Shown one piece after another: positions 1 through 57,301 of a stretch of DNA of 57,301 bases (its first letter is position 1; every line of letters starts with the position of its first letter). The notes beneath the pieces are model-generated. The model made no database searches and was not told where the DNA came from. It worked only from the letters and a program-made list of their open reading frames with translations. The stretch covers positions 1-57,301 of IMG/VR virus record IMGVR_UViG_3300043496_000172; one strand, 5' to 3'. The translations under genes were made by a program, and so were the position numbers. Source of the stretch: a virus.

Positions 1-69
1 AGGGGTGGGGGGTACAGTAGAGGGATGAGAGAAGGAAGATTCGTACCGGCACCAGAAGGGGCGATGATC
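1..69 (+). repeat. 69-bp inverted repeat, left copy
   Basis: Positions 1-69 are a perfect reverse complement of 56046-56114. The unit holds a G-rich stretch, the -10 hexamer TACAGT (13-18), a purine-rich leader and the first two codons (ATG ATC) of the gene that follows. Identity stops directly after those codons in both copies, so it looks like a duplicated promoter and translation-start cassette placed in front of two unrelated genes. The left copy is cut by the window edge, so its -35 element is not visible. Confidence 0.95.
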
Positions 70-273
70 GTCATCCGTCGGATGACGATCGGGCTCATCC
101 CGGCTGCGGCTGACGCCCTGGATCGGATCAAAGACCGCCACGGCTACAAGAGCGTGGACGCGGTGAACCGAGCCCTGGTCGTCTACGAGCTGGTGGACGA
201 AGCCCTCGCGGCTGGTAAGGAGATGCGGTTCGTATCTCCAGACGGAACCATCGAACTGATCAAGATCATCTAA
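64..273 (+). CDS. small ribbon-helix-helix-like protein, unknown function
   Basis: A 69-residue protein when started at ATG 64, which follows the purine-rich stretch AGAAGGGG. An in-frame ATG at 25, seven bases after the -10 box, could give a leaderless form 13 residues longer. I prefer 64 because the 69-bp repeat ends just after this codon. The middle (ALDRIKDRHGYKSVDAVNRA) resembles the helix-loop-helix of short actinobacterial RHH-type proteins that keep beta-strand-rich ends, but no DNA-binding motif is decisive. The stop overlaps the next start as TAATG, which suggests translational coupling. It is the first gene of the rightward early block. Confidence 0.6.
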   Translation: MIVIRRMTIGLIPAAADALDRIKDRHGYKSVDAVNRALVVYELVDEALAAGKEMRFVSPDGTIELIKII

Positions 274-512
274 TGGCTCAGCTGCCCCCGGATGGGGAAT
301 GGCTCATCCAGCAGATCGACGGGACAGTGATCCTCTTCCAGCGGTACACGGAGGAAGAAATCGTCCGATTCGACCCCAATGACGGCAACGCTGCTGCCAG
401 AGCCCAATCCGCCATCCATCACAGTGATCTACTCACCGACGAGCAGAAGTCGATGGCACACTTCTGGTCCGGCTACTTCTACGGCCACGCCACCGGATGG
501 AGCATGACATGA
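273..512 (+). CDS. hypothetical phage protein, 79 aa
   Basis: This 79-residue acidic protein starts with ATG inside the TAATG overlap with the upstream gene. It contains no signal peptide, membrane segment or metal motif. Two aromatic-rich segments (the start, and the C-terminal HFWSGYFYGHATGW) would suit a small globular alpha/beta fold. I recall similar short proteins in other actinobacteriophages, but no function is known to me. The ATGA overlap with the following gene places it in a coupled early operon. Confidence 0.6.
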   Translation: MAQLPPDGEWLIQQIDGTVILFQRYTEEEIVRFDPNDGNAAARAQSAIHHSDLLTDEQKSMAHFWSGYFYGHATGWSMT

Positions 513-715
513 GAGTCGTCATCCCCGCTGGCCTCAGCGAGGAAGAAACAACCACCTACGTAGGCGTCTTCCGAGGCGCCTACCTGGATACGAAGAACCC
601 TGGTCGCCGGGAACCGGACCTTGTCCGGGCAGACTTCGAAGCTCACCCAGTTGCATACCTGGCTGGTGAGTCCGCTGCGATCAACGAACGCCCCGTACGA
701 AACCGGAGACACTGA
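509..715 (+). CDS. hypothetical protein, 68 aa
   Basis: The start is placed at ATG 509, which overlaps the previous stop as ATGA. An ATG at 497 in the same frame is possible but would lengthen the overlap. The 68-residue product has a short N-terminal hydrophobic strand (MRVVIPAGL) followed by polar, acidic sequence and a basic C-terminus (RPVRNRRH). No recognisable domain is present. Its place in a tight string of small genes downstream of the 69-bp repeat promoter suggests early expression. Confidence 0.5.
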   Translation: MRVVIPAGLSEEETTTYVGVFRGAYLDTKNPGRREPDLVRADFEAHPVAYLAGESAAINERPVRNRRH

Positions 716-717
716 CG

Positions 718-948
718 ATGGCCCGCAAGCCTGCCGATCCTCGTAACGATCCGTACCGGCACATGCTGCGGGCAGCGAGGAAGCAGTCGAAGCTCAGCAT
801 CAACGACCTGGCTGAAGAACTGCGGATTTCCAAGCAGGCAGTCAGCAACTGGGAACAGGGCACACATCGCCCATCAGAACAGCACCTACGCGAAACGTGT
901 CGGATTGTCGGTCTCGATTTCGCGGTGCTTGTCCACTGGAGAGATTGA
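718..948 (+). CDS. XRE-family helix-turn-helix DNA-binding protein
   Basis: A 76-residue protein that is almost entirely one Cro/CI-type HTH domain. A basic N-terminus leads into helix 1 (LRAARKQSKLSINDLAEEL). The recognition region ISKQAVSNWEQGTHRPSE follows, with the classic SxxxxSxWExG pattern. It should bind an operator as a dimer and act as a small regulator. The start ATG lies two bases after the previous stop. One of the palindromic promoter elements elsewhere in the genome may be its target, but nothing in the sequence assigns it. Confidence 0.85.
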   Translation: MARKPADPRNDPYRHMLRAARKQSKLSINDLAEELRISKQAVSNWEQGTHRPSEQHLRETCRIVGLDFAVLVHWRD

Positions 949-950
949 CC

Positions 951-1220
951 ATGAACCAGGAACCAGAAAAGGAACCGGATTCCGAAGTGATCGAATCGCA
1001 CATAGTTGTCCGGAAAGGCTGGAGTACTGGCCTTCCACGCTATGAAGTGATGCGGCACCGGTTTTATAAATCCACGAGAAGCGTCTTCGTTGTCCACCTG
1101 CGCAGCTTCTTGAAGGAGAAGAACGCGATTGCGTGTGCGCGGGGGCTGACAGACGGAACATGGATCGAAGAAGGTCCAATCGTGTATTTCAGCTTGAAGC
1201 CTGTGACTCTCGACGACTGA
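951..1220 (+). CDS. hypothetical protein, 89 aa
   Basis: The open frame extends upstream, but ATG 951, two bases after the previous stop, is the sensible start. The 89-residue product has a charged N-terminus, then an alternating beta-rich core (SHIVVRKGW, VFVVHLRSF, GPIVYFSLKPV). This would fit a small beta-sheet protein. No catalytic or metal-binding motif is seen. A rho-independent-type hairpin follows 15 bases after the stop, so this is probably the last gene of the first operon. Confidence 0.5.
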   Translation: MNQEPEKEPDSEVIESHIVVRKGWSTGLPRYEVMRHRFYKSTRSVFVVHLRSFLKEKNAIACARGLTDGTWIEEGPIVYFSLKPVTLDD

Positions 1221-1234
1221 CGCGGACCACGGCG

Positions 1235-1270
1235 AGACCCAGGATTCGTCTTCCGACTCCTGGGTCTTTG
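1235..1270 (+). terminator. hairpin terminator after first early operon
   Basis: A ten-base stem (AGACCCAGGA at 1235-1244 pairing with TCCTGGGTCT at 1258-1267) has a 13-base loop and a short T run. It lies 15 bases after the stop at 1220. The T tract is weak. Confidence 0.7.
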
Positions 1271-1384
1271 TCGTGCGAATGATGGGTCATGACTCATACT
1301 TGATCAGTACGGGAGGGGAGTTCCTCCTTGTTGACGCTTTCCACCTGCAACAGCAGATCGGAAGCCTATTGAGAGGTCACTACC

Positions 1385-1729
1385 GTGAATGATTCTTGGA
1401 AGCAAGCCCTATGGGAGGCGCTTGACACCCTACCCCCCGAGCAGCAGTTCGTTGAGTCAGGTGAACTGATCACCTGGATCAGCCACACTCTCCTTGCCGA
1501 GCTGGCCCAGCGTCGCCGGGAGGCTGTCATCACGATGCGCCAGCAGCAGGGCCTGAGTAATGCCGAGGTAGCAGAAGCTCTCGGCATGCGGCGTAGCGCC
1601 GTCGTACGCCTCGTAGAAGAAGGACAGGCTGCTCGCAAGGAGCGCCGCCATGAGGTCGAACCAGATCCTGAGGACGTACAGCAGGTTTCCTACGAGGAAG
1701 GGTTGCTAACCCCCCACCCCTCCCTGTAG
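1385..1729 (+). CDS. helix-turn-helix regulator, 114 aa
   Basis: The GTG start at 1385 is preceded by GAGAGG at a good distance. The N-terminal half (residues 1-50) is acidic and helical. Residues 50-85 form an HTH: AVITMRQQQGLSNAEVAEAL, then GMRRSAVVRLVEEG. The pattern resembles sigma-70 region 4 or plasmid regulators. The C-terminal tail is acidic and ends across a C-rich stretch that resembles the operator-like repeats found at other promoters. TCATGACTCAT at 1287, shared with the right terminus, lies upstream. It is probably a DNA-binding regulator; its target is unknown. Confidence 0.65.
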   Translation: MNDSWKQALWEALDTLPPEQQFVESGELITWISHTLLAELAQRRREAVITMRQQQGLSNAEVAEALGMRRSAVVRLVEEGQAARKERRHEVEPDPEDVQQVSYEEGLLTPHPSL

Positions 1730-1766
1730 GCTCCCTTATAGCTTCACACACACCACCGAGAGACCG

Positions 1767-1801
1767 CACCCGGCGGGTGATTACCAAATCCCCGCCGGGT
1801 G
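1767..1801 (+). terminator. GC-rich hairpin between early genes
   Basis: A perfect 11-base stem (CACCCGGCGGG with CCCGCCGGGTG) encloses a 13-base loop, 20 bases before the next gene. There is no T tract, so it could be a terminator, an attenuator or an mRNA-stabilising hairpin. Confidence 0.55.
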
Positions 1802-1820
1802 TCGGGTACGAAAGGATGCG

Positions 1821-1985
1821 ATGAAGCAACCACAGGCAGGTTCGATGATGCCAGGCTCAGATGAGCGAGAAATCACCGAAGCGATGGAACGCTTCGGTGG
1901 GGCCGCTGAAGCCAGTATCCGGGAAATCCACCGACGGTGGAAGAAGATCATGGCTGAGGTCCATTCTCCGAAGAAGTGGAAGTAG
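1821..1985 (+). CDS. small basic hypothetical protein, 54 aa
   Basis: ATG 1821 follows the purine-rich stretch GAAAGGATGCG. The 54-residue product has a polar, Met-rich N-terminus and then one long amphipathic helix rich in Glu, Arg and Lys (residues 15-45), ending KKWK. A single basic helix suggests nucleic-acid or protein binding, but nothing is diagnostic. It sits directly in front of another small helical protein, separated by six bases. Confidence 0.5.
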   Translation: MKQPQAGSMMPGSDEREITEAMERFGGAAEASIREIHRRWKKIMAEVHSPKKWK

Positions 1986-1991
1986 CCCGGA

Positions 1992-2291
1992 GTGCATGGA
2001 CCGCTGACCGAGATCGCCATGAAGGCGTTGGAGCGGGTACAGAAAAGATGTGACCGCGACGGATTGAGCCTCTTCGAAGAACTGAATCGGCTGGGACTCA
2101 TCGCCTCCGAGCCCCGGCTCCATGAAGCCCAGGTGTTGGCTCTGGCCAACCTGCGCGACCGGCTCCATCTCATGGATCTTCATGCCCTGTCTATGACCTT
2201 CCAGGCCGGGAACTCCAACCCGGCTGCTCCTGAAGATGTCCGGAGGCTGATTCTTGACTACATAGATAGATATATTTCATTTATTCGATAG
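1992..2291 (+). CDS. helical hypothetical protein, 99 aa
   Basis: The frame opens at GTG 1992, six bases after the previous stop. ATG 2019 (MKALERVQ) is an alternative that would shorten it by nine residues. The product is predicted to be all helical, with two amphipathic helices (around residues 8-35 and 45-70) and a charged C-terminus. No known motif is seen. It is the last gene before the first pyrimidine-rich gap, and no hairpin terminator follows. Confidence 0.5.
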   Translation: MHGPLTEIAMKALERVQKRCDRDGLSLFEELNRLGLIASEPRLHEAQVLALANLRDRLHLMDLHALSMTFQAGNSNPAAPEDVRRLILDYIDRYISFIR

Positions 2292-2550
2292 CGACGCGAC
2301 AGGTCTACACACCGCTGCCCCAACTGACGCTGCATCATCGCCTCCGGCCTGCCCACGTGACGCTTCTAGCCAGTTCCCGTCAACCCATCTCTATCGACCT
2401 TTCTCTTCGTATCGTTTCAGATCACTCACCCGACGGAGCGGCTCCGAACCGGTCAAGCCATAACTTTTCATCGCATGTGACGGATCATCTCCCCTCTGCC
2501 CTTTGAGCGACTTGGCAGCCCACCTCATCCCGACTCTTCAGTCCCGAATA
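2292..2550 (+). other. gene-free C-rich, G-poor leader region
   Basis: About 260 bp without a credible gene. The + strand is rich in C and T and poor in G, with scattered YGACTY words. It leads into a gene with a good ribosome-binding site (AAAAGGAAAG at about 2549). It resembles four other gaps in this genome. Confidence 0.6.
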
Positions 2551-2562
2551 AAAGGAAAGCAG

Positions 2563-3111
2563 ATGCCTGAACCGAATGTCACCGTGAAACGTGACTACGT
2601 CGCTGAAATACGACGCCTGGTAGATGAATACCGCAGTCGCCAGGAATACAACGCCGCGTCGGCTGCGATCGAGATCTACAACCAACTTCTCGGCACTGAC
2701 CGGGAGCTGCTGTACGGCTTCCTGGAAGGACAAGCTGTCCTGGCCATCCGAGGTGTGATGACCGCCGCTGATGCTGCGACCCGCTCCTACGCACGGAGCA
2801 ATGGACCACAGTCCGTGTTCTCAGATGCGGCGACCAAGGCGGAAGGAGGAGACCCTGAACCGCTACGACAGGGCTTCCTGCAAGCCTGGTACGTCGTCGA
2901 CAGTAAGTACTCCCGCAAGGAACTACGGAACATGAACTCAGACGACGTCCTGTTTGTGGCCGAACGATACCGGGAACGAGCCCGGGGAGGGCTCCGGGAA
3001 GCTGCCTTCATGGCAGCGCTGGCGAAACAAATCGGACAGCGGATGGTGGGAGAAGTGTTCAACAACGTCCAGCTGGCTGAGCTGCATACCACTGTTACTG
3101 GAAAGATCTGA
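2563..3111 (+). CDS. helical hypothetical protein, 182 aa
   Basis: Started at ATG 2563, nine or so bases after AAAAGGAAAG; the frame upstream lies in the pyrimidine-rich leader and is not credible. The 182-residue product is almost entirely alpha-helical and soluble, with Arg/Glu-rich helices and repeated YRxR-like segments (EYRSRQEY, ERYRERARGG). There is no signal peptide or metal site. It stands alone between two pyrimidine-rich leaders, next to the glycine-loop protein at 3258. The two may act together, but that is inference from position only. Confidence 0.6.
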   Translation: MPEPNVTVKRDYVAEIRRLVDEYRSRQEYNAASAAIEIYNQLLGTDRELLYGFLEGQAVLAIRGVMTAADAATRSYARSNGPQSVFSDAATKAEGGDPEPLRQGFLQAWYVVDSKYSRKELRNMNSDDVLFVAERYRERARGGLREAAFMAALAKQIGQRMVGEVFNNVQLAELHTTVTGKI

Positions 3112-3240
3112 CTGACTCGTCGAACCTTGTCCTATCTACTCATCCGACTTGTCAACCCGGTTCCATCCGACGTCTCTTGTCCTGTCCCCACTGCTCCCGA
3201 CGACTACGCAACCCCGGTCACCTCAATCACAAATCCTATT
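3112..3240 (+). other. gene-free C/T-rich leader region
   Basis: About 130 bp between two rightward genes. It is C- and T-rich on the + strand with several YGAC words, and has no obvious hairpin or promoter. It ends in an AAAGGAG ribosome-binding site for the next gene. Confidence 0.55.
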
Positions 3241-3257
3241 AAAGGAGCAACAGAGAA

Positions 3258-4049
3258 ATGGTAGCGAAAAAGTCCAAGACTGAAGCCGAAACTGAAGGCG
3301 GACGAATCTTCCCGAACGGTTACAGCGTCTTCGGTGACTTCGATGCCGAGAGTTACCAGTACAACTACCTGTGCGAACTCACCATCGCCAACCTGGTTGG
3401 CGGCGTACCCACCGACTCGCAGGTGGCCACCGGCTGGTTGAAGTCCAAGCTTCAGGAGCCAGACGACATCCTGCGGGATCTGGTCGCGAAGACGATGCTT
3501 GAGCGCAACATCACCGCCGATGAAGCGACGAGAATCGTCAACGAGCTGAAGAACCTCAACGGATTCAAGCGACTTCTTCAGGATGGTCTCGGACACGAGG
3601 AGGCCGTAGAGAAGCAGCTGATGATTGAGGGTCGCCAGATCAAGGCTGCGTTGAAGGAAGCGGTGTCGGTCGCGGTTGCCGCCGACAAGCTGGACATGAC
3701 TGGTTGGGGCAAGACCCGCAAGTGGCTGTCGACGTACTTCCCGGAGCATGTGTTCGTGGTCGAGACGGAGGTGCCCCTTTTCCAGAAGGATGAGGAAGGC
3801 AACCTGGTCCCGGTGATGGCACCGACGGACACGTTGCAGCAGTTCGTCCACACGCACCGTGGATCCTCGATCCAATACCAGGAGCGCGTGGAAGACGCCG
3901 TCATCCGGTTCACGGTCGTGGCCGACCATCCCTTCAAGGAGAAGGAATGGGCGATGATTTGGACCACGGGGCAGCGTAACGGTCTCGGAGCGTCCCGGTC
4001 GCAGGGCTACGGCACCTACAAGGTGACGCGGTGGGAGCCAACCAAGTGA
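3258..4049 (+). CDS. protein with C-terminal RAMP-like glycine loop, function unknown
   Basis: A 263-residue protein with a strong Shine-Dalgarno AAAGGAG upstream of ATG 3258. The N-terminus is Lys/Glu-rich. The body alternates beta strands and helices, with a long charged helix around residues 75-140. Near the C-terminus, residues 242-252 read GLGASRSQGYG, an exact match to the GxGxxxxxGxG glycine loop of RAMP-fold RNA-binding proteins such as Cas6 and the Cas7-like subunits; a final strand follows. No catalytic His is obvious. The loop alone does not prove the fold, and no CRISPR repeat is present in the window. GTGA overlap couples it to the next gene. Confidence 0.6.
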   Translation: MVAKKSKTEAETEGGRIFPNGYSVFGDFDAESYQYNYLCELTIANLVGGVPTDSQVATGWLKSKLQEPDDILRDLVAKTMLERNITADEATRIVNELKNLNGFKRLLQDGLGHEEAVEKQLMIEGRQIKAALKEAVSVAVAADKLDMTGWGKTRKWLSTYFPEHVFVVETEVPLFQKDEEGNLVPVMAPTDTLQQFVHTHRGSSIQYQERVEDAVIRFTVVADHPFKEKEWAMIWTTGQRNGLGASRSQGYGTYKVTRWEPTK

Positions 4050-4357
4050 TCATGTTTGCCAGTTTCCAGCGGCGGGTTAACCTCCGCCGCTGGAAGCGGA
4101 TCAGCAACGGCCGGCTGTGGCTTCCACGCATAGGTCACGACACCGCTCAGCACCGCGTCCTGATCATCCCCTTGTGGCTGACACCGTTTTTCCTTCAGTT
4201 CACCCTGGGAGAATGTTTCTGTATGGCCTGCGAACGTTGCCGGCTATACGTTCTGTTGGCTCAGGAGTACGGAGAGGATTTCTCGAAAGATGTTCAACAG
4301 CACCATTATCGGGTTCGTCTGCAAGCCTTGCAGGAACGCGAGACACAGAGAATGTAA
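4046..4357 (+). CDS. hypothetical protein with cysteine pairs, 103 aa
   Basis: GTG 4046 overlaps the upstream stop as GTGA; ATG 4052 is an alternative two codons in. The N-terminus is basic (SFQRRVNLRRWKRI). The middle carries CFCMACERC, four Cys within nine residues, which could bind zinc. The C-terminal third is a charged helix. It is coupled to the glycine-loop protein, so it may work with it. No family is recognised. Confidence 0.55.
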   Translation: MIMFASFQRRVNLRRWKRISNGRLWLPRIGHDTAQHRVLIIPLWLTPFFLQFTLGECFCMACERCRLYVLLAQEYGEDFSKDVQQHHYRVRLQALQERETQRM

Positions 4358-4366
4358 GGGTGGAAC

Positions 4367-4621
4367 ATGGTGCGATTGTCACCACCGCGACCAGATCCCA
4401 TCAAACCCGGAGAAGACTCCCTGATCTGTGACAACTACGTCGACTGCGGAGAATTCCTTCGTTATGGCGGGGTGCAGGGATTTGACCGGGCGCGGGCCAA
4501 AGGCTGGCACATTTTCCAGGGGCCGGAGCGGTTGTTCCTGCTCGGCCCCCAATGTGTCGGGATGCGGTTCCGGCTACCGCCGGCCCCGCCTGTACTTCCA
4601 GGCCAGGAGGAACTGTTTTGA
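4367..4621 (+). CDS. hypothetical protein, 84 aa
   Basis: The ATG at 4367 follows GGGTGGAAC nine bases after the previous stop. The 84-residue product has a proline-rich N-terminus (SPPRPDPIKPGE), two cysteines (ICDNYVDCGEF) and a proline-rich end. It reads like a small zinc-less beta protein. No motif allows a functional call. Its stop overlaps the next TTG start as TTGA. Confidence 0.5.
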   Translation: MVRLSPPRPDPIKPGEDSLICDNYVDCGEFLRYGGVQGFDRARAKGWHIFQGPERLFLLGPQCVGMRFRLPPAPPVLPGQEELF

Positions 4622-4938
4622 GTGAGTGGATGCTGACCAAGCAGGAGCGTTACGTCCTGCGGCTTGTCACTGAATCGATCATCGCGGCTGTCAATGATGA
4701 TTTCGATGATCAAGGAATTTTCAACTGTTCCGATGCCTGCGACCATCCGGGGTTCTGTCCTGGTCACGAAGAGGCGCTAGAGCTTGCGGTGGCTGTATCT
4801 GAGTGGATTGAGCATCACCCGAGCATGGCCAAGATCATGTTCCGGCGGGCGCTGCTCGAACACCGAGGCCGGTTGGCGCAGATGCAGAAGGGGGCCGCAC
4901 CGTTCAGCTCGAACCAGGAAACTGGCATCAACGACTAG
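4618..4938 (+). CDS. hypothetical protein with CxxxC/C motif, 106 aa
   Basis: TTG 4618 is chosen because AGGAGG stands about seven bases upstream and the start overlaps the previous stop; ATG 4630 is the alternative. A helical N-terminus (TKQERYVLRLVTESIIAAV) is followed by CSDACDHPGFCPGHEEAL, a possible Cys/His metal site, and a helical basic C-terminus. Function is unknown. It closes this operon; a promoter for the next gene starts 17 bases later. Confidence 0.55.
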   Translation: MSEWMLTKQERYVLRLVTESIIAAVNDDFDDQGIFNCSDACDHPGFCPGHEEALELAVAVSEWIEHHPSMAKIMFRRALLEHRGRLAQMQKGAAPFSSNQETGIND

Positions 4939-4955
4939 ATGACTCGGCTTCTATG

Positions 4956-4985
4956 TTGCCGTGACCCCTACCCCTGGGGTATAGC
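4956..4985 (+). promoter_or_regulatory. sigma70-type promoter with CCCCTGGGG operator-like palindrome
   Basis: TTGCCG (4956-4961), an 18-bp spacer and TATAGC (4980-4985). The palindrome ACCCCTGGGGT fills 4970-4980, inside the spacer and touching the -10. The same palindrome type recurs at 41440, 44634 and 50370. A good ribosome-binding site (AGGAGG) and GTG 5006 follow. Confidence 0.65.
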
Positions 4986-5005
4986 TGGAAGCCTAGGAGG
5001 AAACA

Positions 5006-5329
5006 GTGAACACGAACGAGATAGTGCTACCCGACGTTCTCAACGGCTTCAGCACCCAGGACCTGGTGGAGCTAGGAGCCCAGCTCACCGGTACCGGATT
5101 CACCGGAGTCGAATCCCGAGCCCTCATCGGCATGATCGAGCAGACCGCGAAGCAGGTCACCCTAGCCATGGTACCGCCGCTCCTCGATCAGGTCCGGCGC
5201 ATCAATGAGGCCCGGATGATGACGGTGTTCCAGCAGCTGCGCCTGCTACCGAACCAGTTCGGCTTCATCAGCCGCGAGCGAGTGATGCAAATACTTCAAA
5301 CGGTGTATTCCACGCCACCCAACGTGTAG
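5006..5329 (+). CDS. hypothetical helical protein, 107 aa
   Basis: GTG 5006 stands seven bases after TAGGAGG. The product is helical, with a long central helix (QTAKQVTLAMVPPLLDQV) and Met-rich segments. It has no cysteine, signal or nucleic-acid motif. It is the first gene behind a promoter bearing the CCCCTGGGG palindrome, so its operon is probably under phage-specific control. Function unknown. Confidence 0.55.
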   Translation: MNTNEIVLPDVLNGFSTQDLVELGAQLTGTGFTGVESRALIGMIEQTAKQVTLAMVPPLLDQVRRINEARMMTVFQQLRLLPNQFGFISRERVMQILQTVYSTPPNV

Positions 5330-5341
5330 GAGTGAGTGATC

Positions 5342-5683
5342 ATGACCGAGGAACGGATGTCCGCTCCTGACATGCTCGAATCAGCTGCGGACCTCATCGA
5401 AAACGTAGGCCATGCACGGAGATCCTATAAGTCTTTTGATGCGGAAATGCGTGTCACCGGATATTGCATCACGGGTGCAATCTACTTACGAGGTAACACC
5501 TTATTTGAAACAAAAGAAGCCATAGCAGCCGTGCGAATGGAAATCCTTCGACGCTTCCCGCATCGATACGATGGTGACATCGCCGTGTGGAACGACTTTC
5601 ACGCCAGTGACGGTGCCGAAGTAGTCGATGTGCTACGTCACGCTGCCAAGAATCTGCGAAACGAAACAGGAGAACAGAAATGA
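5342..5683 (+). CDS. DUF6197-like protein
   Basis: ATG 5342 is preferred over GTG 5336 because AGGAG lies eight bases before it. The pattern of the 113-residue product follows the DUF6197 family as I know it: an N-terminal helix MLESAADLIENVGHA, then a Tyr/Cys-containing segment (VTGYCITGAIYL), then VWNDFHASDGAEVVDVLRHA near the end. The family is frequent in Streptomyces and its phages and has no known biochemical role. ATGA couples it to the next gene. Confidence 0.65.
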   Translation: MTEERMSAPDMLESAADLIENVGHARRSYKSFDAEMRVTGYCITGAIYLRGNTLFETKEAIAAVRMEILRRFPHRYDGDIAVWNDFHASDGAEVVDVLRHAAKNLRNETGEQK

Positions 5684-5886
5684 AGAAGACCCTACTGATC
5701 ACCGGCAGCCTCGTCGCGGTGTATGTCCTCGTCCGCAACCGCAAGCTGATCGCCGACAAGGCCGCCGACATCGTCAACGCGGCGACGGAGAAGCTTGAAC
5801 TACTGAAGAGCAAAGTCGGCGAGGATGTCAGCGCCTTCCTAGCGGATCCCTCCTCCGGAGAGGCTCGCACTCGACAGGGCTTCTAG
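5680..5886 (+). CDS. small membrane-anchored protein, 68 aa
   Basis: The start ATG overlaps the previous stop (ATGA). Residues 3-18 (KTLLITGSLVAVYVLV) form one hydrophobic segment behind a short basic N-terminus. An amphipathic helix rich in Lys, Ala and Glu follows. This fits an inner-membrane anchor with a cytoplasmic tail; a cleavable signal is less likely because no cleavage site follows. The role is unknown. A terminator follows within ten bases. Confidence 0.6.
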   Translation: MKKTLLITGSLVAVYVLVRNRKLIADKAADIVNAATEKLELLKSKVGEDVSAFLADPSSGEARTRQGF

Positions 5887-5893
5887 GTTATCC

Positions 5894-5924
5894 GACCCGG
5901 TCACTGTGTGTGGCCGGGTCTTTC
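5894..5924 (+). terminator. hairpin terminator with short T run
   Basis: GACCCGG at 5894-5900 pairs with CCGGGTC at 5914-5920, with TCA/TGG extending the stem, and is followed by TTTC. It directly follows the stop at 5886. Confidence 0.7.
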
Positions 5925-6400
5925 GACACATCGGATCTGATCGGCACAGCCCATACCTCATGACAGGACAGGTCTACGTTGTACGGTCCCTCTCTCTTCC
6001 TATGACTCGACCCCTCTCCGCACGCCTAAACATTTCCGACACCACACCTCACGCCTATACGCTTCCGACGCCACACCCCATGTCAGTGCGACAACTCGGT
6101 ACTGATCACCCTCCCCACATCCTTCGACCTTTCATATCACGTCCCTTCGGCCCGCTGTGACTTCACGTGTCGGATCCCCTCAAGCGACGTTCCAATCCCG
6201 ATCTTCGCGACATATCGTCCCTGGTCCAACCTATTGACGTGTCGGCCCTAACATCCACCCACTCCGTCCCCCTCCGACTGACTTCTCGACGCACATACAC
6301 GCCAACCCAACCCCTCGTCGACTTCTCGACACAACTCCTCCCGCATTGACTTTTCAACTCCCCTCACGTCGACTTCCCATCCCATTTCTGTCCCCGTCTA
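5925..6400 (+). other. 476-bp gene-free C/T-rich region
   Basis: No supportable gene. The + strand is C/T-rich with few G. It carries repeated words such as TCGACTTCTCGAC (twice near 6280-6325), TTGACTTTTCAAC and GTCGACTTCCC. Short open frames on either strand lack ribosome-binding sites and have low-complexity Ser/Pro/Thr or Arg/Gly translations. It ends at AGGAGAAACC in front of GTG 6410. Confidence 0.65.
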
Positions 6401-6409
6401 GGAGAAACC

Positions 6410-6793
6410 GTGAAGAAAGACCCACATGCCACCGAACCGAAGGTGGAGCTGAACCACGAAACGTACCGGCTGTATGTCGAGGCACTCGACAACAGTGTGG
6501 CCTGGAAGAAAGAGGCTGAACGGCTTCAGGGCCTGCTGAACGAGGAAATCGGGGACGCCTACGCCGGCACGATCGACGGTCACAAGGTAGTGACACATCG
6601 ACCGATACAGACCTGGCGCATCAACGAGCTGGTCCGCGACTATCCAGAGCTGACTGCGCGCTACGTCGAACAGGTCACTGTGGAGAAGCTCGATATCCAC
6701 GAATTTCGGGCACATCACAAGGAAATCGCGGACAAATACCAGTCACGAAGCTTCCGGAACCTAGGCCCAGGCGAGGAAGTAGATCTAGCATGA
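6410..6793 (+). CDS. hypothetical protein, possibly recombination-associated, 127 aa
   Basis: GTG 6410 has TAGGAGAAACC directly upstream. The N-terminal 45 residues form a charged helix (YVEALDNSVAWKKEAERLQG). The rest (DGHKVVTHRPIQTWRINELV and RDYPELTARY) resembles the C-terminal segment that follows the nuclease core of YqaJ/lambda-exonuclease-type phage recombinases, but the nuclease core itself is absent. It is encoded just before the RusA-type resolvase, which supports a DNA-recombination setting. The assignment is tentative. Confidence 0.5.
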   Translation: MKKDPHATEPKVELNHETYRLYVEALDNSVAWKKEAERLQGLLNEEIGDAYAGTIDGHKVVTHRPIQTWRINELVRDYPELTARYVEQVTVEKLDIHEFRAHHKEIADKYQSRSFRNLGPGEEVDLA

Positions 6794-6797
6794 TCCG

Positions 6798-7286
6798 ATG
6801 GACCAGTTCACTGTCACCGTCTACGGTTTGCCGGCACCGCAGGGCTCGAAGCGTTTCATGGGCATGTCGAAGGCTGGTAAAGGGATCATCGTCAACACGA
6901 GCACTGCCCTGACACCGTGGCGTAACGAGGTAGTGTCTGTGTCAACGAGGGAGCTGGACGCAATGGGGCGTCCGGCTCCCTTTTCTTGTGCGGTGATCCT
7001 GGAGGCGCATTTCAGTTTCACGAGACCCAAGTCGGTCAAGAGATCCAACCGTCCACATATGTCGATTGCTCCGGATTTGTCGAAACTTGTACGAAGCACC
7101 GAAGACGGACTCAAGGACGCGGGCGTTTTCGTGGACGATGCACTGATTGTGGCCATCTACTGCTCCAAGCAGTACGTGGACGAAGGGGCCTACAGCCTGG
7201 ACCGGCAGGGCTGTCGCATCGTCGTACGTCCGGTAGTACCATGGGAGATGCCCCCAGGGAGGGGGAGAGTTGAGCTGGAGGCATAA
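6798..7286 (+). CDS. RusA-like Holliday junction resolvase
   Basis: The 162-residue product begins with the RusA-type strand and PxPQGSKR signature (residues 11-19). It carries the acidic cluster expected for the family: D93 in PDLSKLVRS, D103, and D113-D114 in VFVDDALI, followed by K124. RusA enzymes cut Holliday junctions as dimers with a metal bound by these aspartates, resolving branched DNA before packaging. The start ATG 6798 is four bases after the previous stop. TAATG couples it to the next gene. Length is close to the usual 120-160 residues. Confidence 0.88.
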   Translation: MDQFTVTVYGLPAPQGSKRFMGMSKAGKGIIVNTSTALTPWRNEVVSVSTRELDAMGRPAPFSCAVILEAHFSFTRPKSVKRSNRPHMSIAPDLSKLVRSTEDGLKDAGVFVDDALIVAIYCSKQYVDEGAYSLDRQGCRIVVRPVVPWEMPPGRGRVELEA

Positions 7287-7636
7287 TGACAGCCGGCAAC
7301 GCAGTCCTCATCTTGGTGACCGCGCTCCTGAGTCATGTCAGCGGCTTCTGTATGGCCCGCTGGGACCAGTGGAAATTACAGCGCAAGATGAGACCCATCC
7401 CGCTCCCCGGCATGAGCCAGGAGGAGCACGAGACTCAAGTTTTCATCGACAAGCTACATGACACCACCCAGGACGATCTCGCCCTGGACCAGTACGAACC
7501 CAAGACAGAACGGCAACGACGGGCAAAAGTCCTGGCCAGTATCGAACCTGCACAGATCACCTCAGCTGCACACCTGCGGTACGACGCGATGCGTCGAATC
7601 CAGGACGCACTTATCGAACGTCAACTTTCGAAGTAG
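7286..7636 (+). CDS. membrane-anchored hypothetical protein, 116 aa
   Basis: The start lies in the TAATG overlap with the resolvase gene. Residues 5-22 (AVLILVTALLSHVSGF) make a hydrophobic N-terminal segment, then a basic stretch, then a charged helical cytoplasmic-type domain with several Gln/Arg-rich helices. It looks like a single-pass protein with its bulk inside the cell. No family recognised. Confidence 0.55.
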   Translation: MTAGNAVLILVTALLSHVSGFCMARWDQWKLQRKMRPIPLPGMSQEEHETQVFIDKLHDTTQDDLALDQYEPKTERQRRAKVLASIEPAQITSAAHLRYDAMRRIQDALIERQLSK

Positions 7637-7649
7637 AAACGAGAAGCTT

Positions 7650-7871
7650 TTGAAGCAGAAGACATTCCGGGCATTCGGCTACTGCACGGAATGCCGGAAA
7701 TACATGTACCTGAGCCGTAGCGCGGCAAAAAAGGTCAGTGCACAGCATCATGGGGAACACAAGAGCGAATACCGTTGCCCTATCAATGACAATTTCTGGC
7801 ATGTAGGTGGCCTGGATCCCCGAGTCATAGAAGGGAAGACCAGCCGACGTCGCCGATACGATGCAGCCTGA
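7650..7871 (+). CDS. zinc-ribbon-like small protein, 73 aa
   Basis: The only reasonable start is TTG 7650, after GAGAAG; the longer open frame upstream overlaps the previous gene. The product has YCTECRKYMYLS near residue 10, then HHGEHKSEYRCP, a likely Cys/His zinc site. The C-terminus is very basic (TSRRRRYD). This points to a nucleic-acid-binding zinc ribbon. It is the last gene of the left arm before the convergent boundary. Confidence 0.5.
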   Translation: MKQKTFRAFGYCTECRKYMYLSRSAAKKVSAQHHGEHKSEYRCPINDNFWHVGGLDPRVIEGKTSRRRRYDAA

Positions 7872-8260
7872 CGTGCCCGCCCAGCCCGCCACCTGTACGA
7901 CAATGCAGCCGCCGTTCCAGTCACATCACCCGACACATCGCGCCCGGTCACGTCGACGCACCCCTTCTTCTCGACCCTTAGCCTTACCGTCCCACACCGA
8001 CACACCTCGCCAGTTCGAAACCGATCCCTACGACTACTCGCCTTCCATCCCAACTGACTCGCCAACCCGCTCTCCACCCCCACTGACTCGCCAAGTCGGC
8101 TCCACGCCAGGCCACCCGACTATCCGACTCCCGCCTGTTCGACTACCCGCCTCCATCGCCTACTCACTTCCCACCTGTTCGACCGTCCATCGCCGTTCCG
8201 ATCCTGTTCGACCATTCTTCTCGATGCGCACTCAGGTCACTCCCCCTCACGCCGAGGCCC
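7872..8260 (+). other. 389-bp gene-free C-rich convergent gap
   Basis: This gap separates the rightward early block from the leftward late block. The + strand is C-rich and G-poor with repeated units such as CTGACTCGCCAA (twice near 8053-8090) and TTCGAC/CCGAC words. Near its end GAGGCCCCTACCGACGGTAGCGGCCTC (8251-8280, interrupted here by the reader's choice of arms GAGGCC and GGCCTC) forms a hairpin that may terminate the late operon. Confidence 0.6.
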
Positions 8261-8557
8261 CTACCGACGGTAGCGGCCTCGGTTTGTGTGTGGTGGAAGG
8301 GTGTCCCAGATAGGAGTCGGAACAGGTTGCGGCCACAGAACCTGTTCCATCATGTCCATGGCCCGACGGTGCGCCCACCACTGATCCCGAGCAGAGACGT
8401 CGAAGGAGACTTCCAGCGTCTGGTTCGCGGGCTCTTCGACTTCGGGACTGTTGAACCACCAGTGCCGGTCACACCACAGGTACATGGCCTCCAGGATCGA
8501 GCTGGAGGCCAGATCTGAGGCCAACACGGTGAACGTGTAGCGACGGTGGCAGGTCAC
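8261..8557 (-). CDS. hypothetical protein, 98 aa, end of late block
   Basis: GTG 8557 overlaps the upstream stop as GTGA. The 98-residue product is rich in Trp and Met (YLWCDRHWWF, DQWWAHRRAMDMMEQVLW) with no membrane segment or known motif. Its coupling to the membrane protein upstream suggests a shared role, perhaps in lysis. That is position-based only. It is the last gene of the leftward late block. Confidence 0.5.
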   Translation of the reverse strand: MTCHRRYTFTVLASDLASSSILEAMYLWCDRHWWFNSPEVEEPANQTLEVSFDVSARDQWWAHRRAMDMMEQVLWPQPVPTPIWDTLPPHTNRGRYRR

Positions 8558-8895
8558 TTCGAGTCCAGGTCGACGGGCGCAGACGGGATCAGCATCGACA
8601 GCTGAGCAATCCGCTCGTGGAGCTGCTTGTTGTCTTCCCGTAGCTCAAGCAGCTGCCCGTTGGACAGCTGCTTGATCTCGGTCGAGTCACGTTTCAGGTC
8701 ATTGACCTTCGCCCAGCCAAACGCACCCGCCATCAAAAGGACAACGGGTGCGAGACCGGACATGATGCCTACAACATCCAGGCCAATGGCGGCCAACCAG
8801 ATAACTGTGGTGGCCAGGATGACGGACAGGCCGAGGATAAGGACCACCTGTGGTGGGGTCACATTTTTCATTTCGGCTGCGACCAGTGGAGACAT
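8554..8895 (-). CDS. two-helix membrane protein, possible holin
   Basis: The 113-residue product has two hydrophobic segments (about residues 16-38 and 42-60) and then a charged coiled-coil-like tail (LKRDSTEIKQLSNGQLLEL). ATG 8895 follows AAAGGTG. Two membrane helices plus a charged cytoplasmic tail match class II holins in size and shape, and it lies at the end of the late transcript. The endolysin, however, is 43 kb away on the other strand, so holin is only a candidate call. Confidence 0.5.
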   Translation of the reverse strand: MSPLVAAEMKNVTPPQVVLILGLSVILATTVIWLAAIGLDVVGIMSGLAPVVLLMAGAFGWAKVNDLKRDSTEIKQLSNGQLLELREDNKQLHERIAQLSMLIPSAPVDLDSK

Positions 8896-8951
8896 GAAAA
8901 CGTCACACCTTTAGTATGTCAAATACATCCCTCTTGCAGGCAGTATGTCAT

Positions 8952-9266
8952 TTAGCTGGGCAAGTAGCCGATTTTGCGGTGCCGCTCGGCGATCTTCTCC
9001 GCAGTTTCCAGGATGACTTCCTCAGCCTTGAAGCCGAGGCTCTCTATCACCATCAAGGCACACATGACCACGTCGCCCAGTTCCCGGGCTACGTCAGCCT
9101 TGCTGCCGTAGTAGCCCTTCCGAGGCTTACCGCCAGTCATTCCCAGCCAGGCATCAGAGACTTCGCCGACCTCCTCGACCAACATGAGGATCCGATCCGG
9201 AATGTCTACGTTGTTATCACTGAGCCAACGGGCAGTAATCCGGGCCAGTGGATACAGATCGTTCAT
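8952..9266 (-). CDS. MazG-like nucleotide pyrophosphohydrolase
   Basis: A 104-residue, all-helical protein with the MazG metal-binding pattern: EEVGEVSDAW (31-40), followed by RELGDVV (61-67). Such enzymes hydrolyse (d)NTPs to monophosphates or lower alarmone pools. Phage copies are common and are thought to adjust nucleotide metabolism or counter stress signalling. The ATG overlaps the stop of the small Cys-rich gene upstream (ATGA). Length suits a single-domain phage MazG. Confidence 0.85.
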   Translation of the reverse strand: MNDLYPLARITARWLSDNNVDIPDRILMLVEEVGEVSDAWLGMTGGKPRKGYYGSKADVARELGDVVMCALMVIESLGFKAEEVILETAEKIAERHRKIGYLPS

Positions 9267-9436
9267 ACCGTCCTCTGGTTGCAGTCTCTCTCGTGATTGT
9301 CAGCTCTCAGTTCGAGCCGGTACTGGTCGCTGCCGGAGCATGCGTAGCAGCAGTGTTCGCATTCATACCTGAACCAGCCCTCGGATTCTTCGTAGACGAC
9401 GCCCAGAGTGGTGCCGTCAGGCAGATACCTTGCCAT
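9263..9436 (-). CDS. 57-aa cysteine-rich microprotein
   Basis: ATG 9436 opens a 57-codon frame that overlaps the end of the upstream gene by 20 bases and the MazG start by four (ATGA). The product has CEHCCYAC in its centre plus a later Cys, so it may bind zinc. The N-terminus (ARYLPDGTTLGVVYEESEG) looks like a small beta hairpin. It fills what would otherwise be a hole in a fully overlapping gene string, which supports it as real. Confidence 0.6.
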   Translation of the reverse strand: MARYLPDGTTLGVVYEESEGWFRYECEHCCYACSGSDQYRLELRADNHERDCNQRTV

Positions 9437-9656
9437 CGCCTGCCGTCCGAGCCAGTCGACGCAGCCGGATCAGTTCCTCAACTACGGCATCAATCTGTCG
9501 GTCGTCGTAGCCGTCAGTGAGTCCCTCAAGGACGATGTCTGGCATAGCCAGGAAGTCGAAGTGCGCATAGTGCTCCTCGGTTTCTTCGACCCAGTACGGT
9601 GCCCAGCTACAGTCCTGGTAGCGCTCGCAGCCACATCGACACGGTTCGGTACTCAT
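9417..9656 (-). CDS. small Cys/Trp-rich hypothetical protein, 79 aa
   Basis: Start set at ATG 9656, which overlaps the glycosyltransferase stop as ATGA. The N-terminus has CRCGCERYQDC, a possible zinc knuckle. The rest is acidic and helical (DDRQIDAVVEELIRLRRLA). It belongs to the chain of small genes attached to the sugar cassette. No known function. Confidence 0.55.
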   Translation of the reverse strand: MSTEPCRCGCERYQDCSWAPYWVEETEEHYAHFDFLAMPDIVLEGLTDGYDDRQIDAVVEELIRLRRLARTAGDGKVSA

Positions 9657-10255
9657 GCGTCTCCTTTTCCCGGTAGGCCACAACTGTTCTGACCATGCTG
9701 GTGGTATGTCCACGTACGCTCGGCCAGGTGCACCATCTTCAGGTCACGTTCACAGCAGAGCTTCGCGACTCCTGTGATGAATGCCCAGTCCTCGTTACTG
9801 AACGAGGGGCCGGCCGAATCAGGGAAACCAACCTGTAGCGCGATATCAGTGCGTACAAGCACGTTCATGGTCGTGTGATGCGGGTTGCAGGGATTGAAGG
9901 GAAGGCCGAAGTGACCAAGTGGATCTGGTCCATGGAACCAGGAGTAGACATATACGGCGTCTGTAGCTTCTGCTACCGAAATCAGCTTCGCCAGATGGTC
10001 GGGCTGCCATTCATCGTCCGAGTCCAGCCATGCAATCCACTGTGTTTGCACATGGTCGAGGAGCTGTTGCCGTGTCCGACCGGCACCGTGTCTCTGTTTG
10101 TCATTAACGATGATGATTTCTTCGGGTTGCTGAAACTGTGCGTACACACTGTTGAGTGCACGCCCCAGTAGCCCGCCTACCATCCTGGCCGGATGACAGG
10201 CGACTGCTACCGTAATTCCTGGCCGGAGATCCTCCAGCCGGGGATACATCGGCAT
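9653..10255 (-). CDS. family 2-type glycosyltransferase
   Basis: About 200 residues with the GT-A layout. A first strand VAVACHPARM is followed by ALNSVYAQFQQPEEIIIVND, then WIAWLDSDDEW with the DxD metal-binding motif, and NEDWAF in the acceptor region. GT2 enzymes move a sugar from a nucleotide donor to an acceptor. ATG 10255 is used; a TTG four codons upstream (10267) would overlap the previous gene. Its place after the tail genes suggests glycosylation of virion proteins. Confidence 0.82.
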   Translation of the reverse strand: MPMYPRLEDLRPGITVAVACHPARMVGGLLGRALNSVYAQFQQPEEIIIVNDKQRHGAGRTRQQLLDHVQTQWIAWLDSDDEWQPDHLAKLISVAEATDAVYVYSWFHGPDPLGHFGLPFNPCNPHHTTMNVLVRTDIALQVGFPDSAGPSFSNEDWAFITGVAKLCCERDLKMVHLAERTWTYHQHGQNSCGLPGKGDA

Positions 10256-10259
10256 TGGC

Positions 10260-10490
10260 TCATTCAACGTTGCCTCGCACGTTGGCTGCTGCGTAGTGGG
10301 CGTGAGCTGCGGCGATTAGACATCGAGTCTGGGCGATCAGAGCCGTCAAGGTGGTGGAATGAACCCAGCCGTCCTTCTGTATGGCTGCGGTGATTTCCTG
10401 AGTGACAGCATCGGCCTGGACGAGGAGTGCGTCTCCGCGTCGGACCCGCATCTGGCGCCATTCGTTGCTGAAGATCACAGGGTCAGTCAC
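10260..10490 (-). CDS. hypothetical helical protein, 76 aa
   Basis: GTG 10490 overlaps the end of the upstream gene by eight bases. The product is helical and Ala-rich (TLTALIAQTRCLIAAAHAHYAAA), without signal or metal site. It lies inside the sugar cassette but has no sugar-enzyme signature. Function unknown. Confidence 0.5.
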   Translation of the reverse strand: MTDPVIFSNEWRQMRVRRGDALLVQADAVTQEITAAIQKDGWVHSTTLTALIAQTRCLIAAAHAHYAAANVRGNVE

Positions 10491-10740
10491 GGGCTCGGCC
10501 CCAGACTGCGCCGATACTGTCTTTCATTAGACCCAGGTCGATGACCGAGTTCCAGTATCGGAACGCGGCGACATTCTTGCCATCATCCTTGTAGAAGTAC
10601 AGGTATCCCGTCTCTTCAGCAACGCGGAAATGCTGCGCGATGACGATGGCGTCATCTGCTTTTGCGTCCATTTTTACCTGGAACCTGCGAAGCTCAGCTG
10701 GTTCCGGATATTTGTCCGTGTTCACTTTGTCAGTGTTCAT
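10483..10740 (-). CDS. hypothetical protein, 85 aa
   Basis: Start set at ATG 10740, which overlaps the upstream stop (ATGA); the longer open frame runs into the upstream gene. The product has alternating strands and helices (AIVIAQHF, GYLYFYKDDGKNVAAFRYW), suggesting a small alpha/beta protein. No motif. Confidence 0.5.
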   Translation of the reverse strand: MNTDKVNTDKYPEPAELRRFQVKMDAKADDAIVIAQHFRVAEETGYLYFYKDDGKNVAAFRYWNSVIDLGLMKDSIGAVWGRARD

Positions 10741-10946
10741 AGACCCTGTCGTCTCCGTTCCTGTTCCTGTTTCAGTGCCTGGATTTCTTTCTGTGCCATG
10801 CAGTAGTCGCAGAGGATGACGCCCCAGGGCAGTAGCCACTGCTTGTGTAACGTTCCTGGCCGGCCACACTTCAGCAGGAGCGCGTCAGTGTCTCGGCGTT
10901 CGGGGTCATCGTTGACGTACGTTCCTTCACATGGACCCGTAACCAT
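10737..10946 (-). CDS. small zinc-finger-like protein, 69 aa
   Basis: Start at ATG 10946 is preferred, overlapping the end of the glycosyltransferase gene by 20 bases; GTG 10970 is also in frame. Four cysteines arranged as CEGTY, KCGRPG and CDYC make a likely zinc site. The C-terminus is a Gln/Arg-rich helix (KQEQERRRQGL). Function is unknown. Confidence 0.5.
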   Translation of the reverse strand: MVTGPCEGTYVNDDPERRDTDALLLKCGRPGTLHKQWLLPWGVILCDYCMAQKEIQALKQEQERRRQGL

Positions 10947-11610
10947 GTTCGTGTAGTCGCCACCACTCAAACCAGGGAACGTTATAGTTCCACTTCAATT
11001 CCGGATGAAGCCAGAAAAGTACCGGAAGTGACAGTTGGTCCTGATGTGACCAGTTGATGCACTCCTGCCACCATTGCTCCGACACGTCGATTACCGTGTC
11101 GGTATGACGTCTAACGTTTGCGCCTGTTGCGATGAGTCCGAGCCCCGGACCGTAGCCTATGGACCGGTAGAAGGCCGCCTGACCGAGGATGGACTCACCG
11201 TCGTAGCGCCATGTGAGTGTGGCGGAGTACTCAGCCTCTGGGTAGATACAACCTCGACTTGGATGGCGCACACAGGCCCACTCGTCCAGTTCGAGTGCCT
11301 GGAGACACCGACCGACGTAGTCATCGACCATTACCTCCATGCTGGCATCAATCCAGAGAGTGACGGAAGCATCTGGGACGGCAAGATGCGGGTGACACTT
11401 CCAGAACTTGTGCGCCAGCATGGGGCTCGTGATCTCCGGCTTACCTCTGAGGGTAGCGATACCGTGGGGCACGTAGACCACCTCCCAGCCCGGAGCGATG
11501 AGGTTGCGCTGATCAGTGAACAGGTAGGCCGCAACCCCAAGCTTCTGCGGTAACGGCTTCACCCAGTCGTAACGGCCGTACAGCGCGGAGTACAGAGCTA
11601 CCTCAGGCAA
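10927..11610 (-). CDS. putative glycosyltransferase, TOD1/DUF616-like
   Basis: A 227-residue protein starting MPEVALYSALYGRYDWVKPL, a pattern typical of DUF616 (TOD1/MUCI70-like) glycosyltransferases. It has a central VTLWIDASMEV, where the acidic D replaces a DxD, and a late HQDQLSLPVLFW acceptor-type motif. The likely start is TTG 11610, overlapping the epimerase stop by eight bases. It probably transfers a sugar supplied by the neighbouring enzymes onto a virion protein. Confidence 0.7.
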   Translation of the reverse strand: MPEVALYSALYGRYDWVKPLPQKLGVAAYLFTDQRNLIAPGWEVVYVPHGIATLRGKPEITSPMLAHKFWKCHPHLAVPDASVTLWIDASMEVMVDDYVGRCLQALELDEWACVRHPSRGCIYPEAEYSATLTWRYDGESILGQAAFYRSIGYGPGLGLIATGANVRRHTDTVIDVSEQWWQECINWSHQDQLSLPVLFWLHPELKWNYNVPWFEWWRLHEHGYGSM

Positions 11611-12436
11611 GGAGAGCAGTCAACGGCTTGTACCAGTGGATCGCGGTGCGCAACGCATCCCAGTCCATCTCCGGTTTCCAGCCTAAGAGATCCCACCCAT
11701 CACCAGTTGCAACAATCTGCGTATCCGGGACCTCTCCCATTCGCATACGGAAGTGCCGGACACCTCCGGTGGAACCGGTTTCTTTGATGACGAACTCAGC
11801 GATCTCGTTGATGGTGATGGGGATTCCAGTTCCGGCATCGAAAACCTGGTCGTCTGTCCACTCTGTGGCGTCAATCAACATACGGGCAACGTCGTAGACG
11901 TCCACTGCATCGACGGTTTGATTTCCAGATCCCCAAATGGGAATCGGAAGGTTGTTCCAGGCCATGGTGGCGAAGGTGGGAATGAACTTCTGCGGGTGAC
12001 CGGGTCCGTACTTCTGCCCGGGACCGTAGGCGTTGAAGGCTCGGACATGTGACACCCCCACTCCAAAGTTGACGTGCCATGCGGTTGCTAGCCGCATCGC
12101 ACACAGCTTCGTGGCCTGGTAGATGTTGGCCCAGTTGCTGTCCGGCATCGTGATGCCGACATAGTTGGCGTGGTTGTAGCGGCACCAGTCGAGGATGCGG
12201 ACGGTTCCTTTGATGTTCACGTCGATGGCTTCGTCAACCGACTCGAACAGCTCAGAGGTGCCCAACATCCCGGCCAGGTGGATGACCGATTCAGCTCCGT
12301 CGAGCGCACACAGGTTACCCATGATGTCGTGACCATTGGAACGGTCGAACATCATGACAGTGTCACCGTTTTGTTCAGCGACGTGCTTGACGGCGTGGCC
12401 GATGAAGCCACCGCCACCGGTTACGGCAATGTTCAT
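11603..12436 (-). CDS. NAD-dependent epimerase/dehydratase (extended SDR)
   Basis: The 277-residue protein opens with a Rossmann strand and the NAD-binding motif GGGGFIG (7-13). It has VIHLAG at 51-56 and the catalytic YxxxK (Y106, K110), so it is an extended SDR of the UDP-sugar epimerase or dehydratase type. These act on nucleotide-activated sugars. The active-site residues are intact. ATGA couples it to the methyltransferase gene. It gives the cassette its own sugar-converting step; the exact substrate cannot be read from sequence. Confidence 0.9.
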   Translation of the reverse strand: MNIAVTGGGGFIGHAVKHVAEQNGDTVMMFDRSNGHDIMGNLCALDGAESVIHLAGMLGTSELFESVDEAIDVNIKGTVRILDWCRYNHANYVGITMPDSNWANIYQATKLCAMRLATAWHVNFGVGVSHVRAFNAYGPGQKYGPGHPQKFIPTFATMAWNNLPIPIWGSGNQTVDAVDVYDVARMLIDATEWTDDQVFDAGTGIPITINEIAEFVIKETGSTGGVRHFRMRMGEVPDTQIVATGDGWDLLGWKPEMDWDALRTAIHWYKPLTALLA

Positions 12437-13110
12437 CCGATTCCCTTGAATTCCCGTAGCTCCGCGAGGATGTCGTCAGGTTCGTAGGCGTGCTCGCGCG
12501 AGATGATCGACTCGGGTACTGGTGTGTCCCAGTACTTCTTGGCCTCGGCGAAGATTCGTTTCTGATCTACTGGACCACACTCGAACCCGTAGATCACCAG
12601 GGTTCCAGTGGGTTCAGTGTTGACTTCCACGATGCGGAGGTCGGGACAGGTGTCCAGCAGGATCTCCGACACTTTCCACACGTCACCGGCCCAATCACCG
12701 GGGCACATTTCCCGGGTTGCCTCACTGGGATTGCGGGGCAGGATGTCGTCGAAGATGACGACACCGTCGTGGGCGATGTGTTCGGCGATGTTGACGAAGT
12801 CGTTCAGGGCCTGGTCGAAGTGGTGAAGTCCGTCGATGAATCCGAAGTCAATGGCGGTCGGCAACTTGTAATGGTCGGGACTTTTCGGTAGGCCCCGACC
12901 CCGCTCGACCTCCTTGAAGAAGGCATCCGACGTCATCGGGAAGATTCGCTGGTTCTTACTGGCCGAGGTGATCGGTTGCGGGTCCACGCCCCAGGCATGT
13001 TCAGCGGCGAAGGCCAACTGCAAACTGGTGCCGTACTGGACCCCGATCTCCAGGTAGAAGTCAGGGCGCACTACTCGGTGCACCTCGGCCAGGAATGTGT
13101 GCAGGTGCAT
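12433..13110 (-). CDS. class I SAM-dependent methyltransferase
   Basis: A 225-residue protein with the motif I pattern YLEIGVQYGTS (about 19-29), then WGVDPQP, and FGFIDGLHHFDQALNDF, characteristic of the Methyltransf_24 group. VVIFDDIL follows as motif IV. Members methylate sugars or small molecules. Here it probably modifies the sugar made by the epimerase or transferred by the glycosyltransferases. AGGAG stands five bases before ATG 13110. Confidence 0.82.
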   Translation of the reverse strand: MHLHTFLAEVHRVVRPDFYLEIGVQYGTSLQLAFAAEHAWGVDPQPITSASKNQRIFPMTSDAFFKEVERGRGLPKSPDHYKLPTAIDFGFIDGLHHFDQALNDFVNIAEHIAHDGVVIFDDILPRNPSEATREMCPGDWAGDVWKVSEILLDTCPDLRIVEVNTEPTGTLVIYGFECGPVDQKRIFAEAKKYWDTPVPESIISREHAYEPDDILAELREFKGIG

Positions 13111-13118
13111 TTAATCTC

Positions 13119-13766
13119 CTACCAGGGCATAGTGCCGTACAGGTCCTTGAACGCTTGAGCATCATGAGCGATGCGAACGTGAATCTCCGGCGTCACCTGA
13201 CCGTTCGGATACAGGTGCCGTACATGTGCCTGATCGGTCATCGCCATACCGCCAAGCTTACGTGACTCCCAATCAATATAGTCGTCGCTGAAGTACCAGT
13301 ACAGAGACTCGTTAGCACGGAGTTCCAGCTCCCCCCGGAGCATGAAGGCGAACCCTTGCATGCGCAGGTGTAGGGGTACAGGTCCGGGCTCCACCAACAG
13401 GTGTGTTGATGGTCCGGAGCAGGCAGCAGCAGCACCTGTTTCCTCCATGCGAGTCTCAACAGCTTCGAACCAGTTCGGTGACACGATCGCGTCGTCATTG
13501 AGGATGGCCACCCGCCAGGGTTGTCCCCCTGGAGAAGTCGAAGAGATACTCTTCAGCGCTACGTTCCACCAGGCGGAGATGTTCTTCTCTACGATCGTGG
13601 GAAGGTCCTCCTCGTCCATGATGTAGAACGTGTCCTGTGACCGGACCGTGAGGCCGTCGTCTCCGGTGTAGACGACGATGACCTCGTCTACCTGTGGATA
13701 GATCGCATCGAGGCATTCATATAGGCAGCCTCGTCCATTACTCGGGATGATTGCGTAGCGCCGCAA
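13119..13766 (-). CDS. GT2-like glycosyltransferase
   Basis: A 215-residue protein. The TTG start at 13766 is supported by GGAGGG five bases upstream and by the first beta strand beginning at once (RRYAIIPSNGRG). The GT-A pattern continues with ECLDAIYPQVDEVIVV, then VAILNDDAIVSPNWFE, which holds the DxD variant NDD, and SDDYIDW. The likely role is sugar transfer in the same pathway as its neighbours. Acceptor and donor are unknown. Confidence 0.75.
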   Translation of the reverse strand: MRRYAIIPSNGRGCLYECLDAIYPQVDEVIVVYTGDDGLTVRSQDTFYIMDEEDLPTIVEKNISAWWNVALKSISSTSPGGQPWRVAILNDDAIVSPNWFEAVETRMEETGAAAACSGPSTHLLVEPGPVPLHLRMQGFAFMLRGELELRANESLYWYFSDDYIDWESRKLGGMAMTDQAHVRHLYPNGQVTPEIHVRIAHDAQAFKDLYGTMPW

Positions 13767-13995
13767 CGGTTCCCTCCAGCCACTGTGGACATTCGAATAG
13801 GTGACTTGTTGCGCACGCTTGGAACGTGGACAGATCCCAGGGACCTTCAGTCCAACCGAAGGACTTGGTGTCCGAGTTCCAGACCCCCACGCCTACTGGC
13901 ACCCCTGTTTCGCACAGGATGCACTGCATGTAGGTAGAGGAGATCACCGTGAAATTCTGGAGCCACGCTCGATTTTTAACGCTATTGTCCATGCT
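13738..13995 (-). CDS. small Cys-containing protein, 84 aa
   Basis: ATG 13995 is chosen; it lies inside the 3' end of the upstream glycosyltransferase gene. The product has CILCETG and later CATSHLFECP, so two Cys pairs could hold a zinc. The middle repeats VPVGVGVWNSD. It overlaps the next gene by 29 bases. No known family. Confidence 0.5.
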   Translation of the reverse strand, partial: SMDNSVKNRAWLQNFTVISSTYMQCILCETGVPVGVGVWNSDTKSFGWTEGPWDLSTFQACATSHLFECPQWLEGTVAALRNHPE

Positions 13996-15017
13996 TCTGC
14001 CCATCTCCAGGCGTTCGCCTGGATTGTCTGCTTCTCCATGTACTGGCGGCCCTGTTCGGCTTGTTCCTTGCGGAGGACGTCGTCTGTCAGGAGTCGCTTG
14101 ACCTGGCTGTACCAGTCTTTCGGTGTCTCCGCGAGCAGGCCGCAGCCTGACTCCCGATGGAGTCGACGATACTCCTCCCGGGGGGAGGCAACCCAAGGTA
14201 CTCCAGCAGCCATGTTTTCGATACCTTTTAGCCGGGATTTGGCAGAATTAAAACTTGACGATTCAAGTGGTACGAGACCGACGCTGTACGTCTGGCCGAT
14301 CGTCCGAATCCAGTCAGCCAGGTCCACGGTGCCCGTACAGTGCGGTGTCTCTCGCAGCCGGAGACACTCCTTCACCTTTCGGTCAGGCCCCACAATCCGG
14401 AAGGGGAAACCCTCATCGATCAGCTTCTGGGTCATGTTGCCCATGACCTGGAGATCAGTCGGATGCGACAGAGTAGTACCAGCCCAGCCAAAACCGTCTG
14501 TATCTACCGGTTCACGCACCAACGCGGCTTCTGGGACATAGTTGTCGACGACACTTCCTCGCCCATGCTTCGCGTACACCTTCTGGAGCTGAGCGGTAGA
14601 AGTGGTGACATAGGTGGCGTTACGACAACTGTCGCTGGCGTAGCGCCAGTTGTATCCGCTGGTGCTCCCGGACCGGTACGTGTCGAAAGCGACGTTGCCT
14701 GGCCGGATACACGTCATGTCGTCATCCATGTCTACGACAACGGCGATGCCGTTGCTGCGCATAATGTCGATCATTCCGGGCTGGAGCGGGTACGCCGGTC
14801 GTTGAACCACGACTACGTCGGCATCGTCAGGAACCCGGAGACTGACAATGGTCTGGTCACCGTTAGGTTCGTCTCGAACCTTGGCCTGGAGTCCCGACTT
14901 GGAACCGAACGCCATGATGGCAACATCCACGCCTTGAAGCTGAAGCGCTTGCGCAGCCCAGATAAGGCGGTAATGGCCGCAGCCGTAGTGGTCAGCTGGA
15001 TAAACGTAAACTTTCAC
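13944..15017 (-). CDS. GT-B fold glycosyltransferase (GT4-like)
   Basis: A 357-residue protein with two Rossmann-like halves. The N-terminal half begins MKVYVYPADHYGCGHYRLIW. The C-terminal half carries VGLVPLESSSFNSAKSRLKG and NMAAGVPWVAS, the donor-binding ExG-type region of GT4 enzymes. It is a retaining-type sugar transferase in the late operon, joined to the tail gene upstream by a GTGA overlap. It probably decorates tail or capsid proteins. Confidence 0.85.
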   Translation of the reverse strand: MKVYVYPADHYGCGHYRLIWAAQALQLQGVDVAIMAFGSKSGLQAKVRDEPNGDQTIVSLRVPDDADVVVVQRPAYPLQPGMIDIMRSNGIAVVVDMDDDMTCIRPGNVAFDTYRSGSTSGYNWRYASDSCRNATYVTTSTAQLQKVYAKHGRGSVVDNYVPEAALVREPVDTDGFGWAGTTLSHPTDLQVMGNMTQKLIDEGFPFRIVGPDRKVKECLRLRETPHCTGTVDLADWIRTIGQTYSVGLVPLESSSFNSAKSRLKGIENMAAGVPWVASPREEYRRLHRESGCGLLAETPKDWYSQVKRLLTDDVLRKEQAEQGRQYMEKQTIQANAWRWAEAWTIALKIERGSRISR

Positions 15018-15742
15018 GTGATGCCTTCCGCGCCTGGAAAAGCAGTAGCGGGACCTACGTCGGTGACGTCGAGCTGGCGAGGTTCAGTGGGATCAGAGAT
15101 ACCTGTTACCGTGCCGGCGTTGGCCTGCAAGGTAAGGGACATGGCCGTGGTTTTATCCGCTGGATTGGTGACGATGACACTCCCCTCACCATGTACAAAA
15201 GTGAGAAGGGTGGGGAAGTAGAAACCCTGATCCAGGGTCTGTCCAGCAGTTGTGGTTCCCACGTGAATTCGGTAAATGGCCTGCGTGGTAACGCTTGTGC
15301 TTATCGCACCCCGATAATGAGCCCGGTAGGCACGACCAGCCTTGAGCTGCATTGTCGGCGTCGTCATGATGACAGTCTCAGCGCTGATAGCAGCAGTGTT
15401 CGCGGAGGAGCTGACGAAACCCACCACCCCACGCCCCGGGTCACTGGGTTCCAGGCTCGCGGAGACGGGGCTCATCACATAGTTTCCGGATGGTGGAATC
15501 ACCAGGACATAAACCCGGGTGCCGATGAAAAGAACCTGCCCCGACATATTGAATGTGGTGATGAATCCGTTTCCGTTGCTCTGATCTCCGTCGAACAGAA
15601 CCTGCGGGTTTCCGTCACGGTCAAAGGAGCTGATCGTACCCCGAGTAAGGGTCCAGGTCAGTCCCAGACGGCGGGCATTAGCCATGATCGCCTGCGCCCC
15701 GACACCGACCAAGCTGGGGGCCAGGGTGTTCTGATCGGTCAC
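15014..15742 (-). CDS. minor tail protein, possible receptor-binding
   Basis: Start set at GTG 15742, overlapping the upstream stop (GTGA). The 242-residue product is beta-rich with short Gly/Thr/Ser-rich strands. It has an N-terminal helical patch followed by a jelly-roll-like region (QVLFIGTRVYVLVIPPSGNY). It lies at the distal end of the tail genes and directly before the sugar cassette, typical for a tail-tip or fibre component. No enzyme motif. Confidence 0.6.
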   Translation of the reverse strand: MTDQNTLAPSLVGVGAQAIMANARRLGLTWTLTRGTISSFDRDGNPQVLFDGDQSNGNGFITTFNMSGQVLFIGTRVYVLVIPPSGNYVMSPVSASLEPSDPGRGVVGFVSSSANTAAISAETVIMTTPTMQLKAGRAYRAHYRGAISTSVTTQAIYRIHVGTTTAGQTLDQGFYFPTLLTFVHGEGSVIVTNPADKTTAMSLTLQANAGTVTGISDPTEPRQLDVTDVGPATAFPGAEGIT

Positions 15743-16788
15743 AGCGGATACGCCTTCCGGAGTGAATGATTCATTTCTCCACCCTCGGTTAGGGCCATAC
15801 TCCAGGCCAGCTCCAACCACAGGTCCCCTTGCCAGCGGATCACGTTGTACGAGTCGTGACGAGGGTCGGGGGGGGTGCTCAGGATTGTACGTTCGAAGAC
15901 GGTTTGCCGGTTGGCAAGGTTTGCCGCCACCGCTTCGGCCTGAGAAATGGTGGATAGCTGTAGGTTCACAGTTTCCAGGATTTCGAATCCCCGATTGACT
16001 GCCGAGTGGGGGGCTGTAGGCGGGACTGTTGCGACGCCGAAGATGGGTAGATCACTGGTCCCCGAGTTTGATGTGACGATGAATTTGTTGGGGGCAGTGA
16101 GTAGGTCATCTGATTCTGTGATGGCGTCTCGGAGTACCTGCTTGTTGGCATCCCAGTCAAAGTCAGGGATCTTGGTGACGGGGTCGAAGCTTCGGATGAA
16201 TCGCAGTATCCCCAGGTTGTCGAACCAGGGACTGAAATAGTCCCCAGTAACGGCCAGAGATTCTAGAATCTGCCCCCGATGTGTCCCCACACTCCAGGCT
16301 TCGGCGCAGACGAAGGGGGACGCTTCGATTTCAACGGTTATTGGCAGGGGTTCTACGACATCCAGGATTACCGATGTGGTGGATTTCAGGTATCCATTAA
16401 GCCCTGAAGATATCTGTTGATCAACAAGGAACATCTCATCGTTCAGCGTTGATGTTGATATCTTGCCCGATGTGTACACCTGACGCGAGGCATCGGTGAA
16501 CAGGTACCGACCTAGCGGCCACTCTTGATCTCCGATGACCATCGTCACGGACACACGGTCCTGTATCGGGTTGATGGCAGCGGTATCAGTCACCCCCAAG
16601 GCCAGGTTTAGCTGACGTTTGATGGTTCGCGTGGTGTCATGCGTCAATGAGGCCCCCCGCAGGGGAGTGATCTCTCCAAGATTCATACCCACCTGATCGG
16701 TGACATTGAACCGGAAAGTACATTGCCGTTGACCCTGCCATGGAGGCAGGTCCAGCAGTGGATCAAATGCGATCAGCGTGTACGTCAT
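15739..16788 (-). CDS. minor tail protein, tail-tip/hub type
   Basis: A 349-residue protein with a beta-rich start (YTLIAFDPLLDLPPW) and later FVCAEAWSVGTHRGQILESL and DLLTAPNKFIVTSNSG. This arrangement is common in actinophage tail-hub proteins. It is downstream of the tape measure and the 889-residue tail protein, with ATGA coupling. It probably helps build the distal baseplate. Confidence 0.65.
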   Translation of the reverse strand: MTYTLIAFDPLLDLPPWQGQRQCTFRFNVTDQVGMNLGEITPLRGASLTHDTTRTIKRQLNLALGVTDTAAINPIQDRVSVTMVIGDQEWPLGRYLFTDASRQVYTSGKISTSTLNDEMFLVDQQISSGLNGYLKSTTSVILDVVEPLPITVEIEASPFVCAEAWSVGTHRGQILESLAVTGDYFSPWFDNLGILRFIRSFDPVTKIPDFDWDANKQVLRDAITESDDLLTAPNKFIVTSNSGTSDLPIFGVATVPPTAPHSAVNRGFEILETVNLQLSTISQAEAVAANLANRQTVFERTILSTPPDPRHDSYNVIRWQGDLWLELAWSMALTEGGEMNHSLRKAYPL

Positions 16789-19454
16789 GAGCTGGGGTCC
16801 ACGGGCGCAGCAGTTTCGGTGACCTGCACGATGGCGATACTGGCGAGGTACAGAGAACGGAAGTGGACAACCTTCCCGGCCGGGACGCTGACATTGGCGA
16901 ACCAGCGGTTGCCTTCCTCATCCCGGACACAGATGTAGGGAACATCATCCCAGGCCATATCGCGGATACTGGTGAAGTCCTCCAGCGTAGGCGGACTGAT
17001 CGCTGCCGCCTGGATAAGCAATGTTCGAGTGAAGTTGGTGCCGCCCCGCTCCAGAGGCCGGAAAGCAACGACGAAGTCTCTGTTGTACATGGTCTGGTAT
17101 GCCTGACCGGATGCCTCAGGGAAGTTGAAGTCCTCAACCACCTCCCCTTCCCAGCCCAGACAGTAGGCCAGGTTACTGCCACCGTCCTGGCGCGCGTTGG
17201 TAGTGAACGCCAGGAGCTGCGAGTCAGAGGTGATAGATGTACCCGAGACCCCAGGCGAGGGAGTGATGGTGGTTACGGTGCTAGACCAGGGTCCAGGGAA
17301 GTCGTAGACGTCCACACTTCGCATGCGGTATGAGGTACTGATACCGATACGGGCCTCAAAGTCCGCGAAGCCCGAGGTAGCCGGAGACGAGGCTGTCATG
17401 ATCGTCTGCCAGTCAGTCAACGTATCCATACGTTGAAGTTCATAGGAACCGAACCCGGAAACTGGGATGCCGCTAGAGGTAGGAGTCCAGGAGATCCAGT
17501 TGTATCCGATCCCATCAGGTACAAACTCTGGCGTATCCAGGCAGTCCAGCCCGATACCCGTCAAGGTCTGGGTTCGAGAAGCAACGGAGAATCCAGTAAC
17601 CGTGGGCATATCCTGCGCAAACAGCAGTACCGCATCCGAGGTGGCATCATCGGACGCCGCAGACACAGGTGGCGCATATTGAGGCAGCCAGCCCATGTTC
17701 ACCGTAGAACCAGCTGAAGGTTGACCGTAGGTGGCCACAGAAAGTTGGTTCGGACTGGGGACGAGGTTCAACCAGTTGCCTGGAACTCCAGACACAGCCG
17801 GTGCGGTAGCCCCGAGCACCTCCCAGCGGTTCCCCTTCAGCTCACCGGTTGCTGACCAGGTGAACTGAGGTGTGGTACCTGCCCCCATGACGGGTACCGA
17901 GATGAACCTCAGCGTTACTTCCTTCCACCCGTCCACGAGTTCATCCAGGGCATCGAACTGGCTGGCGGTAACAGAAATAGTGTTCGCTGGAGTAAGAGTT
18001 TGAGTGAGCGTCAACGGGATCGTCGTGGTACCGAACCGGCGTGCATAGAACCGAACCCAGGGGAACGATGCGGAACCGCCAGCAGCAGAATCAAGAATCT
18101 CCTGAGTAACTGTGTTCGAACCATAGACCTGGCCAACAGCCTGCTGTCCGTAGACATGTACCTCGGTCAGCGGACCACCAGAGGCATGCAGCGTGACCTG
18201 GGGCAGTGTCACAATCTGCTCGCTGGAGAACACCTCGCCCGGAATGTTAGTGACGTTCACCTGAACACCGATATGCGAAGTCAATGGATACAGCTCACGA
18301 AGCGAGTTCAGCGTGGGGTAGGTGTTTGAATCAGCTGGACGAGAAGTGTCACTAATCGTCAGCGGACCGTTCAGGTCTCCGATGTCGGCGGACGAAATGG
18401 CCACCGTGTATTCACCAGCGGGAAGAACCGGATTTACCGTCAGGGTAGCCGGGTCACGAAGCTGGAGAACGTTCGCTCCATAGTTGTATTCGCTGGCGAG
18501 TAGGCGCGAAGTAGCGAAGCCGAAGCCACCCCCGCCATAGGCAACCCGCTGCTCTTCGCAGTAGATCACCTCCAGTGCCGCGTAGCCGATCTCGTAGATG
18601 CCAGCCCAGTCTGTTCCGTTGGTGGCACCGAACTCGATGTGCATTCGATACCGGTTAGCTCCAGCGGTGGCCTCGAACCGGGCCAGCTCCTCGTACCGCC
18701 ACGGCATCTTGATAGAGGTCTGAGTAACGGAAGGATTGGCCCAGACGTGGTTAACCTCGCCCAGCTCACGTTTCGCAATCTGGGTGACAGCGGCCAGCCG
18801 ACCAATCGGCGGGTTCAGCGTAAGGAGAGCGGCGCCTGCTGAATCAACCCGGGAACAGAACGGAACGTTGATGACATTGCTTGGGTCAGTTCCCGTCTCC
18901 AACGACAGGGACTGGTCGAATGTGTAGTCCACGTTTGGTGATGCCGGCGCGTTGGTGGCATTGCTGGGATCCCAGGCCAGCTGGTACAGGAAATTGACTG
19001 CGAGAATCCGTTTGCCTGTAAGCAGCTGCGCATAGGCCGAAGTGTTGAAGAACATGTCCAGCGTCTTCGGACTGGAGTTCCCGTTGGGGGCCGCACTGAG
19101 ACCATATCCATCGCCAGGCGAGGCAAGCGACTGAACCAGAGAGCTGCCTCCAGTGATGACGCTGCCGCTCGTGGAGCCGTTGTTGCAGGGGATGACGACA
19201 GAGTTAATGGGACCTGTTTTGTCTTCCAGGCCAGTGGGATACACGGTGGCCAGGTAAACCTGATTCCCGACATATCCCGGGGGCAACTCCTTGACGTAGA
19301 AGCGTGCGTCGGTAACCTGTCTCGGCTGGGACAGCCGGAACCGGTGTCCTTGCTCTACAAGGTTCACGGAGGGGGAGAATGTGGCGCCCTCATTGCGGAT
19401 CGGCACGAACTCCTGGCCAAGAATGCGCGGAGCGTGCGGGTTGTATACGCCCAT
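16785..19454 (-). CDS. large minor tail protein with FN3-like repeats
   Basis: An 889-residue beta-rich protein. The N-terminal half contains lectin-like stretches (RYEELARFEATAGANRYRMH). The C-terminal part (SWTPTSSGIPVSGFGSYELQ, then TSYRMRSVDVYDFPGPWSS) is typical of fibronectin type III modules. Position directly after the tape measure, with a TAATG coupling, fits a distal tail or tail-tip protein that touches the host envelope. Carbohydrate binding is plausible but unproven. Confidence 0.7.
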   Translation of the reverse strand: MGVYNPHAPRILGQEFVPIRNEGATFSPSVNLVEQGHRFRLSQPRQVTDARFYVKELPPGYVGNQVYLATVYPTGLEDKTGPINSVVIPCNNGSTSGSVITGGSSLVQSLASPGDGYGLSAAPNGNSSPKTLDMFFNTSAYAQLLTGKRILAVNFLYQLAWDPSNATNAPASPNVDYTFDQSLSLETGTDPSNVINVPFCSRVDSAGAALLTLNPPIGRLAAVTQIAKRELGEVNHVWANPSVTQTSIKMPWRYEELARFEATAGANRYRMHIEFGATNGTDWAGIYEIGYAALEVIYCEEQRVAYGGGGFGFATSRLLASEYNYGANVLQLRDPATLTVNPVLPAGEYTVAISSADIGDLNGPLTISDTSRPADSNTYPTLNSLRELYPLTSHIGVQVNVTNIPGEVFSSEQIVTLPQVTLHASGGPLTEVHVYGQQAVGQVYGSNTVTQEILDSAAGGSASFPWVRFYARRFGTTTIPLTLTQTLTPANTISVTASQFDALDELVDGWKEVTLRFISVPVMGAGTTPQFTWSATGELKGNRWEVLGATAPAVSGVPGNWLNLVPSPNQLSVATYGQPSAGSTVNMGWLPQYAPPVSAASDDATSDAVLLFAQDMPTVTGFSVASRTQTLTGIGLDCLDTPEFVPDGIGYNWISWTPTSSGIPVSGFGSYELQRMDTLTDWQTIMTASSPATSGFADFEARIGISTSYRMRSVDVYDFPGPWSSTVTTITPSPGVSGTSITSDSQLLAFTTNARQDGGSNLAYCLGWEGEVVEDFNFPEASGQAYQTMYNRDFVVAFRPLERGGTNFTRTLLIQAAAISPPTLEDFTSIRDMAWDDVPYICVRDEEGNRWFANVSVPAGKVVHFRSLYLASIAIVQVTETAAPVDPSS

Positions 19455-21454
19455 TACAGAGTCCTCACCGCGATACGGGTACTGCGTGCTGCCAACTGAT
19501 CCATTACTCCGGCTCCCACAGCAGAGCCGGCTGCGTTCATCTGAGCCTGAGTGGGTACCGACCCGGTGAAGTTCACGTTGATCGCGTTGGCTCCGAAGTT
19601 CACCGTGCTGGTATTGCTGTTCATGGCCAGGCCGCCAATACCATCAGTGAAGTCTCCGAGCAGGTTTCGGATGTCGTAGGCGCCGTTGACAAGTCCTTGA
19701 CCGAATCCTTCCATGACTGCTTCGCCGGCCGGGACAAGGATCTTGCGGTCCTTATCTTCCGGGCCTTTCCAGTCGGGCAGCATGTTTGTAATGCTGGACA
19801 GGGCATTGCGGAGATTCGGAATCGCCTGCTTGATTCCGTTGATGAGGCCCTGAATCAGGTTCTTGCCGGCGTTCAACAGTAGAGTTCCTAGATCCCCGAT
19901 CGCATCTCGGATCGTTGAGGGCAGTGATGTAGCAAATGCCCTCACCTCATCCTTGGATGAGGTGAACCAACCTTTGATTTTCTCAACAAGTCCGAGGATC
20001 TTGTCCCCTACCCAGGTGAAGAAGTCGCCTACCGCAGGTAGCGCTGTACCTGTTAGCCATACGACAAAAGCCTGAACCGAGGCGATTAGGAAGAGGACTG
20101 CTTCTACGGAGAAAATGAAGACATAGAGACTGTTGATCAGAATCTCAACGATTGCCACCATCGCCCGGAAGCCGGCCTCTGTCGCGAGGAAGGCGGCGAA
20201 CTGGTTCAGGATCGCGGTGATGGTCTTGATCAGTTCAACGCCGCCCGCGTTATTTAGCGTAGCCAGGAAGGATGCGATGACCTTGAAGGTGGCTGCTAGC
20301 AGTGGACCCAAGGACTTCAAGGTATCCAGCATTGAGTTAAGCCAGTCATTGAACCCGCCGCTGGCCGTTACCTCTAGCAGTTTATCGCCGAGATAGGTAA
20401 GACCAGAGGTGAGCAGGTCGCCCAGCTTTGACAGGAAGGGGATCGAGGCATCTGCAACCTGGATCAGTCCTTCCAGCACGCGGGCCAGGGCTGGGCCGAA
20501 GCTGTTGATCCAATGCAGCGTCGCTGGGATGATGCGGTTAATGAAATGATCAAACTCAGGTCCGGCGAAGACTCCCAAGACTGTGGCTGCCGCTCGACCC
20601 AGAGCAAAGGCAATGTCATCAACACTGGTACGTAACTGCCACTCAACATTGTCAAAGACTTTGGTAACCGCGTTGCCAAGACCGAGAAAGAAACCCTGCT
20701 GCGAAGAACGCTTCAGGTCCCGGAACAGGTCCCGGAGCGGGATTAACGACTTTACGAAGCTCTGGGCAGCTGGAGTGAGGCCCTTCAGTGCTTCGTTGAA
20801 CTCCTTAACGTTGGTGGCGGCAAAGACCCCGGAGATAGCTTCACCGATGCCATCGAAGGCAAGCAGTAATACGCCGACCTGAAGACCTACGGCCCCGATA
20901 ACGGCGGGGAGGGTGGCGAACGCTGCCGCGAGACCATTTACCGCCTGGATTGCTGCACCAATAGCGGCGGCAATGGAGCCAAATAAAGGGATCAGGAGGG
21001 CGATAAGGGGGGAGCGACCTGAAATATTGAAGGAGGCCCCGATGGCATCACTGAATCCCTGGCCGATCTTACTGAAGATGCCTCCACCACCGCTGGCGGC
21101 GGAGCGGGTGAAAGCATCTTCGACTTCTTCTTGAATGCTATCCACGGCACGGGAGATGAACTGCCCATTTTTCCCGCGAAGGTTCCACCGTAGCTTTGGC
21201 TTGATGTCTAGGGATTCTTTTTCTACGCCATCGACCAGGGAGCGGGCGATCCGGGGACCAGCTCGTCCGACCTCTTTCTCAACCCCGTCGCCTAGGCGTC
21301 CGCCAACCTTTTCTCCGGTTTTTTCGGCTTCGGGAAGGTTGGCTGTCGTCGCTGAATCCAGGCCCCGGCGAAGGTCCCCCTCGACCTGGTCGGTGTTTGC
21401 GTGCACGTTGATGTACGCGTCACCGAGGCTGCCAGCACCGAGGGGTCCAGTCAC
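19454..21454 (-). CDS. tape measure protein
   Basis: The 666-residue protein has the usual tape-measure make-up. It has a helical, Gly/Lys-rich start, several hydrophobic stretches (SPLIALLIPLFGSIAAAIGA and two more in the centre), and a long helical body with LNNAGG and GKNLIQGLINGI segments. It sets tail length during assembly and spans the tail lumen. At about 1.5 angstrom per residue it predicts a tail near 100 nm. GTG 21454 is the start. It follows the tail chaperones, as expected. Confidence 0.88.
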   Translation of the reverse strand: MTGPLGAGSLGDAYINVHANTDQVEGDLRRGLDSATTANLPEAEKTGEKVGGRLGDGVEKEVGRAGPRIARSLVDGVEKESLDIKPKLRWNLRGKNGQFISRAVDSIQEEVEDAFTRSAASGGGGIFSKIGQGFSDAIGASFNISGRSPLIALLIPLFGSIAAAIGAAIQAVNGLAAAFATLPAVIGAVGLQVGVLLLAFDGIGEAISGVFAATNVKEFNEALKGLTPAAQSFVKSLIPLRDLFRDLKRSSQQGFFLGLGNAVTKVFDNVEWQLRTSVDDIAFALGRAAATVLGVFAGPEFDHFINRIIPATLHWINSFGPALARVLEGLIQVADASIPFLSKLGDLLTSGLTYLGDKLLEVTASGGFNDWLNSMLDTLKSLGPLLAATFKVIASFLATLNNAGGVELIKTITAILNQFAAFLATEAGFRAMVAIVEILINSLYVFIFSVEAVLFLIASVQAFVVWLTGTALPAVGDFFTWVGDKILGLVEKIKGWFTSSKDEVRAFATSLPSTIRDAIGDLGTLLLNAGKNLIQGLINGIKQAIPNLRNALSSITNMLPDWKGPEDKDRKILVPAGEAVMEGFGQGLVNGAYDIRNLLGDFTDGIGGLAMNSNTSTVNFGANAINVNFTGSVPTQAQMNAAGSAVGAGVMDQLAARSTRIAVRTL

Positions 21455-21496
21455 ATCATCATCATACGAAACAAAACGGGCGAGATGGTACTACTC

Positions 21497-22090
21497 CTAT
21501 CCGGCCATGGCCATGAAGGCGTCCACCGACATTTCCTGATCTGACTCATCTCCCCAACCCGGGGGAGGGAGTTCTAGCTTCAACAGGAACATCTGTCTCT
21601 TGGACTCTTCCATTGCCAGCAAGATGTTGCGGTACAAGACATCCAGCCAGGCACCGAGAGGCATGACGGTGGAGTCGTGTCCCGCCATTTCAGATGCCAG
21701 CGCATCCCAGTTCGCTTTGGCGATGTAACACAGTCGCAGTGCCACCCAGAATTCCCGGCCAGCGGCCTGAGTCAGAACCTCGAAGCCAGCCTCATTGACG
21801 TCGACCCAATCAACCTGCCCCTGATGAAGGAGACGCTCCACCTCCAGTCTGTCTGGCTCGGGGAGCAGGCCAGGGAAGAAGTCATCCCCGAGAAGATTGG
21901 GTTTCCAGATCACCTGGATCCAGTCCGAGGCCGGCAATGCCGGGATGGTGAACTCCTGGCCGCAACAGGTAACGACCATCGGCCAGGTAGCCAACGAGGC
22001 CAGCGGATCGGTGATGAGCTTGGGCAGTGCGGGGGTAGAACTTGACCCCGGGCTAGGAAGCGATTGCGGCCTTGCGCGGCGGCCGGCCAC
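21497..22090 (-). CDS. tail assembly chaperone, downstream part (probable frameshift product)
   Basis: This frame opens just after a TGA inside the 3' end of the upstream chaperone and runs +1 (equivalently -2) relative to it. Its first residues up to 22053 overlap that gene. The body (ITDPLASLATWPMVVTCC, GREFWVALRLCYIAKANW) resembles the second tail chaperone of siphoviruses, normally made as a fusion by programmed frameshifting. A GTG at 22090 could also start it. It is encoded between the first chaperone and the tape measure. Confidence 0.65.
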   Translation of the reverse strand: MAGRRARPQSLPSPGSSSTPALPKLITDPLASLATWPMVVTCCGQEFTIPALPASDWIQVIWKPNLLGDDFFPGLLPEPDRLEVERLLHQGQVDWVDVNEAGFEVLTQAAGREFWVALRLCYIAKANWDALASEMAGHDSTVMPLGAWLDVLYRNILLAMEESKRQMFLLKLELPPPGWGDESDQEMSVDAFMAMAG

Positions 22091-22400
22091 GCTTCACCGT
22101 CACCTTCGGTGCGTCAGCTTCCTGGAAGGAAGTCAGGAAACCAAGAAATGTTGCTAGCTCCGTTCGACCAGCCCGAGTTTCGGCTAGAACAAAATCCTTG
22201 TCCTGCTGCTGAACGATGACCGACTCAAACATGTCCATGATCCCGCCAGCCAGGGAAAGCTTGTCGCGGTTGGATACGGTGACGTCTTCCAATCGAGCGG
22301 CGTCTCTTGCCAGGAGTACCAGCTGGGCATCCTTCAGTTCACGGACGACGATCGTTCGTCCGTTAATTTCCACAAGTCGCGTGTCGTTTTCTTTTGCCAT
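22053..22400 (-). CDS. tail assembly chaperone, upstream part
   Basis: A 115-residue protein from ATG 22400. The N-terminus (TRLVEINGRTIVVRELKDAQ) and the helical middle are typical of short siphovirus tail chaperones. It ends in a basic segment (KVTVKRGRPPRK) over the overlap with the next frame, where ribosomes could shift. Chaperones of this kind coat the tape measure before tail-tube polymerisation. It follows a connector-type gene and precedes the tape measure. Confidence 0.7.
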   Translation of the reverse strand: MAKENDTRLVEINGRTIVVRELKDAQLVLLARDAARLEDVTVSNRDKLSLAGGIMDMFESVIVQQQDKDFVLAETRAGRTELATFLGFLTSFQEADAPKVTVKRGRPPRKAAIAS

Positions 22401-22401
22401 G

Positions 22402-22851
22402 CTAGAGATCATAGTTCCGGAGTTGGAAGTTGTACCTCCGGGTCACAACCAGAAGGGGAATCCGGAGATACGCCTTCCCGGTCTGCCCTGGGTGCCGCAC
22501 CTCTTTCAGGGAAACTACGTGGCTCACCTTGCGCCAGTAGAAGATCAGTCGGCCACCAACCTGTCGTGGGCGGATGGGATGCGCCGTGGCCCCCTTCTCC
22601 ACGCTTGCCGCGTACGGAAAACGGCGTCCGCTGATACCGATGCGGGCCGTCACAATGTAAGGCCCGTACTGGATTTGGTGTTGGAGTCCTCGAACCAGGT
22701 TGCCATGAGTGTAGGGACCGAAGGCCAGGATGTTTCTGGCTCCGTCTTCGATCTCGTCAACTACACGAGTCACGAGACGACGGGCACCTTCGATGGACTG
22801 GGTCCGAACCTGGAACTGATCTATTTGGACTCGGTAGGTAGTGTCTGCCAT
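22402..22851 (-). CDS. head-tail joining / tail completion protein (HK97 gp10-like)
   Basis: A 149-residue protein with the HK97 gp10-like order. A helical start (IEGARRLVTRVVDEIEDGAR) precedes GPYTHGNLVRGLQHQI, then a strand region with YAASVEKGATAHPIRP, close to the family's YAxxVExGT pattern. Such proteins close the neck or cap the tail tube. The start ATG 22851 lies within the end of the upstream 55-codon gene. Its stop is one base from the chaperone start. Confidence 0.72.
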   Translation of the reverse strand: MADTTYRVQIDQFQVRTQSIEGARRLVTRVVDEIEDGARNILAFGPYTHGNLVRGLQHQIQYGPYIVTARIGISGRRFPYAASVEKGATAHPIRPRQVGGRLIFYWRKVSHVVSLKEVRHPGQTGKAYLRIPLLVVTRRYNFQLRNYDL

Positions 22852-22988
22852 CTGCCCACGATCCTCATGTAGTCGCTGGCCACGAGATGAGCCCAGCGTT
22901 CATCCAGGATCGCATCAATCCTGTCTCCGACGGCGAACTGGTCGAAGTTCTTCAACGCTTCCAGGCGGACGTAGTCAGACTCAGCCAC
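22821..22988 (-). CDS. small neck-region protein, 55 aa
   Basis: GTG 22988 opens a 55-codon frame overlapping both neighbours, eight bases with the upstream connector gene and 31 with the gp10-like gene. The product (MAESDYVRLEALKNFDQFAV and on) is helical and acidic with no special motif. It fills an otherwise empty 130-bp gap in the structural block, which supports it. Confidence 0.65.
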   Translation of the reverse strand: MAESDYVRLEALKNFDQFAVGDRIDAILDERWAHLVASDYMRIVGRWQTLPTESK

Positions 22989-24198
22989 AGGTGCATTCTA
23001 GGTTCGGGAACTGAACGGTGACGTTGACGTAACGTTCGACGCAGCCACCTTGGGGATTTGCCTGGACTTGTCGGTTAATGACAACAGACATTCCGTCAAA
23101 AATGGTGCCCTGTAGCGTCGTGACGACGTAGGTGCGGAAGCAGCATGAAGCCAGTCGCAGAGCATGGGCGTCGATCAGATTCTGTTCAGCGGCAGCGAGC
23201 CAGTCCGCATCAGTAGGCGGCTCGCCATCAGGTTGCCCGGTCGGAGAGCAACGGACAATGCCCATCTTGAAGTCCTGAGCCCAGGAACCAGGCGCACATG
23301 AGCCATGGATCTGACGGATGACGTCCTGATCCGGGAATGAGCTGTCCGATATCCACGTATCCCCGAGCAGCGTGTACGCGAGACCTTCACAGCACAGGTC
23401 GGTGTACTGCCCCAAGTCGTAGACGACTTCCGTGCCCACGCGAGGAGCGATATGTCCGGGCGGGTTCGGCAGGCTGTTGACTGCTCCTCGCAGGCAGTCC
23501 AGAAGACCGGCATACAGCAACGGGACCAGGTCCAGCGAACCTGGTCCTGGTGCTCCGGAAACAGTGGGGGCACCGAACGTCACCGGGATAGTGATGCCGT
23601 CCGGGACGATAGTCATAGAGGTGTCGGTGACGCTGGGAGCACCCAGGTTGATCGTGACTGTGATGCCGTCAGGACTGACCGCGTTGCCGCCGGCCTCTTC
23701 GAATACGACGTCAACAAAGAAGCAGTTGCCGTTAAAGAAGCTGGTGGGATACGCCAATCCAGGCGCGGACTGGAGGAATTTACCGTTGCGTCGTGGCGTG
23801 ACAGTGTCGTCGGCGGGTGCCGTCAGGGTGCCGTTGGTAACCGAGGTGCCGTTGAAGAAACCGCCAGTTGCTACATACCGGTCTTGAGTGAAGACGACGG
23901 CAACGTAGAAAGTGCCGGCGGTGATAGGCACCGCAGAAGGCAGAGCGGTCGTGTTCCAGGTTCCGGCCACCGGGGCAACGAAGTTGGCCTGGGAGATCAG
24001 GGTGCCGAGACCATCGCTGGTCCAGCTGTAGAGGGCACCGATGACTGTGCCGGTCGGTAGGACGGTGGGAAAAAACCAGCGGATGTGGGTGACGTTCCCG
24101 TTGGCTGATGAGGAGAAAACAGTGCCGATGTTCTGTGTTACGGCATCGTTCTGATTCCCCAGGACCGGGGTCTGTGAGGTGAAGATACTGGTTGCCAT
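22981..24198 (-). CDS. head-tail connector with N-terminal DUF4082-like domain
   Basis: Two parts in 405 residues. The N-terminal 170 residues fit the DUF4082 beta-sandwich pattern: NVTHIRWFFPTVLPTG, ALYSWTSDGLGTLISQANF, then PITAGTFYVAVVF. A Pro/Gly/Thr linker follows. The C-terminal 190 residues (YDLGQYTDLCCEGLAYTLLG, PPTDADWLAAAEQNLIDAHA) look like an actinophage Cys-rich head-tail connector. DUF4082 is usually found in carbohydrate-associated secreted proteins, so the fusion is unusual. It may display a binding domain at the neck. Confidence 0.65.
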   Translation of the reverse strand: MATSIFTSQTPVLGNQNDAVTQNIGTVFSSSANGNVTHIRWFFPTVLPTGTVIGALYSWTSDGLGTLISQANFVAPVAGTWNTTALPSAVPITAGTFYVAVVFTQDRYVATGGFFNGTSVTNGTLTAPADDTVTPRRNGKFLQSAPGLAYPTSFFNGNCFFVDVVFEEAGGNAVSPDGITVTINLGAPSVTDTSMTIVPDGITIPVTFGAPTVSGAPGPGSLDLVPLLYAGLLDCLRGAVNSLPNPPGHIAPRVGTEVVYDLGQYTDLCCEGLAYTLLGDTWISDSSFPDQDVIRQIHGSCAPGSWAQDFKMGIVRCSPTGQPDGEPPTDADWLAAAEQNLIDAHALRLASCCFRTYVVTTLQGTIFDGMSVVINRQVQANPQGGCVERYVNVTVQFPNLECTCG

Positions 24199-24201
24199 CG
24201 G

Positions 24202-24630
24202 CTACACCAGCGCAAAAATCTTCGCCGCTCCCGCAGACCAGGTGATACTGACTGCCCCTGTCCCTGGCTGGATCGGAAGCCCGGTCCCAGTGTCGTAGTA
24301 CGCGATCAGAAGCTGCTGGTTGGCCGGTAGGTCCGCGCCACCTGTGACAGCTGACGTCTGAGCCACGATCAAAACGTGGTTCGAGCCGGACGCGGTAGCG
24401 GACACTGAGCTGTCGTCAGCATCGAAGACACCACCAGTCACGCTCGGGTTGACCAACGCTGCTGAAGTCCCGTTGATGACACCGCCCGCACCAGTTACAT
24501 CCGCCACCGTGGTGTGAGCAGCGCTGAAGGTGTATCCACGCACCAGCATCGCCTTCACAGAGGCAACAGTCAGGTCAAAATCAGCGAGCAGTGCACCGGA
24601 CTTGAAGTTCGTGTAGGCAGCGTTAGCCAT
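24202..24630 (-). CDS. structural protein, beta-rich, 142 aa
   Basis: The product starts MANAAYTNFKSGALLADFDL, continues with VKAMLVRGYTFSAAHTTV and ends in LIAYYDTGTGLPIQPGTG. This matches a common actinophage virion protein of 130-150 residues that lies among connector genes and is often annotated as a minor structural or decoration protein. Start ATG overlaps the upstream stop by one base (TGATG type). Exact place in the virion unknown. Confidence 0.65.
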   Translation of the reverse strand: MANAAYTNFKSGALLADFDLTVASVKAMLVRGYTFSAAHTTVADVTGAGGVINGTSAALVNPSVTGGVFDADDSSVSATASGSNHVLIVAQTSAVTGGADLPANQQLLIAYYDTGTGLPIQPGTGAVSITWSAGAAKIFALV

Positions 24631-25511
24631 CAGCCTTGCCCCCAGGTTGTTTCACGGATAACAGGAAGGTCAGGGGACGCAATCGACATCCGGGATGGCA
24701 ACCGGCCCGGATTGATGTGTTGGATGATGCTGTCCACTGTCGTCAAGCCAGTCAGCCCGTTCTGTAACAACTGGTCCACATCGGCAAGACTGACAGTTAC
24801 ACCTTGTCGGGCGATGGAGGTAACCCGCTGCGGCAAACGACAGGCGGCCCCAATGCAGTTCTTGATCCATTCGCACGCCAGCTCCCCCGCTGCTCGTTGC
24901 AGGATGCCGGGGACAGCCCTTCCCCACAGGTAGGACACCTCCCAGACGTGATCATTGTCGGTAGGTGCGAGAGATCCGGAGACCGGAAAGTCGTAGTCGT
25001 TGTGCCAGGGCAGGCCACCGTCGGTAGCAGTGATCGGAGTGGTAGCCAGGTTGGGACCTTGTCGAACCAGCCACTCGTAGTTGTCTACCCGGTACGTTGA
25101 CGGGTCCACAATGACGCCGTTACTGAATTTGACCTCAACGATTCCGGATACCGGCGGAGTCAACCACACCTGATCTGTGGGCCGGCAGCGGTGACAGCCC
25201 GCCCCGTTGCCGCACCAACAGTTACGCCACACACCGTTGAGGATGTATGGGAACCAGACCCCATCGCCCCAGTAGTAACCGGAGCCCCAGCCGAAGTTGT
25301 CCTCGCAGTCTTTACCGCAGGGACGCACAGTCCGCAGGCAGGCCCCATACCGGCGACCGGTCGCCGCCCAAATCGAGAGGGCGGCATACTCTGCTGCCGC
25401 TGTCTGAAGTGCCAGTGTCTGATCGGCCCAGATGTCACAGCATCCGGCATCTACGGTCCAGTTGCAGGGCAGCCCGGGGACTGAGTCGGTGAACACGGTG
25501 ATTGTGGCCAA
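24630..25511 (-). CDS. head-to-tail adaptor protein
   Basis: A 293-residue Cys- and Trp-rich protein (GCCDIWADQTLALQTAAAEY, RNCWCGNGAGCHRCRPTDQV). It ends in the helical LACEWIKNCIGAACRLPQRV and a typical late loop DQLLQNGLTGLTTVDSIIQ. This follows the pattern of actinophage head-tail adaptors, which attach to the portal and fasten the neck. Many cysteines may be disulphide- or metal-linked. It is encoded just before the beta-rich structural gene. Confidence 0.72.
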   Translation of the reverse strand: MATITVFTDSVPGLPCNWTVDAGCCDIWADQTLALQTAAAEYAALSIWAATGRRYGACLRTVRPCGKDCEDNFGWGSGYYWGDGVWFPYILNGVWRNCWCGNGAGCHRCRPTDQVWLTPPVSGIVEVKFSNGVIVDPSTYRVDNYEWLVRQGPNLATTPITATDGGLPWHNDYDFPVSGSLAPTDNDHVWEVSYLWGRAVPGILQRAAGELACEWIKNCIGAACRLPQRVTSIARQGVTVSLADVDQLLQNGLTGLTTVDSIIQHINPGRLPSRMSIASPDLPVIRETTWGQG

Positions 25512-25547
25512 CTCAGCCCCCCTTCAGTATCTGTCGTCTAGATCAGG

Positions 25548-25865
25548 TTACGGGGTCGGCGGCGGGTTGTCGGACCCGTCTGCGTCCCCGACTTCAGCGT
25601 CGAATGCGTCAACCTTCGCGGTCAAGGCATCGAGCGCTGCCTGGCCAGCTGCTCCCAGGTTGTCTCGGTCGGCTTCCAGTGCCGCAAGTGCGGCCCGGAC
25701 ATCGGCGATGAGGTCGGTTACCTTGACGTCCAGGGCTCCGATTGCCTCGGCTTCATTCATGGTCAACTCCTTCAGTGGTAGTAGCTGCTCTGCCATAATC
25801 TGGCGGATCTCATTGGCCGTGGGGCCGTTGATGTTGATAGTTACCAGTCCGGCCAGGTCTGCCAT
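25548..25865 (-). CDS. coiled-coil structural-region protein, 105 aa
   Basis: A short beta start (LAGLVTININGPTANEI) is followed by a continuous acidic Ala-rich helix (LIADVRAALAALEADRDNLG) and a Pro-rich acidic tail (GSDNPPPTP). This fits a coiled-coil oligomer. It sits between the tail-type structural gene and the adaptor, and probably is a virion or assembly protein; a scaffolding role is possible. Confidence 0.55.
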   Translation of the reverse strand: MADLAGLVTININGPTANEIRQIMAEQLLPLKELTMNEAEAIGALDVKVTDLIADVRAALAALEADRDNLGAAGQAALDALTAKVDAFDAEVGDADGSDNPPPTP

Positions 25866-25868
25866 GTA

Positions 25869-26588
25869 CTAGCCCGGAGTCAGACTGGAAAGAGTGCTAC
25901 ATCCACATGCCGACGTGGGTGGTGCCAGTCGGGTAAGGAACATCCGGTGATGCTGTGTCGACAGGATCGGCGTCAACAGCGGAATCGGAGTGTTGAGGTT
26001 GGCGGTCGCATCGGACAGGTCGATGTTGTATGGACCGGTGCCCCAGTTGGAATTTGCCTGCGTCCGGGCGTTGACAACAAAGTTGGCCGCACCGTTTTCG
26101 AAGGTGATGTCACCGACGGTTCCCTCAATGACCCAGGGGAACAGGGCATAGCCGTATTCCACGCCACCGGTACAGGCCGGACCACCCACCACGGAGGCGA
26201 GTCGGGTCCAGCCTTCCAGGGCGAAGGAGGCTGAAGCAGCCGACCCTTCCTGGGTACTGAAACCGGTAGCGCGTGGCGAAGGAGCGTTGTCCAGAACCAG
26301 CGGCTCAGACGTCATGATGTTCACGAGTTCCGGGTCCACGTTGCACAACGTGATCACCAGGTTGATCCACTTCAGGATCGGCGGGTTCGTCTGCTTGACG
26401 CAGAACACACCGTCACCGTTCTTGATGAAGAACTCCTCGCGGTCCTCGTACTCCTTCGTCATCTCAATGGAGATGATTCCGTCGGAGACCACGGTGGAAC
26501 AGCCGGTAACCGGAACACCACAGTTGACGTCAACCTTCGTCGCCCGGATGCGTGGAACCTTGAAGGGGGTATAGCAAATCGAGGTCAC
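25869..26588 (-). CDS. structural protein, candidate major tail protein
   Basis: The 239-residue product is beta-rich with several Cys (VDVNCGVPVTGCSTVV, GVFCVKQTNPPILKW) and TKEYEDREEFFIKNGDG. Late segments include VEYGYALFPWVIEGTVGDI. I recall such proteins next to the capsid gene in actinophages, labelled major tail or capsid-associated protein. Length and abundance-type codon pattern suit a tube or decoration subunit. No decisive motif separates these. Confidence 0.6.
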   Translation of the reverse strand: MTSICYTPFKVPRIRATKVDVNCGVPVTGCSTVVSDGIISIEMTKEYEDREEFFIKNGDGVFCVKQTNPPILKWINLVITLCNVDPELVNIMTSEPLVLDNAPSPRATGFSTQEGSAASASFALEGWTRLASVVGGPACTGGVEYGYALFPWVIEGTVGDITFENGAANFVVNARTQANSNWGTGPYNIDLSDATANLNTPIPLLTPILSTQHHRMFLTRLAPPTSACGCSTLSSLTPG

Positions 26589-26800
26589 TTCTGACTCCGC
26601 TTCTTTCGGACAGGCAGCGAAGGCTGTTCGGTTTCCAGATCCATGTAGCGCAGGAACCGGTCATACAGGTATTCGGGAATCACCAGGCCGAGACCCGGTG
26701 TGTCCGTTGTGGTAGCGACATCGTTGATGTCGTTCGCGAGGCTGAACAGAATTCGGGCATGGACCGGAAACTGTTCAGTTGTCGGCGTCAGCGTGATCAT
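26585..26800 (-). CDS. small hypothetical structural-block protein, 71 aa
   Basis: ATG 26800 overlaps the upstream stop as ATGA; the longer frame upstream runs antisense-like through the previous gene and is not credible. The product has an N-terminal beta segment (MITLTPTTEQFPVHARILF), a helical middle and a basic tail (LPVRKKRSQK). It may be a small assembly protein. Function unknown. Confidence 0.55.
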   Translation of the reverse strand: MITLTPTTEQFPVHARILFSLANDINDVATTTDTPGLGLVIPEYLYDRFLRYMDLETEQPSLPVRKKRSQK

Positions 26801-27633
26801 GTGGTGGTGCAGTCCCTGGTAACAGCGACCGACCACTTGCCGCATTCGATGGTCATGGCGAACACCTGCTCGGCAACCAGGGACAGCGTGTTGTCGGAAC
26901 GGTTCAGCACCGATTCCGGTGGCACGAAGATCTCCGAGTCCTGCCAGATAACTACCCGGCCAGTTGCATACATGTACTCGACCGTGGTCGTGACCGCTTC
27001 TCCGGCCGGACCGGTGCCGTCGTAACCCTGACCGAACACCACCGGAGTGCCGGCATATGTCTGCCATCCACGCCCACGCGGAAGCAGGAGATGGTTGTTG
27101 GCGAGGAACGGCATCATGTACGGACGGGCGTGAATGATTCCACCGACGATGGTGTTATCGGCCAGCCCTTGTTCCAGAATTGCCAGCGCTGTAACGGGGC
27201 ACGAGGCGGCGGTGAGCGGCGTAGCGCCTCGAAGTAGTCCGGTAATACCTGGCAGGCCGGGTGCGTTTCCACCACTCCATAGCCGCTTCTCCACTGCTCG
27301 CTGTGCCCGGAGTTGCATGCGGGTGAGGACCCGACGGCGAGCTTCGTCGTAGTCGACGCCCACGATGGAGCAGGTGTAGGACGTGTACACCGCGAACGGG
27401 GCACCCGAAACCGGGGTAGCTAGTACCTGGAAGGTCTTTGAACCAGAGACCGGGGGGCACTGCATGTCCCAGATGTAGACATCCCCGCACGAGTCTGGGA
27501 TGTACTGAACACCGCCGCCTACCGCAGGCGGTGCCGGGAAGGGTGTGGGTCCGACGGCAGCATCGAACAGCCCAGGCTGAACCTGTGGCGGTGGCGGTGG
27601 CTCCGCATAAAACGGACCGTTGAAGACTGGCAT
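26797..27633 (-). CDS. structural protein downstream of the capsid gene
   Basis: ATG 27633 has an excellent AAAGGAGG four bases upstream. The 278-residue product begins with a proline-rich arm (FYAEPPPPPQVQPGLF) followed by alpha/beta sequence with a basic patch (ARRRVLTRMQLRAQRAVEKR) and a beta-rich C-terminus. Strong translation signals and position right after the major capsid gene point to an abundant virion protein, such as a second capsid-shell or stopper component. Not firmly identified. Confidence 0.6.
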   Translation of the reverse strand: MPVFNGPFYAEPPPPPQVQPGLFDAAVGPTPFPAPPAVGGGVQYIPDSCGDVYIWDMQCPPVSGSKTFQVLATPVSGAPFAVYTSYTCSIVGVDYDEARRRVLTRMQLRAQRAVEKRLWSGGNAPGLPGITGLLRGATPLTAASCPVTALAILEQGLADNTIVGGIIHARPYMMPFLANNHLLLPRGRGWQTYAGTPVVFGQGYDGTGPAGEAVTTTVEYMYATGRVVIWQDSEIFVPPESVLNRSDNTLSLVAEQVFAMTIECGKWSVAVTRDCTTT

Positions 27634-27690
27634 CAGACCTCCTTTGTCATGACAGTCAAAGGGGGCCGGAGAAACCGGCCCCGTCACGAC

Positions 27691-29412
27691 TTACGGGCAG
27701 GTCAGGGTGCCAAGACTGGTGGTCTTACCACTCGGGCAAACAGGCACCGTGTACACACGAGACAGCGGGCACATACGGATCATCTTCCAGCCGGTTTCCG
27801 TGAACAGGTGAGTCACCTGGTTCGTGGCCAGCTTGGTCGAGTCGTAGACGCTGTTCAAGGTGATGACATCGTTGACGGCGCGGACCCAGGTACCGGCCGG
27901 GTAGATGAGGAACTGAAGCGAAGACGGCAGGCTCGTGATCGGCGTCGAAGCACCTGGCGAACCAGAAACCGCACCGGTCGCGAAAGAGTCCTGCCAGTCG
28001 TAGACGAACTGTGCCCGGACACCACGAGCCGACAGGGCACCCGTGATGGCCGAATCGGCCAGCGTCAGCGTGTTCGCGTAGTCGCCACCGTTACGACGGA
28101 TCCAGTCGGCCCGCATCTGGGCGAGGATCCAGAACGGCAGGACTACTTCCAGCGTCGCGGTGCGCTGAAGACGCAGCCGGTACTTGATGTCGACCGTGGC
28201 CATCTCGATCGCAGACAGCACCTGCGACACGGTTGAACCGTCCGTGGCCCACGGTGCAAATGCGGTCAGGCTGACTGCAGTAGAGCCGGCAACCATGGCC
28301 GCGATCTGCTCACGGTTGACCTGGTGCGCAGACGCAGCCATCGCGCCACGGGTGAAGGTGGCCGTGAACTCCGGGTAACCCCGGATCGACAGGATGTTGC
28401 CGGTCAGGCAGATGCCGGTGACACCGAGACGGTCATCCACGAAGTCGGGGCAGGGGATCTCCAGGCACGTCTTCGTCGTCCCGGCTGCAACTTGAGCCTC
28501 AGTCAAGTTGAAGAAGCCGGTACCCGAACCGAAGATGTAAGAGAAGTCGATACCGGTGTTGTGTCGGATACCGCCACGACGAGCCTGAACCTCAGGCGCG
28601 TCGAGGAGACCATCACTGGTGATCTGGAGGCAGATGTCGTAGTCGGTTTCCGACGGTGCACACCAACCAGCAGCTGCAACCAAAGAGTCGCGACCGGGTT
28701 GCGTTGCCTCAATCTCCTTGCGGCGGATCTCGGTAGAAGCAATCAGCGAACCACCCGGCAGGCGTTCCTCGTTGATGAGCTTCATCAGCTTCGGGTAGTC
28801 GTTGTCGTCCATGAAAACGGAGTACTCGTCCGGGTAGTCACGGACCATCTTCGCGACACCGTAGTGGATCGGACCCTGACCCACCGGGCCAGAGGCACCA
28901 GCGTGACCGGCACTCCGGGCGATGAACGCCTTAGCCACATCCACCATGTCGGTGAACTTGTGACCAGCTTCGTAGTCTGGGACGCCAGCTGCCGCGATCA
29001 GCGTGGAGTAAGCCTCCCGCTTCACGGCATGGGTCTGGACCTGGTTGCCGTTACGGTCGATGATGTCGGATACCCGAACGCTGACCACGCCAGAGTCATC
29101 CGTGGTGGCGGTGACGGTGGTGGAAGCAGTGACTGCCGCTTCGTCTACGTCGTCCTTCTCGGCTTCCTCGTCCTCATCGTTGGCGAGGGCGGAGAAGCGG
29201 TTCGAGCGTTCCTGGCGTTCCTGAATCTCGGCCGGGATGTCGTACTTGTAGAACTGCTTCAGTCCGGCAAGTTCATCGAGCTCATCTGCGGTGATCGTCT
29301 CGGCAGAAACCGACGACATCATGGTGGAGTATTCGGTTTCTGCCTCGGCACGCTTCGCCTTGAGGGCAGAGACCGTGAAGACAGTCAGGTCTTCGGGGAT
29401 TTCGAAAGCCAT
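27691..29412 (-). CDS. major capsid protein (HK97 fold) with N-terminal scaffold-like domain
   Basis: The 573-residue product has a 120-residue charged, helical N-terminus (ALKAKRAEAETEYSTMMSSV, then an Asp/Glu-rich patch DEDEEAEKDDVDE), as in HK97-type delta or scaffold domains. The shell domain follows, with the typical late segments ATVDIKYRLRLQRTATLEVV and WVRAVNDVITLNSVYDSTKL. The maturation protease encoded upstream would remove the N-terminal part after procapsid assembly. A hairpin sits right before ATG 29412. Confidence 0.85.
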   Translation of the reverse strand: MAFEIPEDLTVFTVSALKAKRAEAETEYSTMMSSVSAETITADELDELAGLKQFYKYDIPAEIQERQERSNRFSALANDEDEEAEKDDVDEAAVTASTTVTATTDDSGVVSVRVSDIIDRNGNQVQTHAVKREAYSTLIAAAGVPDYEAGHKFTDMVDVAKAFIARSAGHAGASGPVGQGPIHYGVAKMVRDYPDEYSVFMDDNDYPKLMKLINEERLPGGSLIASTEIRRKEIEATQPGRDSLVAAAGWCAPSETDYDICLQITSDGLLDAPEVQARRGGIRHNTGIDFSYIFGSGTGFFNLTEAQVAAGTTKTCLEIPCPDFVDDRLGVTGICLTGNILSIRGYPEFTATFTRGAMAASAHQVNREQIAAMVAGSTAVSLTAFAPWATDGSTVSQVLSAIEMATVDIKYRLRLQRTATLEVVLPFWILAQMRADWIRRNGGDYANTLTLADSAITGALSARGVRAQFVYDWQDSFATGAVSGSPGASTPITSLPSSLQFLIYPAGTWVRAVNDVITLNSVYDSTKLATNQVTHLFTETGWKMIRMCPLSRVYTVPVCPSGKTTSLGTLTCP

Positions 29413-29413
29413 T

Positions 29414-29456
29414 GTGGGCCTCTCATCGGAAGGGTGAACTTCCGGTGCAGGCCCAC
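29414..29456 (-). promoter_or_regulatory. hairpin covering the capsid gene ribosome-binding site
   Basis: In the mRNA an outer stem of eight pairs (GUGGGCCU with AGGCCCAC) encloses an inner six-pair stem (CGGAAG with CUUCCG). The outer stem ends two bases before the capsid ATG and contains most of the Shine-Dalgarno GAGAGG. This could be a translational switch, an RNA processing site or an attenuator; there is no T tract. Confidence 0.6.
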
Positions 29457-29490
29457 AGCTACAGCCACCGATCTATCCTGGATAGTAACA

Positions 29491-29646
29491 CTAGATCTTG
29501 CTATACGAAGTACCTACCGGTCCGAGGATTGCGGCAGCTTTTGCCTCATGAAGACCGGTTACGACCTTCTTCTCCCCGTTTGGGTACTTCACCTCATACA
29601 TGGGCTCTGGCTCCTTCGCCTGTCCCTCATTGCATGCGCAACCCAT
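29491..29646 (-). CDS. small MGCxC-type protein, 51 aa
   Basis: ATG 29646 follows GGAGG. The product starts MGCACNEGQAKEPEP and continues MYEVKYPNGEKKVV and LHEAKAAAI. This resembles short actinophage proteins that begin MGCxC and have a small beta hairpin plus helix. It lies in the gap between the 2027-residue protein and the capsid gene. A role in capsid assembly is possible from position only. Confidence 0.65.
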   Translation of the reverse strand: MGCACNEGQAKEPEPMYEVKYPNGEKKVVTGLHEAKAAAILGPVGTSYSKI

Positions 29647-29677
29647 TCAGATCGCCTCCCTCCATGTTCACGGTAAA

Positions 29678-32600
29678 TCAGCTGGCCCGTGTAAGAGCCA
29701 CTTTCTCAGCTTTTCGGCTCGGATTCCGGCGGATGTCGTTCAGTTCCTTGATCGCCGCAGCGACAACTCGGTCCAGTTCGACTTTGCCTTCCTGGCTTTC
29801 ATGACGCCGGTTCAACAACTTGGTCAGTGCTGCATCGAGACGCAGCGGACTGGCGACCTCAGGGTCACCATTCTTCAGCTTGCGCAGGATCGTTTCCAGC
29901 ATGTCCGCCTCGCCTGGATCGCCGTGACTGAGCGGACCCCGGGCCAGCGGGATCGACTGAATTTCTCTGGCCAGTTTTTCCAGGAACGGTGGCGCACCAA
30001 AGGTTTGAATCTGCACCTTAGGCGTGTCAACTTTCTTGACGATATCTTCCAGCTCACTGCGTGCCTTCGACCCAGCTGGCATCCGGGCAGCCAGTTTCTT
30101 TACCTGGTCTACGAACTCATCGCCGGTGATTTCGCCTGACACTTGCCGGGTGGCGATTTTCCCGAGCACGTTCTCCAGCCGGTCGCCGTCGACTTCGAGG
30201 TCTCGGTCTTTGCCCATGCCGGACAGAGCCTGGCCAACGTTCCCGCTGGCGTGGAAGTACACCGGCCCCGGTGCACCGCCCCAACCGTTCTTCAGGACCG
30301 GCTTGTCGGAGTAGACACCGGCACGAACCTCATCGTTACGGAAGCCACCTTGGGCAACTTTCCGGATACCAGCGGCAGTTTGCTCATTCGCGGCTTCCTG
30401 CGCTGCTGCCTTGGCAGCTTTCTTCGTCACCTTCTTGGCTGGAGAAGGAGCTGGGGCTGGTGGTGTCGCTGCCTTGACGGCTGCCTTCACTGCCTTCTTG
30501 GCCGGAGCCGGTGCCCCCGCCTGTTCCTGCTGGGCCAGGATGCTGGCGATGCGGTCCTTCCGGGCCATGCTGGTGAACTTGATGCCGCGTTCATCTTCGA
30601 TGCCTTTGATGTCGGGCACCGTCATCTCCTGAAGCTCCGCTTCGGTGTACCGGTGTGCGCCGGCTGGGAGTTTCGCCTCAGGTGCTGCCACCTTCTTGAC
30701 TGCCTTCGCTGGTGACAGATCCCGGGCAACTTCAGCCTGGGCGGCTTTCGCTACCCGACGTGTTTCCACTGCCTGCTCCACTGATTTCTTTGGCAGTTCG
30801 TCTTCGCGAATGGAGATTTGAGTCTTGTTCTGGTTGCCCAGAATGATTCCAGCAGCCCGATCAGCGTCGGTGAGAGTGTGCTGACCTGGCGTCGTGGTGA
30901 CGTACGTACCAGGTTTCACATTCATTCGCGCCAGTGCTGCGTCTACTTCCTCGCGATTGAAACCGGCGGGGATTTCGTTACGGAAGTCGGCAATGTAAAC
31001 AGAGTCAGTCTTATCCGTTTTGCCAGCTTTTTTATGTGCCCGCTTGAATGCCTGAACGATGGCAGCTTCAACTTCAGCCTGCCGTTCAGGCGTACCAGCG
31101 TGAGCCTGGTCCGGGACCGTTCCTTCGAATCCGGGCCGGACAACAACTCTGGCTGGCGGACCTTCAACCTGACTGGCCAATGCCTTGGTTCGAGCCAGTT
31201 CCTGGTCGAACTGAGCCTTTGTCATGTTCTGCGGTGCGGGTGTTCTCGGCGCCAGCTCTGCCTCATTGGCAAGTGCTTTGGTACGGGCCAACTGCTCGTC
31301 AAGCTGCCCCTTTGACATGTTCTGCGGTAGCGCAGCCTTCGCAGGAGCCGCCTTCTTCGCTGCCCGTGCCAGGGTCGCTTTAACCGGCGCAGCCTTTTTG
31401 GCTGGCGGTGCCACCTTCTGCGCTACTTCGGCCAGGACTTCTTGCACCACAGCCTGTTTGGCTACTGGCTTGCGGGTACGAACTTCCTTCGCTTCGGCAT
31501 CATATTGCTTCGCGATCCCATCAAACCGAGCGGCTTGTTCCGCGCGGGCTTCTGGCGACAGGGTCTTGTCACGTTTCGCTGCATCCCGCTTACTGCGCCA
31601 GTCTCGGGCATGAGTTCGGAGCTGAACCCCGGCTGCCTGTGGAGTGATCTCACCAGCTTCGAGAGACGTGATCGTGTCCCGGAGGCCGGCTCCCTCCATC
31701 GTGTCGCCTTTGATGTCGGCGGAAGGTTTCGGTGCTGTTGGCTCTGGTTTCGCTGCTGGTGCTTCTGGCAGTTTCGGGGTGACGTCTTCACCGGCCAGGT
31801 GCCGGCGAGCCATGTCGCGCACCATTTCGGTAGCGATCTGGTCTTTCGTCAGCGGACCCTCAGGCAGTTTGATGCCCTGGAGTTCAGCTGCCTTCCGGAG
31901 ATCGTCTTCCGTGGAAGACTTCCACGTCTCCCATTCATGGGCGTCCAGGGCAATAGCCTGGACTTCTTGCATGACTTCTTTCCGGGACACAGTGGATGGA
32001 CCCTTGCCGCCGAGTCCTTCGATCGCTGTGCGCTGCCACCCAACCGACTCCAGGTCCAGTTCCCGGTTGCGGGTGAGATTGGTGCGTTCGGCCTGTGTCA
32101 GGTTGGGGTCTTTCAGCTCCTTTTCTGCTCGGGCGATGCCGGATTCGCTGGTGCGAATCATGGTGGTCAGGCGACGCTTCGCATCGGCGACCTTGTTCTC
32201 GGACAGCAGTTTCCGGATGCCGTCCGCTTGTGCCTTGTTGCCGAAGTCGCCTGGAACAGTGATGCCTTTTTCGTCCAGGATCTGATCGAGGTCGACGCCG
32301 GAGGTCTTGACTCGGGTCTTTTCTTGAGCGACTCGTTCGGCTACCTCAACGACATGGGTCCGGTCTTTCTCCGGCATGTCAGCGAGGACCCGCTCCTGCA
32401 TCTTCGGATCAATTTCACCGATCCGGGCGAGGAGTCGAGCGGCGACCCGGTCTTCGACCGAGACTTTGGCCGGTCCCTTGGTTGCCTCTACTTCCTGGCG
32501 TACTTCAGCTACCGCAGCCGGAGTGATCTTCTTCGCTGCCTTCTTGGCCACCTTTACCGGAGCAGCCTCAGCCAACGTCTTGACTTGACGGAACCGATCC

Positions 32601-35600
32601 AACGCCTCCCGTGCGTTGTCCTCACCATCGCGGGCAGCATCCAACTGCTGCTGGACGTCGTCGAAGTCCTGGCTTTCTGGATCAGTGTCGTTGAGACGCT
32701 GCTCCAGTCGTCGAACCTCTTCAGCAGCGTCCTGGACATCACCCCGAAGCGACTCTTCGTGGGCAACATTTTCATGGAGAGCCGGACCGGTGGCAGCTTT
32801 CTTGGCTTCCGCCACAGACTTGGTAGCCGGAGTCCGGAGACGGTCAGTGGATACCACACTGTCAGAGGTATGGATCGCATCGGCAAGCGTCTGGAACTGG
32901 CCAGAGTTGTGCTGGGCTCGGTCAGCTGCCGCACCGTCACCGGCCTTGATTGCCTTGGTGACCTCCATCTGCCATTTACGCTCGGCTCGTTTCGCTGCCT
33001 GCCGGGCCTGGAGTTTGCTCCAGGTCCCGGCCCGAACCTTGTCCGCGATTTCATTGAATTCAGCGGCAGTGTCACCACCGCCAGTCTGGGACTGATGCTC
33101 GGCGATAACAGCTTCCAGCGACTCCCGCTTAACCTGTGCAGCGGTCTTCTTGGCCGGTGCAGCAGCAGCAGCCTTCTTCGCTGCCTTTTTCAGGACAGCT
33201 GGGACCCCTGGCATTTCGGCAACTGTTGCCAGTGCCTTAGCTTGCGGAGTTGCAGGCTCTTCAGGTGCAGGCTGCGCTGCCTTCTTCGCAACCTTGACTG
33301 CCTTGGCGGCAGCGGCCTTCTTCACCGGTGCTTCGATCGCCTGGTCGATGGCCTTTTCACGGTCGACGCCCTGAGCCCGCAGTTGCTTGTAGACCTTCAG
33401 GTCTTCTGGTGCCAGCTCTGGTGTGCCGGCTTGAGCCAGCGCTTCCTCGGCGGTAGCCGGCGCCTTCGGGTTGGCCTTGTCCTCTTCCTCGCCCCGGATC
33501 CGGCCGAGGATTTGACGCTTCAACAGGCCAGGAGAGAGGGCAACACCGTTTGCTTTGGCATGCTCCTTCAGTTGGGCAATGGTCATCTTGTCCAGGTCGA
33601 CAGCCGGGGCGCCTTCAACCTTCTTCTGAAGGTCCGGATTCGCTTTCCAGTGTGCGGCCAATTCCTTGGCCAGGACTGACTTCAGCTTCAGCTTCTTGTC
33701 GGCCCGGGTTTCGACACCCCACTTGTCAGCGAGACCACGCATGTCACCGACCGACAGGGCGTTGACGCCGGTGAGGATGTTCTTCTCCGTGCGACCAGCC
33801 AGCGAAGTTTCGGCCTGCTCCACGTTCGGAGCGGCCTTCGCCACCTTCTTGACCGGAACCCGCTTCGGCAGCTTCTCCTCGTTAGCCTCAATCGCGTCGG
33901 CTACCTTGCGCAGGTAGTTAGCCTCTGGGGTGTCATCTTGACGGGCTTGGTCCCGTAGCCGGGCAGCAGCTTTCGGCTTGGTGGTGCGACCGTTGCGAAG
34001 CAGATCGGCCTGCTCGTCGAGGAGAACATCTCCAGCCGTCATCTTGGCTGGTTCAGGTCCAACCTCGTCCGACCACTGTTTGCGTTGTTCTGCGTTTAGG
34101 CGGTCATCTTCGAGGTCCTGCTGCCGCTGGGTGGCAAGCTTCTGCTGCCGCTCTGCCTGTGGCTCGGTTCGGGGGGCGGCGTCTTTTGCCAGCCGACCAG
34201 CGCCACCGTTGGGTTTCGCTGCTTCAGTGACGGCAGAAGGTTCACCAGGTAGCCGGTCCTGGCCACCGCCGGGGCGGGTGCGCTCCTTGATCTTTTTGAC
34301 TGCGGCCGCGTCCAGCTCACGGATGACGTCGGCTTTGGCCTTGCGGTTCTTCTCACCAAGGGAGAAGTGGCTTCGGATCAGGTCGGCCAGCTTTTCCTGG
34401 CGTTCAACGTCAGTGGCTAGGTGCCGGTCGGCTAGCCCTTCCTGGCTGCCCTGATGCAGCTTGTTGCGTTCGATGTCTGCTTCAAGGTCACGCAACGCAT
34501 CCTGTGGAGTGACCTTGCCGCTACTGATGGCATTCATGGCGCTGTTGAATTCCCGGCGGCGGGCCGGGTCCAGCGGCGCTGGAAGGTCTGCGTTGGCTAC
34601 AGCTTCCCGGAAGCTGACAGCGGGGTTTCCGGTGACGAGTGCAGTGGCACCGTTTGGTGGTTCAACTCCACTCGGTGCAGGAGCCTCCACGGGGGTGGGG
34701 GTTTCTGGTACGCTCGGCGTAGTCGCTGGTGGAGCGGCAGGTTCTGCCGGAACCTGCGCTCGGGAAGGCTGCTCCACCGGCGCAGGCGTAGGTGCGGTCC
34801 CAGGGGTGGATGGCTGCGCCTGCCGGGGCGCAGGCTCCTGGGTTACCGCTGCTGGTCGGCCCAGGACCTGCGCCCGCCGCGTTGCCCGCTCCGTAGCCGC
34901 ATCCCGGTTGATGGTCCCGTTCGGATTCTCCGGCAGGCCACCCGCTGCCTGGCCGCCTGGAAGTTGGCTGGCTCCCTGCTCACCCATCAAGCGCTGAGTC
35001 TGAGCATTGCGGAGGGCAGTGATCGCAGCCTCACGGTCGGCTGGCTTTCCTGGCCCAGCGTGACCAGTTTCCGGTGCCGGGTTCTCCCCCGCCGTCTTCG
35101 GGGTTGCTACCGCCCACATGAAGTACCCACCGCGACCATCAGGCTTGACCTTGGTGACGGTCATTTCCTGATCCCGGTCAAAGAACATGCGCCGGTCGCT
35201 GGGCGTCTGGCCAGGAATGGCCATCCGAGTGCCTTTAGGCGTAGCGATGGACAGCGTGATGTTGCCGTTTCCACCACCCAGTGGCGTACCCATGTTGACG
35301 GCACCATAGCCACGGTTGGCGATGATGTTGCCGGTCATTTCCTCCAGCTCCGGCAGCCGGTCAGGAGTCAGACCGAAGGCAGACGGTGGAACCACCTGCG
35401 ACACGATGATGTCGTCCGGGATGTCCTGCATCTCCGAGTCCATCATGCTGACGAATTTCTTCGTCGATGGCTCGTCCGGGTTGCCGTCTAACAGGTCCTC
35501 GTTGGCGTTGAAGAAATCAGCCTGTAGCCGTTCATAGCCACCGTTGGTGAACCGGCCAGGCTTACGCTGGGCCAGGTTCTGGGTGTACTGCGTTGCCTGA

Positions 35601-35761
35601 CTGTCTGACTGGAAGGTGCGCGGACGGAAGTTTTCCGTGATCTTCAGTACCGCAGCCAGGACAGCTGGACCCATTTTCCATTTCGTGCGGAAACGTCCAT
35701 GACTGTCACGCGGGTGAAGGAGTTCTTCCCGCGTGCCCCAGCTGTCACCAATCCCAGCCAT
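29678..35761 (-). CDS. 2027-aa Ala/Lys-rich multidomain head-module protein
   Basis: The N-terminal 230 residues have an ADP-ribosyltransferase-like outline (DDIIVSQVVPPSAFG, NRGYGAVNMGTPLGG, KGTRMAIPGQTPSDRR, FFDRDQEMTVTKV), but the STS and ExE motifs are altered. A Pro/Ala-rich linker follows. The remaining 1500 residues alternate histone H1-like Ala/Lys runs (KKAAKKAA types) with several SAP or Rho-N-like helical units, such as MTIAQLKEHAKANGVALS and LSVGDMRGLADKWGVETR. It starts with the LHPRDSHGRFR pattern found after portal/MuF genes. Probably a virion-internal, DNA-contacting or injected protein. Confidence 0.6.
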   Translation of the reverse strand: MAGIGDSWGTREELLHPRDSHGRFRTKWKMGPAVLAAVLKITENFRPRTFQSDSQATQYTQNLAQRKPGRFTNGGYERLQADFFNANEDLLDGNPDEPSTKKFVSMMDSEMQDIPDDIIVSQVVPPSAFGLTPDRLPELEEMTGNIIANRGYGAVNMGTPLGGGNGNITLSIATPKGTRMAIPGQTPSDRRMFFDRDQEMTVTKVKPDGRGGYFMWAVATPKTAGENPAPETGHAGPGKPADREAAITALRNAQTQRLMGEQGASQLPGGQAAGGLPENPNGTINRDAATERATRRAQVLGRPAAVTQEPAPRQAQPSTPGTAPTPAPVEQPSRAQVPAEPAAPPATTPSVPETPTPVEAPAPSGVEPPNGATALVTGNPAVSFREAVANADLPAPLDPARRREFNSAMNAISSGKVTPQDALRDLEADIERNKLHQGSQEGLADRHLATDVERQEKLADLIRSHFSLGEKNRKAKADVIRELDAAAVKKIKERTRPGGGQDRLPGEPSAVTEAAKPNGGAGRLAKDAAPRTEPQAERQQKLATQRQQDLEDDRLNAEQRKQWSDEVGPEPAKMTAGDVLLDEQADLLRNGRTTKPKAAARLRDQARQDDTPEANYLRKVADAIEANEEKLPKRVPVKKVAKAAPNVEQAETSLAGRTEKNILTGVNALSVGDMRGLADKWGVETRADKKLKLKSVLAKELAAHWKANPDLQKKVEGAPAVDLDKMTIAQLKEHAKANGVALSPGLLKRQILGRIRGEEEDKANPKAPATAEEALAQAGTPELAPEDLKVYKQLRAQGVDREKAIDQAIEAPVKKAAAAKAVKVAKKAAQPAPEEPATPQAKALATVAEMPGVPAVLKKAAKKAAAAAPAKKTAAQVKRESLEAVIAEHQSQTGGGDTAAEFNEIADKVRAGTWSKLQARQAAKRAERKWQMEVTKAIKAGDGAAADRAQHNSGQFQTLADAIHTSDSVVSTDRLRTPATKSVAEAKKAATGPALHENVAHEESLRGDVQDAAEEVRRLEQRLNDTDPESQDFDDVQQQLDAARDGEDNAREALDRFRQVKTLAEAAPVKVAKKAAKKITPAAVAEVRQEVEATKGPAKVSVEDRVAARLLARIGEIDPKMQERVLADMPEKDRTHVVEVAERVAQEKTRVKTSGVDLDQILDEKGITVPGDFGNKAQADGIRKLLSENKVADAKRRLTTMIRTSESGIARAEKELKDPNLTQAERTNLTRNRELDLESVGWQRTAIEGLGGKGPSTVSRKEVMQEVQAIALDAHEWETWKSSTEDDLRKAAELQGIKLPEGPLTKDQIATEMVRDMARRHLAGEDVTPKLPEAPAAKPEPTAPKPSADIKGDTMEGAGLRDTITSLEAGEITPQAAGVQLRTHARDWRSKRDAAKRDKTLSPEARAEQAARFDGIAKQYDAEAKEVRTRKPVAKQAVVQEVLAEVAQKVAPPAKKAAPVKATLARAAKKAAPAKAALPQNMSKGQLDEQLARTKALANEAELAPRTPAPQNMTKAQFDQELARTKALASQVEGPPARVVVRPGFEGTVPDQAHAGTPERQAEVEAAIVQAFKRAHKKAGKTDKTDSVYIADFRNEIPAGFNREEVDAALARMNVKPGTYVTTTPGQHTLTDADRAAGIILGNQNKTQISIREDELPKKSVEQAVETRRVAKAAQAEVARDLSPAKAVKKVAAPEAKLPAGAHRYTEAELQEMTVPDIKGIEDERGIKFTSMARKDRIASILAQQEQAGAPAPAKKAVKAAVKAATPPAPAPSPAKKVTKKAAKAAAQEAANEQTAAGIRKVAQGGFRNDEVRAGVYSDKPVLKNGWGGAPGPVYFHASGNVGQALSGMGKDRDLEVDGDRLENVLGKIATRQVSGEITGDEFVDQVKKLAARMPAGSKARSELEDIVKKVDTPKVQIQTFGAPPFLEKLAREIQSIPLARGPLSHGDPGEADMLETILRKLKNGDPEVASPLRLDAALTKLLNRRHESQEGKVELDRVVAAAIKELNDIRRNPSRKAEKVALTRAS

Positions 35762-35767
35762 GTTCGC

Positions 35768-36097
35768 CTATCCGCTCGTTGGAGGTAGTGTCTGAGTCTG
35801 TGCAGCCACTGGGGTTGTAGCCGGTGGCGCTGCCGGGGGAACCTCTGCTGGGCCTGGTGGGGTTCCTCCGGATTCTTCCCCTTCGGTCCGCTTCACGATC
35901 GAGTAGCGGGCACCCATCTGCATAGCAAGGAGTTCCTGATCAGAGCCTGGGACAGCCTCCGTCGCGCCCGCCTCCGGAGCCGGGATCATCTCGGCTGGAC
36001 CCGGAACTACTGGAGCTGCCGCCGGGGCTGGTGCTGGTACTCCGGCCGGTGCCGGTGCTCCGGCGACAGCGGGTGCGACTGCTGGTACGGGTTGCAT
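35768..36097 (-). CDS. Pro/Ala-rich low-complexity protein, 109 aa
   Basis: The product is almost half Pro and Ala, with runs such as APAPAGVPAPAPAAAPVVPG. One short ordered patch (SDQELLAMQMGARYSIVKRT) may form a helix and strand. It is likely disordered and could act as a scaffold-like or linker protein in head assembly. Four bases separate it from the large head gene and two from the protease gene. Confidence 0.55.
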   Translation of the reverse strand: MQPVPAVAPAVAGAPAPAGVPAPAPAAAPVVPGPAEMIPAPEAGATEAVPGSDQELLAMQMGARYSIVKRTEGEESGGTPPGPAEVPPAAPPATTPVAAQTQTLPPTSG

Positions 36098-36099
36098 CT

Positions 36100-38451
36100 T
36101 TAGTCCTCCATCAATTCGGCGAGCCGCAAGCCCCGGTCTTCCTGAGCCTGCATTTCTCGCAGCTTTGATAGAACGCCTACCGCCAGCGCATCCATATCCA
36201 CGATCGGTACGTCATCCCGGCCGGTGATACCGAAGTTCGGCATCTCGTATGCGGGTGGAATGTCATCCTCTGGATAGACGACGCCGGCTGCTACGAGCGC
36301 GAACTGTTCGTCACCGTCCATCGCGTAGACGGGGAACGCCGGGACGTTAACCGCGAGTGCGGCCGTAAGTTCCAGGTGACCGTCAACTCCTCGCCAGTCG
36401 CCGGAAATGGGAGAACGACGAAGCTTTGCAACTTTTCGGGGGGTGGCATCTGGGACGACAGCTCCGGCAACCCAAATACCGAAAGCATCTTCACCCGCCC
36501 GGACAACCGCCACCTCGTCCCCGGTGTCGTCGTAATGAATCGCTGCTGACGCATATCCCATTCGAATGTCAGCATGCCGGGTGTCCTGGACAATTTTTCC
36601 TACCTTCACCGTGTCACCTTCGGCGGTCACCACGGAGCCTAGGTGGAACGGGGCATACTCCTTGAAACTCTTCGGAGCCAGGACACACGCCTTGTTCGTG
36701 ACATCGCGGTGGCATTCATTCCAGGCAGCGAGGTGGCCGTACACCTGCCCGGCGGCAGTGATTGTCAGCGCTGTCTTCTCTGGCAGCTGGGGGTCCTCGA
36801 ACCAGGTTTTCGACGGCGCCAACGGGAAGTAGGTTTCCGGCTCGGCTCCGTCAGCGTTGTATTCCAGGCTGTGTTCACTCTTCGGGCGCAGGTCAGCTTT
36901 CACTGTTTCATCACTAGGGCCACCGATGCCGAATTTCTTCATGGCCTGCTGGATCCGTTCCTTGATGATCTTCAGCTGCTCCGGGGTGTACTCGGAGGCG
37001 TTGTCGGCGACATTGATATATCCCCATGCAGCTCGGACACGTTCCGCAGTGTCAATGGGATAGCGCTTCTTGTTGTCTCGGTAGCCGGGGTCTGCGTACT
37101 TCACATCCCCATACGGCTCCTGCTTTCCTGCCATAGCGAACTGCTGCCCTTCATTTTCTGGACGATCCCACGGAGCCCGCAGGCTGGAGTCGTTGAACTC
37201 CGCAGCCATCACCTTGTACATGTCACTGATGACGTTACGGATCTTGTTCTTATCGTCTTCAGACACAGAAGGCAGACCACCATGGGCACCAGAAATCAGA
37301 GCAGCCGCCGCATAAATGGCGTGGAAGACGAGGGTCAATTCGCCGTTGACGATGTCGCCTACCGGCATCCGATACGACTGGGTCTGCGTTTCCGGGAGGC
37401 GGGGATCCCGCCAGAGGAACGCTCGGTGGAGCTTAGCGAGATCAGCACCCTCGGCGTTGACCTGAGCCCAGGCTGCGATTCTTTTGACCGCGTCGTCATT
37501 ATCGAAAACGAGATCACGAGGTGCGAGGGCGAGACCCTCCCACCCGGATGGGTTAACCGTGTAAGTTTCGCCTTCGCCCACTGTCGCTGAATGCCCGCAG
37601 CCGCAGCCACCGTTACCACTGATGGCTTCGGGGGTTCCGATGGTGATGGACATGGGATCCATGTCGGGGTCGTCATCGTCCCAGTCTTCATCACCCATGT
37701 TCTTCAACTGCATCCCCTCAAAGGCTGCTGTTGAGACCAAGGTGACGCCGCCGATGACGTACTGGCTGGTGTATTCCCCGCCGTTGGCCGGGTTTACGGA
37801 AGCAACAACGCGACCGCCGGGATCCACGCTGGCCCCGACGATTCCCTGGTCCACCATGTACTGGGCGATCTTCGACTCGGGCACCATGTCTTCGTCGAGC
37901 CAGTCACCCCAACCCCAGGCGTAATCACTGTTGTTGTGATCAGGACCGTAGGTCAGTCCGAGGATCCGGCCGACAGTTACGGCACCTTCGTGGGCTTGGG
38001 CGTCAGCCTTCCGCCACTTCAACGGCAGCGGCAGCGGGCGGTGACTGAACGCTCCGGGTTCGAATACCCGCATGCGTCGAGGCTCGGCAGTGGGAACACC
38101 GATAGGTGCAACAGGTCCCATCCACAGTCGTTTCCCAAGTTGCGGCTGTGATGCGAGGAGCTGAGCAGCAGCTACCAGCGACAGCTCCAACCCAGAGTCG
38201 TGGTCCAGGTCCGCAGAGTGTCCATGCTTCTTCGGTTCCAGCGAGCCGTGACCAGGGGGACCACCGGTCGCCTTCGTATGGAGGATGTTGCATAGTCCCT
38301 CCGGGTTCGTCGGAAAGTACTTGGTGAGCGCACGGACACAGCGCTTGAAGTCGCCAGGTACGTTCCAGCGAATCTTCACCGCGCCCTTACCGGCTAGCCA
38401 GTACCGCTGAAGCGCAATCGGCATCCCGCGTTCCGGGTTCGGGTCCACCAT
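36100..38451 (-). CDS. capsid maturation protease with DUF6582-like insertion
   Basis: In 783 residues several parts can be seen. VFEPGAFSHRPLPLPLKWRK, near residue 130, followed by VTVGRILGLTYG, matches the prohead protease (U35/herpes-assemblin-like) fold. YGDVKYADPGYRDNKKRYPI and ERVRAAWGYINVADNA near residue 450-490 fit DUF6582. GQVYGHLAAWNECHRDVTNK is a second conserved protease-family segment. The enzyme would trim scaffold regions of the procapsid. It overlaps the MuF stop by one base. Longer than most single-domain proteases. Confidence 0.75.
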   Translation of the reverse strand: MVDPNPERGMPIALQRYWLAGKGAVKIRWNVPGDFKRCVRALTKYFPTNPEGLCNILHTKATGGPPGHGSLEPKKHGHSADLDHDSGLELSLVAAAQLLASQPQLGKRLWMGPVAPIGVPTAEPRRMRVFEPGAFSHRPLPLPLKWRKADAQAHEGAVTVGRILGLTYGPDHNNSDYAWGWGDWLDEDMVPESKIAQYMVDQGIVGASVDPGGRVVASVNPANGGEYTSQYVIGGVTLVSTAAFEGMQLKNMGDEDWDDDDPDMDPMSITIGTPEAISGNGGCGCGHSATVGEGETYTVNPSGWEGLALAPRDLVFDNDDAVKRIAAWAQVNAEGADLAKLHRAFLWRDPRLPETQTQSYRMPVGDIVNGELTLVFHAIYAAAALISGAHGGLPSVSEDDKNKIRNVISDMYKVMAAEFNDSSLRAPWDRPENEGQQFAMAGKQEPYGDVKYADPGYRDNKKRYPIDTAERVRAAWGYINVADNASEYTPEQLKIIKERIQQAMKKFGIGGPSDETVKADLRPKSEHSLEYNADGAEPETYFPLAPSKTWFEDPQLPEKTALTITAAGQVYGHLAAWNECHRDVTNKACVLAPKSFKEYAPFHLGSVVTAEGDTVKVGKIVQDTRHADIRMGYASAAIHYDDTGDEVAVVRAGEDAFGIWVAGAVVPDATPRKVAKLRRSPISGDWRGVDGHLELTAALAVNVPAFPVYAMDGDEQFALVAAGVVYPEDDIPPAYEMPNFGITGRDDVPIVDMDALAVGVLSKLREMQAQEDRGLRLAELMED

Positions 38452-39173
38452 TACCGTCCCCCTTCGTTCACGATGACCAGATCACATCGACAGTTGATGA
38501 CTTCGTCAGCGGAGCCCGTCGGGTCACCCGGAAACATGAGCATGTCGTTGCCGACCCGGAATGGCTGGTACAACGGAACAGTGGTGCCGTCTACCGCTCG
38601 GTGCTCGGCTCGGACCCGGTCGTCATGTTCGGTGCGCCAACGCTTCTGTAGAAGTCGGCCAGTGACCCGAGACTGTTCCAAGCCCGCAGCAGTAGTTCCA
38701 GCTCCATAAGCACGGGTGGTCTCGGTGACTGCGATAACTCGTGCGCGATTTGTCCAGCGTTCAGATCCACTCGTTGCAAGAACGGAATCAACGCGTTCTG
38801 CAATGCGAGGCACGTTCTCACCTGAGTTGACTCCATCAGCGATCTCCGCAAAGACGAGGTTGTATACCTCGTCCGGGATTCGCACGAGGAAATTCTGAGT
38901 CTGCGCCAACTGAGCCATAACGAAAGAGTGCCGGGATACCGGTGGCACATCTGTCGCCTCACTCCAGGCGCCCATCGCAATCTGGCCGATGGTGCTCAGA
39001 ATCGTGTCAGTGTCCCAGCTGTCCTGCGCCTGGTACACGCCCGTTGCATCAGGCATGCCGCCCCAGTCCCGGAACGGGGCCAGGACTTTGTCGCGGGCAG
39101 CGTTGATGAACCGGTCGAGCGCTCGCTTCACTACACCGAAAAGGTTCTTCTCATTTTGATCACGGGTCGGCAT
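38451..39173 (-). CDS. MuF-like minor head protein
   Basis: ATG 39173 starts inside the portal gene with a 14-base overlap. The 240-residue helical product has the MuF core: ARVIAVTETTRAYGAGTTAA, then WRTEHDDRVRAEHRAVDGTT, and the terminal signature ADEVINCRCDLVIV. MuF-type proteins sit near the portal inside the head and help DNA entry or ejection. Order portal, MuF, protease is standard. Confidence 0.85.
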   Translation of the reverse strand: MPTRDQNEKNLFGVVKRALDRFINAARDKVLAPFRDWGGMPDATGVYQAQDSWDTDTILSTIGQIAMGAWSEATDVPPVSRHSFVMAQLAQTQNFLVRIPDEVYNLVFAEIADGVNSGENVPRIAERVDSVLATSGSERWTNRARVIAVTETTRAYGAGTTAAGLEQSRVTGRLLQKRWRTEHDDRVRAEHRAVDGTTVPLYQPFRVGNDMLMFPGDPTGSADEVINCRCDLVIVNEGGR

Positions 39174-41070
39174 GAGTGAACCCTCGGTGTAGCGCGGCCA
39201 GGAGTAGGCGAGGCTCATGCTCCAGGCCACGTTCCAGCAGCATGGAGCAGTAGCGGTGCAAGGTAACGGCTAGCTCCTCGTTTTCCTCTGCTTCACCGAG
39301 GTACACGGTCAGGTGATCCCAGGCCCCTTGAAGCAGCTTCGAGGCACCACCGACCGGAATAGCGACCTTGGTGTGCAAGGAATACACCGGAACGTCCGAA
39401 TGGGTTCGGTGATGATTGCCCACCAGCCTCTTCCCGGCCACTTCCAGTGCCCGGATGACAGCAACGTTGAGTACCCGGAACGTGGCATCGTCTACCCCTG
39501 GGCCAGCAGCTGCGGTGATACCCGGTGGCTGGCTGGCGTTACTGGTGATCGGACCACCTGGTGTGGAGATGGCGGAACTATCCTGCGGCATGGGCTCGGG
39601 ACCGGTTGGCTGGATCCCGGTCGGGGGTGCTGGCGGTGGAGGCGGACCCGCTCCAGGTTGCCCGGGCTGGGCAATGACAGTGTTCGCCGGCAGGATCGAC
39701 TCGGAGATACCGGCGGCCTTGCGTACGGCCGGGTTCTGGAACAGGTTCGGGTCCCGCTCCATGAGGGTCCGGATGAATTTCCGGGTGTCTTCTTCCTCGC
39801 TGGGCTTGTCGGTGAGAGCGAAGTCGCCGGCAAGAATGACCGCTTCGTCGGAGATGATGCCTTTCTCGTTCAGGTTGAGGGCATCTTTCAACCGTTCCGG
39901 GCGTACCGTCAGCGGTGCTGTGTCGTACCAGAAGACGTACCGTTCCGGGTCTTCCTTGATGGCCTTCAGCGCTGGACCGAGATACGCATGCGTGAGGGCG
40001 TCACAGATCCGAGTCATGAGAGGCTCGATATGGATCTTGATGTTCGCTTCCTCGACGTGCCAGGCGCTCCAGTGGTTACTGTCCCCCGTGCCGGTAAGGA
40101 TCTCTGGAGCTATATCCATGGCCAGGGCGAACCGTCGGATTGCTTCTGCCCGAAGCTCAAGTGCCTGCTTACTGAGTTCGGAACCGAAGCTGATCAGCTC
40201 GATCTTCCCGAGGGCATCTGCTGGCATCTCTACGAACATGGGCACTACCCCGGCCGCTGTTCCCTCACCCTTGAGGCTTCGGGAACCTGCCTTCATCATC
40301 GCCTGGGTAAGACCCTCGGCTCCGGGGATGGAGACTTCGTTCCCGTCATCTGGAAAAGAAGCTTCCTTCGGAATCGGGACCATGCCAGCGGAAACCAGGC
40401 GGCTGTCAATCTGAGCGAAAACGTAGCGGGTTAGCCGCTCGATCTCCCACAGCATCGGCATCGCAGCCCGGGTCGGGGAATCAGCCCAGAGGCTTCGGCG
40501 AGGATGTGGTGTCCAGACCCGGATGACGATGTCCTTATCAAGATCCAGAACATCCTGCGTTCCATCCGGATACAGCTGATACACATTGCCACGCCAACGT
40601 TTCAGCTCCGAACAGCTGACCACATACCACTGGTCAGCATCCTGATCCCGGACTGCTCCACGCCCCACGATGTAGCAGTCCCCGGCCACCGTCAGGTTGA
40701 TGGCGAGCATCCGCATCGCCTCAGACATCGCCGCCGGGGAACCGAACAGGTTCTCCGCGATCGCAGCGACCTTCGCCTTCTTGGTCTCCTGCTGTACGCG
40801 CCCGTTCTTGTCAACATCAGCGACATATACGCGCACCCGAGAACACGCCGACCCGACCCAGTTCGTCGCGAACCGAAGCTCACCGATGATGTCGTACAGC
40901 CGCCACACTTCCTGCTGCCAGGAATCGTCACCGAACTTGTACGTCTGCCAGCCGAGCCCCTCCAGGTTTCGGATACGGGCAGCAGAAGCAATCAACGGTT
41001 CCAGAATCGACTCGTGGTTTTCCGGCTCCGGTTCGGCAACTGGTGGCTTCGGCCGGCGGAATCCTGCCAT
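39160..41070 (-). CDS. portal protein
   Basis: The 636-residue product has portal features: a conserved front part (LYDIIGELRFATNWVGSACS), the helical middle with FALAMDIAPEILTGTGDSN and HVEEANIKIHIEPLMTRICD, and a Pro/Gly-rich C-terminus (GQPGAGPPPPPAPP). Portals form the dodecameric ring at one vertex through which TerL pumps DNA. It follows the terminase and membrane gene and precedes MuF. The Pro-rich tail is a common variable region. Confidence 0.9.
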   Translation of the reverse strand: MAGFRRPKPPVAEPEPENHESILEPLIASAARIRNLEGLGWQTYKFGDDSWQQEVWRLYDIIGELRFATNWVGSACSRVRVYVADVDKNGRVQQETKKAKVAAIAENLFGSPAAMSEAMRMLAINLTVAGDCYIVGRGAVRDQDADQWYVVSCSELKRWRGNVYQLYPDGTQDVLDLDKDIVIRVWTPHPRRSLWADSPTRAAMPMLWEIERLTRYVFAQIDSRLVSAGMVPIPKEASFPDDGNEVSIPGAEGLTQAMMKAGSRSLKGEGTAAGVVPMFVEMPADALGKIELISFGSELSKQALELRAEAIRRFALAMDIAPEILTGTGDSNHWSAWHVEEANIKIHIEPLMTRICDALTHAYLGPALKAIKEDPERYVFWYDTAPLTVRPERLKDALNLNEKGIISDEAVILAGDFALTDKPSEEEDTRKFIRTLMERDPNLFQNPAVRKAAGISESILPANTVIAQPGQPGAGPPPPPAPPTGIQPTGPEPMPQDSSAISTPGGPITSNASQPPGITAAAGPGVDDATFRVLNVAVIRALEVAGKRLVGNHHRTHSDVPVYSLHTKVAIPVGGASKLLQGAWDHLTVYLGEAEENEELAVTLHRYCSMLLERGLEHEPRLLLAALHRGFTHADP

Positions 41071-41075
41071 GTGCG

Positions 41076-41366
41076 CTACTCCCTGTCAGCCGCTCGAAGA
41101 ATCAATGCGCACGCCATTGACCCGGCCGGGATAGAGAGCACAGCCAGGAACCAGACGGGGTGCCAGTAATAAACGACAGGAAGCAGGATCGAAAACCACA
41201 TCGACAGGCACCACGGCGCACAGAGAATGAGTTTCGAAATCCAGGCGGAGGTTCCGAAGCGGTTCAGGATGGCGCGACGGAACGGAAGAGTGAGGGCGTC
41301 CTCAGCGATGAGACGGCTCATGCGCGCTGCTGCGAGCGTGGCCGTGATCAAAGCGAGTATAAGCAC
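41076..41366 (-). CDS. small membrane protein, 96 aa
   Basis: The product has an N-terminal hydrophobic helix (MLILALITATLAAARMSRLI), then a basic loop, then two further hydrophobic helices (LILCAPWCLSMWFSILLPVV and VWFLAVLSIPAGSMACALI). The RLIAEDxLT pattern near the start recalls DUF1360 proteins found between terminase and portal genes in actinophages. Role unknown, perhaps membrane modification on infection. Confidence 0.65.
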   Translation of the reverse strand: MLILALITATLAAARMSRLIAEDALTLPFRRAILNRFGTSAWISKLILCAPWCLSMWFSILLPVVYYWHPVWFLAVLSIPAGSMACALILRAADRE

Positions 41367-41423
41367 GTCTCATACTCTAATGGTTCTTACTGCGCAAGGG
41401 ATACATGCGGAACAGTTTGGACA

Positions 41424-41454
41424 GTTGCCACCGTCTCCGCCCCAGGGGTAGGGT
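41424..41454 (+). promoter_or_regulatory. candidate rightward promoter with CCCCAGGGG palindrome
   Basis: TTGCCA (41424-41429), 18 bp, then TAGGGT (41449-41454) on the + strand; the palindrome CCCCAGGGG at 41440-41448 fills the end of the spacer, as at 4970 and 44634. It points into the gene-free C-rich gap, opposite to the late operon. Confidence 0.5.
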
Positions 41455-41459
41455 GCAGA

Positions 41460-42315
41460 GGTTCGACCTGACCCTTCTTCTCAGCGTCTACCCGACCCCG
41501 GTCACACCGACTCACCTACCCAGCACACCCCATCCGACCCTGTCAGTCGACTCGCCGGCCCTCCTTCACCTCTGACTAGCCCTCTCTGCTCCAGTCCGAT
41601 CCGTTCGACTCTCCTTTTCCCTGCCATTTCCAACCGCTTCCTACGACTGCCTCTTCCAGTTCGGATCGACCCTGTCAGTCGACACTGTGGCCCATACCCG
41701 CTCGTTGTCCTCTCGCATCTTCCGACCGAGCACTCCACCTCACCACCGTCTCCTCTCACCTATCGATCGACTGCCCTCTTCGCCCCCTTTCCTTCTGACG
41801 ACACGTCTCAACCCCCTCCATGCACACGCCGACTACACCCAGCCTCTCGTATCCCATCTATGCCTATCGACAAATCAGCTCGTATCCATACCCATCCCAT
41901 CGACGAATCAGATCGCCTCGCAGCTGCCCAACCGACACGCCGTGCCGTTCTCCGACCGCTCCGCACTGACATTCCACTTCATCCTCATCTCGGCGCGGTC
42001 CCGATCCGACGGAGCGCATCACCTCGCAACCGTTTCTGACCCGTCCCACCTCTGCTGACTTCCCCGGTCACCCCTGAGCACTTCCATTGACAAACCCGCA
42101 CGTATCAGTCCTCCTCGACTTCGCACGTCATGCTCGCCTCTCGTCACTTCAGCTGACTCTTCTGCCGGCCACTTCCCACGCCAGCTCTCCCGACCTGCCG
42201 TTACGCAACTTCCCTGCCCAGTCCAGCATCCCTGCCGACTTCCCACCGACCTCTCACCTCCGACGACGATGCGATCCCGGTCATCAACTTCCCGCATCGC
42301 CTCGACCACCCAGTC
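41460..42315 (+). other. 856-bp gene-free C/T-rich gap in the late block
   Basis: Between terL and the small membrane gene I see no credible coding sequence. Open frames on both strands lack start signals and translate to Ser/Pro/Arg-rich nonsense. The + strand is C/T-rich and poor in G, with repeats such as CCCTGTCAGTCGAC (twice, near 41539 and 41671) and many YGACTTC/TCGACT words. It is antisense to the leftward late mRNA, unless the promoter at 41424 transcribes it. Confidence 0.65.
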
Positions 42316-42319
42316 CCTC

Positions 42320-44584
42320 TCAACCCAGTCCCCCCCACTGTGGTTGAAGATTCGACAGGTCGTAGTACGACTGATCCAGGTTCCACTCTTGCGAGGAAGG
42401 GCTAGCGATTCTCATGATGCGACGTTCACCGGCCATCAGATGCAGTACGCCGTGAACCATGGCATCCATGCGGTCTGGCGACTCCCGAGTGGACTCGGGA
42501 GCGAAGATGACCATTTCATTTTCGAGTTCATCCCACTCGCCGACGAGGTGGAGTTTTCCTTGCTCACAACGCATGGCAACTGGTTCGGCTCTTGTCCGTT
42601 TGCCATGTTTCGCATGCACAGCTTTCATTGAAGGAGTGCTATGTTCAGGGAACAGTCCGAGGTTCATCGATTCTTTGAAGGCATCCTCCAGAACCTCAGC
42701 CAGATACCGTTTACCAAGGTTCTCTTCATAAACCAGAATGTCAGCGTTCCACTTGGCTACTGCCCGCCACGCTGCAAGAGCTGCTGTTCGACCACTCTGC
42801 TCAACGGAGGCGTCTTCAAGTACATAAATGTCGTTGTTCACGGTCCGCGCGACTACCACGATGCCGAACAGGTCGTCTTCTCCTGTCAGGTTCGGGTCAA
42901 CACCAACCACGGTCGAGATGATGTCCTCGGGGATCACGGTCACCCGGCCTCGGATTATGTCCATCCGTTTGAATAGGCCACCGACACCAAGCTCCAACAG
43001 TTTCCCGTACAGCTCCTGCTGGCCAAGGTCCGTGTCCGCATACCGGATCTTCAGTTCCCGCAGGACATGCGAGGACAGGTTCATCGCGTTGTCGAACGTG
43101 GAACCACCCATCACGTGGATCGTCCCGTCGTCCCGCTTCACCCACTCCTGCAACAGCTTGATCGGTTTCGGGGTAGTGGTGGCGAAGCAGCGAGGATGGT
43201 CGTCGATCAGGTCGGTACGCAAGGAAGGAAGGATCCCCTCATACCAGCTCTCATACGACTTCGGCCATTTGCAGTTATGTACCAGGAGACCGCCCGCGAA
43301 GAACTGCGGAACTCCCTGCACAGTCAGGTCATAGACCGGAACTGGATGGCAGCCCTTGTGCACGGCGACGACGCGCGTCGGCTTGCCGACGTCCGGCGAA
43401 TCGGCCTGCACACAGAGGGGTGCAGTACTTTGCTCGCATACCTGTGCTGAAAAATGTTTCGCCACATTCTGCGCACACCACTGCCCGGGGTTGTCGCTGT
43501 GTCCACATGTTTCGCAGCCCCCGACTCGTTCGATCAGATCGGTCAGCCACCCAGGCAGCGTCGGTTCTACTGATGGCAGTGAGTCTGCGGTGCTCTGAGA
43601 CGGTGAGGCATTCGAGGTTGTCCGGCCGGTTGTCCCAGCGCTTCCCGTTGATGTGGTTGATCTCGTGGTCTGCTGGGATTTCTCCGTAGAGCTTGGCCCA
43701 GAGACTTCGGTGGAGCAGGGATCCGCTGCGGTTGAGGTGGTATCCCATGCGTTTGTTGAAGTACCAGCGTTCGCCGTCCCAGTCGTAGAAGGCTGGCGCT
43801 TCGCTGGGTACTGGTTCTTTTGCGGAAGCCATGTCACCATGGTATCGCCAGGTTGTACCTGATCTGCGCGGATCCAGCCGTGCTCCTCGGTCCATACACG
43901 ATGATTCGGCGTGACTGTGACGGCGGCATCTTCGGTCAGGAGAACCAGAACTTCGGCTGACTTCTCAGTGAGTCCAGCGGATTGGACCCGACGGTAGCCA
44001 TGGAGAGTCGTAACGTAATCCTGCGTAGTAACGCATTCGATCGGAACAACGCCTCGGTCGGTGGCGATAGCGGATCCGTAGGCGATGCAGATCTCGTCTA
44101 CCCAAGCACCCGCAGCGTTGTATCCACGCCCTACGTCTTCGTCATCCGCGCCCTCGGCGTAGATCCTGGAGCCGTTCGGGAACAAGACCATCGGCCTCGG
44201 GGACTGCTTGTACCGGAAGTCGACCCCACGACGGGTAAGTACACGCAGGAGCCCAGCTGGTCCCTCCATACAGATGGTGCGTGTATCCGCGAGCGTTTCC
44301 CCAATCAAGAGCCATTCCGTTGGTTGCTGGTTTCGGTCGAATGGGTGCTGAAGAACTTTCTCTACGAGCCATTCGGCTCCAGCTCGACTCTTTCCCCATC
44401 CTCGGCCGGCGAGTGCGAGTGCAACGAGCCAGTTTCCCGGTGGTGGCACCTGCTCGGGACGTGACACCCACCACCATTCACCTCGGTTGATTTCTTCAAC
44501 GAGTTGGAGGGGCAAGGATTCCAGCCAGTCCAAGCGCTCGCGCTCTGGAAGCAGGGCTACTCGTTGCGCGGCAGATAGGGACAT
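42320..44584 (-). CDS. terL: terminase large subunit precursor containing an intein
   Basis: A 754-residue frame. The N-extein (1-165) holds the ATPase: Walker A AGRGWGKS (59-66) and Walker B ending WVDE (161-164). Residues 166-437 are an intein. The C-extein (438-754) resumes with CKWPKSYESWYEG, the coupling region FATTTPKP, and the nuclease domain with VGVDPN, VYEEN and SPDRMDAMVHG acidic residues. After splicing TerL is 482 residues, normal for the family. It packages DNA into the head through the portal. It is the first gene of the leftward late block. The TerS candidate lies 12 kb away. Confidence 0.95.
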   Translation of the reverse strand: MSLSAAQRVALLPERERLDWLESLPLQLVEEINRGEWWWVSRPEQVPPPGNWLVALALAGRGWGKSRAGAEWLVEKVLQHPFDRNQQPTEWLLIGETLADTRTICMEGPAGLLRVLTRRGVDFRYKQSPRPMVLFPNGSRIYAEGADDEDVGRGYNAAGAWVDEICIAYGSAIATDRGVVPIECVTTQDYVTTLHGYRRVQSAGLTEKSAEVLVLLTEDAAVTVTPNHRVWTEEHGWIRADQVQPGDTMVTWLPQKNQYPAKRQPSTTGTANAGTSTNAWDTTSTAADPCSTEVSGPSSTEKSQQTTRSTTSTGSAGTTGRTTSNASPSQSTADSLPSVEPTLPGWLTDLIERVGGCETCGHSDNPGQWCAQNVAKHFSAQVCEQSTAPLCVQADSPDVGKPTRVVAVHKGCHPVPVYDLTVQGVPQFFAGGLLVHNCKWPKSYESWYEGILPSLRTDLIDDHPRCFATTTPKPIKLLQEWVKRDDGTIHVMGGSTFDNAMNLSSHVLRELKIRYADTDLGQQELYGKLLELGVGGLFKRMDIIRGRVTVIPEDIISTVVGVDPNLTGEDDLFGIVVVARTVNNDIYVLEDASVEQSGRTAALAAWRAVAKWNADILVYEENLGKRYLAEVLEDAFKESMNLGLFPEHSTPSMKAVHAKHGKRTRAEPVAMRCEQGKLHLVGEWDELENEMVIFAPESTRESPDRMDAMVHGVLHLMAGERRIMRIASPSSQEWNLDQSYYDLSNLQPQWGGLG
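43274..44089 (-). other. intein coding region within terL (272 aa)
   Basis: Block A starts at C166 (CIAYGSAIATDRGVVPIECV). Block B is VTVTPNHRVWTEEHGWI with the TxxH pair. Block F is PVYDLTVQGVPQFFAGG, and block G LLVHN ends at N437, followed by C438 as the +1 nucleophile. All residues for class 1 splicing are present. No LAGLIDADG endonuclease is in frame. Instead residues about 255-345 are low-complexity Ser/Thr/Ala/Pro sequence, because this stretch also encodes an HNH protein in another frame. Confidence 0.95.
43329..43832 (-). CDS. HNH homing endonuclease encoded out of frame inside the intein
   Basis: A 167-residue protein on the terL strand, one base back (-1) from the terL frame. It has an N-terminal WYFNKRMGYHLNRSGSLLHR, then LWAKLYGEIPADHEINHING and KRWDNRPDNLECLTVSEHRR, the full HNH_3 pattern with H56, N59, H60 and N68/N72. 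A zinc motif follows (C120, C123, C137, C141) and a basic tail. ATG 43832 is the likely start, with only a weak GGTG upstream. All of it lies inside the intein, so 504 bp are read in two frames. It would make the intein mobile. Confidence 0.9.
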   Translation of the reverse strand: MASAKEPVPSEAPAFYDWDGERWYFNKRMGYHLNRSGSLLHRSLWAKLYGEIPADHEINHINGKRWDNRPDNLECLTVSEHRRLTAISRTDAAWVADRSDRTSRGLRNMWTQRQPRAVVCAECGETFFSTGMRAKYCTPLCAGRFAGRRQADARRRRAQGLPSSSGL

Positions 44585-44623
44585 GTGTCCACATTAGGAC
44601 TACCTGGTCCGTAAAAGAATCAC

Positions 44624-44652
44624 TTGCAATTTACCCCAGGGGTGGGTACGGT
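44624..44652 (+). promoter_or_regulatory. promoter of the bL28/tRNA region with CCCCAGGGG palindrome
   Basis: TTGCAA (44624-44629), a 17-bp spacer holding ACCCCAGGGGT (44633-44643) and TACGGT (44647-44652). It lies in the divergent region between terL and the bL28 gene and reads rightward. A GAAGGGA ribosome-binding site and ATG 44685 follow. Confidence 0.75.
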
Positions 44653-44684
44653 GGAGCTACCACGGAAACCGAAGGGATCCCTTG

Positions 44685-44900
44685 ATGTCAGGAACCTGCG
44701 ACACCTGCAATAAAGGACCAGGTTTCGGCAACCGCGTCTCCCGACTCGGACGCAACGCACTGAAGCGCAAGGTAAAGAAGCGAGCGCCCCGAATGTTCCG
44801 AGCCAACATCCAGACGGTTCACACCGTCGTCAACGGAGCCCGTAAGCGTCTGCGTATCTGCACCTCCTGCCTCAAGAAGGGAGTCCACAGCGGTGCCTGA
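44685..44900 (+). CDS. rpmB: ribosomal protein bL28 homologue
   Basis: A 71-residue basic protein. It opens with SGTCDTCNKGPGFGNRVS and closes with ANIQTVHTVVNGARKRLRIC followed by TSCLKKG, matching actinobacterial bL28 over its whole length, including both CxxC zinc pairs (C5, C8 and the C-terminal CTSC). A basic stretch of about nine extra residues (ALKRKVKKRAPRMFR) replaces the usual HSHRRTSRRW. bL28 sits near the E site of the 50S subunit. A phage copy could enter host ribosomes and bias translation. ATG 44685 has GAAGGGA upstream; TTG 44682 is less likely. Confidence 0.92.
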   Translation: MSGTCDTCNKGPGFGNRVSRLGRNALKRKVKKRAPRMFRANIQTVHTVVNGARKRLRICTSCLKKGVHSGA

Positions 44901-44991
44901 ACCAGACCGTAAGTCAGATCTGGATCGGATCAAAAAGGAACAGGACGCTGACAAGGCGAAGGCAGAAAAGGACCGCAAGAAGGACAAGTAG
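44893..44991 (+). CDS. 32-aa Lys/Asp-rich microprotein
   Basis: GTG 44893 overlaps the bL28 stop by eight bases. The product (MPEPDRKSDLDRIKKEQDAD and a KAKAEKDRKKDK end) is a highly charged single helix. No known family. Tight coupling to bL28 suggests it is translated with it, but such a short frame could be fortuitous. Confidence 0.45.
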   Translation: MPEPDRKSDLDRIKKEQDADKAKAEKDRKKDK

Positions 44992-45066
44992 ACGTGCACC
45001 TGGTGCGAATTGTTACGGTTACTTCATTTTGCGAATAAACCCGTAACTGATCTGATCTCAGGTGCC

Positions 45067-45108
45067 GGACCAGACCGAGCTTGACTTCCAACATGCTCGG
45101 TCTGGTCC
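45067..45108 (+). terminator. 14-bp hairpin between bL28 operon and tRNA
   Basis: GGACCAGACCGAGC (45067-45080) pairs perfectly with GCTCGGTCTGGTCC (45095-45108) around a 14-base loop. It has no T run and ends four bases before the tRNA, so it may be a terminator, a processing signal for the tRNA, or both. Confidence 0.6.
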
Positions 45109-45112
45109 ACCC

Positions 45113-45186
45113 GGGTCTATAGCTCAATGGGAACGAGCCCGGAACTTTTTTGACCGGAGATGTGGGTTCAAATCCCACTGGATCCA
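45113..45186 (+). tRNA. tRNA with abnormal anticodon arm (possibly Lys-UUU)
   Basis: A 74-nt cloverleaf: acceptor GGGTCTA with TGGATCC (two G-U pairs), D stem GCTC/GAGC with a GG-containing loop, and a T arm GTGGG-TTCAAAT-CCCAC. The anticodon arm is odd: CCGG pairs with CCGG, but the next pair is A-A, leaving a nine- to eleven-base loop around CTTTTTTG. By position the anticodon would be UUU (Lys) with U at 37. CCA is not encoded. It may be degenerate, or a specialised tRNA with a larger loop. Confidence 0.75.
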
Positions 45187-45190
45187 CGAG

Positions 45191-45282
45191 GCAGGGCGGC
45201 ATGGCCACGAAGAAACTGTGATAAGTCGCAGCATCTTCGACCGATCCGCGAGCGTGTCCCCCGTATACCGGAGCCGCCCTGC
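45191..45282 (+). other. structured region, possible small RNA
   Basis: GCAGGGCGGC (45191-45200) and GCCGCCCTGC (45273-45282) form a perfect ten-base-pair closing stem around 72 nt, right after the tRNA. The interior has a weak GTCG/CGAC hairpin but no T-arm motif, so it is not a standard tRNA. It could be part of the same transcript and protect or process it. Confidence 0.4.
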
Positions 45283-45302
45283 TTCACCAGGAAAGGGAAC
45301 CC

Positions 45303-45596
45303 ATGAAAAAGGTGACACTCCTCGTGTTTACGGTGTTGCTGCTGTTTGGGTGCAGCGCCCCGGAGTCGGGGACGGTGATGAACAAGCACTACAGCGAACC
45401 GTATGACTGGGTTGGTTCCCAGTGCTACGCCTATGGCAAAAACGGTGCCTGCACGCTGACGATGCCGGTGGTTCATCACGTCTCGGCGTCATGGAGCTTG
45501 TGTCTGCGCAACGGTGAGGATGAAGGCTGCCGCAGCGTGGATGAGCGCACCTGGCATGAGTACGAGGTCGGTGACGACTATCCCCGCCATCATTGA
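45303..45596 (+). CDS. small lipoprotein, 97 aa
   Basis: ATG 45303 follows AGGAAAGGG. A lipoprotein signal is clear: basic MKK, hydrophobic VTLLVFTVLLL, then the lipobox LFGC with Cys 17. The mature part has four further Cys and a WVGSQCYAYGKNGACTLTMP segment, so it is probably disulphide-bonded outside the membrane. Phage lipoproteins of this size often block superinfection. A strong terminator follows. Neighbour genes are the tRNA and a regulator. Confidence 0.8.
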   Translation: MKKVTLLVFTVLLLFGCSAPESGTVMNKHYSEPYDWVGSQCYAYGKNGACTLTMPVVHHVSASWSLCLRNGEDEGCRSVDERTWHEYEVGDDYPRHH

Positions 45597-45611
45597 AATT
45601 TCACAAACCAG

Positions 45612-45648
45612 ACAGGCCCTCTGCTTCGGCAGGGGGCCTGTTTTTTGT
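45612..45648 (+). terminator. strong terminator with UUCG loop
   Basis: The stem ACAGGCCC-CTGC pairs with GCAG-GGGGCCTGT around a TTCG tetraloop and is followed by six T. One T opposes a G in the stem. It ends the tRNA/lipoprotein transcript. Confidence 0.9.
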
Positions 45649-45697
45649 CACACCCTTCCGCTAGCATGATCCATCACCAAGGGGAGGGGTTGACGCC

Positions 45698-46141
45698 GTG
45701 ACCGATACGATCAGCCGGATGAAGTCACCTGAAGAACACGAGGAATACGGCCGGGCGCTCATTGTCGGCGCCAAGCTGGCACCCCTGAGACAGGTGCTTG
45801 GCCTGACTCGGACTGCGATGGCTGAGATGCTGCGCGTAGCCCCGATCACGTACTACCGATGCGAGGATGATCCATCTCTTGGTGGCCGGATCTGGGGCAC
45901 TACGGCTCAGCGGGTGGGCCGGCTTGCCTGGCTGGCTCAGGTGACACTGGATCAGCTTGATGACCTCGGTATCGAGATCCGGAAGCTGACTCCGTTTCAC
46001 CGGCTGGCCCAGACAACTGGTTGGCCGCAGGAGGTTCTCCTGAAGTGGTACCGGGCCGGGATGATCGAGGCCGAGGACCTTGGCATCCTCGGCCTCTGGG
46101 TGCACGATGATGACCTCCATCTGATCGCGGAGGCTCACTAG
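45698..46141 (+). CDS. XRE-type helix-turn-helix protein, 147 aa
   Basis: GTG 45698 follows AAGGGGAGGGG. Residues 25-60 form an HTH of XRE type (LAPLRQVLGLTRTAMAEMLR and APITYYRCEDDP). A second helical half has WLAQVTLDQLDDLG and the WPQEVLLKWYRAGMI pattern. It is probably a DNA-binding protein regulating or joining the replication operon. Its stop overlaps the GTG of the Cas4-like gene by one base. Confidence 0.75.
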   Translation: MTDTISRMKSPEEHEEYGRALIVGAKLAPLRQVLGLTRTAMAEMLRVAPITYYRCEDDPSLGGRIWGTTAQRVGRLAWLAQVTLDQLDDLGIEIRKLTPFHRLAQTTGWPQEVLLKWYRAGMIEAEDLGILGLWVHDDDLHLIAEAH

Positions 46142-46992
46142 TGCCAGCTCGGAAGTGTGTGGTCTGTCAGAAGCCGTTGGCCGCCGTCATCAAGGAAGCC
46201 GCACATCCTGCGTGCATTTTCTTGGACGACACCGAGTCCTATGATCCACTGGCGCTGAAACTCAAGAAACAGATCATTGAGATAGTCAAATGGGCGGATC
46301 GAAACAGTGCGCGTTCCCAGCAGAAAACTATCGGCCCTTCTGAGATCGGTGACCCCTGCGACCGTCGTATTGGTTACCGTATCGCCGACGTCCCTGAGGT
46401 CAACGATGGCTTTGATCCATGGGCAGCGATCGTGGGTACATCCATACATTCGTGGCTGGATGAAGCTTTCCGTGCTCGAATCCGCCTATCACCCGATGAT
46501 GCGAAGACGTGGCTCACGGAAACTCGTCTTCCGATCGCAGGGTTCATCAAAGGGCGAAGTGATCTGTTCAATGTGGACGAAGCCTGCGTCATAGATCACA
46601 AGGGCGCCGGCCCTTCGGTCATGCGTAAGGTGAAGGCGCAGGGGCCGGGGCCGGGCTACGTTGTTCAGGTTCAGCTCTACGGCTACGGCTACCGACAGAT
46701 GGGCTACGAGGTGAAGAAGGTAGCCCTGGCTTTCTATCCTCGCGCTGGTTGGCTTCGTGACGTCTACGTGTGGACAGACGATTACAAGGAGGAGGTCGCT
46801 CTCGGTGCACTGGAGCGCCTTTCTCAGATAGCGCAAAAAGTCTCAAATCTGGACATGTTGAACAAGAGCTATGAGCATCGGTGGGAGCAGATCGCTGCTC
46901 AACCATCCGACTCCTGTGGCTTTTGTCCTTGGTACGTCCCTGATCGTGACCTCGAAGTCGGAGCGAACCTTTCCGGCTGTCCTGGTCGCTGA
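46141..46992 (+). CDS. Cas4/RecB-like PD-(D/E)XK exonuclease
   Basis: A 283-residue protein with the Cas4-type nuclease core: IGPSEIGDPCDRR with C73, GRSDLF with D141, VIDHKG with D152 and K154, then QVQLYGYGY with Q178. Three C-terminal cysteines (C259, C262, C280; CGFCPWY and SGCPGR) complete a likely 4Fe-4S site with C73. An extra N-terminal CVVCQKP pair may bind zinc. Such phage nucleases process DNA ends in replication or recombination. No cas1/cas2 or CRISPR repeats are nearby. GTG 46141 overlaps the previous stop. Confidence 0.88.
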   Translation: MPARKCVVCQKPLAAVIKEAAHPACIFLDDTESYDPLALKLKKQIIEIVKWADRNSARSQQKTIGPSEIGDPCDRRIGYRIADVPEVNDGFDPWAAIVGTSIHSWLDEAFRARIRLSPDDAKTWLTETRLPIAGFIKGRSDLFNVDEACVIDHKGAGPSVMRKVKAQGPGPGYVVQVQLYGYGYRQMGYEVKKVALAFYPRAGWLRDVYVWTDDYKEEVALGALERLSQIAQKVSNLDMLNKSYEHRWEQIAAQPSDSCGFCPWYVPDRDLEVGANLSGCPGR

Positions 46993-47030
46993 AACACACT
47001 CCAGAAACAGAACAGAGCAAGGAGCAGAAC

Positions 47031-47633
47031 ATGGATCAGATGCTCGACGACGAAGCCGCCACCGGGCGGCTGAATCCAGCCGACTGTGTCGGTCACCTGG
47101 TGATGGTCTGGGCCATCGACTACATCGACCACAGTCCGACCAAGTTTTCCGTCCCGGGCAAGAACTCAGACGTGATCGTTGTTGATGCGGTAGACCTCGA
47201 CCAAGCCGATCACGAGGGCTATCAGGGTCAGATATTCCGGAACGTATGGTGGCGTAACGGTCGCCTGATCGCCTTCATGAAGACTCGGATCGGACGCCCG
47301 AAACCTGTCCTGGCCCGGATGGCTATCGGGGTGAACACCATGGGTAAGCCGCCGTTCGAGCTGGAACTGATGACCCACGACGAGCAGGCGGTGGAACGGG
47401 CAGCAGCCTGGTTCGCTGGGCACCGAGACTTCCGACCGGGAGCACCACAGGGCCGTTCCGATGATGAACGTATTACTGCCGAGGCGCCGGTTGCGCAGCA
47501 GAAGTCTCAACTTCAACAGTTGGCGGAGCAGAAGTTGACTGGTGGAAATTTGCATCAGCAATCACTTCGAGAGTTGCCGCCAGCTAGGCCGCCGGCTCGA
47601 CCAGATCCATACGGGGAAGAGGCACCGTTTTAG
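47031..47633 (+). CDS. putative single-stranded DNA-binding protein
   Basis: A 200-residue protein. The first 130 residues are beta-rich (CVGHLVMVWAIDYIDH, DVIVVDAVDLDQ, IFRNVWWRNGRLIAFMKTRI), which would fit an OB-like fold. A Gln/Pro-rich disordered region and the acidic tip DPYGEEAPF follow, very like the SSB C-terminal tail that ends in Pro-Phe and recruits replication proteins. Position between the exonuclease and primase-helicase genes supports the call. AAGGAGCAGAAC precedes ATG 47031. Confidence 0.7.
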   Translation: MDQMLDDEAATGRLNPADCVGHLVMVWAIDYIDHSPTKFSVPGKNSDVIVVDAVDLDQADHEGYQGQIFRNVWWRNGRLIAFMKTRIGRPKPVLARMAIGVNTMGKPPFELELMTHDEQAVERAAAWFAGHRDFRPGAPQGRSDDERITAEAPVAQQKSQLQQLAEQKLTGGNLHQQSLRELPPARPPARPDPYGEEAPF

Positions 47634-47653
47634 GCGTAGCGTCACTAGCCTGA

Positions 47654-47685
47654 GGAGGCGGCACCACGTGAGTAGTGCCGCCTCC
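47654..47685 (+). terminator. hairpin after the SSB-like gene
   Basis: An 11-bp perfect stem (GGAGGCGGCAC with GTGCCGCCTCC) has a ten-base loop and no T run. It lies 20 bases after the stop. It is probably a terminator or an RNA-stability element. A GTCTAGCTAGAC palindrome follows near 47717. Confidence 0.6.
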
Positions 47686-47842
47686 GTCCGGCTGAACCAG
47701 GAACCAGGACAGTCCTAGTCTAGCTAGACCACGTACACGTACATGATCATCGAACAGGAAACGGAAACGGAATCAGCTCCAGCCACAGAACCCATGAAAC
47801 CAGAACCTAATTTCCCCACCCCTACGGCTCCGAAGGGACGTG

Positions 47843-50317
47843 ATGGTGACACTACCAGAGGTAGCCGAGCAGTGGAGGGCAGCTGGCGTCTCAGTTGTAC
47901 CAATTGTGGCAAAGAACCAGCCGGCTATCCGATGGAAGCAGTATCAGCTGCGGGTACCGAACCTGGACGAAGTACACGACTGGTGGGGTAACGGTCACCG
48001 GTACGGACTGGCCATCATCTGCGGAAACGTGTCCGGCAACCTGGAAATGACCGAGCTTGAGGCTCGTGCCCTGACTTCTACCGCTTTGACCGATATTGCA
48101 AATGCTGCGGATTCGCTCGGGTGTGGCGAAACCTGGGATCAGCTTCTGGCCGGGTATGTACAACAGAGCCCCACCGGGGGCATGCACCTGGTCTACCGGA
48201 TCGCGGATCATGAAGTTCCCGGCAATGAGAAAGTTGCCATGGACCGGTCCGCTGTCAACGACCAGGGCGATCTTCAGCCGCTGGTGCTGTCGGAGACGCG
48301 AGGAGATGGCGGATACTTCGTCGGTGCCCCGTCTCCTGGGTTCTGCCATCCGAGCGGGGAACCGTGGCTGTTGACCTGTGGCACTCCGGGCGTGGTTCCG
48401 ACGATCAGCTGGGACCAGCGTTGTCTGATCCACGAGGCGATCAAACGTGCCCTCGACATCCCGTCTCCCATCACCTCTGAACCAGTCAATCCCCTTCCTG
48501 CTAGGCTTTCGACAGCGGCGCCCGGTACCGTCCCGCCTCCCCAGGCATCGGTTCCCCTTACGGGCGCCGCTTCCATTTCTCCAGGCGATCACTGGGCCAG
48601 CGAAACGGACTGGGCCGAGATTCTGGAACCCGCTGGCTGGACACTGATGCAGCGGATGAACGACGGTGAACGCCTGTGGGTGCGACCAGGTAAAAACCGC
48701 CGGGATGGACACAGTGCGTCAACGGATTACCAGGGAAAGCCTGGTTTGTACGTTTGGTCGACCTCCACCGGGCTCGATACAGAAATCCCGCTCACCAAGC
48801 TATTTATACATGCCCATTATTCGTTTAATGGTGACATGTCCGCTGCCGCGAGAGACCTGGTACGCCAAGGGTTCGGGAGCCGGCAGGTACGGCTTCAGGA
48901 CCTGACCAAGGGTGAACTTGTCATTGCGGAACCGGGTGCACCTCGGGTACACAGACCTGTGCCCTACTCAGACTTCGGAAACGCGCAACGGCTATGGAAA
49001 CGGGTAGGTGACCGGTTCCGTTGGGTTCACGACGCAAACGTGTTCTACAGCTACGTCGACGGTCGCTGGGATCCTGAACACAAGAACGCGGTCATCGCGG
49101 AGTGGAACTACGAAACTGCGCAGATGTACGACGAAGGTGTAGCAGCCGACAGTGTCAAGGACGTGAAATGGGCAACGTCAAGCGCTAACGCCGGACGAAC
49201 CAATGCCGCCGTCGGGATGATGAAATCCATCTCTGGTGTCAGTGTCGGGGTCGACGACTTCGACCAGCTGGATCATCTGGTTAATTTGGTCAATGGCGAA
49301 CTGAACCTCACGTCTGGGGAACTGGGACCTCACGATCCCACTCACCTCATGAGTCGACGGCTCAACGCTAAATTCGATCCGAGCGCAACCGCACCACACT
49401 GGGACTCTTTCCTGGCCCAGGTCCTCCCCGACGAACAGACACGCAAATACGTCCAGCGAGCGGTTGCCTACACCTTGCTCGGGCGAGCTGACCATCGCTC
49501 CTTCTTTATCGTGTATGGCCCCACTGGTACCGGAAAGTCCCAGTTCCTGTCCACATTGGAGCATGTTTTCGGTGACTACGGTGGCTCTGCCGCTGAGGGT
49601 ACCTTCCATCCTGGCCAAGGATCCCTCACCAATGACCTGCACGGACTGCGCAACAAACGACTGATCACGACGTCGGAAACCGCCGACGGCACCAGCTTCA
49701 ACGAAAACCTGATGAAGCGGCTCACCGGCCGGGATCAGATCGTGTCGCGGGAATTGTACCAGTCGAACGTGACGTGGACGCCTGAGTGCACAATCTGGAT
49801 TGCGACAAATCATCCGCCTCGGTTTAATTCTGACGATAATGCGATTTGGCGCCGGGCGAAGCTGATTCCGTTTATGACCGAGTTCGGCACGGATTCGGCA
49901 GACATTCCAGACTATGCCCGGAAGTACTTGTACGCCGAGGCCGACGGGATCCTGAACTGGATCCTGGAAGGTCTCCGTGACTTCCTGGCCAATGGCCTTC
50001 AGGAACCCAGTGACGTGGTCCAGGCTCAGGTGACGCACCGGGAGCAGAGCGACAGTGTGGTTCGGTTCCTCGACGATCAGTTTGAGGAAGAGGTTCTGGT
50101 CGCACACAAGGATGGTCAGGTCCGGACGCAGGAGCTGTATCTGTTGTATGAGGACTGGTGTCGGGCGCAGGGGGAGAAGCGTCTGGGTTCGCGTCGGTTC
50201 CTGAACCGGATGACCGCTTCTGGTCGGGCTACGTATAGCCGGACCAGTACGCAGCGGGTCTGGAAGGGGATCTACCGGCCGGGGTCGCACCTGGTCCCGC
50301 AGCTTCTGGATCGATAG
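47843..50317 (+). CDS. primase-polymerase / SF3 helicase fusion
   Basis: An 824-residue replication protein. The N-terminal part is a prim-pol (AEP) domain: a helix-strand start, GNLEMTELEARA in place of the usual DxD strand, and SPTGGMHLVYRI (from 109). A linker leads to a D5-type region, then an SF3 helicase with Walker A GPTGTGKS (about 559-566), a TSETADG strand as motif B, and IWIATNHPPRF as motif C with sensor Asn. It would prime and unwind the phage genome. ATG 47843 has GAAGGGA four bases before; GTG 47846 is also possible. Confidence 0.88.
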   Translation: MVTLPEVAEQWRAAGVSVVPIVAKNQPAIRWKQYQLRVPNLDEVHDWWGNGHRYGLAIICGNVSGNLEMTELEARALTSTALTDIANAADSLGCGETWDQLLAGYVQQSPTGGMHLVYRIADHEVPGNEKVAMDRSAVNDQGDLQPLVLSETRGDGGYFVGAPSPGFCHPSGEPWLLTCGTPGVVPTISWDQRCLIHEAIKRALDIPSPITSEPVNPLPARLSTAAPGTVPPPQASVPLTGAASISPGDHWASETDWAEILEPAGWTLMQRMNDGERLWVRPGKNRRDGHSASTDYQGKPGLYVWSTSTGLDTEIPLTKLFIHAHYSFNGDMSAAARDLVRQGFGSRQVRLQDLTKGELVIAEPGAPRVHRPVPYSDFGNAQRLWKRVGDRFRWVHDANVFYSYVDGRWDPEHKNAVIAEWNYETAQMYDEGVAADSVKDVKWATSSANAGRTNAAVGMMKSISGVSVGVDDFDQLDHLVNLVNGELNLTSGELGPHDPTHLMSRRLNAKFDPSATAPHWDSFLAQVLPDEQTRKYVQRAVAYTLLGRADHRSFFIVYGPTGTGKSQFLSTLEHVFGDYGGSAAEGTFHPGQGSLTNDLHGLRNKRLITTSETADGTSFNENLMKRLTGRDQIVSRELYQSNVTWTPECTIWIATNHPPRFNSDDNAIWRRAKLIPFMTEFGTDSADIPDYARKYLYAEADGILNWILEGLRDFLANGLQEPSDVVQAQVTHREQSDSVVRFLDDQFEEEVLVAHKDGQVRTQELYLLYEDWCRAQGEKRLGSRRFLNRMTASGRATYSRTSTQRVWKGIYRPGSHLVPQLLDR

Positions 50318-50330
50318 AACTAGCTAGTAG

Positions 50331-50378
50331 TTGCCATCGGTATCAACAGGCGCTACAGTTGACCTCACACCCCTGGGG
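50331..50378 (+). promoter_or_regulatory. promoter and CCCCTGGGG palindrome before the ParB-like gene
   Basis: TTGCCA (50331-50336), 17 bp, TACAGT (50354-50359). The palindrome CCCCTGGGG follows at 50370-50378, just after the expected transcription start. GAGGTGAAAGGAAG provides the ribosome-binding site for ATG 50397. Confidence 0.75.
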
Positions 50379-50396
50379 AGGTGAAAGGAAGACTGC

Positions 50397-51230
50397 ATGA
50401 AGAACCCCTACAAGGTCCCGCTCCATGTTCTGGTTTTTCATGGTGATGGGATCCCTGACGATCAGTCCCTGATAGACCTTCAGGGCGACATCCAGGAGAA
50501 CGGGCTCAAGGTTCCCGTCCTCATCGACCGGACCACCAACACGGTCCTCGACGGCTCCCGGCGTATCCGGGCAATGATCAACCTGGGCTGGACACATTGC
50601 CTAGTGTATGGAGTAGAAACCTTTGACGAGGGAGTTCAATACCTCGACAAGGTAAGGAAGAACCCTCGGCTACCGGCGGGACTTTCTGTTACTACAGGAA
50701 GGATCTGGCGCTACTACTGCGACTTCCAGAACCTGATCGACCTGCGCCAGAAGCAATTGAAGAATCGACGTATAGGCGTTTCTCGTGATGTACACCTGGA
50801 ACGGCTGGCCCCGTCTCGTCGCCTGCTAGCGGAAGCTATCGGCACGAGCGAAGGTCAGATGGTTGCCCTGATCAGCACCTACAAGACCGCACAGTTCCAC
50901 GAGAACCCGGATATCCGGGCATTCGCGGCAGGTCTCACAGAGGAACTGGACCAGGGGAAGATCACCTGCTACTCGGCTCGGCATCGACTCCAGAAGGCCC
51001 TCCATGAAAAGCCGGAGGGATCCATCGCCACCGCGTCTGCGCAACGAGAAACATTGGGCATGATCATTTCTCAGCTCAATGGTGTTGCTCGGGGCATTGC
51101 CGCATTCAACGGAATCAGTGACGGATTGAGCGCGGAAGAGCTGGCGGAATACGTCAATTCCCTCCGTAAGCCACTCGCCGCTATCCGCAGTCACCGTAAC
51201 CAGATACAGAAAAGGATCAATACCGGATGA
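50397..51230 (+). CDS. ParB-like nuclease-domain protein
   Basis: A 277-residue protein. The N-terminal 100 residues follow the ParB/Srx fold: IPDDQSLIDLQGDIQENGLK, then VLDGSRRIRAM (50-60), which is the ParB motif with GSRR instead of the usual GxxR. The rest is helical and basic, with an HTH-like stretch after residue 130. Phage ParB-like proteins bind DNA or CTP and may regulate or partition. It is ATGA-coupled to a second protein of similar type. Confidence 0.8.
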   Translation: MKNPYKVPLHVLVFHGDGIPDDQSLIDLQGDIQENGLKVPVLIDRTTNTVLDGSRRIRAMINLGWTHCLVYGVETFDEGVQYLDKVRKNPRLPAGLSVTTGRIWRYYCDFQNLIDLRQKQLKNRRIGVSRDVHLERLAPSRRLLAEAIGTSEGQMVALISTYKTAQFHENPDIRAFAAGLTEELDQGKITCYSARHRLQKALHEKPEGSIATASAQRETLGMIISQLNGVARGIAAFNGISDGLSAEELAEYVNSLRKPLAAIRSHRNQIQKRINTG

Positions 51231-52087
51231 ACCAGGAACAGGAAACAGTGAACAGCAACGCTGCCTTCGAAAGGTGGGCGAAGAGCCACCCCTTCATCAC
51301 CGAAGAGGTACTGGTCTCCAACCTGACCATCGACCGGCGAGTGCAGCGCACCGGCCTTAACCTGCCCAAGGTTGAACGCATGGTGAAGAAGTTCAACCCC
51401 AGCTCGCTGGGTGTCGTGACCGTGTCACGACGCAAGGATAAGTCGATGATTGTGATCGACGGTCAGCACCGCTGGGAAGCCACCCGGCGAGTCACTGACA
51501 ATGAAGGCTTGCTGCTGTGTCACGTGTTCGAAGGCTTGGAACTGGCCGAGGAAGCGCAGATGTTTCTCGACCTTAACGACACGTCCAAGCCCCCCGTGAT
51601 CGACCAGTTCAAGGTGAGCCTTCAGGCCGATTCACCAGGTGGCGAAGAGGCCCGGGAGATCTCCCGGATACTGCTCCAATATGGCTGGAAGGTCAGTGCT
51701 ACGGCGGCGGATGGCAACGTGAACGCCGTCCAGGCAATCTCCAAGATCTATCGGCTGTCGCTCGAAAAGGAAGCTGACCCCAACCTGCTGGCGATGACAT
51801 TCCTTGTCGTCACCCGCGCCTGGGGAACTAACCGGATGGCGGGTCAGGCCCCCATGGTGGAAGGTATCGGCCGCATGTTCGCCGAATACGGCTCCCGGAT
51901 CGACACCGACCGCCTGATCAGTGTCATGAAGAGCTACAAGGGCGGGGCGCAGTCCCTGCTGAGTGAAACGTCGCAGCTGGCCCGCCTGTCTCACTCGCGG
52001 CATTCAATGGCCCTGGCAACTGCCCTGGTCAACGAATACAACCGAGGTCTGCGGACCCGGACGCTGGAAGCCTGGCGTCAACGGTAA
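51227..52087 (+). CDS. second ParB/Srx-fold protein (DUF6551-like)
   Basis: The 286-residue product has VIDGQHRWEATRR (77-89), the DGQHR box shared by ParB/Srx-fold proteins of the DUF6551 and DGQHR types. Helices follow (AEEAQMFLDLNDTSKPPVID). The N-terminus includes LTIDRRVQRTGLNLPKVERM. A start at GTG 51248 would remove a repeated MNQEQE segment. The gene is ATGA-coupled to the ParB-like gene, and a strong terminator follows. Function unknown, perhaps DNA modification or regulation. Confidence 0.75.
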   Translation: MNQEQETVNSNAAFERWAKSHPFITEEVLVSNLTIDRRVQRTGLNLPKVERMVKKFNPSSLGVVTVSRRKDKSMIVIDGQHRWEATRRVTDNEGLLLCHVFEGLELAEEAQMFLDLNDTSKPPVIDQFKVSLQADSPGGEEAREISRILLQYGWKVSATAADGNVNAVQAISKIYRLSLEKEADPNLLAMTFLVVTRAWGTNRMAGQAPMVEGIGRMFAEYGSRIDTDRLISVMKSYKGGAQSLLSETSQLARLSHSRHSMALATALVNEYNRGLRTRTLEAWRQR

Positions 52088-52094
52088 CGACAGG

Positions 52095-52130
52095 AAAGGC
52101 CCCCATTCGGTAACGGATGGGGGCCTTTTT
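52095..52130 (+). terminator. strong rho-independent terminator
   Basis: AAAGGCCCCCAT (52095-52106) pairs with ATGGGGGCCTTT, followed by further T. The loop is CGGTAACGG-like (ten bases). It separates the ParB-like operon from the endolysin promoter. Confidence 0.92.
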
Positions 52131-52134
52131 CGTT

Positions 52135-52147
52135 TACAGTTCAAACG
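52135..52147 (+). promoter_or_regulatory. -10 element of a probable leaderless endolysin mRNA
   Basis: TACAGT (52135-52140) stands six bases before GTG 52147, with no ribosome-binding site in between. This spacing places the transcript start at or next to the GTG. No clear -35 is seen, since the terminator lies directly upstream. Confidence 0.6.
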
Positions 52148-53028
52148 TGGCAGAAGGTGTGGACTACTCATTCGCACATCCCAGCCCCTCTTCCTTGAAG
52201 ACGGCCGGGAAAACGTTCGCGCTGCGCTACATCGGGCCAGGATCCGCCGGGAAGCTGCTCACAGCTTCAGAGCGGGACCAGTTGTGGGCGCAGGACATCT
52301 CCATCGGGTTTCTGGCTGAAGGAGCCGCAGGAGACATGTTGCGGGGCGCAGCGCTCGGCAAGGCTCATGCCCAGCTGGCCGAAACGCACCGGATGGCTCT
52401 CGGTGCGCCCGCGCTTCCCATCTACTTCGCCGCCGACGTGGACATGGTCGCCGGCAACCTCCCCGCCATCACTGCCTACTGCAACGCTGCTGCCGGTGTC
52501 CTCGGACGGGGACGGGTTGGCGTGTACGGCGAGTACGACGTGATGGGCTGGCTCAAGGAACGCGGCATCGCCACCTGGTTCTTCCAAACATATGCCTGGA
52601 GTGCCGGCAAATGGTTCAGCGGCAACCATATAGAGCAGTACCGCAACAATCAGGCACTTGGTGGCGGAACTGTCGATCTATGTCGCAGTAAAATGGATAA
52701 CTTTGGACAATGGGTACGTCCCGGATCTTTGCAGCCAGGAGTTGATGAAATGGTCATGTATGTGTGGTGTGACGGAGACCTGTGGGGCAGCACGGGAGCT
52801 GAACGATTCAAGGTGGCCAACCCCACCCAGGCCGAGGCCATCAAGCGAGTCTGGGGCGAATATGGCTGGGCCTGGAAGGACAACCAGGTGACACCAGACG
52901 AACTGGGCGGGTTCGGTGTCGTCGTTCCGCCGCCGGCAGGACTGCCATCTTCTGACGCTGAAACACTTGCGATGTTGGAGCAACTGGCGGATGGTTTGGA
53001 AGCCCTTGCCGCTGCTATACGCGGCTAA
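52147..53028 (+). CDS. endolysin with DUF1906 glycoside-hydrolase-like domain
   Basis: A 293-residue protein beginning MAEGVDYSFAHPSPSSLKTA. The DUF1906 (Rv2525c-like, TIM-barrel related to GH25) pattern continues with FALRYIGPG, PIYFAADVDM, RVGVYGEYDVMGWLKERGIA and WFFQTYAWSAG. Acidic residues at AADVD and the late VDLCRSKMDNFGQW suit a hydrolase active site. The C-terminal end is a short helix that may aid cell-wall binding. It degrades peptidoglycan for release. GTG 52147 matches a leaderless start; an upstream ATG lies in the terminator. Confidence 0.85.
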   Translation: MAEGVDYSFAHPSPSSLKTAGKTFALRYIGPGSAGKLLTASERDQLWAQDISIGFLAEGAAGDMLRGAALGKAHAQLAETHRMALGAPALPIYFAADVDMVAGNLPAITAYCNAAAGVLGRGRVGVYGEYDVMGWLKERGIATWFFQTYAWSAGKWFSGNHIEQYRNNQALGGGTVDLCRSKMDNFGQWVRPGSLQPGVDEMVMYVWCDGDLWGSTGAERFKVANPTQAEAIKRVWGEYGWAWKDNQVTPDELGGFGVVVPPPAGLPSSDAETLAMLEQLADGLEALAAAIRG

Positions 53029-53044
53029 GCAGAGAAAAGGAATC

Positions 53045-54193
53045 ATGTACATGAACCCACGAAAACGTATCGTGCTGTCCACTGCCGCTGTTTCAGCGGC
53101 AGCCCTGATTCTGGGGGCCTGTTTCCTCACGCCAGCCAACGCCAGCGTCACGACACAGACTCAGGTGGCACGAGACAATCTGGCGAACTGTCAACTCCTG
53201 GCCTCGAACTCCACCGGTTCGCAGCTCACCAGAGCTAACCAGTGCATCACTGATCAGAACAAGATCCTGCGACTTCTCGGCGGGTCACCTTCACCTACCC
53301 CTACGCCTCCGGCGACCACTCCCCCCACTGCCAGCCCCACCGCGACCGTGACTCCGACCCCGACCGCGACGACTACTCCTCCTCCGTCCGGTGACTTTCC
53401 GAACGCGGACAACACAGGCGTTCCCGCTGGTACGGTCCTGACTCCATGGGATGGCACGTGCAGCGGTGGCGTTGTGGCGATCACGACCCCGAACCTGCTG
53501 GTAGATGCCCGCAGTTTTCCCTGCAATGTGTCCATCCGGGCCAGCGGTGTTCGGATCACCCGCAGCCGGATCAACGGCTGGATCGACAACACCGACCGGT
53601 CGGGAACCTCGTTCGCGCTGGTCGACTCCGAGGTATCGATCTCCACAGTGGTGGAGCTGACGGTGGTGGGAAACCACGACTTCAGCATGTTGCGGGTTGA
53701 AGTCACCGGCGGAAACCGGGGCGTGTACTGCCAGTGGTCCTGTGACATCCGGGACTCCTGGATTCACGGCCAGCGCATCCAAAGCGTCTGGCACGCTTCA
53801 GCTGTTCGCATGGAACAGCAGCTCACCCTGGTGCACAACACTCTGGTCTGTGACGCACAGCCGGCCAGCGAGGAAGGGACGTGCTCGGCCTCGTTGACGG
53901 GGTACGGCGACTTCGCTCCGGTGCGGGACAACCTGATCCAGGGCAACTACTTCGCTCCGACAGTGTTCGCGGCGTACTGCGCCTACGGCGGTTCCTCGCG
54001 GAACAAGCCGTTCTCGGACGGTGCCATGAACAACCGGTTCATCGATAACGTGTTCGGACGAGGTGACACCACGGTTAGCCAGGACTGTGCAAAATACGGT
54101 CCGGTTGGTGACTATGACCGCTCGAAGCCAGGCAATGTCTGGTCAGGTAACAAGTTCACTGACGGGGTTGTGATCCCGGTACCTGCGTTCTAG
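53045..54193 (+). CDS. secreted beta-helix protein with PT-rich linker
   Basis: ATG 53045 (or 53051) follows AAAAGGA. A signal peptide is clear (KRIVLSTAAVSAAALILGAC, cut after PANA; C at the lipobox-like LGAC is also possible). Next come a 45-residue helical region, a Pro/Thr linker (SPSPTPTPPATTPPTASP), then about 250 residues of short Asn/Asp-rich strands (VDARSFPCNVSIRASGVRIT) typical of a right-handed beta-helix. It would act outside the cell, maybe on capsular or wall glycans. It follows the endolysin gene by 16 bases. Confidence 0.75.
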   Translation: MYMNPRKRIVLSTAAVSAAALILGACFLTPANASVTTQTQVARDNLANCQLLASNSTGSQLTRANQCITDQNKILRLLGGSPSPTPTPPATTPPTASPTATVTPTPTATTTPPPSGDFPNADNTGVPAGTVLTPWDGTCSGGVVAITTPNLLVDARSFPCNVSIRASGVRITRSRINGWIDNTDRSGTSFALVDSEVSISTVVELTVVGNHDFSMLRVEVTGGNRGVYCQWSCDIRDSWIHGQRIQSVWHASAVRMEQQLTLVHNTLVCDAQPASEEGTCSASLTGYGDFAPVRDNLIQGNYFAPTVFAAYCAYGGSSRNKPFSDGAMNNRFIDNVFGRGDTTVSQDCAKYGPVGDYDRSKPGNVWSGNKFTDGVVIPVPAF

Positions 54194-54236
54194 CATCAAA
54201 ACCGGTACTCCTCGTTTGTCGGTTCCCGCAGATAAA

Positions 54237-54273
54237 GAAACAGCCCCCCAGGAAACTGGGGGGCTGTTTCGTA
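54237..54273 (+). terminator. bidirectional terminator between convergent genes
   Basis: A perfect 15-bp stem (GAAACAGCCCCCCAG with CTGGGGGGCTGTTTC) has a GAAA tetraloop. T-rich on one side and A-rich on the other, it can end both the rightward lysis operon and the leftward membrane-protein operon. Confidence 0.93.
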
Positions 54274-54303
54274 AAACCGGTCATCATGTCCGGCACTGGG
54301 TAT

Positions 54304-54966
54304 TTAAGCGAACGCGGGCTCCAGCTGCGGTGTTTCCTCCTCGGCAGGAACTGTACTGAGGGCTCGGCGGACGGAGTACACGTAATTGAGCGAGGAATTG
54401 GTGAGGTCACCGATTTCCTGGTTGGTCAGTTCCGGGCTACGGCTCAGTATCGCGGCGATACGTTCCTTCTTCGACGGTTCGCGTTCGTCTTTCGGCTTCA
54501 CGAGGATCGGTTCTTCGGGTTTCTTGTAGGTGGAGACCTTGCCTGCTTCGATGAACGCTTCGATCTGTTCGATGCGCGCGTTCAGGACCATCAACGTGAC
54601 CGAGGCAACGATCATCATGCCGTCGATCGAGAGGGGGAGCAGGATTGCGGTCTGGTCGTCTGCGTACCGGTGAAAGGCTGTGCTCTGGTTGCGGTAGCTC
54701 AGATACGCGGAAATTCCTGCGATAATGAGCGTACCGAATCCACGAGACAGTTTCCAGTACCAGCGGTCTTCCTTGCGGAAGGGAACCCGAGAGGTGATTT
54801 CGAGGGCTGCGAAGAAGAACAGCGGCGGGAAGACGTGAATCGCGATGGCCGCTGCATTGTGGCCAGCGTTCAGCATGTTCGCCCAGATACTTGCGGCGGT
54901 GACTGCAACGACGATGGCGCGGCAGACCCACCGGAGTCGCCGGAAGCGACTTAGTTTCTTGTTCAT
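54304..54966 (-). CDS. DUF2637-like membrane protein with C-terminal HTH
   Basis: ATG 54966 is used because AGGAG stands five bases upstream; ATG 54996 lacks one. The 220-residue product has four hydrophobic segments (about 15-30, 40-58, 75-90 and 110-130) in the arrangement of DUF2637 proteins (SpdB-like, linked to actinobacterial plasmids and phages). A Lys/Glu linker and a winged-HTH-like tail follow (KKERIAAILSRSPELTNQEI, GDLTNSSLNYVYSVRRALST). It could bind DNA at the membrane. Its promoter is inside a perfect inverted repeat. Confidence 0.75.
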   Translation of the reverse strand: MNKKLSRFRRLRWVCRAIVVAVTAASIWANMLNAGHNAAAIAIHVFPPLFFFAALEITSRVPFRKEDRWYWKLSRGFGTLIIAGISAYLSYRNQSTAFHRYADDQTAILLPLSIDGMMIVASVTLMVLNARIEQIEAFIEAGKVSTYKKPEEPILVKPKDEREPSKKERIAAILSRSPELTNQEIGDLTNSSLNYVYSVRRALSTVPAEEETPQLEPAFA

Positions 54967-55012
54967 GGGTACTCCTGACTCTGTGTAGTTTTCCATGAGC
55001 CTGCAAATAGCA

Positions 55013-55052
55013 GTGCACCCCCCACTGTACTACCCAGGTGGGGGGTGCACAA
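55013..55052 (-). promoter_or_regulatory. leftward promoter embedded in a 13-bp inverted repeat
   Basis: On the - strand TTGTGC (55052-55047), a 17-bp spacer and TACAGT (55029-55024). GTGCACCCCCCAC (55013-55025) and its complement at 55038-55050 flank a 12-base centre, so both promoter boxes lie in or next to the arms. This is a natural operator for a dimeric repressor; it could also terminate the upstream gene. Confidence 0.8.
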
Positions 55053-55067
55053 CTGTTTCTGTTTTAT

Positions 55068-55295
55068 TCAGTCAGAGAAAGGCCATCCATCAACAGCGCC
55101 AAAGGGATCCTGGTGCTGCCGTTTGTAGTGGTCTCGGTCAGCCTTGACCTCACTCAGCTCCTCTTCCAGAAGCTGGATCCTGGCCAGAGCCTCGATCAAC
55201 ATCCGCCTGGAGTCAAGGGCTTGAGTCCGCCAGAACCCTCTGGTCCGCCAGACACTGTGCTCGGTCTCAGGTTCAGACTGGTACAAGGGATTCAT
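55068..55295 (-). CDS. small coiled-coil protein, 75 aa
   Basis: ATG 55295 lies 22 bases inside the upstream gene with AGGAAGGAG before it. The product has a polar start, then a helix with heptad-like Leu/Ile spacing (RRMLIEALARIQLLEEELSE) and a charged end. It may form a coiled coil. Function unknown. Confidence 0.55.
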   Translation of the reverse strand: MNPLYQSEPETEHSVWRTRGFWRTQALDSRRMLIEALARIQLLEEELSEVKADRDHYKRQHQDPFGAVDGWPFSD

Positions 55296-55578
55296 CTCCT
55301 TCCTGACAGCAACCGTCGCAGCTGTGGATCCCGCGCGCAGCCTCATTCTTTTCCTGGCCCGGAAGGCAACGCATCAGCCGGTACGCGGCATCGTCGGGGT
55401 CTGGATGTCCGATACCGTGCGGACACAGGCGTTCCATGATTCCGAGGTCGTTGCGCCAATACTTCGGCCAGTGCTTCATGTGGTGGTCGCTGGGATTGTG
55501 GATGCAGCAGGTACGTCCTTCGCAGGCGGCGGAGGAATGTGTCCCGAGGCGACGTGGACCATGGGACTCAGAAATCAT
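55273..55578 (-). CDS. conserved Cys/His-rich actinophage protein, 101 aa
   Basis: ATG 55578 overlaps the upstream stop. The product has CEGRTCCIHNPSDHHMKHWP, KYWRNDLGIMERLCPHGIGH and PDPDD, a pattern I know from Streptomyces and actinophage proteins of about 100 residues with many conserved Cys and His. It likely binds zinc. A final HSCDGCCQ pair adds to this. No biochemical role is known to me. Confidence 0.75.
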   Translation of the reverse strand: MISESHGPRRLGTHSSAACEGRTCCIHNPSDHHMKHWPKYWRNDLGIMERLCPHGIGHPDPDDAAYRLMRCLPGQEKNEAARGIHSCDGCCQEGDESLVPV

Positions 55579-55792
55579 GGATGCCAACTTCCTTGCCGTC
55601 CTTGTAGCAGTGATACAGCCGGCTGTTGCTGGGCACGCGGACGGTGTCGATCCGGCCACCCTGATCCAGGCACCAGTGCTTCCACCTGTTGATGGAAACG
55701 ACCCCGTGCCACAGGAGTAGGCCAATGACGATCACGGTGGCCAGGGACATGTACAGGGCCAGGCCACCGACCTTCCTGTCAGGTTTCGCCAT
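55568..55792 (-). CDS. single-pass membrane protein, 74 aa
   Basis: A basic N-terminus (MAKPDRKVGG) is followed by one hydrophobic helix (LALYMSLATVIVIGLLLW) and an external or internal tail with two Cys (WCLDQGGR, YHCYKDGK). It overlaps both neighbours in the leftward right-end operon. Function unknown; could be a host-membrane modifier. Confidence 0.6.
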   Translation of the reverse strand: MAKPDRKVGGLALYMSLATVIVIGLLLWHGVVSINRWKHWCLDQGGRIDTVRVPSNSRLYHCYKDGKEVGIHDF

Positions 55793-56051
55793 CCTGGCCG
55801 TCCTTCATCGTGAACACGACGCCGAGGTTCAGGATCTTCTGCTTGATCTGGAACGGCTGCTGGCGCAATGCCCGGAGTTGCTGCTCTTCAGCGAGGCTGA
55901 GCTTCAGTGCCCGGGAAACCTCCGCCAGGATCTCCTGTGAGGCTCGGGAGTGTCCTCGTTCGATGAGGCTGAAGTAGCTCTTGCTCCGGCCGATGAGTCG
56001 GGCCAGCGCGTCCTGGGTCAGGTCGGCCCGGATGCGGAGGCATCGGATCAT
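55779..56051 (-). CDS. XRE-family regulator of the right-end operon
   Basis: The 90-residue form starts MIRCLRIRADLTQDALARLI, the usual first helix of a Cro/CI HTH, then GRSKSYFSLIERGHSRASQE with the recognition helix. The rest is a helical dimerisation-type tail. ATG 56051 is favoured because the 69-bp repeat ends just after it and AAGGGG precedes it; ATG 56090 would give a leaderless form with the peptide MREGRFVPAPEGA, also encoded at the left end. It may control the paired repeat promoters. Confidence 0.85.
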   Translation of the reverse strand: MIRCLRIRADLTQDALARLIGRSKSYFSLIERGHSRASQEILAEVSRALKLSLAEEQQLRALRQQPFQIKQKILNLGVVFTMKDGQDGET

Positions 56052-56114
56052 CGCCCCTTCTGGTGCCGGTACGAATCTTCCTTCTCTCATCCCTCTACTG
56101 TACCCCCCACCCCT
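56046..56114 (-). repeat. 69-bp inverted repeat, right copy
   Basis: Perfect reverse complement of 1-69. It carries the -10 box, leader and first two codons of the XRE regulator gene. Confidence 0.95.
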
Positions 56115-56125
56115 ACCCTCCACAA
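56097..56125 (-). promoter_or_regulatory. leftward promoter within the repeat
   Basis: On the - strand TTGTGG (56125-56120), a 17-bp G-rich spacer and TACAGT (56102-56097). The spacer and -10 are shared with the left-end copy; the -35 lies outside the repeat. Confidence 0.75.
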
Positions 56126-56470
56126 GGACTCAGGACACAGGCAGCCAGGACTCAGGACACAGCGCACCTGGCCTGGAATCAAGATCATGACGCGAACATG
56201 ACGCGAATGCTGTCATGAAACCGAAAGTTCTTCCTTTACCGTATACATACTTGATCTTGATTCCTCTTTTCTATACCCCTTTTTCCTAACTCTCAGAGAC
56301 ACAACTGTCATAAATACTAAAAAAAAAACATCAAACCTGGACAAATTGGTACAGGATTCGGACATTTCGAGTGACACTTCGATGACACTTAAACTGTCAC
56401 TGTCCTGGCGAGTGACGCGAACCAGTGACACTTCAGGGTCAAGTAGCCGCGAAACCGTCGCGAACTTTGT
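56116..56470 (+). other. candidate replication origin: iterons and AT-rich segment
   Basis: No credible gene. Direct repeats: AGGACTCAGGACACAG at 56125 and 56147; tandem CATGACGCGAA at 56186 and 56197; TGACACTT at 56372, 56383 and 56426, with GTGACGCGAA at 56412. An AT-rich stretch (56221-56345) with a run of ten A lies between. This is the classical iteron plus unwinding-element layout, in a genome otherwise GC-rich. Not proven; a packaging or regulatory site is also possible. Confidence 0.55.
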
Positions 56471-56788
56471 CTACTGCTCCGACATCCGGGCCTCGAACTC
56501 GGCCAAAGCTGTCATCGCCTGCGTAACCGCGTGACGTTTCGGGTCTTCCGGCGACAGTTCAGCACTCGTGAGAGATTGATCGAGGCGATACAGCTTCGCG
56601 AGCCGGTCGAGGACGCGGATTCCGGCTTCGATGAACCGGGGGTCAGGTTTCACACTGCCGTCAACATGAGGTTGACACTGGTTCCAGATCTGCTCCAGCC
56701 GCTGAACCAGCAGCGCCCGGACCATCGGCTGAGACCGGGTGACTTCTTCCTCGCCGATTCCGAGGTCGGTCTGCTCCAGGTCTCGCAT
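56471..56788 (-). CDS. putative terminase small subunit
   Basis: The 105-residue helical protein contains PRFIEAGIRVLDRLAKLYRL, very like the LxxLELRARLLGL helix of actinophage TerS, with a charged C-terminal helix (TQAMTALAEFEARMSEQ). TerS recognises the packaging site and regulates TerL. It lies next to the repeat-rich terminus but 12 kb from terL on the same strand. The match rests on this helix and on position only. Confidence 0.6.
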   Translation of the reverse strand: MRDLEQTDLGIGEEEVTRSQPMVRALLVQRLEQIWNQCQPHVDGSVKPDPRFIEAGIRVLDRLAKLYRLDQSLTSAELSPEDPKRHAVTQAMTALAEFEARMSEQ

Positions 56789-56799
56789 CAGGACTCCTG

Positions 56800-57301
56800 T
56801 AGAAGATGCATATCAACATGCAGTCGTATCCGGGGATGCTCCAGGATTCATGAATCCTGATTCAGGCTAACGGTTAGCCTGTCCCTGAATCAAGACATCG
56901 AAGGGGAGCACTGATACAGGTTAGGTTCACGCACCAGGGCTACAGCTATGCGGTTGCTTGGATCGGTTTCGGTTCGGTTTGCCTGTTGCCTGCGGCTTTT
57001 CCTGTTTCAGGGCTCTTGTGAGCTTTGTCCGTTTCAGGAGACATGACTCATAGGTGGGGGATCATGACTCATGATCGTTGATCTTGATGATCAAGATCGT
57101 TGATCATGGATGAGTGATCATGAGTAGTTGATCATGATCATGAGCCTGAATGGAGCGCTCGCTCCAGGATTCAGGGCAGGGTGCGGCCTCGGAATCCATG
57201 CTACACCCCCCCCTGGGGATGTGCCAGGAGGGGGGAGAGGTGGTGGGGAGGTTGATTGGGGCTACCTGAGGGGACGGGGGCGGATGGGTCAACGGTTCTG
57301 C
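56800..57301 (+). other. repeat-rich terminus, possible packaging (cos/pac) region
   Basis: About 500 bp without a credible gene. It contains the perfect palindrome AGGATTCATGAATCCT (56843-56858), the hyphenated GGCTAAC-G-GTTAGCC (56865-56879), a two-tier hairpin (57145-57175), nine GATC sites in 80 bp (57060-57139) and a G-rich run (57222-57260). Such density suits terminase binding, origin or end structures. No overhang can be read from the sequence. Confidence 0.55.

Follow-up and report, generated by a model that had tools for sequence, protein, structure and literature searches.

An HNH gene overprinted in the -1 frame of a viral terL intein, and the recurrence of this layout among its relatives

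Analysis of the window, which comprised the whole 57,301-nt stretch of the IMG/VR record IMGVR_UViG_3300043496_000172, showed a gene for the terminase large subunit (terL) that carries an in-frame intein, with an HNH gene lying in a second reading frame of the intein DNA (Table 1). The first intein residue (C1) is encoded from position 44089, the final Asn codon ends at 43274 and the +1 Cys is encoded at 43273-43271. The boundaries could be fixed because related phages have an intein-free terL. Six viral contigs (L004-L009) read DEICKWP across the site, with a best segment 83-85% identical; the insertion is precise, in frame and missing from these homologues. The presence or absence of the intein is patchy among close relatives. 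The Pfam Intein_splicing match scored slightly under the Pfam gathering score, and the NCBIfam model intein_Cterm (TIGR01443) matched the C-terminal part of the intein above its cut-off. No Rfam match to a group I or group II intron RNA was found in 41000-45600. A tRNA-Lys (TTT) is located just upstream of terL on the opposite strand (45113-45187). The stretch of about 1 kb that separates terL from its neighbouring gene (41400-42400) contains no convincing gene, and its GC skew is strongly negative (to -0.50).

Table 1. Positions of the terL gene, its intein and the overprinted HNH gene in the window.
Feature	Position	Strand	Basis
terL, terminase large subunit ORF with in-frame intein (754-aa precursor)	42320..44584	-	Pfam Terminase_6N 9.6e-16, Terminase_6C 4e-10
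Intein, 272 codons, site DEI/C1 ... VHN/C+1	43274..44089	-	Empty alleles, intein ends, Pfam Intein_splicing 1.1e-7
N-terminal splicing half, intein residues 1-89	43823..44089	-	pLDDT 92-98 per block; Foldseek to mini-inteins
C-terminal splicing half, intein residues 231-272	43274..43399	-	pLDDT 82-97 per block; TIGR01443 above cut-off
Linker predicted to be disordered, residues 91-230, shadow of the HNH gene in the intein frame	43400..43819	-	Mean pLDDT about 35-50 per block, without secondary structure
Overprinted HNH_3 gene, 167 codons, -1 frame of terL	43329..43832	-	ATG conserved in same-site relatives; AF2 mean pLDDT 87.7
HNH_3 catalytic domain, HNH residues 39-83	43584..43718	-	Pfam HNH_3
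Four-Cys zinc site C120, C123, C137, C141	43410..43475	-	Conservation in relatives

AlphaFold modelling of the intein produced a complete and confident HINT fold from the two terminal segments. Foldseek matched the model to mini-inteins and to the split inteins gp41-1 and NrdJ-1, and the intein profile likewise matched gp41-1 and NrdJ-1. C1, the block B histidine H63 and N272 are invariant, with a Cys at the +1 position. As terL is one single ORF, the two separate ORFs of a split intein are not seen here.

The HNH ORF starts 752 nt into terL and, since 752 mod 3 = 2, lies in the -1 frame; the endonuclease is thus outside the intein frame in which a canonical full-length intein would carry it. 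Both frames are open from the ATG at 43832 to the stop ending at 43329. The product belongs to HNH_3 (PF13392; E = 5.8e-16, 58.3 bits against a gathering score of 24.8). The zinc cysteines C120, C123, C137 and C141 are invariant in the window clade; among 45 relatives, C120 is invariant and each of the other three is present in at least 90%. The preliminary description of an HNH gene wholly within the intein, with an intact catalytic pattern and a four-Cys zinc site, was therefore confirmed in coordinates, frame and content. The AlphaFold model of the HNH protein was confident, and a Foldseek search with it returned no significant solved match (none with E ≤ 0.001). By sequence, the closest solved relative was I-HmuI (PDB 1u3e; E = 0.0036).

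The start of the HNH gene was assigned to the ATG at 43832 because the HNH frame of four same-site relatives (L015, L016, L017 and L023) contains a stop shortly before the conserved ATG, at a distance of 4-5 codons. In the window itself, 44 open codons precede this ATG in the HNH frame, and a further in-frame ATG exists at 43895. The 44 open codons would fit a protein that ribosomal frameshifting fuses to the N-terminal splicing half, but the stops in the four relatives make this very unlikely. No clear Shine-Dalgarno sequence precedes the window ATG (GGTGACATG), which counts against expression of the HNH gene. A match of at least five bases was present at some candidate start in approximately one quarter of the -1 clusters, compared with 5% of background start codons, a loose contrast because several starts were tried per gene; there was none in the window or in any +1 cluster.

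The intein-frame shadow of the HNH gene is rich in Ser, Thr, Ala and Pro (46% of residues), in agreement with the preliminary description, which had read this low complexity as a sign of secondary opening. That history is not needed. C-ending HNH codons, at 71 of 167 wobble positions (43%), suffice to produce the composition, because they are read one base later in the intein frame, where HNH position 3 becomes intein position 2. In pairwise comparisons, HNH position 3 was the most variable, a normal coding pattern for the HNH frame, and identity in window pairs was 0.57-0.59 for HNH compared with 0.29-0.35 for the shadow. Constraint on the shadow amino acids would be expected to lower divergence at four-fold sites of HNH, and such a reduction was present in some close pairs. 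As this reduction was missing from most pairs, we do not claim amino-acid selection on the shadow, which from these comparisons looks to be under selection for openness rather than for its own sequence. A Cys cluster in the intein frame of the window (GGCETCGHSDNPGQWC), considered as a second zinc site, was rejected, being not conserved in the same-site relatives.

The weak translation signal would also fit a real dual coding in which the HNH gene is now inactive or unexpressed, the intein being passed on vertically or through general recombination. We regard this as unlikely, given that the HNH motif and zinc cysteines are intact and conserved, that the HNH amino acids are more conserved than the shadow, and that the intein comes and goes among close relatives. 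The position of the gene and this patchy distribution are what suggest that the HNH protein may be a homing endonuclease.

The same terL site is occupied in L002, L015, L016, L017 and L023 by an intein with a -1 HNH gene, both frames being open. In the more distant terL of L132 (2900-5300), an intein at the equivalent site carries a -1 HNH gene with three zinc-ribbon-like repeats, again with both frames open. Identity just downstream of the insertion site was 0.90-0.95, compared with about 0.79, which could reflect co-conversion or plain conservation and was not used as evidence. At the terL Walker A motif, four of these relatives show a +1 shift at GG(A/C)TTTCGG (L002 near 4426, L015 near 1585, L016 near 746 and L017 near 4426). 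As both sides of the shift stay conserved, this is a candidate programmed +1 frameshift; L023 and the intein-free L128 have TTTGG at this site, with no extra base.

The metagenomic origin of the contig, and the presence of in-frame HNH inteins in other genes (L024, L025), raised the question of whether a sequencing or assembly frameshift had disrupted an ordinary intein in which the HNH domain was in frame. An error merging the two frames was looked for and not found: the two frames recur in independent relatives at this site, and dozens of further loci, including isolated phages such as TJE1, are fully open in both frames with their own ends. Because two compensating errors would be needed every time, this explanation is not credible.

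The survey of relatives identified -1 HNH genes inside terL inteins of Tetrasphaera phage TJE1, Acinetobacter phage Highwayman, Rhodobacteraceae phage LS06-2018-MD07, a human faecal phage record, a Streptomyces plasmid and a Halobacterium plasmid. The haloarchaeal plasmid with the double-coded layout carries phage genes. The Streptomyces plasmid pS1D4-14.2 (L030, 1474-2989) is annotated with an HNH gene and a truncated terminase, and its frame is one continuous terL with an intein and an overprinted HNH gene. A scan of viral contigs with these HNH sequences gave 80 loci, with HNH at -1 of an open frame in 44, at +1 in 25 and in neither position in 11; because overprinted members supplied the query, these proportions do not represent frequencies in the population. 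HNH in frame with a terL intein, which was sought specifically, occurred at 0 of the 80 viral loci. In a sample of the surveyed loci, the host-frame sequences contained intein blocks where terL has its C-terminal motif. The preliminary description had correctly presented a homing-type enzyme and a splicing domain sharing DNA unfused; its view of this as an unusual solution needs amending, the layout being common in this HNH family. An intein DNA search of a phage collection gave no match, and two scans of genome contigs with HNH gave no confirmed relative. Microbacterium phage terL inteins (L011-L013) occupy another site and have no HNH among the longest ORFs of the other same-strand frames.

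Base composition alone could leave a second long ORF open by chance, with only one of the two frames being a gene. When the GC-rich window was shuffled synonymously with the HNH protein fixed, the intein frame stayed open in 2.8% of shuffles; when the intein frame was held instead, 0.075% of shuffles left the HNH frame open, so the double openness exceeds chance. Since a count of stops among loci already classed as open would be circular, the shadow-frame test was applied to all 81 HNH clusters at 80% identity, irrespective of prior open or closed class. Open shadows were seen in 49 clusters at -1, compared with 3.0 expected from synonymous shuffles, and in 11 at +1, compared with 0.01 expected; 0 of 200,000 simulations were as high as either count. 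The lower number of expected shadow stops in -1 than in +1 may explain the -1 excess. The surveyed loci ranged in GC from 0.31 to 0.68, and the low-GC relatives (0.31-0.40) were equally open. Given also the HNH_3 match in one frame, and the HINT halves bounding an intein frame that joins the terL exteins, a chance ORF is extremely improbable. In free-standing HNH relatives beside terL or terS (L027, L038, L042, L043, L044), shadow stops occurred at about the expected rate.

Members of the HNH family are thus also found free-standing, and others lie between the halves of split terL inteins. The latter arrangement was seen in L031, L032, L041, L045, L083, L084, L085 and L090, where the C-terminal intein half is a separate ORF, unannotated in CL2 (L045). 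In the HNH tree these states are interspersed: the split L084 pairs with the overprinted L112 (100/89), and the free-standing L043 with the overprinted L034 (99/93).

We consider it likely that the element in the window is a mobile intein in which two genes occupy shared DNA, including homing through the HNH product and an origin by invasion of the linker. For splicing, for translation of the HNH gene, for cleavage and homing, and for the way the element arose, we infer the following course. In the terL frame, the HINT splicing domain, its halves joined by a long disordered linker, should excise and restore TerL. In the -1 frame, the linker DNA would serve as a separate HNH_3 gene, with start and stop codons of its own; its product should cut intein-free terL, and repair would then copy the intein in. 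The linker, the usual place of an endonuclease domain, was probably entered by an autonomous terL-associated HNH homing gene. Because the HNH gene has retained a stop codon, TerL would be truncated if the insertion were in frame, and therefore only an out-of-frame insertion over an open shadow, or splitting of the intein, would survive. Both of these outcomes are present, and an in-frame member in terL was not found.

Judged on sequence, the double-coded layout recurs as a means by which an intein carries a putative mobility gene unfused, which suggests that intein mobility may be possible without fusion to the nuclease. On balance, we favour the view that these loci represent a widespread and so far undescribed intein class, in which an autonomous homing gene is overprinted at -1 or +1 and which may interconvert with split inteins and free-standing homing genes. 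The layout would explain why such nucleases escape annotation and would offer a route from continuous to split inteins. Selection on two frames becomes measurable in dozens of natural stretches, each roughly 450-650 bp long, that are double-coded. No earlier report of an overprinted nuclease inside an intein was found in the open literature searched, so that the novelty is provisional.

An out-of-frame HNH has been reported in a phage methylase, which is not an intein (PMC11855218). The ShiLan-type insertion resembles the window in that the HNH is hidden in another frame, the host frame is open and there is no recognisable RBS; in Mantra, the HNH is also at -1, as in the window. However, ShiLan is without intein motifs and is not known to splice, whereas in the window HINT halves are present in the host frame on either side of the HNH, and the insertion is marked as an intein by the empty sites. 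In full-length inteins the endonuclease lies between the N- and C-terminal splicing halves, at a site described as highly conserved (PMC6801210). The window shares this position, but its endonuclease is a separate gene in another frame rather than a domain fused in frame. A closer likeness is to the 'fractured genes', split inteins whose halves are separated by an endonuclease gene, reportedly described by Dassa et al. in 2009. There too an independent endonuclease gene occupies the linker position, and six of the close HNH relatives (L031, L041, L045, L083, L084, L090) are of that kind; split inteins are in two parts, whereas terL and intein in the window form one continuous ORF, and splicing would be in cis. 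With the I-HmuI-type HNH homing endonucleases, the window shares an HNH enzyme of putative homing function, I-HmuI being its best solved sequence relative. I-HmuI lies in a group I intron; the window locus, in contrast, has no intron RNA match (41000-45600), and its HNH carries a zinc site.
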